Shown piece after piece: positions 1-64,000 of a stretch of DNA of 64,000 nt. The first letter of the stretch is position 1. Each line of letters opens with the position of its first letter. Source of the stretch: Kangiella sp. TOML190 (GTDB lineage: Bacteria > Pseudomonadota > Gammaproteobacteria > Enterobacterales > Kangiellaceae). The notes under the pieces are model-generated. The model saw only the letters and a program-made list of their open reading frames with translations. It made no database searches and was not told where the DNA came from. The position numbers and the translations under genes were made by a program. The stretch spans positions 1 through 64,000 of the forward strand of contig NZ_BQYL01000001.1 in NCBI RefSeq assembly GCF_023706045.1, read 5' to 3'.

Positions 1-2086
1 CCTCGTCCGGCGTGGCGTTGTCCACGTCTTTGGTGACCGCGAGATCCGCCGACTGATCATCGTTGGTAATGCTACAGGTAGCCACATCGCCAGCCACTAA
101 ATCTACAGAGCCGGCATTAAATGCACTATTAGTTACCGTCCCTATATCACAAGACCAGCTACCTTCGGCGTAGTTGGTAACATCGTCTTCAACCAAGCTG
201 TAGCTGCCAGCTGATACATTGAGAGTATTCGAGGTATAGGTTGTAGTATCACCCGCAACAACGCCCGCTCCGAAAGTCAAAGCACCGGCATTAGTGGTGA
301 TATTAAAGTCGGCTACAACTGCTGAGCCGCCATCATCATTAATAACATTTTTAACTATGGTTAAGGAGACGTCGTCATCACTGATGTTGACTGTGCCTTG
401 ATCCGTTGCGGTTCCTGAGATGCTGACCGCAGGGTTGTCTGTGCTGGTTAAATCAATGACTACAGTTTCAGAGCTTTCCACAATGCTGTCGTCAATAACA
501 TTGACATCAACTAGGACTGAATTTTGTCCAGCTAAGATCGTGGCGGTTCCAGTTAGGGCCGTATAGTCGCTTCCAGCAGTCGCAGTGGACGCTGCATTCA
601 CGGTGTAGCTAACGACCGTGTCGGTATTAACTACGTCAGTGCTGGTAATGGTGAAACTACCGTTAGTCGAGGGCTCGCTGGCATCAACCGTTGCAGTGAT
701 AGTTACTGTGGCGCCGGTTACGGTAATGGTGGCGATACCGCCTGAAGTTTCATCATCGCAGTTTTCGCCGTCATCCAAGTAAGGGTTTGGCGTGTTGAGG
801 TTTTCACAGATCTTATAAGGGTATGTGTAGACACCTGGAGTGGTGCCTGGAGCGACTGTCACTACCCCAGTCGCAGGGTTCATAGTGATGCTGCCGCTGG
901 CTGGTGTGGGCGCCGTGCCAGGGGTTAAGGTGACCTCACCAATAGCGCCGCCAAGAATTAAGTTTGCGGTAGCGTTATTTAAGGTGTCGTTTAGGGTAAC
1001 TGGGGCAGTAGAGTCGCCACCAGTAGCGCCGCTAATGGTAAACTTAGCTTCATGCACAGTGCCTGTATCTCCGATTGGCAAAGCGTTGATAAAGGCTTCG
1101 GCAACAAACACGGTGGCAATTGCGGAGTCACAGTTTGTAGGATTAGCGACTTCACAAATCGTATAAGGATAAGAGTATTGACCCGCTGTCGTCTGGGCTG
1201 AGGCGGTAATGGTGCCATCAGGATTCATAGTGATGGTGCCATTAGCAGGAACAGGTGCCGTGCCAGGCGTTAGAGTTACGTCAGCCGGATCTAAAATAGC
1301 GCCATTTAAAGTATCATTTTCAAGTACGCTTTGCGCCGGATCATTTATATCTTGATGGAACACACCGCCTTCATAACCATTAATCGGCGCTGGATTATTG
1401 GCTTCATCATTAGCAACAATCGCGTTATCGAAAGTAATGTCTGCCGAAGCAGGATCACTTTGCCCCATACCGGTATCTAAAGCGCCGGCGGGCAATTGGT
1501 TAGTATAGGTTCCCGCGGTTGGGCTGGTGACATCGACAGTTATAGTACAAGAACCACCAGGAATGGGTGGTTGTCCACTGGGGATAGTTGCGCCTGCGGC
1601 TAAAGTTATACTATTAGCACCACTAGTTGCAGTTAAGGTTGCATTACCACAAGTGGTTGTAGCGTTGGCTGGAGTCGCTACCACCACTGGGGCTGGTAAG
1701 TTATCAACAAAATCAGCCTGTAAAGTAGCAACAAAAAAATTATTATTGGTTAGAGTTATTGTTAATTGCGAAGCCTCACCAACGGCCAGGGTTGCTGGGG
1801 CAAAGGCTTTGGTCGGTTGGGCAATATTAACATTTAAGTCGTTGGTATCGGTGGCACAAGCATTCTCGTCATCGCTCTCTGCGGCAGTACATTCTTCGCC
1901 TGCGGCCGGAGTTCCGTCGGCACTGGCGTTATTGCCAGTATTAGGATCAGTAACCCCACTAGGTAAAGCCACAGTAACCTTATTCGTGACCTTAGCCGGA
2001 TAGTCAGCTGCCCAAGCTCCTGCACTACACAAAGTTATAAGTACCGCGAAAAGTGGCTTTGCAAATCCCAGTTTAAATCTTGTCAT
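1..2086 (-). CDS. Large secreted DUF11/Calx-beta repeat surface protein (C-terminus beyond the window)
   Basis: The frame is open from ATG at 2086 to the left edge, giving about 695 residues without a stop; the C-terminus lies outside the window. A signal peptide is visible (hydrophobic residues about 9-22, cleavage after AWA near residue 26). A DUF11-like segment rich in VTDPNTGNN-type text follows. Two tandem modules then share a YPY-[TK]-ICE signature near residues 307 and 424, each preceded by a VLENDTLNG- or LNDTLNN-type stretch. A Calx-beta-like domain lies around 455-555, and the cut end (ADLAVTK) opens another DUF11 unit. The cysteine-poor, Thr/Ala/Asn-rich composition suits an extracellular adhesin or matrix protein. 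Function is inferred from architecture only. The plus-strand ORFs here are antisense shadows. Confidence 0.85.
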   Translation of the reverse strand, partial: MTRFKLGFAKPLFAVLITLCSAGAWAADYPAKVTNKVTVALPSGVTDPNTGNNASADGTPAAGEECTAAESDDENACATDTNDLNVNIAQPTKAFAPATLAVGEASQLTITLTNNNFFVATLQADFVDNLPAPVVVATPANATTTCGNATLTATSGANSITLAAGATIPSGQPPIPGGSCTITVDVTSPTAGTYTNQLPAGALDTGMGQSDPASADITFDNAIVANDEANNPAPINGYEGGVFHQDINDPAQSVLENDTLNGAILDPADVTLTPGTAPVPANGTITMNPDGTITASAQTTAGQYSYPYTICEVANPTNCDSAIATVFVAEAFINALPIGDTGTVHEAKFTISGATGGDSTAPVTLNDTLNNATANLILGGAIGEVTLTPGTAPTPASGSITMNPATGVVTVAPGTTPGVYTYPYKICENLNTPNPYLDDGENCDDETSGGIATITVTGATVTITATVDASEPSTNGSFTITSTDVVNTDTVVSYTVNAASTATAGSDYTALTGTATILAGQNSVLVDVNVIDDSIVESSETVVIDLTSTDNPAVSISGTATDQGTVNISDDDVSLTIVKNVINDDGGSAVVADFNITTNAGALTFGAGVVAGDTTTYTSNTLNVSAGSYSLVEDDVTNYAEGSWSCDIGTVTNSAFNAGSVDLVAGDVATCSITNDDQSADLAVTKDVDNATPDE

Positions 2087-2215
2087 AATCTCTCTACTGC
2101 CCAATAAAAGAGTTCAATTGCCTTGCGCCATGACTAACAGGCTTATCGTAATTACATTCTTCTTTTGATGATACCTGTTTGTGTGTACTTACCAACAATA
2201 GAACAATCCACAAAC

Positions 2216-2231
2216 AGTGACATTCATCACA
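2216..2231. promoter_or_regulatory. CRP-type site, proximal copy
   Basis: AGTGA-CATTCA-TCACA matches the TGTGA-N6-TCACA CRP consensus with one change. It lies about 130 bp before the start codon of the surface protein, in a gene-free stretch (2087-2510). Confidence 0.45.
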
Positions 2232-2309
2232 ACACCTTACATTATATTTCAATTGAACTTATTTACCATAGGTGGTTGATACTATTGGAAAAATGTAAAA
2301 TCGAAAAAA

Positions 2310-2329
2310 TTAATGCAAATTTGCATTAA
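2310..2329. promoter_or_regulatory. Perfect 20-bp palindrome, candidate operator
   Basis: TTAATGCAAATTTGCATTAA is an uninterrupted perfect palindrome without a following T-run, so it is more likely a dimeric regulator site than a terminator. It lies between two CRP-type sites upstream of the surface-protein gene. The cognate regulator is unknown. Confidence 0.5.
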
Positions 2330-2359
2330 CTTAATAAAAACAAGGAGTTAAGTCAAATT

Positions 2360-2375
2360 TGTGACATGAGTCACA
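2360..2375. promoter_or_regulatory. Perfect-core CRP-type site, distal copy
   Basis: TGTGACATGAGTCACA carries both perfect half sites TGTGA and TCACA with a 6-bp spacer, flanked by A/T-rich DNA. It is about 274 bp upstream of the surface-protein start. No gene is seen in 2087-2510 apart from these sites. Confidence 0.6.
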
Positions 2376-2510
2376 CTGTTAAAAATTTTACAATTGCTAA
2401 AGCCAAAAGCTGGAAAGACAAGAATAGCTGGTCAAACCCCAGTTTTGTTGTAAAGAAAAATGACACTTATTGTCAGTTTTACTAGGAAATACTAAAGAAA
2501 AGTTAAAAAT

Positions 2511-2587
2511 TGGTCGGAGCGAGAGGATTTGAACCTCCGACCCCTTGCACCCCATGCAAGTGCGCTACCAAGCTGCGCCACGCTCCG
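2511..2587 (-). tRNA. tRNA-Pro (anticodon GGG)
   Basis: On the minus strand a full cloverleaf can be read. The acceptor arm CGGAGCG pairs with CGCTCCG, the anticodon stem is CTTGC/GCAAG around a seven-base loop ATGGGGT (anticodon GGG), and the T arm contains GGTTCAAATCC. The CCA end is encoded. The tRNA stands alone, with no integrase or duplicated 3' end nearby. Confidence 0.97.
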
Positions 2588-2624
2588 ACATTTGAAACTC
2601 AGGAATGAGTTTGTGATAGGCATT

Positions 2625-2651
2625 AAAAATGCGGTGCCAATAGTACCGCAT
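2625..2651 (-). terminator. Intrinsic terminator of the ihfA-merR end of the operon
   Basis: Minus-strand hairpin ATGCGGT/ACCGCAT followed by a T-rich run, 30 bp past the stop codon of the MerR-family gene. Confidence 0.7.
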
Positions 2652-2681
2652 CTTTAAACATTTGCAATAGCTGAAGAGGCT

Positions 2682-3038
2682 TTAAGCGACTAATAATTCC
2701 TTTATTTTTTCCAGCTCTTCGATCAGCTCATCAATTTGGGCTTTGGAAGGGCCGCCGGTTTGCTCGTCCGCTTCGCCATCCAATAGACACTGACGAGCGC
2801 CGCCAATGGTATAGCCGTGTTCGTATAAAAGCGAGCGGATCTGGCGCACCACCAACACATCGTCGCGCTGGTAGTAGCGGCGATTGCCGCGCCTTACCGG
2901 ATCAAGCTGCTCAAACTCCTGCTCCCAGTAGCGCAAAACGTGCGGTTTTACCGCGCACAAATCACTCACTTCACCAATGGTAAAGTAACGTTTCGCCGGG
3001 ATCGGCGGCAGTTCGTTATTATTGGTCGGTTCCAACAT
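2682..3038 (-). CDS. MerR-family transcriptional regulator
   Basis: 118 residues with an N-terminal winged helix-turn-helix of the MerR type: [22 protein letters not shown] (split by helix turn) at about residues 18-40, then [16 protein letters not shown] short coiled-coil tail ([15 protein letters not shown]) ends the protein. There is no effector-binding domain or metal-binding cysteine pair, so it resembles the small orphan MerR protein that usually follows ihfA in gammaproteobacteria. It overlaps the ihfA 3' end by 20 bp in another frame, which suggests translational coupling. The target genes are unknown. Confidence 0.9.
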
Positions 3039-3318
3039 AGTGAGTTACTTTTCCTCGCAGTTTTTGTCCGGGCTTGAAAGTCACTACGCGCCGAGCGCTG
3101 ATCGCTACTTCTTCGCCAGTTTTGGGATTTCGGCCTGGCCGCGAAGCCTTATCGCGCAATTCAAAATTGCCAAAACCCGAAAGTTTTACATTGTAACCAT
3201 CTTCCAAGGCATCGCGGATCTCTTCGAAAAAGGCTTCCACAATCTCTTTAGATTCGCGCTTATTTAAGCCCAGCTCTTCGTATAAGCGCTCGGCCATATC
3301 AGCTTTGGTTAATGCCAT
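3019..3318 (-). CDS. ihfA: Integration host factor alpha subunit
   Basis: 99 residues, the usual IhfA length. The DNABII signature is present: [22 protein letters not shown] at the start, [10 protein letters not shown] in the middle, and the DNA-minor-groove arm [11 protein letters not shown] with the intercalating proline. IHF is a heterodimer with IhfB that bends DNA sharply at specific sites and acts in transcription, replication and recombination. The start follows a GAGGAG ribosome-binding site. It lies 41 bp after pheT, which is the classical enterobacterial and pseudomonad order, and is likely cotranscribed with it. Confidence 0.98.
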
Positions 3319-3359
3319 AATTTGCTCCTCTCCTTCGTATCAGCATCTGATCACGAGCG

Positions 3360-5738
3360 CTAGGCTCGTAATGTCGCTGAGAAGCTTTGCGCTAAGCCAT
3401 TGATAATTTGGTCAATTAACTGACCGATCTCCGCATCTTCCAAAGTTTTATTGGGGTGCTGAATGGTCATGGCCAAAGCAACGCTTTTCTTGCCAGCTTC
3501 TAGGTGCTCACCCTTGTATATATCAAAAATCCGCACATCTGTCACCAAGCCTTGGCCATTTTTTACAATAAAATCAAGTAATTCGCCACCTTTTACCCGA
3601 TCTTCGACCACTAGAGCCAAATCACGACGAATTGATGGGAACTTTGACAAAGGCGCAAATTTTGGCAACTTTCGGCTGGAAATCGCGTCCAAATCCAACT
3701 GGAAGACAAAAGTATCCAACTCCAAGTCCAATTCTTGCTGTAGCGCAGGGTGGAGCTTACCGATATAACCAATGGTTTTGTCCGCAACTTTAACTTGTGC
3801 CGACTGGCCAGGGTGTAATATATCCATCTGCACTGTGTCGAACTGGAAATTGGTTTTGGTTAAGGACAAGAGAGCTTCTAAATCGCCCTTTAAATCGTAA
3901 AAATCGACCTTTTCGGACTCATTATTCCACTGCTCAGGCAAACGAGAGCCGCAAATCAAGCCGGCGATGGTTGGGATCTGCTGTAATGCTTCACCAGAAT
4001 TATCAAACCTTAAGCCTAATTCAAACAAGCGAACCCGATTTTGCTGACGGTTAGTGTTGAATTTAGCCGCCTGCACCAACCCTGCTAATAAATTGGTGCG
4101 CATCACGCCCAATTCACTAGAAATAGGGTTCATCAATGGCAATGGCTCTTGACCAGGCTGCAATTTCTTTTGCAGTTGTGGCTCGACGAACGAATAGGTA
4201 ATGGCTTCTTGGTAACCACGCGCCACCAGCAGCTCGCGCATCTGGTTTTTCCAAACGCGATCTTCTGGCTGACGGTACATGGTCATTTCGGCGATAGGCT
4301 TGCGCATGGGCAAGTTGTTGTAGCCATAAACCCGCACGAGCTCTTCAATCAACGACTCTTCGTTATCAATATCAAAGCGGAAAGACGGAACCACCAGATC
4401 CCAACCTTCATGGTTCGCAGTAAGCTGCAAACCAAGACGAGTTAGAATATCTTCAACTTGCGCATCATCAAAGGCAAAACCCACTAAGCGCTCGATACGT
4501 TTACGGCGCAAAACCAAATGGCGCTTGCTTGGCAAATGCTCTTTATTAACGGCCTCGATAATCTCGCCCGCTTCGCCGCCAACAATCTCAAGCATTAATT
4601 CTGTCGCCCGTTCCATAGCGGTACGTTGTAATTCAAAATCCACCCCGCGTTCATACCGGTGCGAAGCGTCGGTGTGCAAACCGTATTGACGAGCACGACC
4701 AGCAATCGTCACCTGATCAAAATAAGCGGACTCTAAAAAAACGTCTTGTGTATTGGCATTAATTCCTGAAAATTCGCCGCCCATGACTCCTGCAATAGCC
4801 AATGGTTTTTTATGATCGGCAATCATCAAGGTGTTATCGGAAAGCTCTACTTCTTGGCCGTCCAGCAGTGTTAACTTTTCGCCTTGCTTGGCCATGCGCA
4901 CATCAATTCCGCCGTCGATATTATGCAAATCAAAAGCGTGCATAGGGTGTCCCAATTCCAGCAACACATAGTTGGTAATATCCACGACCGGATCGATCGA
5001 ACGAACACCTGATCGTTCAATTTTTCTAACCATCCAATCTGGAGTTTTAACTTGCGGATTAATGCCTTTAATCACACGACCTAAATACCGCGGGCAAGCT
5101 TGCGGCGCTGACAGTTCAATCGGTAAAACATCTGAAATAGTAGCCTTAATCGCGCTCGGAGAAATCTCATTCACTTCTGTTTGAGTTAAGACGCCAACTT
5201 CTCGCGCAATACCTCGAATACCTAAACAGTCGCCACGATTCGGCGTTAAATCCACTTCAATTTCGGTATCGTTAAGCTGCATAAACTCAACAAAATCTTG
5301 CCCTAGTGGCGCATCAGCTGCTAACTCCATAATGCCATCGTGATCATCGCCTAAATTGAGCTCTTGGGTTGAACACAACATGCCGTAAGATTCTACGCCA
5401 CGAAGTTTTGCTTTCTTAATTTTAAAATCGCCTGGCAATACCGCGCCAATCATGGCAACCGCAACTTTAATGCCTTGGCGAGCATTTGGCGCACCACAAA
5501 TAATTTGCAAATCCTGCTCAGATTTGTCGCCAACATTGACGGTGCAAACTTGCAGTTTATCGGCATCAGGATGCTGCTTTGCGGCAAGAATTTCACCAAC
5601 AACAATGCCGCTAAAGTTGTCACCCAAATAATCAAAGGCATCAACTTCCAAACCGGCCATGGTTAACTTCTCTACCAATTCTTCCGTAGAAATATTTGGA
5701 TTAACCCACTCTCTCAACCAATTTTCACTAAATTTCAT
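3360..5738 (-). CDS. pheT: Phenylalanyl-tRNA synthetase beta subunit
   Basis: 792 residues, close to the E. coli 795. Domains run in the expected order. The N-terminal tRNA-binding/EMAP-like OB fold spans about 39-150 (VVGEILAAKQHPDADKL, then CGAPNARQGIKVAVA). The B3/B4 editing domain is around 210-380, the B5 domain around 400-475, and the C-terminal ferredoxin-like anticodon-binding domain (FPSIRRDLALVV) covers about 700-792. It forms the (alpha-beta)2 enzyme with PheS, charges tRNA-Phe and edits misacylated Tyr. It is separated from pheS by 172 bp that holds a palindromic repeat, which is unusual because the two are normally nearly adjacent. Confidence 0.99.
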   Translation of the reverse strand: MKFSENWLREWVNPNISTEELVEKLTMAGLEVDAFDYLGDNFSGIVVGEILAAKQHPDADKLQVCTVNVGDKSEQDLQIICGAPNARQGIKVAVAMIGAVLPGDFKIKKAKLRGVESYGMLCSTQELNLGDDHDGIMELAADAPLGQDFVEFMQLNDTEIEVDLTPNRGDCLGIRGIAREVGVLTQTEVNEISPSAIKATISDVLPIELSAPQACPRYLGRVIKGINPQVKTPDWMVRKIERSGVRSIDPVVDITNYVLLELGHPMHAFDLHNIDGGIDVRMAKQGEKLTLLDGQEVELSDNTLMIADHKKPLAIAGVMGGEFSGINANTQDVFLESAYFDQVTIAGRARQYGLHTDASHRYERGVDFELQRTAMERATELMLEIVGGEAGEIIEAVNKEHLPSKRHLVLRRKRIERLVGFAFDDAQVEDILTRLGLQLTANHEGWDLVVPSFRFDIDNEESLIEELVRVYGYNNLPMRKPIAEMTMYRQPEDRVWKNQMRELLVARGYQEAITYSFVEPQLQKKLQPGQEPLPLMNPISSELGVMRTNLLAGLVQAAKFNTNRQQNRVRLFELGLRFDNSGEALQQIPTIAGLICGSRLPEQWNNESEKVDFYDLKGDLEALLSLTKTNFQFDTVQMDILHPGQSAQVKVADKTIGYIGKLHPALQQELDLELDTFVFQLDLDAISSRKLPKFAPLSKFPSIRRDLALVVEDRVKGGELLDFIVKNGQGLVTDVRIFDIYKGEHLEAGKKSVALAMTIQHPNKTLEDAEIGQLIDQIINGLAQSFSATLRA

Positions 5739-5783
5739 AGCTTATTTCCAATCATAAATTTGGTTATTGCTTCATCATTTTTT

Positions 5784-5884
5784 GCACATATTAATAGCAT
5801 TATGTGCGACGAAAACGTGAGGCAAAATCGTTTCAGAAGCGGAGCTTACCTTGTGGTAAGTGAGCAAGCTGAAAATGGTTTTAA
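5784..5884. repeat. Intergenic imperfect palindrome between pheS and pheT (family copy 1)
   Basis: The element has a small hairpin GCACAT/ATGTGC (5784-5807) and a larger imperfect one. In the larger one AAAATCG-TTTCAG pairs with CTGAAAATGGTTTT, and the apex is AGCTTACC/GGTAAGT followed by GAGC. The layout (outer AT-rich arms, short apical stem, then TGAGC) recurs at 7812, 18724 and, with a variant, at 28269. Confidence 0.6.
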
Positions 5885-5910
5885 CAATACAGTTTCTAGC
5901 TAAATAACTA

Positions 5911-7033
<1,123 letters not shown>

Positions 7034-7075
7034 GAACCTAAATTTCAGTATTAAAAATCTAAAACTAAATTAGGA

Positions 7076-7435
7076 TTAAGCTTCTAGGGCAGATTTTGCT
7101 TGTTCTGCAAAAGCAGCAAAGGCCACTTTATCAAACACTGCCAACTCAGCTAGCATCTTACGGTCAACTTCAATGTTTGATTTTTTCAAACCATTGATGA
7201 ACTTGCTATACGACAAGCCGTTTACACGCGCTTCAGCGTTGATACGTGCAATCCACAAAGCGCGGAATTGACGTTTGCGCTGACGACGATCACGGTAGGC
7301 ATATTGACCAGCTTTGATTACCGCTTGCTTAGCTACACGATAGACGCGCGAACGAGCACCGTAATAACCTTTAGCTTGCTTTAATACTTTTTTGTGACGA
7401 GCGTGTGCTGTCACACCACGTTTAACTCTTGGCAT
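7076..7435 (-). CDS. rplT: 50S ribosomal protein L20
   Basis: 119 residues, highly basic, with the L20 signature [16 protein letters not shown] at the start and [17 protein letters not shown] in the middle. L20 binds 23S rRNA early in 50S assembly and in E. coli also represses its own operon by binding the mRNA. It lies 17 bp after rpmI, the invariant order infC-rpmI-rplT. Confidence 0.99.
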
Positions 7436-7452
7436 CTCTTAAACCCTCACTA

Positions 7453-7650
7453 TTAACCGTTAGGAAGCATACGATCGATTTGCTTTGTATCCGCGGCATC
7501 AACTAGCTTGCCGTGGCGCAAATGACGCTTACGCTTAGTGGATTTCTTGGTCAAGATATGACGCAAGTGCGATTGTTTGTGTTTGTAACGGCCTGAAGCT
7601 GTTTTTTTGAAACGCTTCGAAGCACCGCTATCGGTTTTCATTTTTGGCAT
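7453..7650 (-). CDS. rpmI: 50S ribosomal protein L35
   Basis: 65 residues, the standard L35 length, with [17 protein letters not shown] at the start and [10 protein letters not shown] in the middle. It is a small basic protein of the large ribosomal subunit. It lies between infC and rplT and is probably translationally coupled to rplT. The 286-bp gap to infC is longer than in E. coli and contains a long palindrome. Confidence 0.99.
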
Positions 7651-7811
7651 AGTAAAATACTCGCATTAGTTACCCGCTATGGCCATTGCTCGAACCCTCT
7701 TTCTACAAGAACGAACTCAATCGTTAGAAGCCATAACTAGTTACAAAAACGGATGTTCCGGCTACAACACCTTTCCATCCAACCTAAATCAAGAAAAAAT
7801 AATTAAAAACT

Positions 7812-7936
7812 CTTTTTAGCGTCACGAGCGACTTGATTAGTAGGCAAATGACGTGAAAAATCGCGATTTTACAAGTGTAAATGAGCTATTTTTCGCGCCA
7901 TTTAACGCCCTAATCAAGAGCGCAGTAGCTAAAAAG
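7812..7936. repeat. Long imperfect inverted repeat directly after infC (family copy 2)
   Basis: CTTTTTAGC at 7812 pairs with GCTAAAAAG at 7928-7936. CTTGATTAG (7832) pairs with CTAATCAAG (ends 7918). The inner arms CAAATGACGTGAAAAAT and ATTTTTCGCGCCATTT pair with few mismatches, and the apex is TTTTAC/GTAAATGAGC. It starts immediately after the infC stop codon. It could act as an attenuator or L20-responsive structure, or simply be an inserted repeat. Confidence 0.7.
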
Positions 7937-8479
7937 TTATTTTTTCTTTTTGGGACCAATCATCATCGTCATCTGACGACCTTCCATTGAAGGACGACTC
8001 TCAACAGTACCGTATTCTTCCAAGTCTTTTTCGACCCGCTTCAAAAGCTCCATTCCGAGCTCTTGATGCGCCATCTCACGACCGCGGAAGCGAACTGTGA
8101 TCTTCGCCTTGTCCCCATCTTCTAGGAAACGTATCAGGTTGCGTAGTTTTACCTGATAATCCCCTACATCCGTCCCTGGGCGAAACTTAATTTCTTTAAC
8201 GTGGGTTACTTTTTGTTTCTTTTTAGCAGCAGCCTTGGCTTTTTTCTGCTCAAAAAGATACTTACCGAAATCCATAACTTTACAGACTGGCGGTTGGGCT
8301 TCGGGTGATATTTCAACCAAATCCAATTTTGAATCTTGCGCCGATTTTAAAGCTTCATCTAAGGAAACAATACCTACGTTTTCACCTTCGGCATTAATCA
8401 AACGCACTTCCCGTGCTGTAATCGCGTCATTTATGCGCTGCCTGTTTTTAAAACCGCCGCGCTTGTCGTTATGTCTAAT
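7937..8479 (-). CDS. infC: Translation initiation factor IF-3 (AUU start)
   Basis: The reading frame continues upstream of the first GTG/ATG-type start to an ATT codon at 8479. An AGAGGG ribosome-binding site stands 9 nt before it. This start yields 180 residues, the E. coli length, and restores the IF-3 N-terminus ([21 protein letters not shown]). The core contains [20 protein letters not shown] and the C-terminal rRNA-binding domain. IF-3 binds the 30S subunit and checks start codons. The rare AUU start is the known basis of IF-3 autoregulation in E. coli. It lies 36 bp after thrS. Confidence 0.97.
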
Positions 8480-8515
8480 GGTAGTTACCCTCTGTTATTT
8501 AATACTTAGCCTTTC

Positions 8516-10438
8516 TTATGTCTGCTGTTTGCGCCCTTTTAGGGCAATTGCTTTCTCTAGCAGCTCAGCAAAGGCCTCTATGCTCATGCTGCCTAGGTCT
8601 TCACCCTCTCGAGTGCGCACCGCAACATGGCCATTCTCGACTTCTCGATCACCCACGACCAAGAGATATGGCACACGTGCCAAAGTCTGACCGCGAATTT
8701 TAAAGCCGATCTTCTCATTTCTCAAGTCTAAATTGACTCTAAATCCTTTATTTTTCAATGTTTCGGCTGTTTTTTGGCAAAATTCGGCCTGATTGTCGGT
8801 AATATTCATAATTACCGCCTGAGTCGGGGCTAACCAAGCAGGGAATTTACCCGCATATTCTTCAATCAAAATACCGATAAAACGCTCTAATGAACCCAAA
8901 ATGGCACGGTGCAACATCACAGGCACAGCTTTTTCACCATTTTCCGCTACATATTCAGCGCCTAGTCGGCCTGGCATCGAAAAATCCACCTGCATGGTGC
9001 CACATTGCCAATGACGACCAAGACAATCTTTTAGGGTAAATTCGATTTTAGGGCCATAAAAAGCACCTTCACCAGGCAAATATTCAAATTCAATATTACT
9101 GGCTTTTAAGGATTCCGCTAAAGCAGCTTCCGCTTTGTCCCAAACTTCGTCGGAGCCTACTCGCTGCTCAGGACGAGTTGACAGCTTAACGATGACGTCG
9201 GTAAAACCAAAATCCGCATAAACGTCATACAGTAACTCGATAAATTTCGAGACTTCAGCTTGCACCTGATCTTCGGTACAGAAAATATGGGCATCATCCT
9301 GCACGAAATTCCTAAGGCGCATAATCCCATGCAAAGCACCGGAAGGCTCATTGCGGTGACAAGAACCAAATTCCGCCATCCGCAATGGCAAATCTCGATA
9401 GGACTTGAGCCCTACATTAAAGATCTGCACGTGGCACGGGCAGTTCATCGGCTTAATCGCATAGTCACGACTGTCCGACTCAAGGGTAAACATGTCATCG
9501 CCAAATTTATCCCAGTGGCCGGATTTTTCCCAAAGGGTTCTATCGACAATTTGCGGTGTTCTGACTTCTTGATAATCGTGCTCTTTGAGTCGATCGCGAA
9601 TGTACTGTTCAAGATTTTTGTAGATACTCCAACCCTTGTCATGCCAGAAGATCATGCCTGGCGCTTCTTCTTGGATATGGAAGAGATCTTGCGCTTTACC
9701 AATTTTACGGTGATCGCGTTTTTCCGCTTCTTCTAAGCGATGCAAGTAGTCTTTTAAGTCTTGTTTGTTAGTCCAAGCAGTGCCATAAATCCTTGATAAC
9801 ATGGCATTATTAGAATCACCACGCCAATAAGCTCCCGCCACTTTCATCAGCTTAAAAGCTTTGAGCTTAGCGGTCGAAGGTACGTGCGGACCGCGACATA
9901 AATCAATAAAATCGCCTTGCTTGTACAAAGAAAGTTCTTCGCCAGCAGGAATATCTTGGATAATCTCGGCCTTGTATTCTTCGCCCATATTGCGAAAGAA
10001 AGCCACCGCTTCATCGCGTCCCATCAGAGTACGCTCAACCTTGATGTTTTCTTTGACGATCTTAGCCATTTCCTTTTCGATCGCTTTTAGATCTTCTTCG
10101 GTAAAGGGCTTATCGGTAGCAAAGTCATAGTAAAAACCATCTTCGATTACCGGCCCGATGGTCACCTGAACGCCTTTGTGCAAACGCTGAACTGCCTGCG
10201 CTAGTAAGTGTGCGGTTGAATGACGAATAACTTCCAGTCCCTCTTCGTCACGGTCAGTAATAATGGCAAGACTCGAATCTTTATCCATCACGAAGCTGGT
10301 GTCCACCATGTCGCCATCGACCTTACCCGCTAAGGCGGCTTTGGCTAAACCGGGGCTAATATTATGGGCAACATCGTATACCGACACGGCATCGTCAAAC
10401 TCACGTTTGCTACCATCAGGTAAAGTAATGACTGGCAT
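8516..10438 (-). CDS. thrS: Threonyl-tRNA synthetase
   Basis: 640 residues. Order: an N-terminal TGS domain ([14 protein letters not shown], residues 1-60); the N2 editing domain with [11 protein letters not shown] and [17 protein letters not shown]; the class II catalytic core with [24 protein letters not shown] and the Zn-ligand [11 protein letters not shown]; and the anticodon-binding domain ([11 protein letters not shown] to the end). It charges tRNA-Thr and clears Ser-tRNA-Thr. It is the first gene of the minus-strand translation operon. A tRNA-Thr-like hairpin 23 nt before the start codon suggests translational self-repression. Confidence 0.99.
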
Positions 10439-10460
10439 TTTATGTTCTCTCTGTTCTCAA

Positions 10461-10480
10461 TAGCCCTTACCAACGGGCTA
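10461..10480 (-). promoter_or_regulatory. Candidate thrS translational operator mimicking the tRNA-Thr anticodon arm
   Basis: On the transcript the segment reads UAGCCCGUUGGUAAGGGCUA. A 6-bp stem closes a loop containing UUGGUAA, which is the anticodon loop of tRNA-Thr(GGU). It lies 22-42 nt before the thrS start. In E. coli, ThrRS represses thrS by binding an anticodon-like arm in this position. The match is seen; its role here is inferred. Confidence 0.6.
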
Positions 10481-10701
10481 CATAAAGTTTTGGTAATGAT
10501 TGCCAAAGGTGCTGACTAAGAATGTCGCCCCTTCTTGAGCAATAGATAGGCCAATTCTAAAGGATCTAGCGCTAGACTCAAGAGTTAATTATCACAACTA
10601 GCTAACTGAGCTTACAAAAGCAGCTACGGTCTCGATTTAAACTGGCAATAAGCTGAGTTTTTTGTAACACTTTGATTGTCGATAACCAATGGAGCATGGT
10701 C

Positions 10702-11064
10702 ATGAAAATTTCTACCCTTATTATTACTACAATTGTTTTACTGGCTTCGGGAAAGGTGAGCAACGACCCGCTGGCGGAAAAATTTGATGCCTATTGCAAG
10801 AAAGTGACGGTCTGTGCCTTAGAAGTAGTTAAAGATCGCGATATTCCCAATGAGTACCGGAAGCTCTTAATGGACGGCATTAAAAACAAATGTGAAGCCG
10901 TTAGATTGAGATTTCAGCCTTACGCCCAAGATCCCAATCTGGTCAAAGGCGCAGAAGCTTGCGTCGACAGCTTAAACGCACTGAATTGTGAGCAATTGAT
11001 GCACATGACCGAAGACACTAAGGAATGCGAAGACGTCAGCCAATTGGTCGAAGGTCCAAAATAA
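10702..11064 (+). CDS. Secreted six-cysteine protein, paralogue A
   Basis: 120 residues from ATG at 10702, chosen because GGAG stands 7 nt upstream; an in-frame TTG 30 bp earlier and ATG 6 bp earlier are weaker. A short signal-like segment (residues 1-18) is followed by a mature domain with six cysteines: YCKKVTVCALEVV, NKCEAV, EACVDSLNALNCEQLM and TKECED. The motif IPxxYRxLxM is shared with the protein at 13808. The family is not recognised. The paired cysteines suggest disulfides in the periplasm. It is divergent from thrS and convergent with the DUF6174 gene. Confidence 0.85.
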   Translation: MKISTLIITTIVLLASGKVSNDPLAEKFDAYCKKVTVCALEVVKDRDIPNEYRKLLMDGIKNKCEAVRLRFQPYAQDPNLVKGAEACVDSLNALNCEQLMHMTEDTKECEDVSQLVEGPK

Positions 11065-11086
11065 TCGGCTGCTTTATCAGACTTAA

Positions 11087-11683
11087 CTAAAAGCGTAAAT
11101 CCTTAAAACTGATACGAACTTCTTCGTCGGCCATGCGCTTGCTACGGTCGATAAACAGTTGGCTCGGATAACCAAATTGTGGATCGTATTTGACCTCAAT
11201 CTGCTCGGCTTTATCTAGCGCCTTTTCGATCATAGCAAACACCTGACTCACGGTTTTCGTTGACTGCGCTACTTGCTCCCCAACAGCTTCGGACTTGCTA
11301 TCCATAACCGTCGTTACCTTACCGTCAGCAATCGTGAGTTTTAGCGGTTGAACAAATTCTCGCGGACAAAAACAACTGCGCTGAAAGTTAACGGAGTAAT
11401 TTTGTAGAGCATGAGCCTGCCATTTTTGCTGATTGGCAAAAAACGCCTGCCGTGTGGCAGTTCGATCATCGACAAATTTAACACCTGACGCTATGCCTTC
11501 AGCTCGACTTTCTTGCTCAGAAGCCTCTTGCGAAACGTTGCTAGCATCAGTTTGTTGCTCTTTCGACGACTGCTCTGTATCGCTTTTAGAGGCTTGGCAG
11601 CCACTAAAGCCTACAAAGCTAAAAATTACTAAGCTCAGTGCTAGGCATAACGAGTTATAGCCTATCGTTTTGTTACTACTCAA
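11087..11683 (-). CDS. DUF6174-type lipoprotein
   Basis: About 198 residues from a TTG at 11683 preceded by GAGGGAG at 8 nt; a longer frame to 11740 would run into the upstream gene. The N-terminus has a hydrophobic stretch ending in a lipobox (FSGC), so it is probably membrane-anchored. A low-complexity Ser/Glu/Gln linker follows. The C-terminal half (NYSVNFQRSCFCPRE, then VTTVMDS, YDPQFGYPSQLFIDRS) matches my memory of DUF6174, a small domain of unknown function common in secreted proteins. It lies 19 bp after the metalloprotease gene, likely in one operon with it. Confidence 0.8.
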   Translation of the reverse strand: MSSNKTIGYNSLCLALSLVIFSFVGFSGCQASKSDTEQSSKEQQTDASNVSQEASEQESRAEGIASGVKFVDDRTATRQAFFANQQKWQAHALQNYSVNFQRSCFCPREFVQPLKLTIADGKVTTVMDSKSEAVGEQVAQSTKTVSQVFAMIEKALDKAEQIEVKYDPQFGYPSQLFIDRSKRMADEEVRISFKDLRF

Positions 11684-11702
11684 AATAACGACTCCCTCAA
11701 TT

Positions 11703-13628
11703 CTACGGTTTGCGGTAACTAGCGGTTTTAGCAATGCCAAAAATCGACATTAAGACTAGCATTAGCAAAGGAATAGCTCCGCCACCACCGCCACCAGAAT
11801 CGTCTCCTGTGGCTGGCGGAGGAGTCACAGGCGCCGCTAAACTAATATCCACTTGGTTAGAGGCGGCCGCTTCACCGCCATTATTGTAGGCAATAACTTG
11901 GTAACTGTAATCGTTGCCAGCACTGACATTGCTATCGGTATAACTGGTTTGATTGGCGGCTAAGTCGGCTACTTGGCTAAAAGCGCCACCATTGTCACTG
12001 CGCTGAACCAAGAAACCGCTCTCATTATCAGAATTATCTTGCCAATTTAGAGCTACATTTGAGCCGCTTTCACTGGCGGTTAAATTACTGACCGCAGCCG
12101 GTATGCTTATTTGCGTGACATTAAATTGAGATTGTAAGCTGTTGTTGGATAAGTCAATATCCACTAAATCAGCAGGAGCAAGCACTTCTTGTTCCAGTTC
12201 AAAGCCGTTAGTTAAAGGCGTTACATTCAGTTGAAGACTAAAATTGTTTGCGGGATTGTTAACCTGACAGGCGTAAGACTCCGTCGAAGCAGCAATAGAA
12301 CAAGCAACACCTGCAGCTACTACCGAGTTCAAACGTCCACTATTGCTAGGAATTGAACCATTAACACTCACTTGATTGAGACTAGCGCTGGAAGACACTT
12401 GGCTAGCCACACTGAAATTTAAATCGCTGGATTCATCAATAATAAGTTCGCTAGGATTAGCGTTATCCGCACTTAACGATAATTCAACCGGATAATCAAA
12501 GCAGGCATTAGGAGTGGTAAGCGAATTAACCGCAGCGTTCATGTCATCCTTTGAACAACTCGAAAATTCCGTGGCAGTACCATTAGAAGTAGCCGCCATA
12601 ATAAAGCCAGAGCTGGCGCAACTATTACCGTCACCATCATGCTCAGCACCGAAGTTATGGCCGATCTCATGCGCGGCAATTAATGAGGTCGAAGCAAGGT
12701 TAGGATTACCATTGCTCGGTAACAACATGGTAGTGCCGGAACTAAAACCACCGCCATTACAAAGAACATCAAGATAAGCCACTCCCGCAGTATTACCATC
12801 AAAGTCACGCCCCGTTATAAAATGAAACAAACTTCGATTATTTTTAATAAAGCCGAGCTGCCCCGCGCCCTTTTTACTACGAATATCCGACAGTAAATCT
12901 CCTGCATCGGTAGTCGTATCAAAAACCGTAGTTTGTAAGAACTCAACCGTAATCGCATTAAAACGAATATTGAAATCGTTTTCGTAAAAGCCTTCGATCA
13001 TGTTGATGAGAGCCGTAGTTTGCGCAGCTAGCTGATCATTGGCAAATCGGTTTTGATAGAGTTGATCAAAGGCGAATTCAATTTCCGCAAAAGAGCAAAC
13101 TCCATTTAGCGGATCATTACAAACCATCTTCTGATTTTTTTGATAATCAATATTACTCGGTTCTGATCTAACTTCTGTTCTCAATTCTGAGTTAATCTCT
13201 GTCGCTGCCAGCACTTGAGTCAAGGCGTCTTTTGCAGATGCGATTTCATGAGTTGCGCATTGGTAAGCCACAATAGTTTGATTGACTGGAACCAACTTCA
13301 AGCGAACCGTATCAGCTTTGCCTGACACCACCTTTTCCACTTGATAGAGTTGATGATCAATAGATGCAATACCCAACCAGTCTTCACCAATATGGGATAG
13401 CCGGACCCAATCAGCCGAGTTTTGCTTAAAATGAGCTTTATAGTGACTCCAGTCGCCAGCTTTAGCCAAAATAGTTTTATTTAATTTAGAGCGCAGCGCC
13501 TGGTTTTGCTCCAGAGTCAAGTCGAGGGTTGCGTGTTCAGTTTGTAGCTGTATTGCTTGTGAAAATACTGGACTTGAAACCAAAGCTAGCGCAAAAAAGT
13601 TTATAATTATTAGTAAGCGAACATCCAT
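11703..13628 (-). CDS. Secreted reprolysin-like zinc metalloprotease with fibronectin type III and GlyGly-CTERM
   Basis: 641 residues from ATG at 13628; a TTG 33 bp upstream is possible. Signal peptide at 1-24. The metzincin site HEIGHNFGAEHDG places zinc ligands at H320, H324 and H330 with catalytic E321. A downstream Met-turn candidate is FIMAAT. Many Asp/Asn stretches follow, then a fibronectin type III domain (VSNLTASESGSNVALNW, GNDYSYQVIAYN). The C-terminus is GDDSGGGGGG, a hydrophobic segment and SYRKP, which is the GlyGly-CTERM signal processed by rhombosortase in type II secretion hosts. It is probably surface-released and digests extracellular protein. Confidence 0.92.
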   Translation of the reverse strand: MDVRLLIIINFFALALVSSPVFSQAIQLQTEHATLDLTLEQNQALRSKLNKTILAKAGDWSHYKAHFKQNSADWVRLSHIGEDWLGIASIDHQLYQVEKVVSGKADTVRLKLVPVNQTIVAYQCATHEIASAKDALTQVLAATEINSELRTEVRSEPSNIDYQKNQKMVCNDPLNGVCSFAEIEFAFDQLYQNRFANDQLAAQTTALINMIEGFYENDFNIRFNAITVEFLQTTVFDTTTDAGDLLSDIRSKKGAGQLGFIKNNRSLFHFITGRDFDGNTAGVAYLDVLCNGGGFSSGTTMLLPSNGNPNLASTSLIAAHEIGHNFGAEHDGDGNSCASSGFIMAATSNGTATEFSSCSKDDMNAAVNSLTTPNACFDYPVELSLSADNANPSELIIDESSDLNFSVASQVSSSASLNQVSVNGSIPSNSGRLNSVVAAGVACSIAASTESYACQVNNPANNFSLQLNVTPLTNGFELEQEVLAPADLVDIDLSNNSLQSQFNVTQISIPAAVSNLTASESGSNVALNWQDNSDNESGFLVQRSDNGGAFSQVADLAANQTSYTDSNVSAGNDYSYQVIAYNNGGEAAASNQVDISLAAPVTPPPATGDDSGGGGGGAIPLLMLVLMSIFGIAKTASYRKP

Positions 13629-13807
13629 ATTGTCAGAGTATGCAGGAAAATGAGCGCTCAATATAGCGAAAATAGCAATTTAAATCATGCAGATCTGACC
13701 ACAGAGTTCACATCTGTTGGCAAAAAAACTGGGACATAACTAGCAATTTAACGACTTTTTTGCAAAACTGGAGTGAGGATGGATTACCACAAAAACTGGA
13801 GTTTTCA

Positions 13808-14185
13808 ATGAAAAAAGCGGTTCTCATGACAATTGCCCTCGGCTGTTCAATGGCTGGCGGATCTGCGCAAAGCTTTGATTTAGATAAGAAATTACTCGAT
13901 TATTGCGAGAAAGCTAAAGCCTGCACGCTCAAACAAATCGAAACTGAGCAAATTCCTGAACAGTATCGCGATATGGTGATGGCGAATATGAACACCATGT
14001 GCGCCGGTGTTAAAGAGCAATTTACACCCTACCTTAAGCAAGAACCGGCAATGCTGGAAAGCGCAGAGCAATGCATCGACAGTTTAAATAAAATGAGCTG
14101 TGATGAATTGATGAGCGCTGAAAGGGAAACTAAAGAGTGCAAAACTTTTAACAAAATGCTCGAAGAGAAAGAGCAGCAACCTTAA
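13808..14185 (+). CDS. Secreted six-cysteine protein, paralogue B
   Basis: 125 residues from ATG at 13808, with GGAG 6 nt upstream. Signal peptide MKKAVLMTIALGCSMAGGSAQ. The mature part mirrors the protein at 10702 position by position: YCEKAKACTLKQI, IPEQYRDMVM, MCAGVKEQFTPYL, EQCIDSLNKMSCDELM and TKECKTF. Family unrecognised. The two copies flank the metalloprotease and DUF6174 genes on the opposite strand, so duplication around this locus is likely. A role as substrate, inhibitor or chaperone of the protease is possible but unproven. Confidence 0.85.
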   Translation: MKKAVLMTIALGCSMAGGSAQSFDLDKKLLDYCEKAKACTLKQIETEQIPEQYRDMVMANMNTMCAGVKEQFTPYLKQEPAMLESAEQCIDSLNKMSCDELMSAERETKECKTFNKMLEEKEQQP

Positions 14186-14211
14186 CTTTTGGCAGCTTAA
14201 CTTTCAGTAAC

Positions 14212-14334
14212 TTAACTGGACGCTAGAAACAGACGGATAATAAAGCCTAGGATCCCCAATGCCAATACTCCAGCTAACCAAAGCCCTACAAACCATAGGG
14301 CTTTATGCCAACGATTATGTTTTTCCTTAACCAC
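14212..14334 (-). CDS. DUF2474-type small membrane subunit of the bd-type oxidase
   Basis: A 40-residue ORF, too short for usual gene callers. It starts with GTG at 14334, which overlaps the cydB stop codon by one base (TAGTG), indicating translational coupling. The sequence has a basic head (KEKHNRWHKALW) and one transmembrane helix (about 13-37), matching my memory of DUF2474 proteins found with cyanide-insensitive-type bd oxidases. Like CydX and CydY, it probably stabilises the heme-bearing subunits. Reading the frame base by base supports it. Confidence 0.8.
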   Translation of the reverse strand: MVKEKHNRWHKALWFVGLWLAGVLALGILGFIIRLFLASS

Positions 14335-15335
14335 TAATGGTACGCCTCATTTGGTTTGACCTTGCCGCGGAACACCCAATAAGCGTAGCTGGTATAAGCG
14401 ATAATGATAGGCAACAAAAAGGCTGAACCCGCTAACAAAAACTTTAAGCTATTTTCTGGCGCAGCGGCCTGCCAAATGCTGATCGAAGGCGGTATTAAAT
14501 AGGGGAAAAAACTCGCGCATAAACCCACATAACTTAAAATGAATAAACCAATGGAAATTAAAAAGGGGCTGAGCTCTTTTCCTCGAAATATATCGCGAAC
14601 TAGCCATGCTCCCAAGGTCAGTACTAACAATGGAATCACCATTAATCCGTAAATGGCCGGAGCATTAAACCAGCGCTCAAGGTACTGCTGCTCTATCAGC
14701 AACATCCATAAGCTGATCACGCCAATGGCAGCAAGAGTAGCAAAAGCCGCTACACGAGCAATGGCTCTGGCTTGTTGTTGCAAGCGTTCGGTGGTTTTCA
14801 AATTCAACCAGGTCGCGCCCAACAAAACGTAACCAACCACCAAGGCAATTCCAGTGGTAATACTAAATGGGGTTAGCCAATCCCACCAACCACCAGTATA
14901 AACACGATTTTCGACTGAGATACCCTGCACTAAAGCGCCTAGGGCAATACCTTGGCATAAGGCAGCGATTAGCGAGCCTAAGAAAAACCCACGATCCCAT
15001 AGGGACTGTAATTTCGTAGCACGCCAGTGAAACTCGAATGCGACACCACGAAAAATCAAACCAATCAGCATCAAGATAATCGGCATATACAGAGCGGGCA
15101 GAATTACGGAATAGGCCAATGGAAACACGGCAAATAAACCACCACCACCCAGTACTAACCAGGTTTCATTACCATCCCAAATGGGCGCAATGGTATTCAT
15201 TGCCGTTTCACGATCCGTTTTGTCTTTGATCAAGGGGAAAAGAATCCCAATGCCTAAATCAAAGCCATCTAAGATGATGTAAGCCAGTACCGCAAAAGCA
15301 ATCAAACCCGCCCAAATAAGTGCATAATCAATCAT
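14334..15335 (-). CDS. cydB: Cytochrome bd-type quinol oxidase subunit II
   Basis: 333 residues with about eight to nine hydrophobic segments. The CydB signature is DGFDLGIGILFPL near residue 24, followed by GNETWLVLGGGGLFAVFP. It forms the oxidase heterodimer with CydA and carries no heme itself. Its ATG overlaps the cydA stop by 8 bp and its stop overlaps the DUF2474 gene, so all three form one operon in the order cydA-cydB-DUF2474. Confidence 0.97.
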   Translation of the reverse strand: MIDYALIWAGLIAFAVLAYIILDGFDLGIGILFPLIKDKTDRETAMNTIAPIWDGNETWLVLGGGGLFAVFPLAYSVILPALYMPIILMLIGLIFRGVAFEFHWRATKLQSLWDRGFFLGSLIAALCQGIALGALVQGISVENRVYTGGWWDWLTPFSITTGIALVVGYVLLGATWLNLKTTERLQQQARAIARVAAFATLAAIGVISLWMLLIEQQYLERWFNAPAIYGLMVIPLLVLTLGAWLVRDIFRGKELSPFLISIGLFILSYVGLCASFFPYLIPPSISIWQAAAPENSLKFLLAGSAFLLPIIIAYTSYAYWVFRGKVKPNEAYH

Positions 15336-16788
15336 CTGTTTGCTCCTTGCTTAAGCTGTTTTGTTGGTTCGGCTTTACCGCCGCTGAAGGTTTTTTATGC
15401 GAACGCTGGTAACTGCTATCCATGCGGTTGGATAAGGACACTTTAGCAGTGCTCTTGGGTTCATCAGTAACCGTGTCTTTTGGCGTCACCTTCATCAGCC
15501 GTAAGGTGTAAAAAATTCCCGTACCAAACACCAATAAATAAGCCAACACAAAGATTGCCAACGAGGCGGCTACTGCCGGCGCATCCAATGGCGAGGCGGA
15601 ATCATACGTACGTAGCAGGCCATATACCGTGTAAGGTTGGCGCCCTACTTCCGTCACAGTCCAACCCGCAATAGTCGCGATCACACCCGCTGGCGCAAAA
15701 GCCACAGCAACCCTCTTCAGCCCACGGCCCTGATAGAGTTTTTTGCGTAGCCGTGAATACAGCGCCCAGAAGCCTATTGCGATCATTCCAAAACCAATTC
15801 CAACCATAATTCTAAATGCCCAAAAGACTATCGGGACATTGGGCCAATCCTCTTTTGGAAATTGATCCAAACCAATCAACTCGCCATCGGGATCATGAGT
15901 CAAAATCAAACTTGCTCCGTGTGGAATTTTAATCGCGTAATCGACTTGTTGCGTATCGCTGTTAGGAAAACCAAAAAGGTACAGCGGAGCACCTTTTTGG
16001 GTATGGTAATTTGCTTCCATAGCAGCAACCTTTGCTGGCTGATGTTCTAGAGTGTTTAGGCCGTGTAGATCCCCGACAAAAGCTTGTAGTGGCGCAACCA
16101 ACAAGGCCATCCACATTGCCATTGAAAACATTAAGCGAGCGCCGGCGTTACCGCTATCCTTAAGCAGGTGCCAAGCTGCGACACCGCCAACCAAAAAAGC
16201 GGTACTCAAAAAAGCGGCTATAACCATGTGCGCTAAACGGTAGGGAAACGAAGGATTAAAAATCACCTCGAACCAATCCTTGACGATAAATTGTCCGGCC
16301 TCATTGATGGCATAACCTACTGGCGTTTGCATCCAGCTATTAACACTTAAAATCCAAAAAGCTGACATCAAAGTTCCAACAGCAACCATCAAGGTCGCAA
16401 AGAAATGTAACTTCTTTCCCACCTTATTCATGCCAAATAACATCACGCCCAAAAAGCCCGCTTCAAGGAAAAACGCGGACAAGACCTCATAGCCCATCAA
16501 TGGCCCTAACACCGGCCCAGTTTTATCTGAAAAAACACTCCAGTTAGTTCCAAACTGGTAGCTCATCACGATCCCAGAGACGACGCCCATACCAAAAATA
16601 ATGGAGAAAATTTTCAACCAATACTTATAAGTTGCAAGATAAACGGATTTGTTAGTTTTTAGCCAAAGCGCTTCAAGCACCGTGAGATAGGCTGCTAGAC
16701 CAATGGATAGACCGGGGAAAATAATGTGGAAGGCTATCGTAAAAGCAAACTGAATACGCGCCAGCAGAACAGCATCAAGAAACTCCAT
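15328..16788 (-). CDS. cydA: Cytochrome bd-type quinol oxidase subunit I, cyanide-insensitive (CioA) type
   Basis: 486 residues, shorter than E. coli CydA (522). His21 in FAFHIIFPG corresponds to the heme ligand near the N-terminus, and GWTVTEVGRQP is the conserved heme-region motif. The Q-loop between LQAFVGDLHG and the IVFWAFRIM helix is short, as in CioA-type enzymes. It oxidises quinol and reduces O2 to water without pumping protons, giving respiration at low oxygen or in the presence of inhibitors. The tail is hydrophilic and Ser/Lys-rich. An Anr/FNR-like box lies 33 bp upstream. Confidence 0.95.
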   Translation of the reverse strand: MEFLDAVLLARIQFAFTIAFHIIFPGLSIGLAAYLTVLEALWLKTNKSVYLATYKYWLKIFSIIFGMGVVSGIVMSYQFGTNWSVFSDKTGPVLGPLMGYEVLSAFFLEAGFLGVMLFGMNKVGKKLHFFATLMVAVGTLMSAFWILSVNSWMQTPVGYAINEAGQFIVKDWFEVIFNPSFPYRLAHMVIAAFLSTAFLVGGVAAWHLLKDSGNAGARLMFSMAMWMALLVAPLQAFVGDLHGLNTLEHQPAKVAAMEANYHTQKGAPLYLFGFPNSDTQQVDYAIKIPHGASLILTHDPDGELIGLDQFPKEDWPNVPIVFWAFRIMVGIGFGMIAIGFWALYSRLRKKLYQGRGLKRVAVAFAPAGVIATIAGWTVTEVGRQPYTVYGLLRTYDSASPLDAPAVAASLAIFVLAYLLVFGTGIFYTLRLMKVTPKDTVTDEPKSTAKVSLSNRMDSSYQRSHKKPSAAVKPNQQNSLSKEQTDD

Positions 16789-16820
16789 CTAGCGACTCCT
16801 AACTTTAGGGTTTAGAAAAC

Positions 16821-16834
16821 TTGATTAAGATCTG
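16821..16834 (-). promoter_or_regulatory. Possible Anr/FNR box before cydA
   Basis: TTGATTAAGATCTG matches the TTGAT-N4-ATCAA consensus at 8 of 10 fixed positions. Control by an oxygen-sensing FNR-type regulator would suit a bd oxidase. Nothing else is seen in the 310-bp gap 16789-17098. Confidence 0.4.
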
Positions 16835-17098
16835 TTAGTTATACTACTCCTCTGACCAATTTTGGCAATGGATATTTAATAAAGTAAAGCTTAACAAAGG
16901 ATTACTATTTTTTATGCAAAACAACCTCAAAATCCCTTCTGATTAATACCGCATAACTATTTTTCGATCAGGGTAAAAAGCTTTACTAAGAAGCTACCCA
17001 ATTCACAAATTTAGTAGCCGCTTTTTGCTAGCATGAAACTATCGAGTAAGAACCTACAAAGACAACAAAATAATGTCAGAAATACTGTTGAGGTAGAT

Positions 17099-17416
17099 AT
17101 GGCTGCAGCAAACATCAATCAACACGGCTTGCATGGACTCGAGGTCACTATGCACGCCCAGCAAGGCAAAGGACACATCTTAGCTGAACTTATGGTTTTG
17201 GCCTCCAAGCGAGTCAAACAACTTACGGGCTGTCGGCTCTACTTGGTACAACAATCTTCTGAAAATACCGATCTAATTTTCGTCAGCGAGGTTTGGGATA
17301 ATCAAGAGTCCCACCAAGTCTCCTTAACCGATGAAAGGATTGGTGAAATTATTTCACAGGCTCGCCCTTTAATTGTTAATATGGAGTTTACTCCTACTAT
17401 TCCCGTTTCAGAATAA
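17099..17416 (+). CDS. Antibiotic-biosynthesis-monooxygenase-fold (ABM) protein
   Basis: 105 residues from ATG at 17099, with GAGG 5-6 nt upstream; an in-frame ATG at 17033 lacks a ribosome-binding site. It has the small ferredoxin-like dimeric alpha/beta-barrel features: GLEVTMHAQQGKGHILAELM, a cysteine (LTGCRLYLVQ) and FVSEVWDNQESHQVSLTDERI. Members of this family are cofactor-free oxygenases or stress proteins of unclear substrate. It stands 18 bp before the GFA-family gene and is probably cotranscribed. Confidence 0.75.
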   Translation: MAAANINQHGLHGLEVTMHAQQGKGHILAELMVLASKRVKQLTGCRLYLVQQSSENTDLIFVSEVWDNQESHQVSLTDERIGEIISQARPLIVNMEFTPTIPVSE

Positions 17417-17434
17417 CCAACTTAAGGAATCTTA

Positions 17435-17848
17435 ATGTCCATTACTGCCAGTTGCTTATGCCAAAAGTCGCAACTCCAAGTCGAAACCCTTGCCAAAGAA
17501 TTTCATGCATGTGATTGCAATATCTGCCGCAAATGGTCAGGGGGACCTTTTATGTCTATGGGTTGCGGTACAAAAGTAAAGCTCACCAAAAAAGACTCTA
17601 TTCGTATCTATGATTCCTCAGAATGGGCTGAGCGGGCTTTTTGTGGCAACTGCGGAACCCAACTCTTCTACCGTTTAAAGCAAAATCAGGAATACTATAT
17701 CCCAGTGGATTTATTTGATAAGCCGGTTTCGCCGAGTTTTACCACGCAATATTTTGTGGATCAAAAACCTTCAACCTATGCCTTTGCTGATTCAACCCAT
17801 AATATGACCAGCGAACAGTTTTATGCACTTTTCGCAAAAGAAGAGTAA
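17435..17848 (+). CDS. GFA (CENP-V/glutathione-dependent formaldehyde-activating) family zinc protein
   Basis: 137 residues. The metal ligands of the GFA fold are visible as paired cysteines: SCLCQKSQLQ, FHACDCNICRKWSGG and AFCGNCGTQLFYR. Members bind zinc in a beta-tent fold; most have no proven reaction and the formaldehyde name covers only a minority. It follows the ABM gene by 18 bp and ends at a terminator hairpin. Substrate unknown. Confidence 0.88.
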   Translation: MSITASCLCQKSQLQVETLAKEFHACDCNICRKWSGGPFMSMGCGTKVKLTKKDSIRIYDSSEWAERAFCGNCGTQLFYRLKQNQEYYIPVDLFDKPVSPSFTTQYFVDQKPSTYAFADSTHNMTSEQFYALFAKEE

Positions 17849-17872
17849 GCTTGGTGAAAAAATATAATCGTT

Positions 17873-17918
17873 GCGGGACGCAGAAAGATAAAACTAACAA
17901 AATCCCGCTTTTGTTTTT
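17873..17918 (+). terminator. Probable intrinsic terminator after the GFA gene
   Basis: GCGGGA (17873) and TCCCGC (17903) flank a 24-nt A-rich loop and are followed by TTTTGTTTTT. The loop is long, so efficiency is uncertain. Confidence 0.55.
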
Positions 17919-18059
17919 GATCTATTGAGAACTAGGCTTTAGCTTTAATAAAAATAGATACTGTAAAGATTGCGCGGGCTTAGCCAATTTTTATACCGTT
18001 TTAACTCGCGTAGGTCTGGTGTTATTATTATTCTTTTCATTAATTGTAGGCTTATCTAG

Positions 18060-18710
18060 ATGAATAAAAATATTGCTGTAATATTATCCGGCTGCGGTTT
18101 TCAAGATGGTGCTGAGATTCAAGAGTCGGTGATGACCTTATTAGCACTCGATCAACAAGCCGCTAGTTATCAATGCTTCGCCCCTGATGTGGAACAATTT
18201 AAAGTGCAAAACCACTTAACCGGCGTGCAGGTTTCCGAAAGTCGCAACGTCTTGGTAGAGTCAGCGCGAATTGCACGTGGCGAGATTAAAGCCATGTCAG
18301 AGTTTAAGGTGGATGATTTTGATGCTTTGGTGATGCCGGGCGGTTTTGGCGCAGCGTTAAATCTTTCTAGCTTTGCGGTCGATGGTCCAGCTTGTAGCAT
18401 CAATCCCGAAGTGGAAACTGCCGTTCGAGCTACTTTTGAGGCACAAAAGCCGATTGGCGCCTTATGTATTGCGCCAGTTATTTTGGCCAAGTTGATTCCA
18501 AGTGTGAATCTAACCATTGGCGACGATGCCGGAGTTGCCGAGGCGCTAGAATCGCTTGGTGCAAAGCACTCCAACACCAGTCACGGCGAAGTGGTAGTCG
18601 ATCCCCTTAATAAAGTGGTAACCACACCTTGCTATATGCTTGATGCCAAGGTTTCGGATATTTATAAAGGCGCTGATGCTTTGGTAAGAGAAGTGTTAAC
18701 TTTAGCCTAA
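18060..18710 (+). CDS. elbB: Isoprenoid biosynthesis glyoxalase ElbB
   Basis: 216 residues, the ElbB/YhbL length. It has a DJ-1/PfpI-type Rossmann-like fold with VILSGCGFQDGAEIQE at the start, ALVMPGGFGAALNLSSFAVDG and GALCIAPVI, in which Cys is the nucleophile candidate. ElbB has weak glyoxalase activity and was linked by genetics to carotenoid and isoprenoid output. It is preceded by a 200-bp gap and followed by a palindromic repeat. The start follows TTAGA; the ribosome-binding site is weak. Confidence 0.93.
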   Translation: MNKNIAVILSGCGFQDGAEIQESVMTLLALDQQAASYQCFAPDVEQFKVQNHLTGVQVSESRNVLVESARIARGEIKAMSEFKVDDFDALVMPGGFGAALNLSSFAVDGPACSINPEVETAVRATFEAQKPIGALCIAPVILAKLIPSVNLTIGDDAGVAEALESLGAKHSNTSHGEVVVDPLNKVVTTPCYMLDAKVSDIYKGADALVREVLTLA

Positions 18711-18723
18711 CTGCTTAACGGGC

Positions 18724-18784
18724 TAAGCCACATTCTCGCCAACAACTGCCAGGGATGGCATGAGCGGCGAGCCAAGAAGTGTAG
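18724..18784. repeat. Intergenic palindrome (family copy 3)
   Basis: CTCGCC (18735) pairs with GGCGAG (ends 18771). Inside is TGCCA-GGGA-TGGCA followed by TGAGC, and the outer arms AAGCCAC/GTAGCTT are weaker. The apical stem plus TGAGC layout matches the copies at 5784 and 7812. No T-run follows, so it is not a simple terminator. Confidence 0.6.
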
Positions 18785-18864
18785 CTTTGTCTGTCTAAGC
18801 TTTTGAAAATCGTCCTTGCAAATCGTTTTTTTAAATAATCCTGTCAAAAAGTGCTGCCAAACTG

Positions 18865-19236
18865 TCACCTTAAATAATCTAAAAATTCTTTAGCATTCAA
18901 ATAACCGCGCAGTCCAATAAGATACAAAACGAGTAACAAGGATCCTAGGCATTTTAAGAAGCCCGCCAAAGTGAACAAGTCCGCCAGCGAAGCAACCAAG
19001 AACAAAGCCACCAATAACGCCAAAATATAGAGAATGGCTCTTAGCATATTCCACAGTTTTCGCCCTTTATACATGATCACCAGCTGGCATAAAAATAGCC
19101 CCCCGATAATGGCCGCACTTAAATAGGCCATAAAATATTCGCTTTGCCAATTCATGTACACTTGAAACGCTAAAATTAGCAAGCCAATCATAAGTATGGA
19201 GTTAATGGTTAAGACGATTTTGGCACTTTTGGGCAT
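18865..19236 (-). CDS. Uncharacterised small integral membrane protein
   Basis: 123 residues with four hydrophobic helices (about 7-27, 35-55, 63-85 and 88-110), joined by a basic loop (YKGRKLWN). No catalytic motif or known domain is recognised. It is on the minus strand beside gloA, 57 bp downstream of it, and could be cotranscribed. The composition resembles neighbouring genes, so it is not an obvious import. Confidence 0.75.
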   Translation of the reverse strand: MPKSAKIVLTINSILMIGLLILAFQVYMNWQSEYFMAYLSAAIIGGLFLCQLVIMYKGRKLWNMLRAILYILALLVALFLVASLADLFTLAGFLKCLGSLLLVLYLIGLRGYLNAKEFLDYLR

Positions 19237-19292
19237 TGTTCTTCTCAGCTTACGATTATGAGATTAGTTCGCTTCGCTCTTAATGACGAGCG

Positions 19293-19685
19293 TTATTGAT
19301 TATGTCTATCTTCAAGTAGTTCGATTTTATAACCATCCGGATCTTCCACAAACGCCAACACCGTAGTGCCATGCTTCATGGGCCCCGGCTCACGCGTTAC
19401 TTTACCACCAGCGGCGCGAATTTTATCACAGGCTTTATAAACATCATCCACCGCAATTGCCAAATGCCCAAAACCCTCACCCAGATTATATGCTTGGGTA
19501 TCCCAATTATGAGTTAGCTCTAAAACGGTCGCATCTTTTTCTTCGCCATAGCCGACAAAAGCTAGAGTAAAGCGGCCTGATTCGTAATCATGTTTACGAA
19601 TCAGCTGCATCCCCAAAACGTCGGTATAAAATGCAATCGAACGTTCTAAATCGCCCACTCGGAGCATGGTATGTAATAAACGCAT
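19293..19685 (-). CDS. gloA: Lactoylglutathione lyase (glyoxalase I)
   Basis: 130 residues. The four metal ligands line up with E. coli GloA by position: His5 (MRLLHTML), Glu56 (VLELTHNW), His74 (FGHLAIAV) and Glu122 (YKIELLED). The short length and lack of an insertion suggest a nickel-dependent bacterial type. It converts the hemithioacetal of methylglyoxal and glutathione to S-lactoylglutathione. A terminator on its strand separates it from the subtilase gene upstream. Confidence 0.98.
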
Positions 19686-19701
19686 AAATACAGTTCCTAA
19701 A

Positions 19702-19727
19702 ATAAAAAGCCCGTCAAAGACGGGCTT
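19702..19727 (-). terminator. Intrinsic terminator after the subtilase gene
   Basis: Minus strand AAGCCCGTC-TTT-GACGGGCTT followed by TTTATTTT. A perfect 9-bp stem closes a 3-nt loop, 24 bp past the stop codon. Confidence 0.9.
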
Positions 19728-19750
19728 AATATACCAAGTTAAAGGCTTAA

Positions 19751-22696
19751 TTATAAGCTAATAACTTGAGTTTGTTTGTTGGCACGATTTTGTTGGAACA
19801 TCCAAACCATATCACCATTATTAGCCGAAGTTTTGTTAATGGTAATTTTCTCACCACTTTCGATGGTGAAAGCATTGTTATCCACTGTAACTTCATTCGC
19901 TAAATCAATCGCTCCTGTTTGTACTGTCGAAATACCAGTAAAAAAGTTTTGAAGTGTCAATTGATAATTAAAGGTGGTATCACCAACTGGCATAAAACCT
20001 ATCCCCGGGAAATCAGGACCAAGCCCATCAACATCTCTTACAAAAGCACCAATAGCAACGGTGTCATTGTAGTCGTAATCGGCTTGGCCTAAAACCCAGC
20101 CAGCAGGGAAGATTTTACGCTCGACAATGCCATCCCAGAAGGCTTGGCCACCGATAAAGCCCAAATCTTCCATGATCACAATGCTTTCATAAATACCATC
20201 TTCATCGGCATCCACATCAAGACGCACACGATAAGGCCCTAAAGTGGTCCATGGCTGAGTAGTGCTGACCGCAAATTCTACCGCATCGGTGCCGAAAAGC
20301 TGATTACTTCTCCAACCGAAAGACAAAATTGCAGGCTCATCCAATTCCGGATCAACAACACTCGTTCCAGCTAGGGTAAAGCCTTCAACATAACCATCGC
20401 TAGCGCCTTTGTTTTTAAAGACGATATCGCCATTGCCTTTTTGACGAACTTTGATGTCCGAAGCTGGATCGGGCACTGCCATATAGCCAACACGCAAGGT
20501 TTCATCGCTAAACAAATCTTGCAACTCGAACCAGCCATCCACTTCCGACTGACTGTTGTTAACGCTATCAAATGGAGCTTCATTCGGATTCATTTTAAGC
20601 TTCACTTTAATTTTGCGCTTAGATTTGCCCGGAACAAAAACGAACGGCTGCGAAATGTTCACCATCACCCCATCCATAATTTGATTGGGCTCATGATTGA
20701 TCCAATAGAATTTCGGATAGTAGGACAAGTTTTTAATGGTCAAAGTACGCTTAACTTGCTTACTTTTGTTGGCTTCGATACGACCAAAAGAAATACCGCC
20801 AGGTTTAGCAACTGCGCTTAACTGCGCCGCCACATCAGCTTGCACACGCCCCACCCCTTGTAGTGACAATGGGTAAGGTTGGCTCGCGCCACCAGCACCA
20901 TCTTGATAGGTGGGTGTTGTCGAGTTTTGAATCATCGCCTTAATATCTGCTGATGGTAAATCAGGCCATTTTTGGAGTAACAAAGCAGCCAAGCCCGCAA
21001 CGTGCGGTGCGGCCATCGAAGTACCACTTTTGGTATTCGGCTCAGTTCCAGTACCAGAACCAGCAGAAACGATGGATTGACCTGGTGCTGCCACATCCGG
21101 TTTAAAGGTGTTAGCATCGCCAGGGCCACGCGAAGTAAAGCCGGATAAGGTATCGTCAACACTTGGATCGGTTGGCACTTGAATGGTTGAATCGGCCAGT
21201 ACAGAAACCGCCGTTGCACCTTCCAAAGCCGCTCGAATATTGTCACCATTATCAAAGCTAATCATCACCCCAGAAATATTTCTATCTCCACTGATCCCGC
21301 CCATAACTATAGGCTGAATTCTATCGGCTGCAGTGCCGTCGTTGTAAACCACTAAACCTGTAGCGCCAGCGGCTTCTGCATTGGCATATTTAGCATCGAA
21401 GCTACAACCACCGCGAATGATTAAAGCAACCTTGCCATCAAGATCGGTAGGGTTATTTAGAGCGGTACAACCGTTCGCTGGGTCGGCCACCGCCAAATCG
21501 CCACTAATCGAATAACCATCACGGAATAAGTTGGCATGGGCGCCTTCTAAGGCTAAAAAAGTACCATCAGCATTAGCATCGTCAGAACTGAAAGTAGCCC
21601 CCTGAACAAAGCCACCAGCAACCGAGCTGGCTACCGAAATCGCGCCTTTTGCTACCGCTGGGCCACCATGAATATAAGGCACATTGCCATCGTTGCCCGC
21701 CGAAATAACCACAACCGAACCTTCCGCTGCCGCTACATCAGCCGCCATAGCACTGGTTGATTTTAAGGAGCCAAAATTAGAGCCAAGGCTTAAATTCAAA
21801 ACGTCAGCTCGATCAGATAGATCGCCGTCTTGGTTTGGATCCAATCCCCATAAAATCCCGAGATGGGATACGGTGGTTGAACCGCCATTATCGGCAAACA
21901 CCTTAATACCATAAAGCTCAGCACCTGGCGCAACGCCAGCGCCAACAGAACCAGGAACGCCATTACCACCAGCGGTACCAGCTACGTGGGTACCGTGTCC
22001 ATTGATACCGCCTTGGCGCGGATCATCATCTTGAACAAAGCTGCCACTGTTGGCACCCGCAAAATCAATTCCGCCAATGACCTTAGCGGTAGGGAAACTG
22101 CCCGCTTCGACCACATTTGGATCGTCATCAGCAAAATCACTGGCGACTCCCGCACCGCCAAAATTCGCATGATAATAATCAATACCGCTGTCAATAACAC
22201 CAATGGTCACCGGATCCGAACCATAATTTAAAGCGTTATCGCCATTGCCAATCAGACCCCACGCAGTTGGCGCTCCAATCCAAGGAACACTGTTATCATG
22301 GTTTAGCGCCTCCTCAACGATATAGGTTACGCTTTTCACGCCTGCCATTTTTTTGATACGAGCAATATCGTCCGTACGAACTTTCCAAGCCGCACCCTTA
22401 CGGTTAGACAGGGCTTTGAGTTGATGGCCGTGCAAGCCGCTGAGCATACTCTTGACTTGCTGACCTTGAGCACCGACGGAGCTAGCCGCAGATTTTTGAA
22501 CCAGATTATTGGGGCTCGCCCCTTGTTCGTATTCAATAAACACATCCACTAACGCTTCTTTTTCAAATAGTTGGCTTTGTGTTTTTTGAACATTGAGTTG
22601 AGGTTTGGGCTTAACCTGACTGGCAGAGCTGGTGTTGGTCGTTGCGATTGCTAAGGAAGCAGCAATAACAACGGACTTGAGTTTGAAATGATGCAT
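19751..22696 (-). CDS. Large secreted subtilisin-family (S8) serine protease with PA insert
   Basis: 981 residues. Signal peptide at about 1-26. An I9-like propeptide segment covers about 45-130. The catalytic triad is Asp169 (GVIDSGID), His234 ([10 protein letters not shown]) and Ser560 ([11 protein letters not shown]). A protease-associated (PA) domain is inserted before Ser560 ([30 protein letters not shown]). The last 370 residues form beta-rich domains of unknown type (fibronectin-like [20 protein letters not shown]). The probable role is digestion of extracellular protein. The start follows AAGGAG at 9 nt. Confidence 0.95.
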
Positions 22697-22941
22697 CTAG
22701 TACGACTCCTTGATATTCCTTGTTGACTATATTTTCCGACACAGAAAGAACTTTTTACACTGATGTGAGAAGGAGTTCTAGCAAGTGAGGCTTTGAATGT
22801 GAACCGTGACGCAGGTGTCAATTTTACTGACAATAGATAAATGGAGCCAAAAGCACTTGAAAAGCATTTTTAATCTGCGCGAATGACCAGTATAATCCCT
22901 GCAATTTACAGCTTTAGAATAAGCTTATTGACGGCATTTCT

Positions 22942-23988
22942 ATGACTTCTTCTACAAACAGCATCACCATTACCCAACCCGATGATTGGCACATCCACCT
23001 ACGCTCTGGCGCCGCCCTGCAACACACGGTTTTAGATGCCGCGCGTCAATTTTCTCGCGCGATTGTGATGCCAAACTTAGTTCCCCCAGTTACTACCGTG
23101 GAAATGGCCGAAGATTACTACAAATCCATCAAGCGCTACACGCCTTCGGAGATTTCTTTAGAGCCACTGATGGTCCTGTATCTCACGGACAACACCAGCG
23201 TTAAAGATATTGAGCAAGCAGTAGCATCGGATAAGGTCTATGCTTGTAAACTCTACCCAGCAGGGGCGACAACCAACTCCGACTCAGGGTTAACCGACAT
23301 TGAAAATGCTTACCCCGTATTTGAAAAAATGGCGGAGCTGGGTTTGCCGTTATTAGTGCATGGCGAAGTAACGGATGCCGAAATTGATATATTTGATCGA
23401 GAAGCCGTCTTTATTGATACCATTTTAAAGCCATTGTTGGAAAAATTTCCGAATCTGAAATTGGTTTTGGAGCATATTACCACCAAGCAGGCGGTAGAAT
23501 TTGTGCAAAGCCAAGGCGACAATGTGGCAGCAACCATTACCGCTCATCATTTGCTGCATAACCGCAATGATATGCTAGTCGGCGGTATTAGACCGCACCT
23601 CTATTGCTTACCCATCTTGAAACGCATGGAACACCAACAGGCGCTGGTCGCAGCAGCGACTTCCGGTAGCAAGAAATTCTTTTTAGGTACCGATAGTGCC
23701 CCCCATTCACAGGATAAAAAAGAAACCTCCTGTGGTTGCGCTGGTGCTTATACCGCCTATGCGGCCATAGAATTGTACACCGAAGCTTTTGAAAAAGCCG
23801 ATGCACTGGATAAACTTGAAGCCTTTGCCAGCTTTAATGGCCCTGATTTTTACGGCCTACCCAGAAACGAAGGCACTATCACGCTGGTGAAAAAGCAATG
23901 GAAAATGCCAAAACAACTGTGTCTTGGTAACAAAACCTTGATCCCGTTTCGAGCGAATGAAAACATCGAGTGGAAACTCAAGAAATAA
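22942..23988 (+). CDS. pyrC: Dihydroorotase
   Basis: 348 residues, matching class II dihydroorotase. The metal-binding motif is [10 protein letters not shown]. The carbamylated lysine lies in [22 protein letters not shown] and HITT supply the histidines, and [12 protein letters not shown] the catalytic Asp. It closes carbamoyl aspartate to dihydroorotate in pyrimidine synthesis. It is followed 58 bp later by rnt, as in the pseudomonad order pyrC-rnt. Confidence 0.98.
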
Positions 23989-24046
23989 TAACAACTTTTA
24001 ACAAACGACTTTTAATAAACCATTTACTACAGTCTAAGGATTTTTA

Positions 24047-24649
24047 GTGGCAGCTTTTGAAATGAAAGATCGCTTTCGTGGCTTCTTCCCCGTGATCGTT
24101 GATGTGGAAACAGGCGGTTTTGAGCCGCGCACCGATGCGCTGTTGGAAATCGCAGCCGTCACCACCCGCTTCGATAAACAAGGTCGATTAGAGGTTGCTA
24201 ACTCCCATCATTTCCACGTCGAACCCTTTGCAGGCGCCAATATCGAACAAAAGGCTTTAGATTTTACTGGGATTGATGTTAAAAACCCCTTACGCGGCGC
24301 AGTTGATGAAAAATGGGCACTGCAAGAGATCTTTAAAAAGTTGCGCATCGAACAAAAGGCTTCCGGTTGCAATCGCTGCGTACTGGTAGGCCATAATGCT
24401 TGGTTTGATTTAAGCTTCGTAAACGCCGCAGTCGAGCGCACCAACATCAAGCGCAATCCTTTTCACCCTTTCACCAGCTTTGATACTGCCTCATTATCAG
24501 CCTTGGTGTTGGGCCATACGGTACTGGCTCAAGCTTGTGAGCTGGCGCATATCCCTTTTAGCCAGAAAGATGCCCATTCGGCACTTTACGATGCCAAGAA
24601 AACTGCGGAATTGTTTTGTTATTTGGTCAATAACACCAAAAAGCTATAG
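24047..24649 (+). CDS. rnt: Ribonuclease T
   Basis: 200 residues from GTG at 24047 with AAGGA 6 nt upstream. It has the DEDDh 3'-5' exonuclease signature: VIVDVETGGFEP (first D and E), VLVGHNAWFDLSFV (second D) and KDAHSALYDAKKTAELF (H and last D). RNase T trims the 3' ends of tRNA and other stable RNAs and works as a dimer. It is likely cotranscribed with pyrC. Confidence 0.97.
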   Translation: MAAFEMKDRFRGFFPVIVDVETGGFEPRTDALLEIAAVTTRFDKQGRLEVANSHHFHVEPFAGANIEQKALDFTGIDVKNPLRGAVDEKWALQEIFKKLRIEQKASGCNRCVLVGHNAWFDLSFVNAAVERTNIKRNPFHPFTSFDTASLSALVLGHTVLAQACELAHIPFSQKDAHSALYDAKKTAELFCYLVNNTKKL

Positions 24650-24666
24650 CCTCCGCCAAAACTGGC

Positions 24667-24915
24667 TTAAAAGCTAGACTTAACGCCTGTCGCATCCATC
24701 TGCTGCGCCGCATATTCCAGTATCAAGCGCTGTACCATTTGTTTTAGCGTGTGTTTATTGGCCTGGCTCAATTCTTGATAACTGATGACACCAGTGCTAA
24801 ACAAGCGCCGTAAGGCCTGCCCTGACCAATTGGCAACTACTTTACCGGTTTCATTTTCCACCACCGATAATTCAGGGCTTGGCTTATCAAGCCATGCGTT
24901 AATGGTAAAGACCAT
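24667..24915 (-). CDS. Uncharacterised 82-residue protein next to a Fur box
   Basis: 82 residues with regular codon use and a compact alpha/beta pattern: MVFTINAWLDKPSPELSVV, then LRRLFSTGVISYQEL and an amphipathic helix (LKQMVQRLILEYAAQQM). No known domain is recognised. It is divergent from the isoaspartyl peptidase gene, and a Fur box lies 49 bp upstream of its start, so iron control is plausible. It converges on rnt with a 17-bp gap. Confidence 0.6.
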   Translation of the reverse strand: MVFTINAWLDKPSPELSVVENETGKVVANWSGQALRRLFSTGVISYQELSQANKHTLKQMVQRLILEYAAQQMDATGVKSSF

Positions 24916-24963
24916 AGCCGCTCCTTAATAAATTTTCTGTATTTTCAAATTAACCTCAAAACT

Positions 24964-24986
24964 CAAATGAGAATAATTCTCATTTG
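24964..24986. promoter_or_regulatory. Fur box, near-perfect palindrome
   Basis: CAAATGAGAAT and ATTCTCATTTG form a near-perfect palindrome around a central A, which fits the classical Fur (19-bp) consensus. It lies between two divergent genes, 49 bp from the start at 24915 and 75 bp from the start at 25061, so either or both may be iron-repressed. Confidence 0.8.
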
Positions 24987-25060
24987 GATAAATTGCAAGC
25001 ATTTTCGAGGTACCACTAGCAAATTTTTTGAAATAGATGAAATTCTAGCAAGGAGTGATT

Positions 25061-26191
25061 ATGCTTAAACAAAAATTCTATACGGAGTTACTGATGAAGC
25101 TAACCAAAATACCGCTTTTGCTCATCCTTACCTTTTCCTTGGGGTTATTTAGTTTGATGCTAACGGCCGAATCGCAACCACAACCGCCCCTTGCCGACCC
25201 TAATAGCGACCAAGCTATGCCAATCGCAATCGTTATTCACGGCGGCGCTGGCACTATTACAAAAGAAAACATGACGCCCGAATTGGAGCAGCAATACAAA
25301 GCGGCGCTGAAACAAGCCTTGGTGGCCGGCTACCACGTTCTAATCAATCAAGGTTCAAGTCAAGAGGCGGTTAAAACGGCCATCGTTATGTTAGAAGACT
25401 CACCACTTTTTAACGCTGGTAAGGGCGCGGTTTTTACCCACGATGAAAAGAACTCCTTGGACGCTTCGATTATGGTGGGTAGCGACTTATCCGCCGGCGC
25501 AGTTGCGGGGGTTGAAAATATTAAGAACCCCATTTTACTAGCCGACAAGATCCGTACTGACTCGGTACACGTGATGATGTCGGGCAAAGGCGCTGAAGAA
25601 TTTGCCGCGAGCCATAAGATCGAGCAAGTGGATCCAAAATACTTTTATACCGAACGGCGCTGGAAGTCGTTGCAACAAGCAAAGGCCAAAGATGCAAGCC
25701 AAGCTTTAGTGCCTACCGACGAGGCTAATAACTTCAAATTCGGTACTGTTGGTGCGGTGGCGCTGGATGCCAATGGCATCATCAGTGCTGGCACGTCCAC
25801 AGGTGGCATGACCAATAAACGCTATGGTCGCATTGGTGATTCGCCAATTATCGGCGCAGGCACCTATGCCAATCAAGAGTGTGGTGTTTCCGCGACTGGC
25901 CACGGCGAATACTTTATACGCGCCGCAGTAACTCATGATATTTGTGCCTTAATGCAGTACCAAGGTTTAACCATCAATAAAGCCGCCGATCGAGTGATTC
26001 AGCAAAAACTCAAAGCCATGGGTGGCGATGGCGGCGTGGTCGGTTTGGACAAGGCTGGTAATATCATGATGAGTTTCAATACCGCAGGCATGTACCGCGC
26101 CAGTATAGACACCCAAGGCCAAGTAACCATTAAAATTTACCAACAGCAGAATCCAGCCGATAGCGGATCTGCCGAAAACCAACAGGAATAA
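25061..26191 (+). CDS. iaaA: Exported isoaspartyl peptidase/L-asparaginase (plant type)
   Basis: 376 residues from ATG at 25061 (AAGGAG at 5 nt); a second in-frame ATG at 25094 also has a GGAG site. The N-terminus is a hydrophobic export signal (KIPLLLILTFSLGLFSLML), so the enzyme is probably periplasmic. The Ntn-hydrolase core has IVIHGGAGTI near the start and the autocleavage and nucleophile Thr in FKFGTVGAVALD. GTSTGGMTNKRYGRIGDSPI and ATGHGEYFIR are characteristic of the family. It hydrolyses beta-aspartyl peptides. It is followed 3 bp later by a lipoprotein gene. Confidence 0.93.
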   Translation: MLKQKFYTELLMKLTKIPLLLILTFSLGLFSLMLTAESQPQPPLADPNSDQAMPIAIVIHGGAGTITKENMTPELEQQYKAALKQALVAGYHVLINQGSSQEAVKTAIVMLEDSPLFNAGKGAVFTHDEKNSLDASIMVGSDLSAGAVAGVENIKNPILLADKIRTDSVHVMMSGKGAEEFAASHKIEQVDPKYFYTERRWKSLQQAKAKDASQALVPTDEANNFKFGTVGAVALDANGIISAGTSTGGMTNKRYGRIGDSPIIGAGTYANQECGVSATGHGEYFIRAAVTHDICALMQYQGLTINKAADRVIQQKLKAMGGDGGVVGLDKAGNIMMSFNTAGMYRASIDTQGQVTIKIYQQQNPADSGSAENQQE

Positions 26192-26193
26192 TT

Positions 26194-26718
26194 ATGAACA
26201 ATAGCTACTTAATAGCGGTTTTTGTAAGCTTTACATTGCTTGGCGCTTGCTCCGATCAAAAAGCCGCTTCCGATAAATCCAATCATGCAACCGAGTCGGT
26301 TGCCGGACAGCAAACCACAGAAACGTTAGATGAAGCCTCCAAGAAAGCACCAAAAGATACCGCCAGCAATGGATCAAAAGTAATGAGCAAGCCGCAAAAC
26401 TCAACAAAAACTAAAGTCAACGCGACTGAATCCGCTAACAAACTCGCTGGTAATAAAGTTATCGGACTCTATCAATATATGGCCGACGCAGCCATTTTTA
26501 CCGATTGTGCCACCGGCAAGCGTTATCCAGTCGCATCAGAAGCGGATGGTTTACAACTCGAACGAACCTATTTATCGCTGGTGGAGCAAGTCGGACAAAA
26601 AATCATGGTGGAACTCCATGCCGAATTCGCCATGCGCCCAGCAATGGAAGGCGATGATGAGGAACACTTGATCCCGTTAAGATTGATTAAATTTGTACAT
26701 AAAGATAGCTGTGACTAA
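26194..26718 (+). CDS. NlpE-like lipoprotein of unknown function
   Basis: 174 residues. Signal with lipobox (LLGAC). A low-complexity Ser/Lys/Thr linker spans about 20-85. The C-terminal half (IGLYQYMADAAIFTDCATGKRYPV, LVEQVGQKIMVELHAEF, RPAMEG and FVHKDSC) resembles, from memory, the NlpE C-terminal OB-fold domain, which senses envelope stress in the Cpx pathway. Two cysteines could form a disulfide. It starts 3 bp after iaaA. The NlpE link is tentative. Confidence 0.72.
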   Translation: MNNSYLIAVFVSFTLLGACSDQKAASDKSNHATESVAGQQTTETLDEASKKAPKDTASNGSKVMSKPQNSTKTKVNATESANKLAGNKVIGLYQYMADAAIFTDCATGKRYPVASEADGLQLERTYLSLVEQVGQKIMVELHAEFAMRPAMEGDDEEHLIPLRLIKFVHKDSCD

Positions 26719-26785
26719 AAAATAGTTATGGCTAGAATAACTGCGATTAAACTTTGGTAAGCGTTAAAAAACCAAGGAACTGCTA

Positions 26786-27385
26786 ATGAAAATTTATGGT
26801 GATATTATTTCCGGCAACTGCTACAAGGTAGCGCTCACCTGCGCCCTACTCGAGATTGAGCATGAGTGGGTTAGCATGGATTTGCTTAAAGGCGACGCCA
26901 GAACTGATGAATTTAAAGCTAAAAATCCCAATGCCAAAACACCAACTTTAGAGCTGGATAGCGGACAAACCTTATGGGAATCTAACGCCATTATTAACTT
27001 CCTAGCTCATGACACCGAACTGATGCCAACCGATGCTTGGCAAATCGGCCAAGTCCAACAATGGCAATTTTTCGAACAATACAGCCATGAACCTTTTATC
27101 GCGGTTGCTCGTTTTATCAATAAATACCTTGGCCTGCCCGAAGATCGCAAAGCCGAATATGAATCGAAACAAGTAGGCGGTCATAAAGCGCTTCAAGTTA
27201 TGGAGCAGCAACTTCAGCAAACCCCGCATCTAATTGGCGAACAACTCTCCACCGCCGACATCAGCCTCTACGCTTATACTCATGTCGCCCACGAAGGTGG
27301 CTTTGACTTATCAGATTATCCAGCGATTAATGCTTGGATGGACAGAATACAGCAACATGAAAAATATATAGGGATGGAGAAATAA
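26786..27385 (+). CDS. Glutathione S-transferase-like protein
   Basis: 199 residues with an N-terminal thioredoxin-like half (MKIYGDIISGNCYKVALTCALLE, residues 1-80; Ser/Cys near the glutathione site) and an all-helical C-terminal half. The specificity loop NAKTPTLELDSGQTLWESNAIINFLA fits the GST fold with the conserved cis-proline. Substrate unknown. It is followed 3 bp later by the proteasome-like gene, so the two may be one transcript. Confidence 0.9.
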   Translation: MKIYGDIISGNCYKVALTCALLEIEHEWVSMDLLKGDARTDEFKAKNPNAKTPTLELDSGQTLWESNAIINFLAHDTELMPTDAWQIGQVQQWQFFEQYSHEPFIAVARFINKYLGLPEDRKAEYESKQVGGHKALQVMEQQLQQTPHLIGEQLSTADISLYAYTHVAHEGGFDLSDYPAINAWMDRIQQHEKYIGMEK

Positions 27386-27388
27386 GTT

Positions 27389-28018
27389 ATGACAATGCTT
27401 GTGGGAATACATTTGGACAGCTACATAATACTAGCTGCTGATAAAAGGGATGTTCTCTTATTAGATGATAACAGACATGAGGTTCTTTCTGATGAGGTTG
27501 AAAAAATTATCGATTGGGGTAATGGTTTTATTACTGCCAGCGGTTATGTACCATTCATCCACGAGCTTAAATTATTTCTGCAGGAAGAAGAAATAATAAA
27601 TACAAATCAAATTATAGAATACGCTAATTACTTAAAGGACGAACTAATGGCATCTCCAATGCCATATACACATAAAGAGTTTTGGATTAAAACATCTAAT
27701 TGGATGTTTACTTACACTACAGAAAATGAACAAAATGAAACCATACCTAGATTAGCTATATTAACTGGTCCTGAAGACTATAAGATAGCAATAGTCGAAA
27801 AAGGAAGCGCGCAGATCTGGGCCAAAGCAGATGATATGGAAGAGTTGAAGAAAGACTTCCTATCAAATATAACTCCTCTAAAATTTAATGACTTCAATAA
27901 GCATAATTTAGAAGAAAATTTTAGTTATCATAAAAGCTTACTACAAAAGCTTTTCATAAAAGTATCAGAAAGTGACCCCACATTTTCTCCCGATTTTTCT
28001 TGTGTTGTATATGCATAA
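27389..28018 (+). CDS. Proteasome-fold (Ntn hydrolase-like) protein of unknown function
   Basis: 209 residues. The N-terminus after Met aligns without gaps to proteasome beta subunits: T-MLVGIHLDSYIILAADKRD, placing Thr at position 1 and Asp at 17. GFITASG further resembles the conserved G-x-T-x-A-G strand. At the place of catalytic Lys33 (LSDEVEKI) I see Asp/Glu, so activity is doubtful. The codon use is visibly AT-rich compared with the GST gene just upstream, suggesting acquisition. The following 370 bp contain repeats but no gene. Family and partner are unknown. Confidence 0.75.
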   Translation: MTMLVGIHLDSYIILAADKRDVLLLDDNRHEVLSDEVEKIIDWGNGFITASGYVPFIHELKLFLQEEEIINTNQIIEYANYLKDELMASPMPYTHKEFWIKTSNWMFTYTTENEQNETIPRLAILTGPEDYKIAIVEKGSAQIWAKADDMEELKKDFLSNITPLKFNDFNKHNLEENFSYHKSLLQKLFIKVSESDPTFSPDFSCVVYA

Positions 28019-28027
28019 ACAATAACC

Positions 28028-28115
28028 GTAGGTTCGGGTGAAGCATAAAGCCTAACAAAGAATAATAGCCGCTATTTCGTTTTGTGCTGGGGTTCGCAAG
28101 CTCACCCCAACCTAC
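28028..28115. repeat. Intergenic inverted repeat with GTAGGTT/AACCTAC ends
   Basis: GTAGGTTCGGGTGA at 28028 and TCACCCCAACCTAC (ending 28115) are 14-bp inverted arms with one mismatch, 60 bp apart. The inner right part GGGGTTCGCAAGCTCACCCC is itself palindromic. This type of end (GTAGGTTGGG...) is common in dispersed extragenic palindromes. Confidence 0.65.
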
Positions 28116-28197
28116 AATAGAAAATCTTGCCTAAGCAGGAGTCGATTGGGAATTTCTTTAGAGAAACCTATCTTCAATTACACAAACCTCAAAGTGG

Positions 28198-28217
28198 ATT
28201 CCTGCTTCCGCAGGAAT
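28198..28217. repeat. Short hairpin repeat ATTCCTGC/GCAGGAAT
   Basis: Perfect 8-bp stem with loop TTCC. It resembles the dispersed short repeat ATTCCTGC..GCAGGAAT found in several beta- and gammaproteobacteria. A degenerate copy lies just upstream (CTAAGCAGG at 28132). Confidence 0.55.
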
Positions 28218-28224
28218 TTCAAAG

Positions 28225-28252
28225 ATAAAAAAGCCGCAAATTAATGCGGCTT
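28225..28252 (-). terminator. Intrinsic terminator on the minus strand
   Basis: AAGCCGCA-N6-TGCGGCTT with a T-run on the minus strand. It would stop transcription running out of the peroxiredoxin gene at 28387, past the palindrome at 28269-28377. Confidence 0.6.
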
Positions 28253-28268
28253 CTTAAATTTCCAATAA

Positions 28269-28377
28269 CGCAGGAAAATTGTTCAAGTTCGCGGCGCGAG
28301 AATTATTTTCTACGGAAGCGACCATCTAGGTCGTTGAATACGAAAATATTCTCGCAACAATGACATTGGACAATTTA
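28269..28377. repeat. Intergenic imperfect palindrome (family copy 4)
   Basis: GCGAGAATTATTTTC pairs with GAAAATATTCTCGC (one base longer on one side). The inner stem is GCGACC/GGTCGT with loop ATCTA, and the outer arms AATTGTTCAA/TTGGACAATT are weaker. The nested architecture is like copies 1-3, but the apical TGAGC appears as TTGAATAC. Confidence 0.5.
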
Positions 28378-28386
28378 ACTAGTTAT

Positions 28387-28992
28387 TTATAGTTTGTCGG
28401 CTTCTTCAGATAAGTATTTTGCTACGCCATCCGGAGTCGCATCCATACCTTTATCGCCTTGATTCCAACCTGCTGGGCATACTTCGCCATGCTCTTCGTG
28501 GAATTGTAGTGCGTCAACCATACGTAACATTTCGTCAACGTTACGACCTAATGGTAGGTCATTGACTACTTGGTGACGAACCACGCCTTCTTGGTCGATT
28601 AAGAAAGACGCGCGGAAGGCGATACCTTCTGCTGGATGCTCTACGTCGTATGCTTGGCAAATCTCGTGCTTCATGTCCGCTACTAGGGTGTAGCCTACTT
28701 GACCAATACCGCCATCATTAATTGCTGTGTTTCTCCAAGCGTTGTGCGAGAAGTGCGAATCGATTGAAACACCGATCACTTCAATACCACGCTTTTGGAA
28801 TTCGCCAAGGCGCTTGTCGAAAGCGATAAGCTCAGAAGGACAAACGAAAGTAAAATCGAGCGGGTAGAAGAATACTACTGCTGGCTTGCCTTTGGTGGCT
28901 TCCGCGAAGTTAAAGTTATCTACGATTTCGCCATTGCCAAGTACGGCTGGAGCTGTGAAGTCTGGTGCTTTACGGCTAACTAATACGCCCAT
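28387..28992 (-). CDS. Typical 2-Cys peroxiredoxin (AhpC/TSA family)
   Basis: 201 residues. The peroxidatic Cys51 lies in FFYPLDFTFVCPSE, and the resolving Cys (about 171) in GEVCPAGW, with the extended C-terminal tail of the Prx1 subgroup. It reduces hydrogen peroxide and organic peroxides using a thioredoxin-like donor. A candidate OxyR site is found about 120-150 bp upstream, and bfd/bfr follow on the other strand, giving an iron and oxidative-stress group. Confidence 0.97.
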   Translation of the reverse strand: MGVLVSRKAPDFTAPAVLGNGEIVDNFNFAEATKGKPAVVFFYPLDFTFVCPSELIAFDKRLGEFQKRGIEVIGVSIDSHFSHNAWRNTAINDGGIGQVGYTLVADMKHEICQAYDVEHPAEGIAFRASFLIDQEGVVRHQVVNDLPLGRNVDEMLRMVDALQFHEEHGEVCPAGWNQGDKGMDATPDGVAKYLSEEADKL

Positions 28993-29113
28993 GATAATCC
29001 TCCAGTGGATTGTTGAATTTCGATTAAATTAAAAATCTGTGCAAATTTCAGATGGGGATTATAGCCTTGAGTTCAATGAAAATCTTTTAAATTTTTAGTT
29101 TACTGGTACTTAG

Positions 29114-29139
29114 CTATGGCACTAATAGAATATTTCTAT
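29114..29139 (-). promoter_or_regulatory. OxyR-type binding site upstream of the peroxiredoxin gene
   Basis: Quarter-sites CTAT (29114), ATAG (29125) and CTAT (29136) are each exactly 11 bp apart, matching three of the four elements of ATAG-N7-CTAT-N7-ATAG-N7-CTAT. The fourth (29103) is degenerate (CTGG). The site is about 120 bp from the gene start. Confidence 0.55.
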
Positions 29140-29195
29140 TGAATTAGCCTATCCATATTCTCGTAATTTTCTGAATTTTGGCCAACCAAGTTATT

Positions 29196-29233
29196 GACAA
29201 TCATTCGCATTTGCGTACAATTCGCATTATCAA
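29196..29233 (+). promoter_or_regulatory. Fur box region upstream of bfd
   Basis: GACAATCATTCGCATTTGC matches the 19-bp Fur consensus at about 13 positions on the reverse strand, and an overlapping degenerate unit (ATTCGCATTATCAAT) follows. It ends 30 bp before the bfd start. Iron-starvation control of bfd is known in Pseudomonas. Confidence 0.6.
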
Positions 29234-29262
29234 TTGTGTTCTACCCTAATTTAGTTCGATTT

Positions 29263-29469
29263 ATGTACGTTTGCCTTTGTAAAGCTGTCACCGACAAACA
29301 AATCCGCCAAGCTGCCCAAAGCGGCTGCAACACTATGCGCTGTTTGAATAATGAATTAGGCGTTGCGACTCAATGCGGCAAGTGCGCTAAAGATGCGCGA
29401 CAAATTTTGCGCGATTTTAGGCAAGAGCAGGCGGCGTTAAATTTCGATTTAGCGGTTCCGGCACTCTAA
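29263..29469 (+). CDS. bfd: Bacterioferritin-associated ferredoxin
   Basis: 68 residues from ATG at 29263. The longer upstream frame overlaps the Fur box and lacks Bfd similarity. The [2Fe-2S] ligands Cys4, Cys6, Cys38 and Cys41 (MYVCLCKAVTD, then TQCGKCAKDA) match E. coli and Pseudomonas Bfd positions. It passes electrons to bacterioferritin to release stored iron. bfr lies about 280 bp downstream on the same strand. Confidence 0.95.
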   Translation: MYVCLCKAVTDKQIRQAAQSGCNTMRCLNNELGVATQCGKCAKDARQILRDFRQEQAALNFDLAVPAL

Positions 29470-29603
29470 CTCCCCAATACTTTTATAAATTTCTGCTTTT
29501 TCTGAGCCTTTTCTGAACTTTTTCGGAGCTTTAGGCGCTTTATTGTTGTTATTAGCCATAAATTTGTAGCTTATTAGCCTCTGTTCACTACTGAATCTAA
29601 GCT

Positions 29604-29625
29604 ATTCTTATTTGTAAATAAGAAT
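29604..29625. promoter_or_regulatory. 22-bp AT-rich palindrome upstream of bfr
   Basis: ATTCTTATTTG and TAAATAAGAAT pair with one mismatch. It lies 127 bp before bfr. It could be a regulator site (iron or redox), but no known consensus matches well. Confidence 0.35.
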
Positions 29626-29751
29626 TTGGTACAAATGAGAACCTCTTACATTTATCCTTTAGAATCAACAGGTTATAAGCATTCTTGCTTGTAAAGGCCA
29701 ATCCTTAGGCGTAAGATAAAATAATAAATCTCATCAAAATAAGGAACTGAT

Positions 29752-30231
29752 ATGAAAGGTGATAAAAAAGTTATCGCGTTTTTAAACAAAGTTTTGGGTA
29801 ATGAGCTAGTTGCCATTAACCAATACTTTTTACATGCTCGGATGTACAAAGATTGGGGGCTAAAAGAACTGGCGGATCATGAGTACAACGAGTCGATAGA
29901 TGAGATGAAACATGCTGATATGCTTATCGAGCGTATTTTATTTTTAGAAGGCTTACCAAATCTGCAAGATCTGGGAAAATTGCGCATCGGCGAAGACACC
30001 GAAGAAATGCTTAAAGCCGACCTAGCGCTAGAGCTGGATGCGCTCCCGGATTTGCGCGATGGTATCGTCTATTGTGAACAAGTTCGCGATTACGTTAGTC
30101 GTGATTTACTCAAGCATATTTTAGAAAGCGAAGAAGAACACGTCGATTGGCTTGAAACGCAACTGGGATTAATCGACAAAATGGGTATTCAAAACTACTT
30201 GGCAGAGAAAATGCACGAGGATGGTAACTAG
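29752..30231 (+). CDS. bfr: Bacterioferritin
   Basis: 159 residues. Every ferroxidase ligand sits at the E. coli-numbered position: Glu18, Glu51, His54, Glu94, Glu127 and His130. The heme ligand Met52 is also present, so it is a heme-binding Bfr rather than a non-heme ferritin. It forms a 24-subunit shell storing Fe(III). It belongs with bfd (29263) and probably shares iron-dependent control. Confidence 0.98.
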
Positions 30232-30287
30232 ATACGTTGGTTTATCATCAGGCGTAAGACAAGACTAATAGACACTGAACATTTTCG

Positions 30288-30314
30288 CCACTCCCGTGAA
30301 AACGGGAATGGTGG
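30288..30314. repeat. Small hairpin CCCGT-GAAA-ACGGG after bfr
   Basis: CCACTCCCGT/ACGGGAATGG around a GAAA tetraloop, not followed by a clear T-run. It is in the 115-bp convergent gap between bfr and a transporter gene. It may be a dispersed short repeat or a weak terminator. Confidence 0.4.
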
Positions 30315-30346
30315 ATAGTTCCAAGGTTGGGTTAATCCCTTGCTAA

Positions 30347-31654
30347 TTAAGCCCCTTTTGTCTTGGACAGCAAAGACTTTACTCCATCGTATTGACGCCC
30401 AAGGTATACGGCTAAAGAACCCCAAGCTGCCGCCACTGCCGCACCGACCAACGAAATCGCAGCCAAACCTAGTCCTAATCCTTCGCTTAAGAATGCAAAG
30501 ATGGAGCCGCTCACCGCATCGCCGCCACGGTAAACCACAATATCAATCACTGGCTTAGCCTTAAAACGTTCATCAGCACTAACCTCAGTAAATAGCATTT
30601 CACGTGCCGGTCGAGTGATGGCATAGTTTCCTGCTCGCCGCGTCACTTGCAGTGCCAGCAAGACTACTATAATCGGCGCAAAAGCCAAAACAATCATACC
30701 AATCATTATAATAAACGGAACTAAAGCTAAGGTAGCCGCCATACCAAGTCGCGTGGTTAATCTGCCTGTAACAAAAAAAGCTAAAACAAAGGTTAGGCTA
30801 TTGGTGATCCAATCGATACCGCCTAAAATCTGCGCCCTGTCGGCGCGCGAATAGTCGGCTAATAAATTTTTCTGCTCGAAATATACAAAAGAGCTAATAA
30901 AGACGTACAGCAAAATAAAAGCACTAATCGCCAGTAACGTTTTGTTGGTAGCAATCGCTTTAAAGCCGGTCCACCACTGGGCTTTGAGTTTGGCTTCGCT
31001 AAGATCGGCACTAACAGCTTCGTTGTGTAGCTCACTGGACTTAAGTCGGTACATATAAATCACTAACGGCACCACTAAAATTAAACCCATCGCTGCAATT
31101 AACATTAAGTTATCCAAGCCCAACCTGTCGGCAAATAAAGTAGGGATCGAAGGACCAACTATCGCACCTAAACTGGCTCCTGCCGCAACAACCGAAAATA
31201 CTCGTTTGGATTGTTCTTTGGAAAACGTATCGGCCATAAAACTCCAAAACACCGAAACATGGAACAAACTAAAAGCGCTCACCCAAATATAAAAACTTTT
31301 TTCGACAAAAGTAGGATCAGAATATAACGGCGTTAAAAAATAAAAGCCTAAAAAGCTTAAGGCGAAAGCACTGTACACCAGCGGTACAACATTTCTGAAA
31401 TGAATCTTTGAAATGATAAAACCATAAACAGAAACGATTAGAGCGCTGATAAAAAATTGCAAATTCCATAAAAAACTCACTTCGCTATCGGACCAATCGC
31501 TGGCCATCGCATCGCGCACTGGCCGCAAGACAAAATAAGACGCCATTAAGATAAATATAATGGCAAAAGAAATAATGGTTGCTTTAAGTTCATTAGGATG
31601 AACCTTAGCGATACGATCGATAAAGCGAGTTATGTGATTAGAACTAAAAGTCAT
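30347..31654 (-). CDS. MFS/ATP-ADP-translocase-like membrane transporter
   Basis: 435 residues with about eleven to twelve hydrophobic segments. The N-terminal half has NELKATIISFAIIFILMASYFVLRPVRDAM, which resembles the NTP/NDP exchange transporter group of the major facilitator superfamily. A soluble loop (SELHNEAVSADLSEAKLKAQWW) divides the halves. The C-terminal half contains GGAGDAVSG-type text (YRGGDAVSGSIFAFL). Substrate unknown; chromosomal copies in free-living bacteria are rarely true nucleotide exchangers. It starts 1 bp before the stop of the upstream SDR gene. Confidence 0.8.
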   Translation of the reverse strand: MTFSSNHITRFIDRIAKVHPNELKATIISFAIIFILMASYFVLRPVRDAMASDWSDSEVSFLWNLQFFISALIVSVYGFIISKIHFRNVVPLVYSAFALSFLGFYFLTPLYSDPTFVEKSFYIWVSAFSLFHVSVFWSFMADTFSKEQSKRVFSVVAAGASLGAIVGPSIPTLFADRLGLDNLMLIAAMGLILVVPLVIYMYRLKSSELHNEAVSADLSEAKLKAQWWTGFKAIATNKTLLAISAFILLYVFISSFVYFEQKNLLADYSRADRAQILGGIDWITNSLTFVLAFFVTGRLTTRLGMAATLALVPFIIMIGMIVLAFAPIIVVLLALQVTRRAGNYAITRPAREMLFTEVSADERFKAKPVIDIVVYRGGDAVSGSIFAFLSEGLGLGLAAISLVGAAVAAAWGSLAVYLGRQYDGVKSLLSKTKGA

Positions 31655-31655
31655 T

Positions 31656-32690
31656 TTATTGAGCAGGGGCTTTTGAGTTTGGCTGCAATTTTCCTAACTC
31701 TTGATCTAAAATTTCGATCAATTGATCGCGCGATAAACTAAATTGATGTGCATGATTCATCTGCACCATACGCTTTATCATGCCTCGAAGCGCCCATTCG
31801 CCCTCACTTGCAACCGGCACTACCATATAGCGCGTTTTTGGTGTCTCACTAAAAAGTGCATCCATGACAGCTGCGGAAACATCATCTGGCTCTTTAAAAC
31901 GCGAGCGATCGCCGGTTAAGTATTTTGATAATCCTTGAAACTCTTGTTGGTATAAACTTTTGAAATTTTTCTTGGCATTTTTTTCCATTCGCTTGAGCGC
32001 ACTGGCCGCAATTTTAGAGTTGTAATTGCCGGGCTCTACCACACTAACGCCAACCCCAAACTTGGCCATCTCTTGTGCTAGAGATTCGGTAAACGCCTCA
32101 ACTGCAAATTTGCTCATAGAATAAGCACCAAAAAAGCGACTGGCATTGGCGCCTGAAATCGAACCGATAGTACTGATACGACCTTTACTTTCGATAATCA
32201 TAGGCGCAAAGGCTTTAGTAACGCGGTAAGGGCCAAATAGGTTCACATCCATCTGAAACTGCATATCTTCTTCTGAAATTTCAATAAGTGGTGCAAAAAC
32301 TCCAACTCCAGCATTATTCACCAGCCCATAAAGTCCGCGCTCTTGTGTTTGAATAAACTCAACCGCAGCATCAATATCACTTTGTTTGGTAACATCCAGT
32401 TTTACCGCTTGCACATTGTTAATCGCATTTAAAGCGTCTATATCTTTTTGCTTACGAGCGCCGGCATACACAAAATAACCTTTATCGGCTAAGGTCATGG
32501 CAATATTTTTACCAATACCGGAAGTAGCGCCGGTTACCAACACCGCTTTTTGTTTTGCGGCGTTAACTTCTGGAATGGTTTTCTCATCGGCAAAACTGAT
32601 ACTTACGACCATACTGCTAATCGTACTTAGAAATAAACCAGAAATAACTAAGCGCAAAGACTTAACTAGGGAGTTCCAAAACGGCTTCAT
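31656..32690 (-). CDS. Short-chain dehydrogenase with an N-terminal signal or anchor
   Basis: 344 residues from ATG at 32690 (AAGGA at 6 nt). A hydrophobic N-terminus (LRLVISGLFLSTISSMVVSISFADE) precedes the Rossmann core. That core has VTGATSGIGKN (cofactor loop) and NNAGVGVFAPL, with the catalytic Ser-Tyr-Lys as SISGANASRFFGAYSMSKFA. NAD(P)-binding enzymes are usually cytoplasmic, so this could be a membrane-anchored enzyme with the catalytic domain inside, or truly exported. A similar puzzle occurs at 32916. The substrate may be a lipid or steroid; not known. Confidence 0.88.
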   Translation of the reverse strand: MKPFWNSLVKSLRLVISGLFLSTISSMVVSISFADEKTIPEVNAAKQKAVLVTGATSGIGKNIAMTLADKGYFVYAGARKQKDIDALNAINNVQAVKLDVTKQSDIDAAVEFIQTQERGLYGLVNNAGVGVFAPLIEISEEDMQFQMDVNLFGPYRVTKAFAPMIIESKGRISTIGSISGANASRFFGAYSMSKFAVEAFTESLAQEMAKFGVGVSVVEPGNYNSKIAASALKRMEKNAKKNFKSLYQQEFQGLSKYLTGDRSRFKEPDDVSAAVMDALFSETPKTRYMVVPVASEGEWALRGMIKRMVQMNHAHQFSLSRDQLIEILDQELGKLQPNSKAPAQ

Positions 32691-32915
32691 AATCAATTCC
32701 TTTATTTAGTAAAGTGCTTTCACTCTAATCAATTCAACGCTTGCTTACAAACAAAACTGAAACCGCTTTACTTAATCTTTACAGCATATTCATAATTAGC
32801 AATAGACCATCAGTCAGCCGGTGCAATATTTATTTACAGTTTGTCATTTGCCGAGTTAGGTCTGAGTTGCTAGGGTTAAACCACCCTTTTCTATGCAGAT
32901 TATCAGGAAGCGCTT

Positions 32916-34040
32916 ATGTCCAGTCGTCGTCAGTTTATCAAAACCTCGCTTATCACTTCGGCAGGCTTAGCCGCTAGTAGTCAGGCCGCGAACCTTATTC
33001 CCAAAAGCCACAAACCACTAAAGATCCTCTTTATGGGTGGTACGGGCTTTCTTGGCCCCCATACGGTTAAAGCGGCGGTTGATGCTGGTCATAAAGTCAC
33101 TCTGTTTAATCGTGGTAAAACCAAGCCAGTGCTTTACCCAGAATTATTAGCCTCCCTTCCATTGATTAAAGGTGATCGAAAAACGCAGGATATTGAGCAA
33201 TTAAAAGGCACTCAGTGGGACCTCGTCATTGATACTTCCAGTTACTATCCGCGAGTTGTCAATATGTTACTCGATCAGGTTGGCGAGACTATTGGCCAAT
33301 ACATTTTTATTTCTACCATTTCCGTTTATGGCGATTGGAGCAAGACAAACATGGATGAAACGACAGCGGTTGGTACCATCGACGATCCCTCTACTGAAGA
33401 TGTCACTGGCGAAACCTACGGCCCGTTGAAAGCACTTTGTGAAAAAGCTGCAGTCGATCGACTCGGTGACAAAGTCACGATTATTCGCCCCGGCTTAATC
33501 GTTGGCCCTGGCGATAAAACTGACCGCTTTACTTATTGGCCCGTCCGCATTGCGAAAGGCGGTGACGTCCTGTGCCCTAGCGAAGGTAACGACTTTATTC
33601 AAATTATTGATGTGCGTGATTTGGCCGAATGGACCATTCATTTGGCACATAAAAAAGTATCTGGCGTCTTTAATGCACAGTCCAATGGTAGCGATATGAC
33701 CATTGGTGAGCTGCTGACTAACTGTAAAATGACTTTAAACCCCAAAGCTAATTTGGTTTGGGTGCCAACTCAGTTTCTGGAAAAACACTCCGTTACACCC
33801 TGGGGCGAAATGCCTACCTGGTTTCCACCCAAAGGCAACTTTGCGGGCGCCGGCACCATGAGCTCAAAAAAAGCTTATGCAAATGGTTTAAAACAGCGGC
33901 CTTTAAAAACCATTATTCAAGATACCTATGATTGGTTTACTACTCTACCTGAAGAGCGACAAGCACAATTGCGCGCAGGGATCAAAGCCGACAAAGAAGC
34001 TAAAGTGTTAGCTGCTTGGAAAAAGACTCAAACGTCTTAA
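32916..34040 (+). CDS. NAD-dependent epimerase-like protein with a Tat signal
   Basis: 374 residues. A twin-arginine signal is visible (SSRRQFIKTSLITSAGLAASS), which marks folded export. The core is an extended SDR fold: ILFMGGTGFLGPHTVKAAV (cofactor loop), DTSSYYPRVV and the catalytic tyrosine region TGETYGPLKALCE. The absence of the usual YxxxK spacing is partly offset by TYGPLK. Family: nucleotide-sugar epimerase/CDP-sugar reductase-like of unknown substrate. It is divergent from the SDR gene at 32690 with a 225-bp gap. Confidence 0.85.
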   Translation: MSSRRQFIKTSLITSAGLAASSQAANLIPKSHKPLKILFMGGTGFLGPHTVKAAVDAGHKVTLFNRGKTKPVLYPELLASLPLIKGDRKTQDIEQLKGTQWDLVIDTSSYYPRVVNMLLDQVGETIGQYIFISTISVYGDWSKTNMDETTAVGTIDDPSTEDVTGETYGPLKALCEKAAVDRLGDKVTIIRPGLIVGPGDKTDRFTYWPVRIAKGGDVLCPSEGNDFIQIIDVRDLAEWTIHLAHKKVSGVFNAQSNGSDMTIGELLTNCKMTLNPKANLVWVPTQFLEKHSVTPWGEMPTWFPPKGNFAGAGTMSSKKAYANGLKQRPLKTIIQDTYDWFTTLPEERQAQLRAGIKADKEAKVLAAWKKTQTS

Positions 34041-34071
34041 TCCTTAACTAAATCTTTTTTGTAAACCTTAG

Positions 34072-34803
34072 CTATAAGGCTTTGATTAAGTCTCGACTAG
34101 GATAATCGGTAAAGACTCCGTCAACGCCTAATTGTTGCATACGTTTAATCTCATCCAAAGTATTCACCGTATGCACAAAGAGTCGCATACCGGCGGCTTG
34201 TACTTGACGCACCAACTGTTTGTTAACCTCAGCTAAACTTGGATGAAACGAATAAGCGCCAATGTCTTTAGCAAACTCTAAGGCTATTGGCATCCGCTTA
34301 TCGGCAATCACTGCCAGTTGTAACTCAGGTTCAAGCTGACGAGCTAGATACAATTCCGAAAAGTGATAGGATGAAACGATAAATTGCGATTGTTGTCGCC
34401 AAGGATAATGACTATAACCGCAAGGACTTGATTGGTGCAGCTCTTGTTCGTAAGCCAGTAATTTAAGTAGCTTTACGACTAAATTAGCAGTATCTTGCCC
34501 TTTAAGCTCGATATTGATAAAGGCCTGATCGCCAATTAAATCCAGTACTTCACGCAAAGTTGGGATCCGTTGCCCAAGCCCCGCATCCAACTGGCGCAAT
34601 TGGTTAAAAGAATAGTCGCTTAGTCTTCCCTTACCATTAGTGGTCCGCTCCAGAGTTTCATCGTGAAAAACCATCAGCTGCTCGCCAACATTTTGCACGT
34701 CAAATTCAATACCATCACAGCCCGCCTCTAACGCCTTGGCAATAGCAAGTAAAGTGTTTTCAGGGTAGTGGCCTGACGCTCCTCTATGTGCAATAACTAA
34801 CAT
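34072..34803 (-). CDS. ugpQ: Glycerophosphodiester phosphodiesterase
   Basis: 243 residues with the GDPD signature at the N-terminus: IAHRGASGHYPENTLLAI, then CDGIEFDVQ and VFHDETLERTTNGKG (His and Glu metal ligands), and INIELKG. It lacks a signal peptide, so it is the cytoplasmic UgpQ type, cleaving glycerophosphodiesters to glycerol-3-phosphate and an alcohol. It converges on the Tat-epimerase gene. Confidence 0.95.
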   Translation of the reverse strand: MLVIAHRGASGHYPENTLLAIAKALEAGCDGIEFDVQNVGEQLMVFHDETLERTTNGKGRLSDYSFNQLRQLDAGLGQRIPTLREVLDLIGDQAFINIELKGQDTANLVVKLLKLLAYEQELHQSSPCGYSHYPWRQQSQFIVSSYHFSELYLARQLEPELQLAVIADKRMPIALEFAKDIGAYSFHPSLAEVNKQLVRQVQAAGMRLFVHTVNTLDEIKRMQQLGVDGVFTDYPSRDLIKAL

Positions 34804-35091
34804 CGATTATATGGATATGGTTTTCTATTTTTAACTTTAAACCCAATAGCCTTTTGTAAAATTTTGACAAAATAATTATAAAGCATAGCTTGTTCATAGC
34901 ATCAATTTTATTTACGCCTTATAGTAATAGTCTGAACTCATGGTGATGCTAACTCCTTAAACACGCCTATATGATTATTGTGAATATCAGTACTAAGGTT
35001 TGACCTTTTAGCCGATATTGGAGTACATTGATACTAGTTTTTCTGCTAATGATGCTTAAAAAAGAAAAGCTAATTACATAATAAATTAGAA

Positions 35092-38000
35092 ATGGATACT
35101 AATAAAAGAAGGAAAAAAAACCTCAATCCAATGGTATTAGCGTACATTGGACTCATATTCTTATGCTCTAATATTACTTCAGCTAATCAATTTGAGACGA
35201 TTGGAAAACAGATAGATCTTGATGCCACCATTATTTATGACCTAGCCTCAACAGAAGATGGCTATCTTTGGTTGGCGACCAACAATGGCCTTAAGCGCTT
35301 GAATGGCGCTCGGACAAAAGATTACAGCCAACTCCCCGGCCTCGATAAGTCGGTTAATTTTATTTTACAAATCTTAAAAGATAAAAACTATTTGTGGCTA
35401 GCTACCAGCCGAAATAGCATTCTTCGCTTTGATTATCAGCTTGAAGAAACTGTGGAATACCCTTTAATTACCGACGGTATTCGTAACAAAGTGATCATCA
35501 AAAAAATTCTTGATTTTGATCGGAATCAACTGCTTGTTTTTACCGCCAATAACAGGCTTTACTTTCTTGATAAAGAGACCAAAGAATACCGATTAGCTCC
35601 AATCGTTAACAGCTTTTTAAGTAAAAGCAAGAAGCCGCGAATTTATGATATCGAACTAGCGGAAAATAGTGTTTACCTATCGACTTCTGAATATGGCGTT
35701 ATTGAATTAGACCGAAATTTAACTCAAGTACTTAACACATCAATTTCTCCCCTAATTTTTCCACGTTTAAAGTATCATGAAAAAGAGCTATTTTTGGCTG
35801 GTAGGGAAGCTTTATACAAATATACATTAGATAGCAAAGAGATTGTTCATCTAGCAGATTACTCATTAGAAAAACAATATGGTCCGGTCATAAGTGTTCT
35901 AGATATTCATATAAACACAAAAAAGGATGTTTTTCTGAGCACCTACAGGCATGGGGTTATTCGTTATTATAATAATCAGCTAGTTAATTATACTAAAGAT
36001 CCTTTGGATCACCTTTCAGTATCTGCAAACACTTACTACAGAATTAAAAAAGACTTACAGGGTAATATTTGGCTTGCTGGGGATGAATCGGCTTTGGAAA
36101 GAAAGATCAATTCAAGCTCTAGTGTCACTGCCATAAAAACCCAAATAATTCAAAACCGAACCATTACAAATTATAGTCCCATAGCTTTTATAAGTACTAA
36201 TAACAGCCTATGGCTGGGAGGCCAGAAAGGATTATTAATCGCTTCTCACACTGAAGGAGTTACTCCTACATTCAAAAAAGTAGAAGGCATAAGCGGTACC
36301 ATTTTGTCGCTACATCGATTAGATGATCTAATTTATGCAGGAACGGATCATGGAGTTTTTATTACTTCACTCGATGGCTCCTTATTGGGTAGTATCATTT
36401 TTGGTGAAAGAGAAATAGCTCACGTCTACGACCTTTTTAAAGATAACTCTAACGTTATATGGCTAGCTACTCACTCGGGAATCTATCATACCAAAACAAA
36501 AATCATCCCTAATCAACAAAGCTCTGAGTATACGCTAGTTGCGAATACTCATAATGAAAACTATCTCCAATTAATTGATCTTCAAGATTCAATTCTAGCC
36601 ATCGGTCTTCATTCATTTATCGCTAAGATTGATAAAAAAACAGGAGTTATTGAACAAAAATCTAATTATAACCACATAGCTAAACGCTTTAATCAAGCCC
36701 TACTTAACAATGGCTATTTATGGATCGCAAGTGATAACGGTGTATTACAACTGGATCCCAATAGCCTAGCGGTTTTAGAGCAGCATACATTAAGTCACAA
36801 GCATCATCAGATAATAAGACACATTCACTCAGCAACGAAGCACTCTGAGCAAATTTTACTAACGGCTAATGAGGGTGTTTTCTTATTCAACCCTGAAAAT
36901 TATGCTTATCAAGCCATACCGCTGTTAGAACAATATAATAAACACCAGACTTTTACTAAAGCCTTAAATATGGAGGGTAAAAACTACCTGCTCAAATCCG
37001 ATGCAGTAATTTCTTTTAATGACAACTCGGTTTTTACTCACTACTCCAAACCCAAAGTTGCATTTGATAATATTATCGTCTATTCAGAGACTCCCTATAA
37101 CCTGAATCTTAAAAAGAACCAGCCATCCGCTATAGAGTTAGCTTATAACCACAACAACTTAGGCTTAGAAATTAATCCTCTAAATCAACCGTTTTCTCAA
37201 GATATAGCCTATCAATACCGTGTTGCAAGCCATGCAAATAAGTGGAGAAATACCACTGGAGCTTCGCAAGCTTTGGATCTGTTCAATTTATCGCCAGGGC
37301 AATATCAGCTTGAAGTTAGAGCCAGTTATGATCATAAAAACTGGGGAGATATAGCCCCATTTGGATTTACCATAACGCCTCCTTGGTGGCAAAGTTCTCT
37401 AGCTTACTTGGTGTATACATTATTGCTGTTTGGCTTAGTCTACTGGTATATAAGAAGTAAAAAAGAGCACATTGAAATGCTAGAAGAAAATAGTCAACAA
37501 CTAAAGTTTACTGAGCACATCTTTAATAGTACTTCAGATGCAATATGCATTATTAGTGACGAAGGTGAAGTTGTCGCAGTAAACAAAGCTTATCAGAATA
37601 TTACCGGATTTAATGAGCAAGAAGCCATCGGACAGGACTTTTCTTTTGCCATTTCCGAATCTCAGTCGCCTCTGTTCAAACAGCGCTTACTAACAGCTCT
37701 AGAACGCAAAGGTTATTGGCAAGGAGAAACCTTTACTCAAAGCAAATCTGGTCATACCTTTCCTATCGATATGACCGTTGATCAATTAGAACAACCTCGA
37801 CACCATTTTGAAAACGAATACGTTTGCACCTTTAAGGATATCTCTCGGCGTAAAAATTACGAAAATCAACTCAAGCAAATGAGCTATTACGACTCACTAA
37901 CAGGACTTCCTAATCGTGCATTTTTTATCGAGAGATTAAACCTGAGTTTAAAAAATGACCGCTCACAAGAGTTTGCCATTATTTATCTTGATATAGATGA

Positions 38001-39171
38001 CTTCAAAAAAGTGAATGACTTTTATGGGCACCAAATGGGGGATGAGCTACTTAAAAAAGTTGCTTCGCTACTTAACGATGAACTTAACGACGATGAAATA
38101 GCGGCAAGGTTTGGCGGTGATGAATTTTGTTTATTTATACCCGTAATCGATTCTATAAACCTAGTCGATTATAGCGAGCAATTGCTCAACAGATTGCTAC
38201 AGCGATTTAAACACTCTTTCTCCGTGCTTGAACATGAAGTTATCATCTCAGTTTCTCTGGGCATAACATACTACCCAGAACATTCTGATGATATGAGCGA
38301 GCTTATTAAATTTGCTGATGCTGCCATGTATCAAGTCAAAAAACGTGGTGCGGCTGGTTATCAAGTTTTTAATGCTGACTTACTCAATCAGCAACATAAC
38401 CGGGTTGAAATGGAAGTGAGCTTGAAATATGCCATTGATAAAAGACAGATCCATCCTTTCTTACAGCCAATTGTTGATCCACAAACCGGCCAAGTAACCG
38501 CGTATGAAGTTCTTGCTCGATGGATAGATGAAGAAGAACAAATGATATCCCCGGCTCAGTTTATGCCTATCGCCGAGCGTTCTGGTCTAATTGACAGTAT
38601 TTTTCTACAGCAAGTCAAAGCGGTTAAGCCTATGTTTAATCAGCTCAGTAAACAGCCTGGTAGCAGTTTGCAATACTTATCTTTAAACCTATCACCACAA
38701 CAACTACACCGTCCAAAGTTTTTAACGGATTTGAAAAACATTATTTCGCAGTATCAGATTAATCCTGAAAACATTGTTTTAGAAATCACCGAGACAGCTT
38801 TGATTACCAACCCCGTGAGCGCCAACGAGACCATAGTAAAATTAAAAGCCCTTGGTTTTAGGGTCGCTTTAGATGACTTTGGTACAGGTCACTCTTCTCT
38901 GACTCACTTAAAAGAGTTTAATGTGGATGTACTCAAAATTGATCGCAGTTTTGTTAGCAATATCCAAAAATCACCCACCGTTTTTTGTATCGTAGAGTCG
39001 GTAATTAACTTGGCTCATAAGTTACAAATCAAAGTGGTAGCGGAAGGCGTTGAGTCGCAAACTGAATTGGAAACCATGTGCGATCTAAACTGCCACTTTA
39101 TTCAAGGCTTTTACTATGGTCGCCCGGAGCCCCTATCCTATTATCTTGAGCAGAGCACAACCAAGCATTAA
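35092..39171 (+). CDS. Two-component-propeller sensor with PAS, GGDEF and EAL domains
   Basis: 1359 residues. Order: N-terminal signal or TM; a large beta-propeller ligand domain (about 35-640, repeats such as TEDGYLWLATNNGLKRL and GYLWIASDNGVLQL); a Y_Y_Y domain (about 660-760, ITPPWW end); one TM helix (about 768-788); PAS (about 805-930, ICIISDEGEVVAVNKAYQNITG); GGDEF (intact GGDEF at residue 1008); and EAL (EVL at 1139). DDFGTGHSSL and the other catalytic text are present. The RxxD inhibitory site before GGDEF is absent (NDDE). Likely a dual c-di-GMP enzyme triggered by a periplasmic signal. A long gap, 34804-35091, precedes it. Confidence 0.92.
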   Translation: MDTNKRRKKNLNPMVLAYIGLIFLCSNITSANQFETIGKQIDLDATIIYDLASTEDGYLWLATNNGLKRLNGARTKDYSQLPGLDKSVNFILQILKDKNYLWLATSRNSILRFDYQLEETVEYPLITDGIRNKVIIKKILDFDRNQLLVFTANNRLYFLDKETKEYRLAPIVNSFLSKSKKPRIYDIELAENSVYLSTSEYGVIELDRNLTQVLNTSISPLIFPRLKYHEKELFLAGREALYKYTLDSKEIVHLADYSLEKQYGPVISVLDIHINTKKDVFLSTYRHGVIRYYNNQLVNYTKDPLDHLSVSANTYYRIKKDLQGNIWLAGDESALERKINSSSSVTAIKTQIIQNRTITNYSPIAFISTNNSLWLGGQKGLLIASHTEGVTPTFKKVEGISGTILSLHRLDDLIYAGTDHGVFITSLDGSLLGSIIFGEREIAHVYDLFKDNSNVIWLATHSGIYHTKTKIIPNQQSSEYTLVANTHNENYLQLIDLQDSILAIGLHSFIAKIDKKTGVIEQKSNYNHIAKRFNQALLNNGYLWIASDNGVLQLDPNSLAVLEQHTLSHKHHQIIRHIHSATKHSEQILLTANEGVFLFNPENYAYQAIPLLEQYNKHQTFTKALNMEGKNYLLKSDAVISFNDNSVFTHYSKPKVAFDNIIVYSETPYNLNLKKNQPSAIELAYNHNNLGLEINPLNQPFSQDIAYQYRVASHANKWRNTTGASQALDLFNLSPGQYQLEVRASYDHKNWGDIAPFGFTITPPWWQSSLAYLVYTLLLFGLVYWYIRSKKEHIEMLEENSQQLKFTEHIFNSTSDAICIISDEGEVVAVNKAYQNITGFNEQEAIGQDFSFAISESQSPLFKQRLLTALERKGYWQGETFTQSKSGHTFPIDMTVDQLEQPRHHFENEYVCTFKDISRRKNYENQLKQMSYYDSLTGLPNRAFFIERLNLSLKNDRSQEFAIIYLDIDDFKKVNDFYGHQMGDELLKKVASLLNDELNDDEIAARFGGDEFCLFIPVIDSINLVDYSEQLLNRLLQRFKHSFSVLEHEVIISVSLGITYYPEHSDDMSELIKFADAAMYQVKKRGAAGYQVFNADLLNQQHNRVEMEVSLKYAIDKRQIHPFLQPIVDPQTGQVTAYEVLARWIDEEEQMISPAQFMPIAERSGLIDSIFLQQVKAVKPMFNQLSKQPGSSLQYLSLNLSPQQLHRPKFLTDLKNIISQYQINPENIVLEITETALITNPVSANETIVKLKALGFRVALDDFGTGHSSLTHLKEFNVDVLKIDRSFVSNIQKSPTVFCIVESVINLAHKLQIKVVAEGVESQTELETMCDLNCHFIQGFYYGRPEPLSYYLEQSTTKH

Positions 39172-39181
39172 TTCTGCCCAC

Positions 39182-39212
39182 AAAAAAGCCCAAGTAACAC
39201 TTGGGCTTTTTT
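39182..39212. terminator. Bidirectional intrinsic terminator
   Basis: AAAAAAGCCCAAGT-AACACTTGGGCTTTTTT: a perfect stem with A-run and T-run on both sides. It serves the GGDEF/EAL gene (plus) and grxD (minus). Confidence 0.9.
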
Positions 39213-39261
39213 ATCAAACCAATCGGTAGTAGAGCAACAGCAAACAGTTAGTTTAGCGCTA

Positions 39262-39609
39262 CTATGCTTGCCCTGCCTTGCCGTAAGACTCATCCAGAAC
39301 CTGTTGCAATTCACCCGCCTGATACATTTCCAAAATAATGTCGCAGCCACCTTGCAACTCGCCATCAATCCACAGCTGCGGAAACGTCGGCCAGTTGGCA
39401 TATTTAGGTAGTTCGGCACGAATATCAGGGTTTTGTAGAATATCCACATAAGCAAACTCGTGACCACACTGCATCAAAGCCTGCACCGCTTGTGCCGAAA
39501 AACCGCACATAGGCAATTTCGGTGAACCTTTCATATAAAGCACCACCTTATTATCAGCAATTTGCTTCTTAATTTGCTCGACAGTCTCGTTTACAGCATT
39601 ATCACTCAT
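39262..39609 (-). CDS. grxD: Monothiol glutaredoxin (Grx4 type)
   Basis: 115 residues from ATG at 39609 (GAGG at 7 nt); an in-frame TTG 12 bp upstream is less likely. The CGFS active site (PMCGFSAQ), preceded by MKGSPKLP, defines class II monothiol glutaredoxins. WPTFPQLWIDGELQGGCDI matches the glutathione-binding and cis-Pro loop. It carries [2Fe-2S] clusters with glutathione and delivers them, linked to iron-sulfur assembly. Confidence 0.98.
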   Translation of the reverse strand: MSDNAVNETVEQIKKQIADNKVVLYMKGSPKLPMCGFSAQAVQALMQCGHEFAYVDILQNPDIRAELPKYANWPTFPQLWIDGELQGGCDIILEMYQAGELQQVLDESYGKAGQA

Positions 39610-39750
39610 GGTATTCCTCAAAAAATAGTTCTAGATACAACTTAAATAATGGACGCTATTATACGGATTTCAAGCCGTCTGTCGCCTAAAAGTGCCACCA
39701 CTAAGCGATAAAACCCGCCTTATATTCAGCAGAACTAGGCAACTGCTTGA

Positions 39751-39787
39751 TTGACAGTTACAATAACGGCAAATGATAATCAATCGC
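39751..39787 (+). promoter_or_regulatory. Promoter overlapped by a Fur box, upstream of an ABC ATPase
   Basis: A -35 TTGACA (39751) and -10 GATAAT (39775, 18-bp spacer) overlap GCAAATGATAATCAATCGC (39769-39787), a strong Fur-box match. Repressor placement over -10 predicts iron repression. It ends 16 bp before the ATG. Confidence 0.65.
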
Positions 39788-39803
39788 ACTATTAAGCTAA
39801 CCT

Positions 39804-40970
39804 ATGCCCCCTGAATTTGTACTCGATTTACAATCGGTAGAGTGTCGCCATGACGAGCAAATGGTGGTCGAAGGTATTAGCCTTCAATTAAAACCTGGCG
39901 AAAGCGCTTGCCTACTTGGCCCCAGCGGTTGTGGCAAAACCACCCTATTGCGTGCCATCGCTGGTTTAGAGCCCATTTATCAAGGCATCATCACTATTCA
40001 CGATCAGGTGTGCTCCAGTCCAAGCGCGATGGTTCCACCAGAGAAGCGCCATTTAGGGTTAGTGTTTCAAGATCATGCTCTTTTCCCGCACTTATCGATT
40101 GCTGACAATGTTGGTTTCGGCCTGCGTGAATTATCACGCCATGCTAAAACCCAGCGTATCGAAGAATGTTTAGAGTTGGTCGGTTTAGCCGGTCTTGGGG
40201 AGCGCTTCCCGCACCAAATTTCAGGTGGCCAGCAGCAGCGAGTCGCGCTCGCCAGAACCATAGCGCCAAAACCTAAGCTGATTTTACTCGATGAACCCTT
40301 TTCGAGCTTGGATACTCATTTGCGCCGAGCACTGGCCCGCGAGCTAAAGCAGCTGCTAAAAGCTCAAGGCATAGCTTCGCTGTTGGTAACGCACGATCAA
40401 CAAGAAGCCTTTGCCATGGCCGACTATATTGGCGTCATGCACCAAGGCCAGTTATTGCAATGGGATACTCCTTATAATTTGTACCATCAGCCCGCCGATC
40501 CGCAGATCGCCAGTTTTATTGGTGATGGCCATTTTATTAGCGGCGTAATTCACAAGGACATGAGTCAAGAAGAACACTCCGAAGATCAAACCCCCATTGT
40601 CAGTACGGTTTTGGGTGACTTTCCTATCGCTAATATCGATAACTATTCGTTTACCCATGGCGAAGCCAAGCCTGAGCATCACTCTTTGCCAGAGCAAACC
40701 CCTGGCCAATACCAATTTGCTGATCATGAGACGGTTTTAGTGTTGATGCGGCCTGACGATATTACCCCCAATCCTAGCTCCTCTCTGCGCGCTAGAGTGC
40801 TGCATAAGGTGTTTCGAGGGGCAATCATCGAATATGAGTTAGAACTCGCCAATAAAGAGGTTCTAAAGGCCCTTTTCGCCAGCCATCACGATTACCCTCT
40901 AACCCAAGATATAGGGCTAGATTTAGACGTTAAACACTTGATCGTGTATCCAAACCGCATTGAACTGTAA
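39804..40970 (+). CDS. ABC transporter ATPase, FbpC-like (iron(III))
   Basis: 388 residues. Walker A is GPSGCGKTT, the Q-loop is VFQDHALFP, the signature is ISGGQQQR and Walker B is LILLDEPFSSLD. The H-loop is LLVTHDQQEAFAM. The C-terminal third carries TOBE-type beta-strands (VLVLMRPDDI). The Fur-box promoter suggests the ferric iron FbpABC branch rather than spermidine (PotA). No permease or binding-protein partner lies nearby, so the subunits would be encoded elsewhere. Confidence 0.88.
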   Translation: MPPEFVLDLQSVECRHDEQMVVEGISLQLKPGESACLLGPSGCGKTTLLRAIAGLEPIYQGIITIHDQVCSSPSAMVPPEKRHLGLVFQDHALFPHLSIADNVGFGLRELSRHAKTQRIEECLELVGLAGLGERFPHQISGGQQQRVALARTIAPKPKLILLDEPFSSLDTHLRRALARELKQLLKAQGIASLLVTHDQQEAFAMADYIGVMHQGQLLQWDTPYNLYHQPADPQIASFIGDGHFISGVIHKDMSQEEHSEDQTPIVSTVLGDFPIANIDNYSFTHGEAKPEHHSLPEQTPGQYQFADHETVLVLMRPDDITPNPSSSLRARVLHKVFRGAIIEYELELANKEVLKALFASHHDYPLTQDIGLDLDVKHLIVYPNRIEL

Positions 40971-41064
40971 AATTTTCCGACACTGAAAAATAATTTTTAA
41001 CGCTTGACAAAACGCCAGACCAAGCCGTTCAAGGCTTTGCGCCCTACTCAATTTTTCCCACAAA

Positions 41065-41073
41065 TTATCCACA
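41065..41073 (+). promoter_or_regulatory. DnaA box upstream of nrdA
   Basis: TTATCCACA is the perfect E. coli DnaA box. A degenerate second one (TTTCCCACA) is 11 bp upstream at 41054-41062. In E. coli DnaA controls nrdAB through such boxes. Confidence 0.65.
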
Positions 41074-41112
41074 GCAAATTCCCCAAGATATGCTCTTGCC
41101 AAGGGCATAAAA

Positions 41113-41159
41113 ACGCACTATCTTGTATCTGTGTCATTTTGTAACACCAGATATGGGTA
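41113..41159 (+). promoter_or_regulatory. Pair of NrdR boxes upstream of nrdA
   Basis: ACGCACTATCTTGTAT (41113-41128) matches the 16-bp NrdR box acaCwAtATaTwGtgt at 12 positions. ACACCAGATATGGGTA (41144-41159) matches at about 10. Their 31-bp offset is three helical turns, the usual spacing of paired boxes. Confidence 0.5.
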
Positions 41160-41265
41160 TTGTCGAGCATGAGTCCGAGAGTTTCAGTCAAGACGTTATG
41201 CTAACTTCTTGATCTTTCGTTACAAAATTCACAACAAGCTTCATTTTTGCTTAAAAAACAGCCTA

Positions 41266-41292
41266 ATTATGCTGGCAGTAAACCAGCATAAT
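41266..41292 (+). promoter_or_regulatory. Perfect 10-bp hairpin in the nrdA leader
   Basis: ATTATGCTGG and CCAGCATAAT close a loop of CAGTAAA with no T-run. It is 133 bp before the start codon and probably lies in the leader mRNA. No known family matches. No gene is seen in 40971-41424. Confidence 0.5.
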
Positions 41293-41424
41293 AAAAGGAT
41301 AAAATACCGCTCGCTAACCATATTGAGCAGCATTTAAAGTGGAAAAGCAAAGTGAAAAAGGTGAAGCCAAAAAAATGCAATCCTATAAAAAGCAAAGCTA
41401 AAGAGAGAGGTTCGCGGAGGAGCA

Positions 41425-44307
41425 ATGGAAACAGAGGTTGGTAAAGAGGCTGGCAAAGTCACTGAAATGAATAAAGAGCATACTGCACCATTAAGCAGCA
41501 ATCACCCTGAAATTCAGGCAACCAAGCCCGGGGAAATTCGCGTTATTCGACGCAATGGTAAGGTAACGCCTTATGAGGGGTCCAAAATCGAAGTAGCCAT
41601 GACAAAAGCCTTCCTCGCAGTTGAAGGCGGCGCAGCAGCAGCTTCCGGTCGGGTACATGAAACGGTTAAAAAGCTAACGGAGATGATCACCGAAGCTTTC
41701 AAACGCCGGATGCCTGCAGGCGGCACGATCCACATTGAAGACATTCAAGATCAAGTGGAATTAGCTTTAATGCGTAATGGTGAGCAAAAAATTGCCCGCG
41801 CTTACGTTTTGTATCGCGAGCAAAGAGCTAAAGAGCGCGCCGAGCGTGATAGCGCTAAATTGGACGCTATTGTTGGCGATCACCAATATGTGGTCACGGT
41901 CGAAGACGGCTCTCAGCGACCGCTAGATGTGCAACGCTTGCATACGGTGGTATTGGAAGCCTGTAAAGATTTAGACGATGTGGATCCTGAAGCCATCATC
42001 AAAGAAACCATGCGCAACCTTTACGATGGCGTCGCTATTAAAGACGTTTATCAAGCCATGGTGATGACTGCACGAACCATGATCGAAAATGAGCCAAACT
42101 ATACCTATGTTACTGCTCGCCTATTGATGGATTCGATCCGCACCGAAGCTTTGCAAGCCTTAGGCGTTGCCAAACGCGCGACCCAAGCGGAAATGGCCAA
42201 CATCTACCCGCAAGCCTTTAAAGCTTACTTGCAACTTGGGGTAGAGCACGAATTGTTAAGCCCTGAATTGTTATCTTTCGACTTAGAGCGCCTAGCGGCT
42301 GCGATTAAGCCTGAGCGCGATATGCAGTTTACCTACCTTGGTATTCAAACCTTATACGATCGCTACTTTATCCATAAAGACGAAACCCGTATCGAATTGC
42401 CACAAGTATTCTGGATGCGTGTTTGTATGGGGCTTGCGGTACGCGAAGACGATCGCGAAGCAAGAGCTATCGAATTCTACAACAACCTATCGAGCTTCCA
42501 CTATATGAGCTCGACGCCAACCTTGTTTAACTCAGGCACCTTGCGTCCACAGCTTTCTAGCTGCTACTTGACCAATGTTCCTGATGACTTAGACGGTATC
42601 TACAGCGCCATTAAAGACAATGCCCTTTTATCGAAATTTGCCGGCGGTCTTGGCAACGACTGGACGCCCGTACGCAGCCTTGGTGCCTACATCAAAGGCA
42701 CTAACGGCAAGTCGCAAGGTGTTGTACCTTTCTTAAAAGTCGCCAACGATACTGCTGTTGCGGTTAACCAAGGCGGCAAGCGCAAAGGTGCAGTTTGTGC
42801 TTATTTAGAAACTTGGCACAGCGATATCGAAGAGTTCTTAGAACTGCGTAAAAACACTGGTGATGATCGCCGTCGTACCCACGATATGAATTCGGCTAAC
42901 TGGGTTCCAGATCTATTTTTAAAGCGTGTCTCGATCGATGGCGAGTGGACGTTATTCAGCCCACACGAAGTACCGGATTTGCACGATCTATATGGGCAAG
43001 CGTTTGAAGAGCGTTACGAATACTACGAAGAGATGGCCAAATACGGCAAACTAAAAACTGCCAAGACCATCCAAGCCAAAGATCTATGGCGCAAAATGTT
43101 GTCCATGTTGTTCGAAACTGGCCACCCTTGGATCACCTTTAAAGATCCTTGTAACGTGCGTTCACCACAACAACACGCTGGCGTGGTTCACAGCTCTAAC
43201 TTGTGTACCGAAATTACGCTGAATACTAAAGCGCGAGAAGAAATTGCGGTTTGTAACTTAGGCTCGGTTAACCTGCCTAAGCACATGAAAGATGGCAAGT
43301 TGGATTTGGAGCAACTGGAAAAAACCGTGACCACTTCGGTGCGTATGCTGGATAACGTGATTGATATCAATTTCTATCCCGTCGAAACGGCTAAAGCATC
43401 CAATATGCGTCATCGCCCTATCGGCCTTGGCATGATGGGCTTCCAAGATGCTTTGTATCTACAAAGCTTGCCTTATTCATCGGACGCAGCGGTTGAGTTT
43501 GCCGATCGCGCGATGGAAGCGATTTCTTACTACGCCATTCAGGCTTCGACCGATCTCGCCGAAGAGCGAGGTTCCTATGAAACCTATGAAGGTTCGCTAT
43601 GGTCACAAGGTATTTTGCCCATTGACTCAGTGCAGAAACTAATTGACGAGCGCGGCAGTGATTTTATCGAAGTCGACCAAAGCCAAACTATGGATTGGGA
43701 CGGACTGCGCGAACGCGTGACTACCGTCGGAATGCGTAACTCGAACGTGATGGCGATAGCCCCAACCGCAACCATCTCCAACATCACTGGCGTTTCTCAG
43801 TCGATTGAGCCGACTTACCAAAACTTGTATGTAAAATCGAACTTGTCAGGCGAATTCACGGTGGTGAACCCTTACATGGTGAACGAGCTTAAAGCCCGTA
43901 ACTTGTGGGATAAAGTCATGGTTAATGATTTGAAATACTACGAAGGTAGCTTAACCCAAATCGACCGCATTCCTGATGAAGTGAAACATTTATTCTCGAC
44001 TGCTTTTGAAATCGAGCCGAAGTGGCTCGTCGAAGCAGCCAGCCGTCGCCAAAAGTGGATTGACCAAGCACAATCGCTAAACCTCTACATGAGCGAACCT
44101 TCGGGTAAGAAACTGGATATGGTTTATCGCATGGCTTGGTTCCGTGGCTTAAAAACCACCTACTACTTGCGCTCACTGGGCGCCACCAGTACTGAAAAAT
44201 CCACCATCAGCGATGGTAAATTGAACGCCGTAGCCGCAGCGCCAGTAGGCTCTGCTGCACCACAAGCCTGTTCGATTGACGACCCGGATTGTGAAGCTTG
44301 TCAGTAA
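41425..44307 (+). CDS. nrdA: Ribonucleotide reductase class I large subunit with two ATP-cones
   Basis: 960 residues, about 200 longer than E. coli NrdA. Two tandem ATP-cones are seen at the N-terminus: RVIRRNGKVTPYEGSKIEVAMTKAF (about 40-120) and VVTVEDGSQRPLDVQRLHTVVLEAC (about 150-245), as in Pseudomonas. The core has LSSCYLTN (catalytic pair), SSNLCTEI and NSNVMAIAPTATISN. The redox-active C-terminal cysteines are CSIDDPDCEACQ. Dual cones normally mediate dATP inhibition. The start follows GGAGGAGC. Confidence 0.97.
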   Translation: METEVGKEAGKVTEMNKEHTAPLSSNHPEIQATKPGEIRVIRRNGKVTPYEGSKIEVAMTKAFLAVEGGAAAASGRVHETVKKLTEMITEAFKRRMPAGGTIHIEDIQDQVELALMRNGEQKIARAYVLYREQRAKERAERDSAKLDAIVGDHQYVVTVEDGSQRPLDVQRLHTVVLEACKDLDDVDPEAIIKETMRNLYDGVAIKDVYQAMVMTARTMIENEPNYTYVTARLLMDSIRTEALQALGVAKRATQAEMANIYPQAFKAYLQLGVEHELLSPELLSFDLERLAAAIKPERDMQFTYLGIQTLYDRYFIHKDETRIELPQVFWMRVCMGLAVREDDREARAIEFYNNLSSFHYMSSTPTLFNSGTLRPQLSSCYLTNVPDDLDGIYSAIKDNALLSKFAGGLGNDWTPVRSLGAYIKGTNGKSQGVVPFLKVANDTAVAVNQGGKRKGAVCAYLETWHSDIEEFLELRKNTGDDRRRTHDMNSANWVPDLFLKRVSIDGEWTLFSPHEVPDLHDLYGQAFEERYEYYEEMAKYGKLKTAKTIQAKDLWRKMLSMLFETGHPWITFKDPCNVRSPQQHAGVVHSSNLCTEITLNTKAREEIAVCNLGSVNLPKHMKDGKLDLEQLEKTVTTSVRMLDNVIDINFYPVETAKASNMRHRPIGLGMMGFQDALYLQSLPYSSDAAVEFADRAMEAISYYAIQASTDLAEERGSYETYEGSLWSQGILPIDSVQKLIDERGSDFIEVDQSQTMDWDGLRERVTTVGMRNSNVMAIAPTATISNITGVSQSIEPTYQNLYVKSNLSGEFTVVNPYMVNELKARNLWDKVMVNDLKYYEGSLTQIDRIPDEVKHLFSTAFEIEPKWLVEAASRRQKWIDQAQSLNLYMSEPSGKKLDMVYRMAWFRGLKTTYYLRSLGATSTEKSTISDGKLNAVAAAPVGSAAPQACSIDDPDCEACQ

Positions 44308-44370
44308 TCTTGGCTATAACAAGAATGACAACTTTATCGATTCGAAAATCGATCCAATAGGCTAAACCGT

Positions 44371-44393
44371 CCGCCTGGGCTTTTAACAGGCGG
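44371..44393 (+). other. Intercistronic hairpin after nrdA
   Basis: CCGCCTG and CAGGCGG close a 9-nt loop GGCTTTTAA at 64 bp past nrdA. No T-run follows, so it is more a processing or stability structure than a terminator. Confidence 0.5.
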
Positions 44394-44478
44394 GCATAAA
44401 ACAAAAGAGAAGTAGGCGCGACTAGTTATTAGTCACTAACGCCACGACAACAACGACAGTAAGCACAATAAAAAGTTA

Positions 44479-44552
44479 GGGGAGACGGTTCTCACTTTAG
44501 GGAACTCAAACAATTCTTGAGGGATTTTGTTTGAACTCTCCCCCTCTTTTTT
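44479..44552 (+). terminator. Attenuator-like hairpin between nrdA and nrdB
   Basis: GGGGAG at 44479 can pair with CTCCCC near 44540, with inner TCAAACA/TGTTTGA arms and a T-run ending near 44552. It lies 37 bp before nrdB and could lower nrdB read-through. It may equally protect the upstream nrdA message. Confidence 0.55.
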
Positions 44553-44588
44553 AGCGCTAGTCATTAAATAATCGTAACTGAGGTAATT

Positions 44589-45899
44589 ATGTTCAACTGG
44601 GACGACTACAACAAAGACGAACAGCCTGAAACTAAAACGTCAGCCAATCCAGAAGCTGCGCAACAGGCAATACAAGAAACAGTTTCGCAAGCAGAGACTA
44701 ACGCTGCTCCTTCGGTAGAAGCAACCCCTGCGCCTACGGCGACCAAACCCCAAGCAAGTATCCAAGCTAGCAAGGAAACCAAAGCCGACTATTCCGGTAT
44801 TGACGATCCAGTAGCTCGCGCCCAAGCCGGCTTAGAAAAGCTAGACGTAGCAGCAGGCTTAGAAGAGCTAGAAATGGGTGCACAGCGTATTCATGTTGAT
44901 GATAAAAAAATGATCAACTGCCGCGCTGATTTGAATCAATTAGTACCTTTTAAATACGACTGGGCCTGGCAAAAATACCTTGATGGCTGTGCTAACCACT
45001 GGATGCCACAAGAAATTAACATGACTAAAGACGTCGCCACTTGGAAAGATCCCAATGGCTTGTCTGACGACGAACGTAAAATCGTAATGCGCTCACTGGG
45101 TTACTTCTCAACCGCCGACTCGTTAGTTGCCAATAACTTGGTATTAGCGATTTATCGCTTGATCACTAACCCTGAGTGTCGTCAATACATTTTGCGCCAA
45201 GCCTTCGAAGAAGCTATTCACACTCATGCTTACCAATATTGTGTGGAATCTTTAGGGATGGACGAGTCGGAAGTCTTCAATATGTACCGTGAAGTTCCCA
45301 GCATTGCCAAAAAAGCTGCTTGGAGCATCGAACACACTAAAGGAATTTCTAACCCCGCATTCCAAACAGGAACTCCAGAATCGGATCAAGAGTTGCTACG
45401 AAATCTCATCGGCTTCTACTGCGTAACCGAAGGCATCTTCTTCTACTGCGGCTTTACTCAAATTCTTTCAATGGGACGTCGTAACAAAATGACAGGTGTG
45501 GCCGAGCAATTCCAATACATTTTGCGCGACGAATCCATGCACCTTAACTTCGGTGTTGACGTGATTAACCAAATCAAATTGGAAAACCCACACCTATGGA
45601 CTAATGAGTTCCAACAGGAAGTCATCCAAATGATTTTAGAAGGCACACAGCTAGAAATTGACTATGCCCGCGATACTATGCCACGCGGTGTTTTAGGCAT
45701 GAATGCTAGCATGATGGAAGAATACCTACACTTCATCTGTAACCGCCGCCTCGCGCAGCTAGGCCTTCCAGAGCAATTCCAAGGTGTATCCAACCCATTC
45801 CCTTGGATGAGCGAAATCATGGACTTAAAGAAAGAGAAAAACTTCTTTGAAACTCGCGTCATCGAGTATCAAACGGGGGGAGCGCTATCTTGGGACTAA
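44589..45899 (+). CDS. nrdB: Ribonucleotide reductase class I small subunit
   Basis: 436 residues. The first 90 residues are Ala/Glu/Thr/Pro-rich and absent from E. coli NrdB (376 residues); they may be a linker or regulatory tail. The ferritin-like core carries diiron ligands EEAIHTHAY (Glu and His) and [11 protein letters not shown]. The C-terminus ([15 protein letters not shown]) is the NrdA-docking tail. It holds the tyrosyl radical cofactor. Expression may be reduced by the hairpin just upstream. Confidence 0.96.
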
Positions 45900-45946
45900 C
45901 CCAATAACTAAACTAGAAGGGTTGAATAAACGATAGCACAAATAAG

Positions 45947-45978
45947 CGGCCAAGCTCGAAAGAGTTTGGCCGTTTTCT
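45947..45978 (+). terminator. Intrinsic terminator of the nrd operon
   Basis: CGGCCAAGCTC-GAAA-GAGTTTGGCCG followed by TTTTCTTA; a near-perfect 11-bp stem with a GNRA-type loop, 48 bp past nrdB. Confidence 0.9.
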
Positions 45979-46117
45979 TATATTCTCGAAAATATCTTTT
46001 GTCGCAAAAACTGACTAAAGTAACTGTCATTACCGTTTAACTTTGTTACAAGTTAGCAAGGCAGTGTTGATGCAATTGAAATACACTGTATAGACGAATA
46101 AATAACCATTGGTCACT

Positions 46118-47467
46118 ATGAATTTATTTAAACTAACCCTGCTATTAACCCTAGTGTTTACTAGTCAAATTATTCTTGCCGATAGTTATCTTTTTAAAAA
46201 CACTAATCTTATCAGTATGAAATCTGATGCTGTTGATTCTAAACAAGACTTGCTGATAGTAAATGGTAAAATCAAAGCGATAGGTAAAACCGGCAGCTTG
46301 AAACTTCCCAAAACTGTCCATGTCATTGATGCCTCTAATCACTATTTAATGCCTGGGCTTGCCGAAATGCACGCTCATGTTTTGGGAGAGAGCAATATTC
46401 AGACGCGTGATCATTACCTGTACCTTTATTTGATCAATGGCGTCACGACTATTCGCGGTATGCTGGGTGAGCCCTCACATTTAAAATTGCGCGATAATCT
46501 AGCAACTAATAACACTCTCGGCCCGCGTCTAATCACTTCAGGGCCTTCTTTTAACGGTAACTCTATTCATTCGGTAAAACAGGCTAAGGAAAAGGTAAAG
46601 GCACAAGTTAACGCCGGTTATGACTTTCTAAAGCTGCATCCCGGATTGTCACGCGAGGAGTTTATTGCCATTGCCGATGAAGCTCATAGCCATAACATCA
46701 CCTTTGGCGGTCATATTCCTGATGAGGTTGGGGTGGATTTGGCCTTAGCTAAAAAGCAAGCCACGATTGATCATTTAGACCAATTTTTTCGTCCTCTTTT
46801 TGCCGATATTCATCGCGACAAACAATCGCAAAACCAGCAGTTTTTTGGGATCAATTTCGTTGCCTATGTCGACTCTAATAAAATTGAAGCGTTCGCCAAA
46901 CAATTTGCCAAGTCGGATTCATGGTTAGTTCCCACTGAAACTCTAATGGATAATTTGGCCAATGATGTTAGCGGTCAAGATTTAGCGGCACGGCCTGAAA
47001 TGCAGTACGTTAGTGCACAAACCGTTAAGGACTGGATTGACGCGAAAGCAGGCTTTAATGCTCCTAAAACCATACGCCAAGATTTTTTGGACTACCGTGC
47101 GCTGTTATTAAAAGCCATTCAGCAACATCATGGAAAGATCCTATTAGGCTCTGATGCCCCGCAAATATTCAATGTACCAGGTTTTTCTATTCATCGAGAA
47201 TTAAAACTGATGGTAGATAGGGGTCTAACGCCTTATCAAGCCCTAAAAACTGGAACCGTTAATGTTGCCAATTTTTTAAATCTCTCAGATCAAATAGGGA
47301 CTTTAGAAGTAGGCAAAAATGCTGAAATGATAATGCTCAGCAACAACCCTTTGGACAAGATCGAAAACAGCTATAGCATTCAAGGCGTTTTCCACAACGG
47401 CATCTGGACAGATAAGCAAGCCATTTTGCAATACCTCAAAAACTATTTAGCCAAGCACGCTGAATAA
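46118..47467 (+). CDS. Exported amidohydrolase (metal-dependent hydrolase)
   Basis: 449 residues from ATG at 46118; a TTG 9 bp earlier is possible. Signal peptide at 1-20 (LTLLLTLVFTSQIILA). The amidohydrolase barrel shows the HxH pair (MPGLAEMHAHVLGES), GGHIPDEVG, TIDHLDQFF and LLGSDAPQIF with the Asp ligand. The lysine bridge is not obvious. Related proteins include imidazolonepropionase-like and prolidase-like enzymes. Periplasmic substrate unknown. Gap to nrdB terminator is about 140 bp. Confidence 0.9.
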   Translation: MNLFKLTLLLTLVFTSQIILADSYLFKNTNLISMKSDAVDSKQDLLIVNGKIKAIGKTGSLKLPKTVHVIDASNHYLMPGLAEMHAHVLGESNIQTRDHYLYLYLINGVTTIRGMLGEPSHLKLRDNLATNNTLGPRLITSGPSFNGNSIHSVKQAKEKVKAQVNAGYDFLKLHPGLSREEFIAIADEAHSHNITFGGHIPDEVGVDLALAKKQATIDHLDQFFRPLFADIHRDKQSQNQQFFGINFVAYVDSNKIEAFAKQFAKSDSWLVPTETLMDNLANDVSGQDLAARPEMQYVSAQTVKDWIDAKAGFNAPKTIRQDFLDYRALLLKAIQQHHGKILLGSDAPQIFNVPGFSIHRELKLMVDRGLTPYQALKTGTVNVANFLNLSDQIGTLEVGKNAEMIMLSNNPLDKIENSYSIQGVFHNGIWTDKQAILQYLKNYLAKHAE

Positions 47468-47468
47468 A

Positions 47469-48095
47469 TTAGTCGGTCCGCCCTTGCTGATTTTCTACAA
47501 ACTGCAAAATCGGTACTTCGTTAATTAATAAATCTTCGATAGTGCCTTTACCCTTGCGGATTTTAACCGCGACATAAACTTGATCGTCACTATTTCGGCG
47601 AGTACGCTGGCGAACGTTGGTTTCGATGGCATAAGCTTTATTATCTGGCGCATAATAGCGGTCAAAAGGGATATTGATGTGGTATTGATCATTCGAGCTG
47701 CGATAGCGAACTTGTAGGCGCAAATAATCATTGCCATTTGATGGCGGCGCTAAAGTTAGACCACTAAACTTAGCAAAACCCTCTTGATCCTTTATCAATT
47801 TGGCATACACCCAGTCGTTGCGTTGTAATGGTGGCGAATCTTTTTCACCGTCCAACACAAAAGCATCCCGCTCAGCATCAAAACTCAAAGTTACATAGCG
47901 TCCGCGAAAAGGATCGTAGGGGTCTATAGGACGAATTTTAAACTTATAAAGCTCGCCATGTTTAAGAGTTTGCTGCTGTTCAGCAATCATATAGGCTGGT
48001 ACAAATAGTTGCACTAGAAAGACAATAATAGCCGCGATTAACCAAATTTTTGGTTGCCATAATTTAGTCATCAAACCTTCAACTAGCTTATTCAT
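47469..48095 (-). CDS. GDYXXLXY-domain membrane protein
   Basis: 208 residues from ATG at 48095, chosen because AAGGAG stands 7 nt upstream; an extended frame to 48221 lies inside the next gene. One TM helix (about 16-38) is followed by an extracytoplasmic domain. NDYLRLQVRY matches the GDYxxLxY motif naming the domain; YDPFRGRYVTLSFD is also typical. Family function is unknown, and these genes almost always sit beside DUF2157 genes, as here (8-bp overlap, translationally coupled). Confidence 0.9.
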   Translation of the reverse strand: MNKLVEGLMTKLWQPKIWLIAAIIVFLVQLFVPAYMIAEQQQTLKHGELYKFKIRPIDPYDPFRGRYVTLSFDAERDAFVLDGEKDSPPLQRNDWVYAKLIKDQEGFAKFSGLTLAPPSNGNDYLRLQVRYRSSNDQYHINIPFDRYYAPDNKAYAIETNVRQRTRRNSDDQVYVAVKIRKGKGTIEDLLINEVPILQFVENQQGRTD

Positions 48096-49428
48096 CGGCG
48101 GCTCCTTCGGCTGACAGCTGCTTGTTATGCTGTCGGTTAAACCAGACATTGACTCCAATAAAGGCGCTACCAATAAAGATAAAAGCCATACCTTTACTAA
48201 AAATAGACAAGTCGCTATCAAAGAAACGCAATAAGATTAAGCCCGAGAGCCACAAAAGCCCAGCATTAAGTAATAAAGCTCTACCCTGCTCCACTGCGCG
48301 GATAATGATTAAACTGGCGGCGACTAGAATAAAAAGATTCATAACCACGCCAAGCCAAGGCAGCCAATTTAGCCATTGCGCAAACTCAAATAGAGCAATA
48401 ATACCCACCAAACCTATCGCTGCTAGCAATAATTGATAAAGCTGCAAAGATTTACCATAACGAACGACTGCAAAGATTAAAAACGCTAATGCAACGAACA
48501 ATAAAGCGGCGTCTAAATAGCTGTTAAAACCATCCGATATAGATCTTGTGCGATAGTACCAGCCTAGACCATAAGTGTTGTTTGAAAGTAGTAGACTAAA
48601 GCAACCAATGCCAATCGCGCCAAGGCTGACGAGTGGGTTCTTCCAGAAACCATGTTCATCAAACCCAAAAATTAACTTACCTGCTAAATAATAAACACTA
48701 GACATCAAAAGCAAGAAAATAAGAGGATAGAGGCTTATCAAGGATTGGCGCCAAATAGCACTGATGATTAATGCCATGGCAAAACCAAAAGCTGCTAACC
48801 AAGTGCTCCAATAAAAGCTCGCATTTCGTTCTCGTCGAAAGCTATATAGCCAATACGGCATTAAAGCCAAGAAAAAGAGCCAGTAAGGCTTACCCTGGAA
48901 GGTGCAAAGCCATACGATCAAAACCGTTGATAAAATGAGTACCATATTGGAGCGCATCAAATATATCAGTGGCAAACCAAGTAGCAACCAGCTCAACACA
49001 AAGCGCTCTAAATCACCGTAAATATGGTAGGTTTGCCCAATTAGGGCGATGCTCGCTGCCACTGCAAAAAAAACTAAGGTAGCAGCCGCTTCTCTCCAAC
49101 CCACAGCAGTAAATTTTTTGCGGTAAACGTAAAAACAAAGAAGCTGCGCTAAGACTAATGGTAAGAACGAAAAAAGGGTTCGAGCAACCTTACCTAAATG
49201 TTCCCAATTATGAGCAAATAACAAAATGACACCGCCGCCGATAAGCAAAGCGCCAATGCTCGCTAAAATTGCGCTGGCTAAGGAACTTTTATGTTCCGGC
49301 AGCTGTTTTTGATACAAGCCATTGATGGTTTGTGCTTGTTGCTCATTGATAATGTTTTGCTCTAACCAATATTTACTTTGCTCAAGCAGCCAAGCTTGCT
49401 GTTCGGGACCAATACTTTTGTTTTGCAT
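48088..49428 (-). CDS. DUF2157-domain polytopic membrane protein
   Basis: 446 residues from ATG at 49428; an in-frame TTG 15 bp upstream is less likely. The N-terminal 60 residues hold the cytoplasmic part of DUF2157 (WLLEQSKYWLEQNIINEQQAQTINGLYQ). About twelve TM helices follow (LASAILASIGALLIGGGVILLFA and on). It forms a two-gene unit with the GDYXXLXY gene. Function unknown; possible envelope role. Confidence 0.88.
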   Translation of the reverse strand: MQNKSIGPEQQAWLLEQSKYWLEQNIINEQQAQTINGLYQKQLPEHKSSLASAILASIGALLIGGGVILLFAHNWEHLGKVARTLFSFLPLVLAQLLCFYVYRKKFTAVGWREAAATLVFFAVAASIALIGQTYHIYGDLERFVLSWLLLGLPLIYLMRSNMVLILSTVLIVWLCTFQGKPYWLFFLALMPYWLYSFRRERNASFYWSTWLAAFGFAMALIISAIWRQSLISLYPLIFLLLMSSVYYLAGKLIFGFDEHGFWKNPLVSLGAIGIGCFSLLLSNNTYGLGWYYRTRSISDGFNSYLDAALLFVALAFLIFAVVRYGKSLQLYQLLLAAIGLVGIIALFEFAQWLNWLPWLGVVMNLFILVAASLIIIRAVEQGRALLLNAGLLWLSGLILLRFFDSDLSIFSKGMAFIFIGSAFIGVNVWFNRQHNKQLSAEGAADE

Positions 49429-49599
49429 TAATATCTCAATCAAAGACTATCTAGTGACTCTACCATAAAGCCTATAACGCGCAAATTTTTAACTGCAAAG
49501 CTATGATTTTATTGCCTTTTATAAGCTAACAACAGGTCTAATTGGATTTTGATTAGTAGTTAGTTATAGTAAGAGTCTGATGTTTTTAAAGGATTAATT

Positions 49600-50037
49600 A
49601 TGCTGCTTACTTTCGTCATTTCGCTCTTTTTAATTTTCCTTTGTGTAGCGGTTCATTACGAAGCCTTACACCGCTTCGACGACATCAGCGATAAATTAGC
49701 GCTAAAAGGACGTATTAAAGTTGGAGCAGGTTCCGTGTTGGCAATCGCCGCCCATACCGTTGAAGTTTGGTTATTTGGTATTGCTCATTATTTCTTAGTC
49801 AACAATACCAGCGATAACTTTATTATGCACAGTAGTGGCAAAGCCGCTCACGGTTTTATGGAATCCATTTACTTCTCCTTTATCTCCTACACCAGCCTAG
49901 GCTATGGCGATCTAGTCCCCGAAGGTCCAATCCGTTTCATGGTAGGTACCGAGTGTTTATTAGGACTGGTTCTGATTGCTTGGACCGCCTCTTTTCTGTA
50001 CCTAAAAATGGAACGTTATTGGAAAGTAAGTGATTAA
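49600..50037 (+). CDS. Small two-TM potassium-channel-like protein
   Basis: 145 residues. A hydrophobic helix lies at 1-18, another around 45-65, then the pore and selectivity filter YTSLGYGDLVPEG (TxGYGD) and the last helix (about 110-135). No cytoplasmic RCK or ligand domain follows. It would tetramerise into a K+ channel. It converges on the riboswitch-controlled gene with a 4-bp overlap of stop ends. Confidence 0.85.
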   Translation: MLLTFVISLFLIFLCVAVHYEALHRFDDISDKLALKGRIKVGAGSVLAIAAHTVEVWLFGIAHYFLVNNTSDNFIMHSSGKAAHGFMESIYFSFISYTSLGYGDLVPEGPIRFMVGTECLLGLVLIAWTASFLYLKMERYWKVSD

Positions 50038-50264
50038 TCCGGAATCTTGCTGATCCGCTCAATAAAAAGGTGGTTGCCAAAACCGAATTTGGCGTCTTGA
50101 GCAAAAGAGGTTAGCAAGTCTTCCGCTTCGCCTAACTTTAGATAAAATACTTCTGAATTTTCTTCCGAGTCGGACTTAACAATAGAAAATTGATAACTGC
50201 GCTTTAAAGCTTCCAATCGAGAATTGAAACTTTTTTCTGCCTGATTTTTGATCACGATAAACAT
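50034..50264 (-). CDS. Uncharacterised 76-residue protein behind a c-di-GMP riboswitch
   Basis: 76 residues from ATG at 50264, selected because GGAGG stands 8 nt upstream; the ATG at 50279 overlaps that ribosome-binding site. It contains an N-terminal strand (MFIVIKNQ), a basic middle (LEALKRSYQFSIVK), then SEVFYLKLGEAEDLLTSFAQDAKFGFGNHLFIERI. No signal peptide or TM helix is visible, so it is cytoplasmic. The family is not recognised. The GEMM-I riboswitch on the leader makes it a c-di-GMP effector gene. Confidence 0.8.
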   Translation of the reverse strand: MFIVIKNQAEKSFNSRLEALKRSYQFSIVKSDSEENSEVFYLKLGEAEDLLTSFAQDAKFGFGNHLFIERISKIPD

Positions 50265-50315
50265 CTTAAATACCTCCATTTTGAATATTTCATGGTTACA
50301 AGCTAGATGATTACC

Positions 50316-50418
50316 GAAGTTAGAACTGTATCAGGTTCGGCGGTCCCGCTACCTTAGCAAATACTTGCCTTAGGCCGGTGACTTTGCGTCAATGGCTTTC
50401 GCCACTTTTGCCGTTTCG
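50316..50418 (-). promoter_or_regulatory. c-di-GMP-I (GEMM-I) riboswitch
   Basis: Read on the minus strand, the core matches the GEMM-I consensus in order. ACGGCAAAAG comes first, then a GAAA tetraloop hairpin TGGC-GAAA-GCCA. GACGCAAAG, CCGGCCTAAGG and GGTAGCGGG follow. The spacing agrees with the Vibrio Vc2 aptamer. It ends about 50 bp before the start codon of the 76-residue protein. An expression platform (terminator or sequestered ribosome site) is not resolved by eye. No search was run. Confidence 0.92.
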
Positions 50419-50801
50419 TCTAAACTTGTTAAGCTCATACTAGCAAATTTGAACTAATTCACAATATTGGCGTATTCTTGTTTGTATTATTTTACAAGCA
50501 ACAGCCAGCAATCGATGGTAAACTATTGATATTTATAAACTTTATTGTACTGCTGTTATTTTGGGCTTAATATTTAACGCTACTGAGCAGCTTCAGAAAC
50601 TGTTTGCAAACACTCAAAATATGACGCAACTCACACAAAAAAAGACATTTTTTGTCACTCCAAGTGCAGCTTTAGAGATGTCAATCCGCAAGAATTTAAG
50701 GTGCGAACCAGAATTTAGGTTCGACTTGCTATTAGGCAGCTTTTTTTGTGTAAACACTAATAATCGCCAAACTTTAGCTATGAAATTCAATTTTTAAGCA
50801 T

Positions 50802-50965
50802 AAAAAAGGCCCGCTTAGGGGAGCGGGCCAACTCACAATCTCCGTATTAGCTACCCCTCTGACAAGATAGCTTAGGAGAACAATGAACACTTTCATTACA
50901 ACTGGCTAACACCTTGTTTTCAAAGGGCAAATGTAAAAGATTTGTAAAATGGATAGATAGTGTCA
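50802..50965 (-). ncRNA. Candidate small RNA with its own terminator
   Basis: The minus strand ends at a strong intrinsic terminator (GGCCCGCT-N6-AGCGGGCC then six T, 50802-50829) that no neighbouring gene accounts for. sodB already has its own terminator at 51024-51050. A -35-like TTGACA lies near 50965. The inner part can form AGCTATC/GGTAGCT. No family is recognised, and the 5' end is a guess. The plus-strand ORF at 50561 is considered spurious. Confidence 0.4.
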
Positions 50966-51023
50966 ATAAACTTTACGAAACACCTTTCATCAAGCAAGAT
51001 TTTGAGGCAAAAAGTCCTCGCCA

Positions 51024-51050
51024 TAAAAAAAGCCCTTAGGATTAAGGGCT
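51024..51050 (-). terminator. Intrinsic terminator of sodB
   Basis: Minus-strand AGCCCTTA-ATCC-TAAGGGCT followed by seven T, 24 bp past sodB. Confidence 0.9.
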
Positions 51051-51073
51051 TCTTCTAGGGTAAATCGGCTTGC

Positions 51074-51655
51074 TTAAGCGAAATTACTCGCAGCAAAATC
51101 CCAGTTAACCAGTTCCCAGAAGTGGTTCAAGTACTCAGGGCGTGCATTGCGATAATCTACATAGTAGGCATGCTCCCAAACATCAACCGTTAACAGTGGC
51201 GTCATACCCGCTTCAGTTAATGGAGTCGCTGCATTGCTGGTGTTAACAATTTCCAAGTCGCCAGCAGCATTTTTACACAACCAAGTCCAGCCAGAGCCGA
51301 AGTTACCAATAGCACTAGCGGTAAATTTTTCTTTAAAATCAGCAAATGAACCAAATGCAGCATTAATCGCATCAGCTAAAGCGCCGCTCGCTTCGCCACC
51401 ACCATTTGGGCTTAGGCTGTGCCAATAGAAAGTGTGGTTCCAAACTTGTGCCGCATTGTTAAATACGCCGCCTTCTGAAGTACGGATAATCTCTTCAAGG
51501 CTCATGTCTGCCATGTCAGTGCCATCGATCAGCTTGTTTAGGTTAACCACGTATGCATTGTGGTGTTTGCCATAATGATAGTTAATGGTTTCTTCAGAAA
51601 TGTGGGGGGCTAAGGCATCACGCTCGTAGGGTAATGCTGGAAGTTCAAAAGCCAT
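51074..51655 (-). CDS. sodB: Iron superoxide dismutase
   Basis: 193 residues from ATG at 51655 (AGGAG at 7 nt), the E. coli SodB length. An upstream in-frame ATG at 51661 touches the ribosome-binding site. Metal ligands: His27 (INYHYGKHH), the His in [10 protein letters not shown], and Asp and His in [11 protein letters not shown] (DVWEHAYY). The Fe-type signature [10 protein letters not shown] is present. It converts superoxide to peroxide and oxygen. Iron-dependent control is usual, but no Fur box is visible in the gap. Confidence 0.98.
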
Positions 51656-51882
51656 TTTCATGCTCCTATAAATAATGACGAAATAAATGACGCTAATCTA
51701 AAGCCCCAAATTCTAACATGAAGCCCCAAGCTTCCCAATAGGATTGACTTATCTAAATGATTGAAATGTTAAATGTAAACTTGTGTCAGATCCCTAAAAA
51801 TCGGTATTATTAACTGGTAGGATCTTTTTACCGTAAAGTAAAACAAACAAGATTTGCAGTAAAAAGCAGGAGGGAACGGACT

Positions 51883-52422
51883 ATGGACACACAAATGGAG
51901 TCACAACCAACGCCAAAGCCACCAAAAATGTTATTGGACTGGTCAGCGGTAGTTTGGGCGGGTGTTATCACTGGCGTATTAAGCTTACCCCTACTGTTTT
52001 TTGTACTTCCTGCTCTAATCAACCTCGACACCAGTAGCATTATCCAGTATTGGGCTTCGATGTTGCTCGGAAGCTCCGTGATTAGCGTTCCTGCCAGCTT
52101 CTCCATCGGCCACCTATTGGTCGCTATCGTCACTCATGTCGCGCTAACTTTATTATTAACCACCATTATCGCCAGCATTTTTCATCGCTTTGGAACCTTG
52201 ATTGGGATCACTGGTGGCGCTTTAGTGGGACTTGCTTACTACCTTATTAACATCTACAGCATGACCTATTTCTTTAGCTGGATGTATTTATTCGAAGGAG
52301 CTGCATTCCTACTATTTAATATGCTGATTGGCGGCATGGCAGGATTTTTCTACGAATCCTTAGAAATTGAACAGTGGCAAGACTCTGAAAAGTTCCAACT
52401 GAGCTCTTTTGGAACCCATTAA
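51883..52422 (+). CDS. Uncharacterised four-helix membrane protein
   Basis: 179 residues; hydrophobic helices at about 22-45, 55-75, 80-105 and 110-165. Proline-rich N-terminal head (QMESQPTPKPPKML) and a charged tail (ESLEIEQWQDSEKF). No known domain is recognised. The start follows GGAGGG. It is 29 bp upstream of the M48 protease gene and may be cotranscribed with it. Confidence 0.8.
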   Translation: MDTQMESQPTPKPPKMLLDWSAVVWAGVITGVLSLPLLFFVLPALINLDTSSIIQYWASMLLGSSVISVPASFSIGHLLVAIVTHVALTLLLTTIIASIFHRFGTLIGITGGALVGLAYYLINIYSMTYFFSWMYLFEGAAFLLFNMLIGGMAGFFYESLEIEQWQDSEKFQLSSFGTH

Positions 52423-52451
52423 CGTGATTTTAACGGACTAAAGGACGCAGG

Positions 52452-53306
52452 ATGCGAATAGGCAATCGCCGCTTTGGACATAAAGCATTCCCACTGAGAA
52501 ACGCCGGCTTAAGAGGCGCTGGGAAAATTCGTTTAATTATCGCGCTAGCGGTCGGCGGCTTTGCGCTCTTATCCTATTGCTCTTCTGCCAGCTATAACCC
52601 AGTCACTGGGGAAAAACAGTATTTAAGCATGACTCCAAGCCAAGAGATCGCGATGGGCTTGCAGGCGGTCGAGCAAATGGCTGCGCGGCATGGCGGCTTG
52701 CACCCTGATCCGAGGTTGCAAGAATTTCTCGATTCCGTTTGCTGGCAGATTATTCGCAACAGCCAAGCTGCTGAAACCCAATGGCAGTTTGAATGTCACT
52801 TGCTAAGCGATGCCAGCGTAGTCAACGCCTTTGCCTTACCTGGCGGTCAGATGTTTATTACTTACGCCCTGTTTCGTCAATTAGAAACCGAAGGACAGTT
52901 AGCTGGCGTGATGGCGCATGAAATTGGCCACGTTGTGGCGAGACATTCAGCTCAACGGATGGCCAAATCTCAGCTAACTCAGGGTATTATACAAGCGGTC
53001 ATCATGGGCACAGAGTCCGGCGGCATGGGGCAAATGGCTGGTATGGTCGGCAATATGGTCAATATGCAATATGGCCGCGAGGATGAGCTGGAATCAGACT
53101 CCATTGGGGTTATGCTGATGGCGCAATCGGGCTATGATCCTAATGCTTTGAAAGGCGTGATGAAAATCCTAGCGGCCGCGAGCCAAGGTCGCTCAGCACC
53201 AGAATTTTTTAGTACTCACCCTAATCCGGAAAATCGTATTGAAAAAATAGATAAGGCCATTCAAAGTCAATTCCCAGAAGGACTTCCCAACAATTTAAAG
53301 CCTTAA
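52452..53306 (+). CDS. M48-family zinc metalloprotease (membrane-anchored)
   Basis: 284 residues. N-terminal anchor (about 25-45, RLIIALAVGGFALLSYC). The zinc site is MAHEIGHVVARHSA (HExxH), with the third ligand in the EDELESDSIG region. Related to the BepA/HtpX/LoiP group of periplasmic proteases that degrade misassembled outer-membrane proteins. The cysteine in LLSYCSS might be a lipid site. Start chosen from AAAGGA upstream. Confidence 0.88.
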   Translation: MRIGNRRFGHKAFPLRNAGLRGAGKIRLIIALAVGGFALLSYCSSASYNPVTGEKQYLSMTPSQEIAMGLQAVEQMAARHGGLHPDPRLQEFLDSVCWQIIRNSQAAETQWQFECHLLSDASVVNAFALPGGQMFITYALFRQLETEGQLAGVMAHEIGHVVARHSAQRMAKSQLTQGIIQAVIMGTESGGMGQMAGMVGNMVNMQYGREDELESDSIGVMLMAQSGYDPNALKGVMKILAAASQGRSAPEFFSTHPNPENRIEKIDKAIQSQFPEGLPNNLKP

Positions 53307-53433
53307 GTTGTATTCTAGCTGACAAAACTAGACAAATTTTTAAGGATTGCGCTGGTGACTTATCCTTAGATCCCCTATGATTGTTAACCAACAAAAATAC
53401 AACAATCAACCACTCTACTGATAACAACACTTT

Positions 53434-54033
53434 ATGAAAACATTAGTTCTTATCTGCGCCTTTATTAGCGGCTTTTGCATTATGACGGTGGAACTGCTTG
53501 GCGGTAAAATTCTCTCACCCTACTTTGGTGGTAGCGTTTACGTTTGGGGCAGTATTATCACCGTTTTTATGCTCGCTCTTTCCATTGGTTATTTACTCGG
53601 CGGCAAGCTATCGCTACAACAGCCTTCCACCCAAAAATACGGCAGTCTCTTTATCGCCGCCGCAATCACCATAGTGCCATTAATTTTAGGCCACGAAGCT
53701 TTATCCGACTGGGTTTTCGAAAGAATTGATGATCCTCGCTATGGCTCACTAATCTCTTCTGTTGTGTTGTTTTTAATCCCAACCACTATTTTAGGCATGA
53801 TAGCGCCTTACTCCGTTCGTTTATTGGTTTCTTCAACCGAGTCTAGCGGCCAAACCGCCGGCTTTTTATACTTTGTTTCAACCTTAGGCAGCGCCCTTGG
53901 AACCTTGGCAACTTCTTTTTATTTGGTACTCTGGTTTGAAATTGATTCGGTGTTATATGGCGTCGCTGTTACTTTATTAGCTGCGGGCTTGGTGGCCTTT
54001 TTATTTCCCAAAAAAGCCGTGCGACTCAATTAA
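53434..54033 (+). CDS. Polytopic membrane half of a spermidine-synthase-like fusion
   Basis: 199 residues with six hydrophobic helices, starting FISGFCIMTVELLGGKILSPYFGGSVYVWGSI. This matches the N-terminal membrane part of fused MFS-like/spermidine synthase-like proteins. No soluble catalytic domain follows in the same ORF. The next gene, 15 bp downstream, supplies a spermidine-synthase-like domain, so the pair looks like a split version. Transport or anchoring role unknown. Confidence 0.8.
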   Translation: MKTLVLICAFISGFCIMTVELLGGKILSPYFGGSVYVWGSIITVFMLALSIGYLLGGKLSLQQPSTQKYGSLFIAAAITIVPLILGHEALSDWVFERIDDPRYGSLISSVVLFLIPTTILGMIAPYSVRLLVSSTESSGQTAGFLYFVSTLGSALGTLATSFYLVLWFEIDSVLYGVAVTLLAAGLVAFLFPKKAVRLN

Positions 54034-54048
54034 AGAAGGTTTTAGTTA

Positions 54049-54963
54049 ATGAAAAATTCGCTAGTTTTGATACCGCTAATGATCCTAACTGTTTTGACTA
54101 TGGCCATGCCCGCCAGCGAACTGCAGGCAAAAACTCTCGAACAAAAGCGCTCTCTGTACCAAAACGTTTATGTGATTGAAGAGCAAAATTTGCGCTGTAT
54201 GCGCTTTCGCAAAAAAAATAAGCACGATTTAAATCAATCCTGTGTTTATTTATCCAAGCCAAAAGAATTAGTGTTCACCTATTACAAACAAGCCTTGGGA
54301 ACCACCTTTTTCTTAGAGCAGCCGAAAAATATTTTAATCATTGGTTTAGGTGGCGGTATTCTAGCCAATACCTTTGGCGAAATTTATCCTCAGGCGCACA
54401 TCACCTCGGTAGAAATCGATCAGGTGGTGGCGGATATGGCCGCTAAGTATTTTGACTATGATGATTCAGTTGAGACTAAAGAAACACACGTTAGAGATGG
54501 TCGTGTTTTTGTCAAAAGAGCGATAAAAAAAGGTCTGAAATACGATTTAATTCTGCTTGATGCCTTTAACAGTGATTATATTCCAGAGCACATGATGACC
54601 AAAGAGTATCTGCAAGAGGTCAAACAATTAGCATCCAAAAATGGCATTATTATGGCCAATACTTTTAGTAGTAGTGAGCTTTTTGATCATGAGTCAGCAA
54701 CCTACTATGAGGTGTTTGGCGATATGTACCAAATTAGTTTTTACCAAGGCAAAACCAATCGCGTGATTATCGTCAGTAACGAGCCGCTGCCGAACAAAAA
54801 CCGTCTAGCGCAAAAAGCCCAACAAATGAAAGCAACCTTACAGCAATACGGAGTTGACGCAGAGCAAATACATCAAGCGCTAACCAAAGACGTCAATTGG
54901 GATACCGAAGCAAAAGTACTAACCGATCAGTATTCTCCTGCGAACCTGTTAAAGTCACGTTAA
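54049..54963 (+). CDS. Exported spermidine-synthase-like methyltransferase-fold protein
   Basis: 304 residues. A signal peptide is present (residues 1-27, LIPLMILTVLTMAMPASELQA), which is unexpected for this fold. The Rossmann core has NILIIGLGGGILANTFGE, SVEIDQVV, HVRDGRVF and YDLILLDAFNSDYIPEHMMTKEYL. The aminopropyltransferase motif DxTDP is not seen (LDAFNSD), so true spermidine synthesis is doubtful. Product unknown. It converges on the CNNM gene (4-bp overlap). Confidence 0.85.
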   Translation: MKNSLVLIPLMILTVLTMAMPASELQAKTLEQKRSLYQNVYVIEEQNLRCMRFRKKNKHDLNQSCVYLSKPKELVFTYYKQALGTTFFLEQPKNILIIGLGGGILANTFGEIYPQAHITSVEIDQVVADMAAKYFDYDDSVETKETHVRDGRVFVKRAIKKGLKYDLILLDAFNSDYIPEHMMTKEYLQEVKQLASKNGIIMANTFSSSELFDHESATYYEVFGDMYQISFYQGKTNRVIIVSNEPLPNKNRLAQKAQQMKATLQQYGVDAEQIHQALTKDVNWDTEAKVLTDQYSPANLLKSR

Positions 54964-56096
54964 CGCTCTGACTCCGAAGAGTCTTGTTGCTCTAAATCTA
55001 TTCCTTTAGCCTTAGCTCGGCTTAACCATTTACGCCGAGCCAGTTGCTGCATATCGTCGACGCGATCCACTTCGTCCATAATTTCAATACCGAGTAAGGT
55101 TTCCAGCAAATCTTCCATCGTCACCAAACCTTCGGTAGCACCATATTCATCCACAATCAGAGCCAAATGTTGCTTACGTTCAGCTAACAGCTCGAGCAGT
55201 TCATAAAGCTTTTTTGAGGCAAAAACGCAAGTAATCTCACGCCTTAAGTCACTCAAAGGCTGCTCACCCTTATCAGTACTGGCATGGGAAAAAATATCAT
55301 CTTTTAGCACTAAGCCGCTAACACTATCGATACTCTCCTCAAACAAAGGAAATCGCGAAAAAGGCTCTTTAATCGCAATATCGTAGGCTTGATTTATGGT
55401 TAGCTCTTGATTTAAACCACTGATCACGGTTCTTGGCGTCATAATGTCTTTGGCAGTAAAGGTGCCAAATTCAAAAAGTTGCTTAAAAATACGGGATTCG
55501 TAATCTTCGATATCACCCGCCTTTTCACCAACACGCGCCATTGCCACAAATTCATCACGGCTGAAAATATCGCCGCCCTTATCTTTCGCGATAAGCTTGG
55601 TGACCTTTTCCGAGAGCCAAATCAAGGGATACAACACAATGATTAGCCAATTGATAAAACGTGCCACCGCAGGCGCTAATGGTTTCCAATAAATAGCGCC
55701 AATGGTTTTAGGTACTATTTCAGACAACAACAATATTGCCAGCGTCATCAGAGCCGAAAAGACACCAATCCAAGCGCTACCAAACACCTGCGCCGCCTTG
55801 GCTCCCGCCACAATAGCGCCAACCGTATGGGCAATAGTGTTTAAGGTTAATATCGCGGCTAACGATTGATCGATTTTATCAATACGAATGCTGGCTAAAA
55901 GTTTGGCTTGTTTAGGATTATCGATTTTATGGTTTTCAATATAAGCAGGATTGATGCTTAACAAAACGGCTTCAGCAATTGAGCATAAAAAGGATACGCC
56001 TACTGATAGCAGAATAAATAGAACCAGCAAGTATATATCGCTGCTGTTATAGGTAGTAACTGGAGTAGCTAACGCCGTTGACGAGAAAAAGTTCAA
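54960..56096 (-). CDS. CNNM/HlyC-CorC-family membrane protein with CBS domains
   Basis: 378 residues from TTG at 56096; no in-frame ATG or GTG exists between this codon and the upstream stop. DUF21 membrane domain (about 20-185: SVGVSFLCSIAEAVLLS, EIVPKTIG) with three to four helices, then two CBS domains (about 215-345: DIMTPRTVISGL, VDEYGATEGLVTMEDLLE). Family members affect magnesium or cobalt efflux. No C-terminal CorC_HlyC domain is seen after the CBS pair. Confidence 0.88.
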   Translation of the reverse strand: MNFFSSTALATPVTTYNSSDIYLLVLFILLSVGVSFLCSIAEAVLLSINPAYIENHKIDNPKQAKLLASIRIDKIDQSLAAILTLNTIAHTVGAIVAGAKAAQVFGSAWIGVFSALMTLAILLLSEIVPKTIGAIYWKPLAPAVARFINWLIIVLYPLIWLSEKVTKLIAKDKGGDIFSRDEFVAMARVGEKAGDIEDYESRIFKQLFEFGTFTAKDIMTPRTVISGLNQELTINQAYDIAIKEPFSRFPLFEESIDSVSGLVLKDDIFSHASTDKGEQPLSDLRREITCVFASKKLYELLELLAERKQHLALIVDEYGATEGLVTMEDLLETLLGIEIMDEVDRVDDMQQLARRKWLSRAKAKGIDLEQQDSSESER

Positions 56097-56209
56097 TCCG
56101 CTAAAGATAAAAATATTTATGACGAAATTCTCTTATGGCTTTGATACTATTAATATAGCAAAATATCATGGATTTATAAATTAACGACAAGAATAATTCA
56201 GGAGTTTAA

Positions 56210-56518
56210 ATGAGCACTTTTCGTTGCCCAGAATGTAAGGCTAGCGCCCTTTCAAAAGCTAAGATGTATTTTCAAGCTTTGTTCCCCAGATATTTTCACT
56301 GCCCGAATTGCCATACTGCTTTAACATTCAAACGTAACCCTGACGACCGCTTAATTAGTGCTTTATTGCCCGAGTTTATTTTCGCCAATTTAGCTTTGTT
56401 CGCATTTATCTATTTTGACAGCATAACCGCTACTATCGCTACCTTCTTCATATTCATGCTGTTCAAAGCACTGTACATATATCTTGGCGGCTTTAAAGAA
56501 GATGAGAAACTAAACTAG
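56210..56518 (+). CDS. Zinc-ribbon membrane protein
   Basis: 102 residues. Two CxxC pairs, FRCPECKAS and FHCPNCHTA (about residues 5-40), form a zinc ribbon. Two TM helices follow (about 55-75 and 78-98). Function unknown; small proteins of this kind may recruit or regulate membrane complexes. Start follows AGGAG. Confidence 0.82.
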   Translation: MSTFRCPECKASALSKAKMYFQALFPRYFHCPNCHTALTFKRNPDDRLISALLPEFIFANLALFAFIYFDSITATIATFFIFMLFKALYIYLGGFKEDEKLN

Positions 56519-56585
56519 TTAAAGGAAAACAGGCTAAAAGCTAAGACATCTATTTCTAAACAGTCTCAACGAAAAATTAGTAAAT

Positions 56586-56885
56586 TTAGAATTTGGGTTT
56601 ATTCCGTTCTTGCCACTCCCTCTGCTGCTGTTTAACCAGCTTATAGGCTTGAATAATTTGTTTATGAAATGGGATCATTAAAACAATACCCAACACTATC
56701 ATAACCCAGGGATAATAAGGCCAGCTTATTATGTCGGTTAAAAAACCAGCGCCAGTTTCATGAATACTGTAGATCTCATAAGCCGCAAACATAATTAACG
56801 CCATGCCTAAAATATTCAAGATCATTGCTAGCGGCGATAACTTAAACGCTGCTTGTGGCTGACTTTTATTGTCTAGTGAGCTCAT
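56586..56885 (-). CDS. Small two-helix membrane protein coupled to the cysteine synthase gene
   Basis: 99 residues from ATG at 56885, which overlaps the upstream gene's stop (ATGA), implying translational coupling. Two TM helices (about 23-40 and 57-77) and a basic tail (QAYKLVKQQQREWQERN). No domain recognised. Confidence 0.75.
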   Translation of the reverse strand: MSSLDNKSQPQAAFKLSPLAMILNILGMALIMFAAYEIYSIHETGAGFLTDIISWPYYPWVMIVLGIVLMIPFHKQIIQAYKLVKQQQREWQERNKPKF

Positions 56886-57850
56886 TCGATAAACCCCTGT
56901 TCTTTCATCCAATCGTCGTTATACATTTTCGACAAATAACGATTGCCAGTATCGCACACCAAGGTCACTACACGTTTCGGCTCGGTTTGTTCTTGGCAAT
57001 ATTTAAGCGCCGCAGCCAGTAAGGTTCCGGTAGAGGAGCCGCCCATCACAGCTTCTTTAAGCATCAGATCGCGTGCTACGGCCAAAGCCTCTTTGTCAGA
57101 AACGTAATAAGCTTTATCGAATAGTTTCATGTCGCAAATATCGGGAATAAAATCTTCGCCAATACCTTCGACTAGCCAAGATCCGGCTTCGACCATTTCA
57201 CCCGTTTTATGGTAATGCGCCAAAATTGATCCTTCTGGATCTGCCAATACCATTTCAAGATTGGGGTTTTGCTGTTTAAGGTAACGTCCTATACCGGTTA
57301 CGGTGCCACCTGAGCCAACCCCAACCACCATTGCATCAATCTTGCCACCCATCTGTTGCCAGATTTCAGGGCCGGTGGTTTCGAAATGTGCTTTAAAGTT
57401 ATCCGGATTGCCGAACTGATTGATGTAATACCAACCGTTTTCTTGAGCCAAACGCTGCGCCATATCTTGGTAGTATTCTGGATGTCCTTTCATCACATCG
57501 GAGCGAGTCCACATCACTTCCGCGCCAAGTGCTTTGAGGTTATAAGCTTTCTCGATACTCATCTTGTCGGGTAGGACGATTTTCAGCTTGTAGCCCTTTT
57601 GGGCGGCGACTAAAGCCAAGCCTAAACCGGTGTTGCCCGCGGTAGCCTCGATTAAGGTATCGCCGGGCTTAATATCACCGCGCGCTTCAGCCGAGTTGAT
57701 CATGCTGACCGCGATTCGATCTTTTATCGACCCACCAGGATTTTGCGATTCCAATTTACCGAATAACTGGCAAACGCCTGCATCGAGCTTAGAAAATTCA
57801 ACCATTGGCGTCTCGCCAATCATTTCCAGTACATTATTATAAACTTTCAT
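56882..57850 (-). CDS. Cystathionine beta-synthase/cysteine synthase-like PLP enzyme
   Basis: 322 residues. PLP lysine in NPGGSIKDRIAV, phosphate loop GVGSGGTVTGIG, and substrate loop TAGNTGLGLAL. The features VEGIGEDFIPDICD and GNRYLSKMYNDDWM are, from memory, typical of cystathionine beta-synthase catalytic cores. The regulatory CBS domains are absent. It either condenses serine and homocysteine or makes cysteine; the reaction is not settled. Confidence 0.85.
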   Translation of the reverse strand: MKVYNNVLEMIGETPMVEFSKLDAGVCQLFGKLESQNPGGSIKDRIAVSMINSAEARGDIKPGDTLIEATAGNTGLGLALVAAQKGYKLKIVLPDKMSIEKAYNLKALGAEVMWTRSDVMKGHPEYYQDMAQRLAQENGWYYINQFGNPDNFKAHFETTGPEIWQQMGGKIDAMVVGVGSGGTVTGIGRYLKQQNPNLEMVLADPEGSILAHYHKTGEMVEAGSWLVEGIGEDFIPDICDMKLFDKAYYVSDKEALAVARDLMLKEAVMGGSSTGTLLAAALKYCQEQTEPKRVVTLVCDTGNRYLSKMYNDDWMKEQGFIE

Positions 57851-58052
57851 TAGAAACTGCTAATTTAGCCTGTTTTTATAGGACTTTTAAGAAAGGCGCT
57901 ACTTTAGCATAAAGCCGCCGTGGTCGTCCTCAGAAATAGCTAAAAAGATCTGCTCCAACCAGTTTAAGCTAAAGTGACTTATAGCAAGGCATACCGCATA
58001 CTAAGCGCACTTTTTAAGGCAAAAAGCCAGCCAATCAACGCCAAGAATAACA

Positions 58053-60269
58053 ATGTTAGATCGCGCCAGTGTCATCGACGAAAATTTTCAAATTGCACTC
58101 AAAACCTCTAAATTTCCACAGAAACTCAGCAATATTTCCGCCGCGATAACCCAACTGTCGCCGCGTGAGTTTGTCGAGCTGTTTGAATCACAACTTATCA
58201 GCCGCCATTTGGATCTGCGCGCGCGCAAACTCAAAGATCAAGGTATTGGCTTTTATACCATTGGTTCTAGTGGCCACGAAGGCAATGCGGTACTCGGCAA
58301 AGTATTTCGCCATACCGATATGGCCTTTTTGCATTACCGTTCTGGCGCTTTAATGGTACAGCGCTCGCGTCATTTGCCAAATATCGATCCGATCCGCGAT
58401 CAAATCTTATCGCTTGTTGCTGCTAAAGCCGATCCAATCTCCCAAGGTCGACATAAAGTCTTTGGGAGCAAGCAATTATTTGTGCCGCCGCAGACCTCAA
58501 CCATCGCTTCTCACTTACCCAAGGCAATGGGCGCGGCTTGGTCATTAGGGCGCGCCGAGCGCAATGAATATACTACTGAAATTCCTAGTGATAGCGTGAT
58601 TTTGTGTAACTTTGGCGATGCCAGTTTTAACCATGCAACCTCACAATCAGCCTTTAACACCGCTCAATATCTTGCTTACAAAGGCGAGCCACTACCACTG
58701 GTGTTTATTTGCGAAGATAATGGTATCGGCATCTCGGTTTCCACACCCGATAATTGGATTGAGAATAACGTTAAACATCGCCACTCTATCGAGTATATTC
58801 AAGCCAATGGCTTGCACCTACCCGATGCTTATTTAGCAGCGCAAGAAGCCGAAGAAATTGCTCGGGTTGAGCGTCGCCCAGTGTTTTTGCACTTAAAAAC
58901 CGTGCGCCTGATGGGCCATGCCGGAAATGATACCGAATCTATGTATCACTCGATCGATCATATTGAGCGAACCGAAGCGCAAGACCCTTTATTGCATAGC
59001 GCCCGAATCTGCATCGAGTCTGGTTACTTATCGGTAGGCGAAATTTTAGACCTATATGAAAACACTCGAGACAAAGTTGAAGCTACCGCCAAACAGGCGA
59101 TTGAGTTGCCGAAACTTTCCAGCGCCGAAGAAGTGTGCGCTTCAGTTGCGCCACAGCTTCCCGCTCAAGACACACCGCCTATTGCCAAAATCAATCGGCG
59201 TAAAGAATTGTTCGATATTGGCCGTCAGTTTAAGTTTTTAGACAAACCGCGCAGCATGGCACAGCTGATAAACTACTCTTTGACCGACTTGATGGAGCAG
59301 TATCAAAACATCATTATGTTTGGCGAAGATGTAGGCAAAAAAGGCGGCGTTTATAGCGTCTCAACAAACCTACAAAAACGTTTTGGCGAAGCACGAGTGT
59401 TTGATACCTTGCTTGATGAAACCAGCATTTTAGGCACCGCCATTGGCGCAGCTCATTTGGGTTATTTGCCCGTTCCAGAAATTCAATTTTTAGCTTACAC
59501 CCACAATGCGGTCGATCAAATTCGTGGCGAAGCTTCTACCCTATCCTATTTTTCCAATAACCAATTTACCAACCCCATGGTCATTCGGATTGCCGGGCTT
59601 GCTTACCAAAAAGGCTTTGGCGGTCACTTCCATAACGATAATAGTTTTGGTTTCTTGCGCGAAATCCCAGGTGTTATTGTGGCTTGTCCCTCAAACGGAC
59701 TGGATGCCGCGAAGATGATACGTGAAGCGGTACGGCTCGCGGACGAACAAAAACGGGTGGTCATTTTCTTAGAGCCGATAGCGCTTTATCATGCCAAAGA
59801 TTTACATGAAGTCGGAGATAACGGTTGGTTGTGCGAATATCCGCATCCCAGCGAAACTATTGGTTTTGGTGAGTACGGCCTAAAACCAGCCGCCAACAAC
59901 TCAAAAGAAACTTTAATCATTAGCTACGGCAATGGTAACTACTTATCGCAACAGGCACAAAAAATCCTGTTGGATAAACATAAAATCAATGTATCGGTAA
60001 TGGATCTACGCTGGTTAGCACCGCTTAATCATCAAGTCATTGCCCAAGAAGCAGCAAAATACAAACAAGTTTTAATTGTCGACGAATGCCGTAAAACAGG
60101 CTCAGTTTCCGAAGAGTTGATTACTGGTTTGATTGAACAGCTAGCTAAGCCACCGCAAATCAAGCGAATAACGGGGCACGATACTTTTATCCCCATCGGC
60201 ACTTCTTGGGAATACGTTCTACCGAGTAAAGAGGATATTATTACTGCGGTTTTAGATTTGAAAAAGTAA
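58053..60269 (+). CDS. Fused alpha-beta E1 component of a branched-chain-type 2-oxoacid dehydrogenase
   Basis: 738 residues. The alpha half (about 1-380) has the thiamine diphosphate motif GDASFNHATSQ ... EDNGIGIS, and RSGALMVQR. The beta half (about 395-738) has MFGEDVGKKGGVY, DTLLDETSILGTAIGAA, and GNGNYLSQQAQ. The two subunits are normally separate genes. No E2 or E3 gene is adjacent. It probably decarboxylates branched-chain or aromatic 2-oxoacids. Start ATG is weakly supported by a ribosome-binding site. Confidence 0.9.
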   Translation: MLDRASVIDENFQIALKTSKFPQKLSNISAAITQLSPREFVELFESQLISRHLDLRARKLKDQGIGFYTIGSSGHEGNAVLGKVFRHTDMAFLHYRSGALMVQRSRHLPNIDPIRDQILSLVAAKADPISQGRHKVFGSKQLFVPPQTSTIASHLPKAMGAAWSLGRAERNEYTTEIPSDSVILCNFGDASFNHATSQSAFNTAQYLAYKGEPLPLVFICEDNGIGISVSTPDNWIENNVKHRHSIEYIQANGLHLPDAYLAAQEAEEIARVERRPVFLHLKTVRLMGHAGNDTESMYHSIDHIERTEAQDPLLHSARICIESGYLSVGEILDLYENTRDKVEATAKQAIELPKLSSAEEVCASVAPQLPAQDTPPIAKINRRKELFDIGRQFKFLDKPRSMAQLINYSLTDLMEQYQNIIMFGEDVGKKGGVYSVSTNLQKRFGEARVFDTLLDETSILGTAIGAAHLGYLPVPEIQFLAYTHNAVDQIRGEASTLSYFSNNQFTNPMVIRIAGLAYQKGFGGHFHNDNSFGFLREIPGVIVACPSNGLDAAKMIREAVRLADEQKRVVIFLEPIALYHAKDLHEVGDNGWLCEYPHPSETIGFGEYGLKPAANNSKETLIISYGNGNYLSQQAQKILLDKHKINVSVMDLRWLAPLNHQVIAQEAAKYKQVLIVDECRKTGSVSEELITGLIEQLAKPPQIKRITGHDTFIPIGTSWEYVLPSKEDIITAVLDLKK

Positions 60270-60288
60270 TTTCTTTTCAGCGCTTAAC

Positions 60289-60315
60289 AAAAAGCCCTCG
60301 AAATGAGGGCTTTTT
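60289..60315. terminator. Bidirectional intrinsic terminator
   Basis: AGCCCTC-GAAAT-GAGGGCT with flanking A and T runs, between the E1 gene (plus) and the AbgT-family gene (minus). Confidence 0.88.
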
Positions 60316-60339
60316 GTTGTTCGTTATTTTGCAACTAAT

Positions 60340-61884
60340 CTAACCAGCCGGATAAATATAGCTTGCTTGAACACCTAGTGGCATACCTGTACCCCAATAA
60401 GCCAACAAGAAGATGGTCCAGCCAATCAAGAAGGCAATTGAGAACGGCAGCATCATCGCGACCAAGGTTCCAATACCTGTGTCTTTAACGTATTTCTGGC
60501 AGTACACCACCACTAATGGGAAGTATGGCATTAACGGCGTAATAATGTTTGAGCTGGAATCCCCCACCCGGTAAGCCGCTTGGGTTAGGTCAGGCGAAAT
60601 TCCTAACTGCATTAGCATTGGCACAAAAATGGGCGCTAATAGAGCCCATTTGCCAGACGCCGAGCCCACAAACAAGTTCACAAACGCGGTTAATAGCACA
60701 ATACCTACAATGGTTACCGAGCTTGGAAATGCCATAGCCTTCAATGCTTGCGCACCTTCGATAGCGAGCAAGGCACCTAAGTTGGATTTTGCAAAAGCTG
60801 ATACGAACAAGGCACAGAAAAAGGCCATAACGATGTAGTAGGCCATGCCGCCCATGGCTTTGCTCATGGCATCGATCATGTCTTTAGTTTTCTTAAAAGT
60901 GCCTACCGTAAAGCCGTAAATCGCGCCCGGGATCCAGAATAGTAAGAAAATCAAAGGCACTATCGATTGCATAATTGGCGCTTTGAAACTGGTCAATTCA
61001 CCGTTATAGCGCATCGCAGAATCCGCTGGTAGCGAAATATAAGCCAACAATGCTAAACCCGCTAACATCACTGCAGTGGCAATGTAGAAGCCTTTCTTTT
61101 CTTTTGAGGTAATTTCATCAAACTTGGGCAAATCGTCGGTATCACCATCAACTGCCGTTTTTTGCAGACGCGGCTCGATAATCTTATCAGTGATATACCA
61201 GCCCACAAGAATAATGAAAATACTGGATACGGAAGTGAAGTAATAATTATTCAACGGGTTGACTTCCATGGACGGTTGAATAATCTGAGCGCCGGTCAAG
61301 GTGAAACTTTGCAACAAAGGATCAATACCTGAAGGGATAAAGTTAGCGCTAAAGCCACCACTAACCCCTGCAAAAGCCGCCGCGATACCGGCTAATGGAT
61401 GCCGTCCCATCGAATAGAAAATAACACCCGCCAACGGGATCACTAAAACATAACCCGCGTCAGTTGCCGTGTGGCTGACAATACCGACTAAAATCACTAC
61501 TGGCGTTAATAAGAACTTAGGGGTTCTTTTTAACATCAGTTTAATACCCGTATTGATATAACCTGAATGTTCAGCGACGCCGACACCTAACATAGCCACT
61601 AAAACCACTCCTAGCGGAGCGAAGCTAGTGAAGGTTGTTACCATAGTAGAGAGGAAGTTAGCGAGAGCGTCACCAGCTAACATATTTTTAATTTGAATTG
61701 CTTCGCCAGTTCTGGGGTCGATGGCATTAAAAGAAGTGCCCGATAACAGCCAGGACAAGATCCAAACTACTAGCAGCGCAAATAAGAAAATAATCGCTGG
61801 ATCGGGTAATTTATTGCCGACCCTTTCGATCACATTTAAAAAACGGGCAATAGCGCCCTGTTTGGTTTCTGTGGTTGTTGTCAT
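60340..61884 (-). CDS. AbgT-family transporter
   Basis: 514 residues from ATG at 61884 (GGAG at 6 nt); the ATG at 61890 directly touches that site. About eleven TM helices. The family text includes LPDPAIIFLFALL, SHTATDAGYVLVIPLAGVIFY, FIPSGIDPLLQSFT and ASGKWALLAPIFVPML. AbgT proteins take up p-aminobenzoyl-glutamate or export sulfonamides. Substrate not certain. Confidence 0.9.
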   Translation of the reverse strand: MTTTTETKQGAIARFLNVIERVGNKLPDPAIIFLFALLVVWILSWLLSGTSFNAIDPRTGEAIQIKNMLAGDALANFLSTMVTTFTSFAPLGVVLVAMLGVGVAEHSGYINTGIKLMLKRTPKFLLTPVVILVGIVSHTATDAGYVLVIPLAGVIFYSMGRHPLAGIAAAFAGVSGGFSANFIPSGIDPLLQSFTLTGAQIIQPSMEVNPLNNYYFTSVSSIFIILVGWYITDKIIEPRLQKTAVDGDTDDLPKFDEITSKEKKGFYIATAVMLAGLALLAYISLPADSAMRYNGELTSFKAPIMQSIVPLIFLLFWIPGAIYGFTVGTFKKTKDMIDAMSKAMGGMAYYIVMAFFCALFVSAFAKSNLGALLAIEGAQALKAMAFPSSVTIVGIVLLTAFVNLFVGSASGKWALLAPIFVPMLMQLGISPDLTQAAYRVGDSSSNIITPLMPYFPLVVVYCQKYVKDTGIGTLVAMMLPFSIAFLIGWTIFLLAYWGTGMPLGVQASYIYPAG

Positions 61885-61966
61885 TATCATCTCCTAAAAT
61901 CTAACTCGGTTATACTGAATAACCGCTTTGGATTCAAGACTGACCAGCTAAACAAGCGGTAAAAGC

Positions 61967-62632
61967 CTATAATTCAGCGTTTTTAGCAACCGAGGGCTTA
62001 AGTTGGCGTTTATTCTGACGCTTGAGATCTTGGTAGCTAATCAATGTTTTGATAATTACCAATAAAATTAAAATCGGCAAACCACCACCAAATTTTATTG
62101 CCACAAAGGCACCCAGTAGCAATACCAGATGCGCAATCACAATTCTTGAGTAGGGCTCCATCATTTGCTTGTCCGGATCTTTAATGCTTTTTTCGGTTAA
62201 GGCAAACTGAATACAATCAAATAACCAATAGCCAATCATGGCAATCACAGCCAACTTAACCGCGGGCGTAGTTTCGATCAGCCAATCCATTGCCCAAGGC
62301 CACACTAACCAAGGGTCCCCTAAGAAGGGGATCTGGAAAAGACCAAGCAATAAGATGCCGTGAGCGCTGGTGAAAAAACCATAATGAATAACAAAAAACA
62401 GTGCCATTGGCAGCTTTCGACCAATGCTACCTTTGCACATCATTAGCTTAATAATATTAAAAGCGCCGATGATGCCATTTTCTAACCAGAACAAGAAAAT
62501 AACCGTAAAAATATCCCAATCCATCAGCACAACGCCTAATAAAGGAATAAGGTTCATTAGTAGCAGCAAAAGCAATTGCCACCATGCCTGTTGTTCCGAA
62601 TTAAAACTGCTATCGACTTTTTGTACCGTCAT
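61967..62632 (-). CDS. DUF6498-type polytopic membrane protein
   Basis: 221 residues with five to six hydrophobic segments. VIFLFWLENGIIGAFNIIKL near residue 45 and the overall pattern match my memory of DUF6498. The His-rich loop (VIHYGFFTSAHGILL) stands out. Function unknown. Upstream of the AbgT gene by about 80 bp on the same strand. Confidence 0.7.
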   Translation of the reverse strand: MTVQKVDSSFNSEQQAWWQLLLLLLMNLIPLLGVVLMDWDIFTVIFLFWLENGIIGAFNIIKLMMCKGSIGRKLPMALFFVIHYGFFTSAHGILLLGLFQIPFLGDPWLVWPWAMDWLIETTPAVKLAVIAMIGYWLFDCIQFALTEKSIKDPDKQMMEPYSRIVIAHLVLLLGAFVAIKFGGGLPILILLVIIKTLISYQDLKRQNKRQLKPSVAKNAEL

Positions 62633-62799
62633 TATTTATTCTTTTGCTACCTTTCTTGCTTCCTTGGTTGCCACTAGTGTTTGCCTAACGGTTAAGCTCG
62701 TCTTGATACACCTATAACCGCCAAAAGCAGTATGCTTGAAATATTAGCCGTCGACCCAACTCTAATAACAGTCATACCAATAACCATCTGCCCTATTCA

Positions 62800-63627
62800 A
62801 TGACCTACCTATTAATTATTATTGCCATTAGCGCCTTTGCCATTTATTGGATTATTACCAGTTCCAAGCGTAAAGCCAAGCAGCGTAAGAGCATTGCCAG
62901 TATTCCTTTTCCAGCGCAATGGCGCAAGATTTTGCGTAAAAATTTACCTTTCTTTTATCAGATGCCAGCGGATCTGCAGTTGCAACTTAAAGACAAGATG
63001 CAGATTTTTTTAGCGGAAAAACAATTCGTTGGCCGCCAAGGACAAACGATTAATGATGAGGTTAGAGTCACCATTGCCGCGCAAGCTTGTTTATTGCTGC
63101 TTAATCGCAATACCGACTTTTATCCTTTTTTAAAAACCATTGTGGTCTACCCTGCAGCTTTTATTACTCAGCACGAGCAATACGATGCCAGCGGTATCAA
63201 GACCCAAGATGCTAGAGTATTATTGGGCGAATCTTGGACTCGCGGCCAAGTGATCTTATCCTGGCGTGATTCAGCTTCTGGCGGTGCCGACTTTGAAGAC
63301 GGTCATAATCTAGTGATTCATGAATTTGCTCATCAATTGGATGGAGAGTCCGGAGTCACCAATGGCGCGCCGCCGTTAAATAAAGACCAATCCTACCAAG
63401 AGTGGTCACAAGTGCTCTCCTCAGAGTTTGCCGAACTGCAAAAGCGGGCGCGTACTGGTGAAGCTAGCTTTTTAGATAAATATGGCGCTACTAATCCTGC
63501 TGAGTTTTTTGCCGTCACTTCTGAGGTGTTTTTCGAAAAACCTAAAGAATTGAAGCAGATACACCCAGATTTATACCGCCAATTGGCAGAATACTACCGC
63601 GTCAATCCGGTTGATTGGAAACTCTAA
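62800..63627 (+). CDS. mtfA: MtfA-type zinc peptidase
   Basis: 275 residues. N-terminal hydrophobic segment (about 3-17). The zinc site is VIHEFAHQLDGESG (HExxH), and GATNPAEFFAVTSEVFFE carries the third ligand Glu. In E. coli MtfA binds the Mlc repressor and affects glucose PTS expression; here the anchor suggests a membrane location. No RBS of note; start ATG at 62800. Confidence 0.9.
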   Translation: MTYLLIIIAISAFAIYWIITSSKRKAKQRKSIASIPFPAQWRKILRKNLPFFYQMPADLQLQLKDKMQIFLAEKQFVGRQGQTINDEVRVTIAAQACLLLLNRNTDFYPFLKTIVVYPAAFITQHEQYDASGIKTQDARVLLGESWTRGQVILSWRDSASGGADFEDGHNLVIHEFAHQLDGESGVTNGAPPLNKDQSYQEWSQVLSSEFAELQKRARTGEASFLDKYGATNPAEFFAVTSEVFFEKPKELKQIHPDLYRQLAEYYRVNPVDWKL

Positions 63628-63730
63628 AGGCCGCTTCGGTTGAGCTAAAGTCGAGTAGATTGTTGGAAAAACTTGATCTTGTTTAAATTTTAGAACATAT
63701 TGCGACAATCTATTTTGTTGCTAAATATCG

Positions 63731-64000
63731 ATGCCATTGTCCGAAAAGTTTCCCATTCCAGCTTATAGCGTGGCTAATCCCAACGCTAACACCCCATGCC
63801 TAATAACCTGCGAGCACGCCAGTAACTTTATACCAGCGGCTTATCAGCAGTTGGGACTAAGTCCCGACTTATTGGATGAGCACATTGCTTGGGATCGCGG
63901 TGCCGGAAAATTAACTGAATATTTAGCAGAAAAACTCAATTGCACAGCGGTTTTATGCCAATATTCGCGTTTGCTTATCGACTGTAACCGCCCTTTGAAT
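63731..64000 (+). CDS. N-formylglutamate amidohydrolase (N-terminal part, runs off the window)
   Basis: 90 residues from ATG at 63731, open to the right edge. The family signature is visible: CLITCEHASNFIP, HIAWDRGAG and YSRLLIDCNRPLN. It hydrolyses N-formylglutamate or a related formyl amide; the hut operon context is not visible. 103 bp downstream of mtfA. Confidence 0.88.
   Translation, partial: MPLSEKFPIPAYSVANPNANTPCLITCEHASNFIPAAYQQLGLSPDLLDEHIAWDRGAGKLTEYLAEKLNCTAVLCQYSRLLIDCNRPLN

Follow-up and report, generated by a model that had tools for sequence, protein, structure and literature searches.

The locus considered here raises a question in three parts: is the leader found on the minus strand of a Kangiella contig a riboswitch for c-di-GMP, what is the small protein encoded downstream of it, and in which direction might the one control the other? 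The DNA analysed (hereafter, the window) is a stretch of 64,000 nucleotides from Kangiella sp. TOML190, in which a preliminary description had placed a c-di-GMP-I riboswitch ahead of the gene for an orphan 76-residue protein.

The aptamer and the gene downstream

When the whole window was searched with Rfam, the model of the class-I c-di-GMP aptamer (GEMM-I, RF01051) matched minus-strand positions 50336..50422 over its full length (model positions 1–87 of 87), scoring 81.9 bits (gathering score 35; E 1.4e-14). The Rfam comparison proposed in the preliminary description thus comes out well above threshold, the minus-strand riboswitch is confirmed, and the conserved segments listed there are present in the RF01051 alignment. 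On sequence grounds the element adds a further member to an established riboswitch class, with an unremarkable aptamer that is predicted to bind its ligand. No second RF01051 match is found in the 2.45-Mb genome; riboswitch families other than RF01051 were searched for across the window.

Related leaders are found in five other Kangiella genomes (see below), and of the six aptamers that of the window has the highest RF01051 score. All six carry G at model position 11, as do members of the class that prefer c-di-GMP, and all six share an invariant CCGAA segment. Position 11 is presumably the equivalent of G20 in the Vc2 riboswitch, and the CCGAA segment presumably holds the equivalent of C92. 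In passages from one study, G20 is treated as a selectivity factor for ligand preference and not as a hard filter (PMC9262584). The P1 helix, in which the two ends of the aptamer come together, has between four and seven of seven standard pairs in each leader, with four of seven in the window.

The gene itself (50034..50264, minus strand) runs from an ATG at 50264 to a stop codon at 50036-50034 and encodes 76 amino acids. Its start codon (50264-50262) is preceded by a ribosome-binding site, GGAGG, at 50277-50273, the two together occupying 50262..50277 on the minus strand, and lies 71 nt from the aptamer. An alternative in-frame ATG at 50279, which would give 81 amino acids, sits on the GGAGG itself; the homologues begin at the later ATG, and it is they that fix the start.

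Gene and riboswitch occur together in one genus

A protein search of 198 genomes returned matches in six, all of them among the 20 Kangiella genomes in the set (the window genome included), so the description of the protein as an orphan does not hold: it has homologues in five other Kangiella genomes. The riboswitch has precisely the same distribution. RF01051 scores above its cut-off in six of the 20 Kangiella genomes, under stricter and laxer filters alike and once per genome, and these are the six that encode the protein; the other 14 have neither part. These counts use above-cut-off matches only, matches below the cut-off being obtained at lax limits in four of 14 control genomes and seven of the 14 non-carriers (in these non-carriers all below 21 bits). 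The aptamer precedes the gene in all five relatives that carry it, as the preliminary description would have it, and the distance from aptamer to start codon, computed from coordinates, is 71–104 nt across the six carriers. Since the pairing recurs in every Kangiella genome that has either part, the regulatory link between riboswitch and gene, judged from this co-occurrence, is solid.

One carrier, G016, contains in addition a sub-cut-off c-di-GMP-I match (G016:C6:96625-96733; 26.2 bits against a cut-off of 35, E 0.0048), which is possibly a degenerate second riboswitch.

Beyond the genus, no convincing homologue of the protein emerged when profiles were run against 247 genomes from the order, 369 from the class and 40 from the family. 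When genome contigs were scanned, a single locus came back, from a Kangiella, and no relatives of the protein were found among plasmids, phages and viral contigs. Outside Kangiella the profiles gave three weak hits (G209, E 0.015; G166, E 0.049; G306, E 0.0066), each partial and lying within a larger open frame, which were judged to be chance matches.

Within Kangiella the carriers cluster together. An rpoB tree groups all five of the carriers present in it with support of 100/100 (17 of the 20 genomes gave an rpoB match), and a tree of sodB plus the neighbouring channel gene, built from 15 genomes, groups all six with support of 100/99; both trees are midpoint-rooted. A single event within Kangiella would explain the distribution. 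With the trees rooted in this way, it is the absence of the pair from other genera that leads us to infer gain rather than loss.

The window gene is a half-length member of its family

The homologues in the five other Kangiella genomes are 143–145 residues long. Aligned with them, the window protein proves to be truncated: it stops at residue 76, comprises the N-terminal half only and lacks the C-terminal half. Hence the 76-residue open reading frame of the preliminary description is present, but it is a shortened copy and not the usual form of the family. In the window, the stop codon of the gene overlaps that of a convergent ion-channel gene (49600-50037, plus strand) by 4 nt, at 50034-50037, an arrangement that suggests a deletion joining the two ends.

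Is the window gene then a decaying remnant, left behind an intact aptamer after its C-terminal half was deleted against the channel gene and encoding a protein that is dispensable in this strain? The loss of almost half the usual length and the 4-nt overlap both point that way, and the truncation itself may make decay likelier. Set against this, however, the half that has been kept is the better conserved one (21 of 72 columns are invariant in the N-terminal half of the five full-length copies, compared with 8 of 73 in the C-terminal half), and the window copy retains every one of those 21 invariant residues. The 76-residue product is, moreover, predicted to form one complete domain (model pLDDT 80.7), the ribosome-binding site is intact, and so is the aptamer, the best-scoring of the six. 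We therefore regard decay as a possible but rather doubtful explanation. Substitution rates do little to decide the matter: when dN/dS was estimated over the N-terminal half by the Nei–Gojobori method, 10 of the 15 pairs were saturated, and as the five that involve the window copy are all among them, the method does not show selection on the window gene. Among the unsaturated pairs, G011/G013 has a dN/dS of 0 (dN 0, dS 0.36), whilst the other four give 0.135, 0.167, 0.203 and 0.413 at dS values of 0.96 to 3.3.

A predicted ferredoxin-like protein without a recognised family

The preliminary description was right that the protein belongs to no recognised family. Searches of the family members against Pfam and NCBIfam yielded nothing significant, with a best E-value of 0.07, and PADLOC gave no match for the protein. 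Six PHROGs families appear up to E 1, the best at E 0.0029 and in one of the six members only, and there is a weak sequence match (E 0.084) to the integron-cassette protein 3fuy.

Structure prediction points to a ferredoxin-like fold, with one domain in the window copy and two in a relative. The model of the 144-amino-acid form, made by AlphaFold from two input sequences, has a pLDDT of 65.3 and a pTM of 0.59 and was used for the order of secondary-structure elements only. Although both halves are predicted to be ferredoxin-like, hhalign detects no homology between the N-terminal and C-terminal halves. ACT structures are among the top Foldseek matches, none of which reaches E ≤ 0.001, and the nearest known systems are ACT or ferredoxin-like domains such as the ACT domain 2ko1, SerB2 (5is2) and domain V of EF-G. 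No ACT sequence model is among the families (two from Pfam, two from NCBIfam) that the six members bring up at E-values as high as 10, a negative limited by the HMMER filters, which discard most matches above about E 0.1. The ferredoxin-like fold, which in ACT proteins frequently occurs in tandem, is too common for a family to be assigned from it. The product is a small protein with no visible signal sequence, and may on one reading be cytosolic.

Homology to SPOR domains was also considered, on account of a SPOR-like open reading frame at the equivalent locus of another Kangiella genome (G008, described below), and was rejected. Pfam SPOR (PF05036) does not match the family members, and hhalign comparisons of the N-terminal half, the C-terminal half and the whole protein with 30 SPOR domains of the genus and that of G008 gave E-values of 0.1 to 0.24.

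The locus and its neighbours

In all six carriers the riboswitch unit lies between sodB, which in the window occupies 51661-51074 on the minus strand and is identified by a Sod_Fe match, and the convergent ion-channel gene. The sodB–channel pair is retained in nine non-carriers. In eight of these the matched ends of sodB and the channel gene are 59–245 nt apart, with neither riboswitch nor homologue between them; in the ninth, G008, a SPOR-domain open reading frame takes up the position. The remaining five Kangiella genomes give a weak channel match only.

The G008 gene (L051 1117-1485, plus strand) encodes a 123-amino-acid protein that scores 22.1 bits against a SPOR cut-off of 21. It sits where the riboswitch unit does in the carriers, in the same orientation and likewise flanked by sodB and the channel gene, and like that unit lies downstream of a small-RNA-like element. 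Unlike the family described here, it has what reads as a signal-peptide-like start, G008 has no above-cut-off riboswitch, and no homology between the two is detectable (hhalign probability 0.07–0.1 per cent, E 0.53–0.69).

The small-RNA-like element, at 50798..50888 on the minus strand of the window, ends in an intrinsic terminator (50829-50808) found by a terminator scan. It is conserved in five genomes, the other copies being at L046 2893-2986, L049 2812-2902, L050 2794-2877 and L051 992-1092, and is laid out as GTTCATTGTT[C/A]TCC, a stretch like CTATCTTGTCAGAGGGGTAG and finally an end that resembles a terminator. With a model derived from the five copies, only those five of the 20 Kangiella genomes are found at E ≤ 0.001, and four of them are carriers. 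The element scores below every Rfam cut-off, with weak likeness to Betaproteobacteria_toxic_sRNA (21.8 bits, cut-off 50) and anti-hemB. It is a neighbour lying between sodB and the riboswitch unit and no part of the switch. Because its terminator separates sodB from what follows, the riboswitch unit probably has transcription of its own.

A candidate promoter for the unit can be read from the sequence at 50437..50464 on the minus strand, comprising TTGTGA (50464-50459), a 16-nt spacer, TGC and TAGTAT (50442-50437), and transcription is predicted to start at about 50430, just before the 5′ strand of the aptamer. A consensus scan scored the same layout in one of the six leaders (G017) and found no promoter in the leaders of the window or G016; in G004 it placed one promoter elsewhere, and in G011 and G013 it picked other hexamer pairs at about the same place. 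A similar layout is visible by eye in G016 and G004.

Elsewhere in the window, a large GGDEF/EAL protein that the preliminary description had placed at 35092 is borne out by Pfam: the gene at 35092-39171 (plus strand) encodes 1359 amino acids, with regulator-propeller, PAS, GGDEF and EAL matches above Pfam cut-offs. The genome has 16 GGDEF matches, this one included, so that its nearness to the riboswitch (11 kb) means little.

How the switch might work

All six leaders carry the sequence CAAG[U/G]UU[A/G]GACGAAA at the 5′ end of the aptamer. Its 5′ switching strand, ACAAGUUUAGA (50419..50429, minus strand; eight of 11 positions invariant in the six leaders), has two possible partners. The inner part of the shared stretch forms P1 with a strand just past CCGAA, this P1 3′ strand (the CGAACCUGA region, 50331..50339, minus strand) being the proximal partner that closes the aptamer, with four of seven pairs in the window. 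The 5′ strand is also able, in each of the six leaders, to pair with a distal strand, which in the window is UCUAGCUUGU (50298..50307, minus strand; ten pairs with one bulge, -8.6 kcal/mol) and ends 33 nt before the start codon; in the other five leaders the corresponding distance is 40–48 nt. The two pairings are mutually exclusive. The distal one comprises 11 pairs in G011 and G013, ten in G017, ten with one mismatch in G004 and eight in G016. Without ligand it is the stronger in every leader: its energy lies between -8.5 and -13.1 kcal/mol, whereas P1 reaches -2.7 in the window and between -3.5 and -5.5 in the other leaders. These duplex energies leave out the closing cost of the longer loop of the distal pairing.

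Pairing of this quality is uncommon in shuffled linkers: the number of shuffles per 1000 that pair as well is 17 for the window leader (G000), 14 for G004, 1 each for G011 and G013, 2 for G017 and 24 for G016. As G011 and G013 are near-identical, the six leaders amount to about five independent cases. The window leader has a weak P1, and its distal helix depends on a bulge.

The reading we favour, and consider somewhat better than an even bet, is of a class-I c-di-GMP riboswitch, probably with its own promoter, that serves one small gene and acts as a translational OFF switch by strand exchange. At low c-di-GMP the 5′ end of the mRNA (CAAGUUUAGA) would pair with the distal strand (UCUAAACUUG; UCUAGCUUG in the window), leaving the start region more open. 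With c-di-GMP bound, the 5′ strand would go to P1 and the distal strand would be released; the start region would then be more masked and translation reduced. The protein would be supposed to act at low c-di-GMP, for example by binding a partner protein. In none of the six leaders did a simple scan detect an intrinsic terminator between the aptamer and the start codon, which favours translational control, and Vc2 of Vibrio cholerae is characterised in two papers as switching translation OFF, with a key role for P1 (PMC7371385, PMC9262584).

The OFF direction is a leaning and not a result, the support from folding being mixed. Forcing P1 lowers the accessibility of the start region in five of the six leaders, with 9 of 100 shuffles as low for G000, 7 for G004, 1 each for G011 and G013 and 6 for G016; in G017 there is no masking of the start (57 of 100 shuffles as low). 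Accessibility of the Shine–Dalgarno sequence falls on forcing P1 in G000, G004 and G016 (1, 11 and 11 of 100 shuffles as low, respectively) and does not fall in G011, G013 and G017 (93, 90 and 71 of 100). An earlier and cruder test, in which only the distal strand was blocked, gave mixed ranks (G000 2/37, G004 6/70, G011 33/45, G013 32/45, G017 31/62, G016 25/52).

The same riboswitch could instead be an ON switch, with c-di-GMP binding opening translation or protecting the mRNA and the protein being made at high c-di-GMP. The slight rise in Shine–Dalgarno accessibility seen in G011 and G013 when P1 is forced would fit this, and GEMM-I members of both directions exist according to passages in PMC9262584. 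The fall in start-region accessibility in five of six leaders runs the other way, however, and we consider an ON switch unlikely. Control might also be exerted through Rho-dependent termination or mRNA decay rather than masking of the start codon, a route that the want of an intrinsic terminator and the mixed evidence for masking would both allow. Vc2 is reported, in one study, to affect RNA stability. This route appears less likely still.

A fuller picture can be put forward tentatively, with slightly less than even confidence. In this picture the protein would be an undescribed c-di-GMP output, as the preliminary description suggested it may be, cytosolic and with tandem ferredoxin-like domains, that arose or was acquired once in Kangiella together with its riboswitch as a unit; the window strain would have pared it down to one working domain, and the extreme 5′ end of the mRNA would alternate in its pairing, now in P1, now with the distal strand. 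With one riboswitch, one target gene and a clean pattern of presence and absence within one genus, the case is a tractable one, in which a natural half-length variant singles out the N-terminal domain, and it would show a lineage-specific gene coming under second-messenger control.

Comparison with other GEMM-I riboswitches

The riboswitch is thus ordinary and well supported; its target is uncharacterised and lineage-specific. The aptamer shares with the RF01051 class the full-length match, the G at position 11, the conserved CCGAA and the position in a 5′ UTR, and does not differ from it. What does differ is the downstream family, which is not among the GEMM-I targets inspected at 19 sites, spread over 14 genomes from the other genera of this bacterial family.

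A close comparison is with Vc2, upstream of tfoY in V. cholerae (PMC7371385, PMC9262584), also a gamma-proteobacterial GEMM-I riboswitch, with which the Kangiella element would share P1 as the proposed switching helix and the repression of translation. By contrast, the Kangiella target has no family match and is not recognisable as TfoY, and here the alternative strand pairs with the extreme 5′ end of the predicted transcript, with direction inferred.

The literature retrieved for Kangiella with c-di-GMP, riboswitch or GGDEF (open-licence papers, mostly as abstracts) contained nothing pointing to the locus. Kangiella is not named in the main text of a comparative study of the GEMM regulon, which, in the sections consulted, is described as consisting mostly of genes of unknown function, 114 in number (PMC3766115).

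In other genera of the family the aptamer is found at 19 sites in 14 of 20 genomes examined, and a profile search detected no homologue of the Kangiella protein in those genomes. The one or two longest downstream open reading frames were inspected at one site of another family and at all 19 of these sites, two of which are on short contig ends; judged by eye from their sequences, the products resemble HD-GYP-type, HDOD-type, large secreted repeat and small secreted proteins and a cytochrome. On one contig (G031:C148; L098 and L099), two GEMM-I riboswitches lie about 1.7 kb apart, ahead of open reading frames of 449 and 438 amino acids that encode similar-looking proteins.
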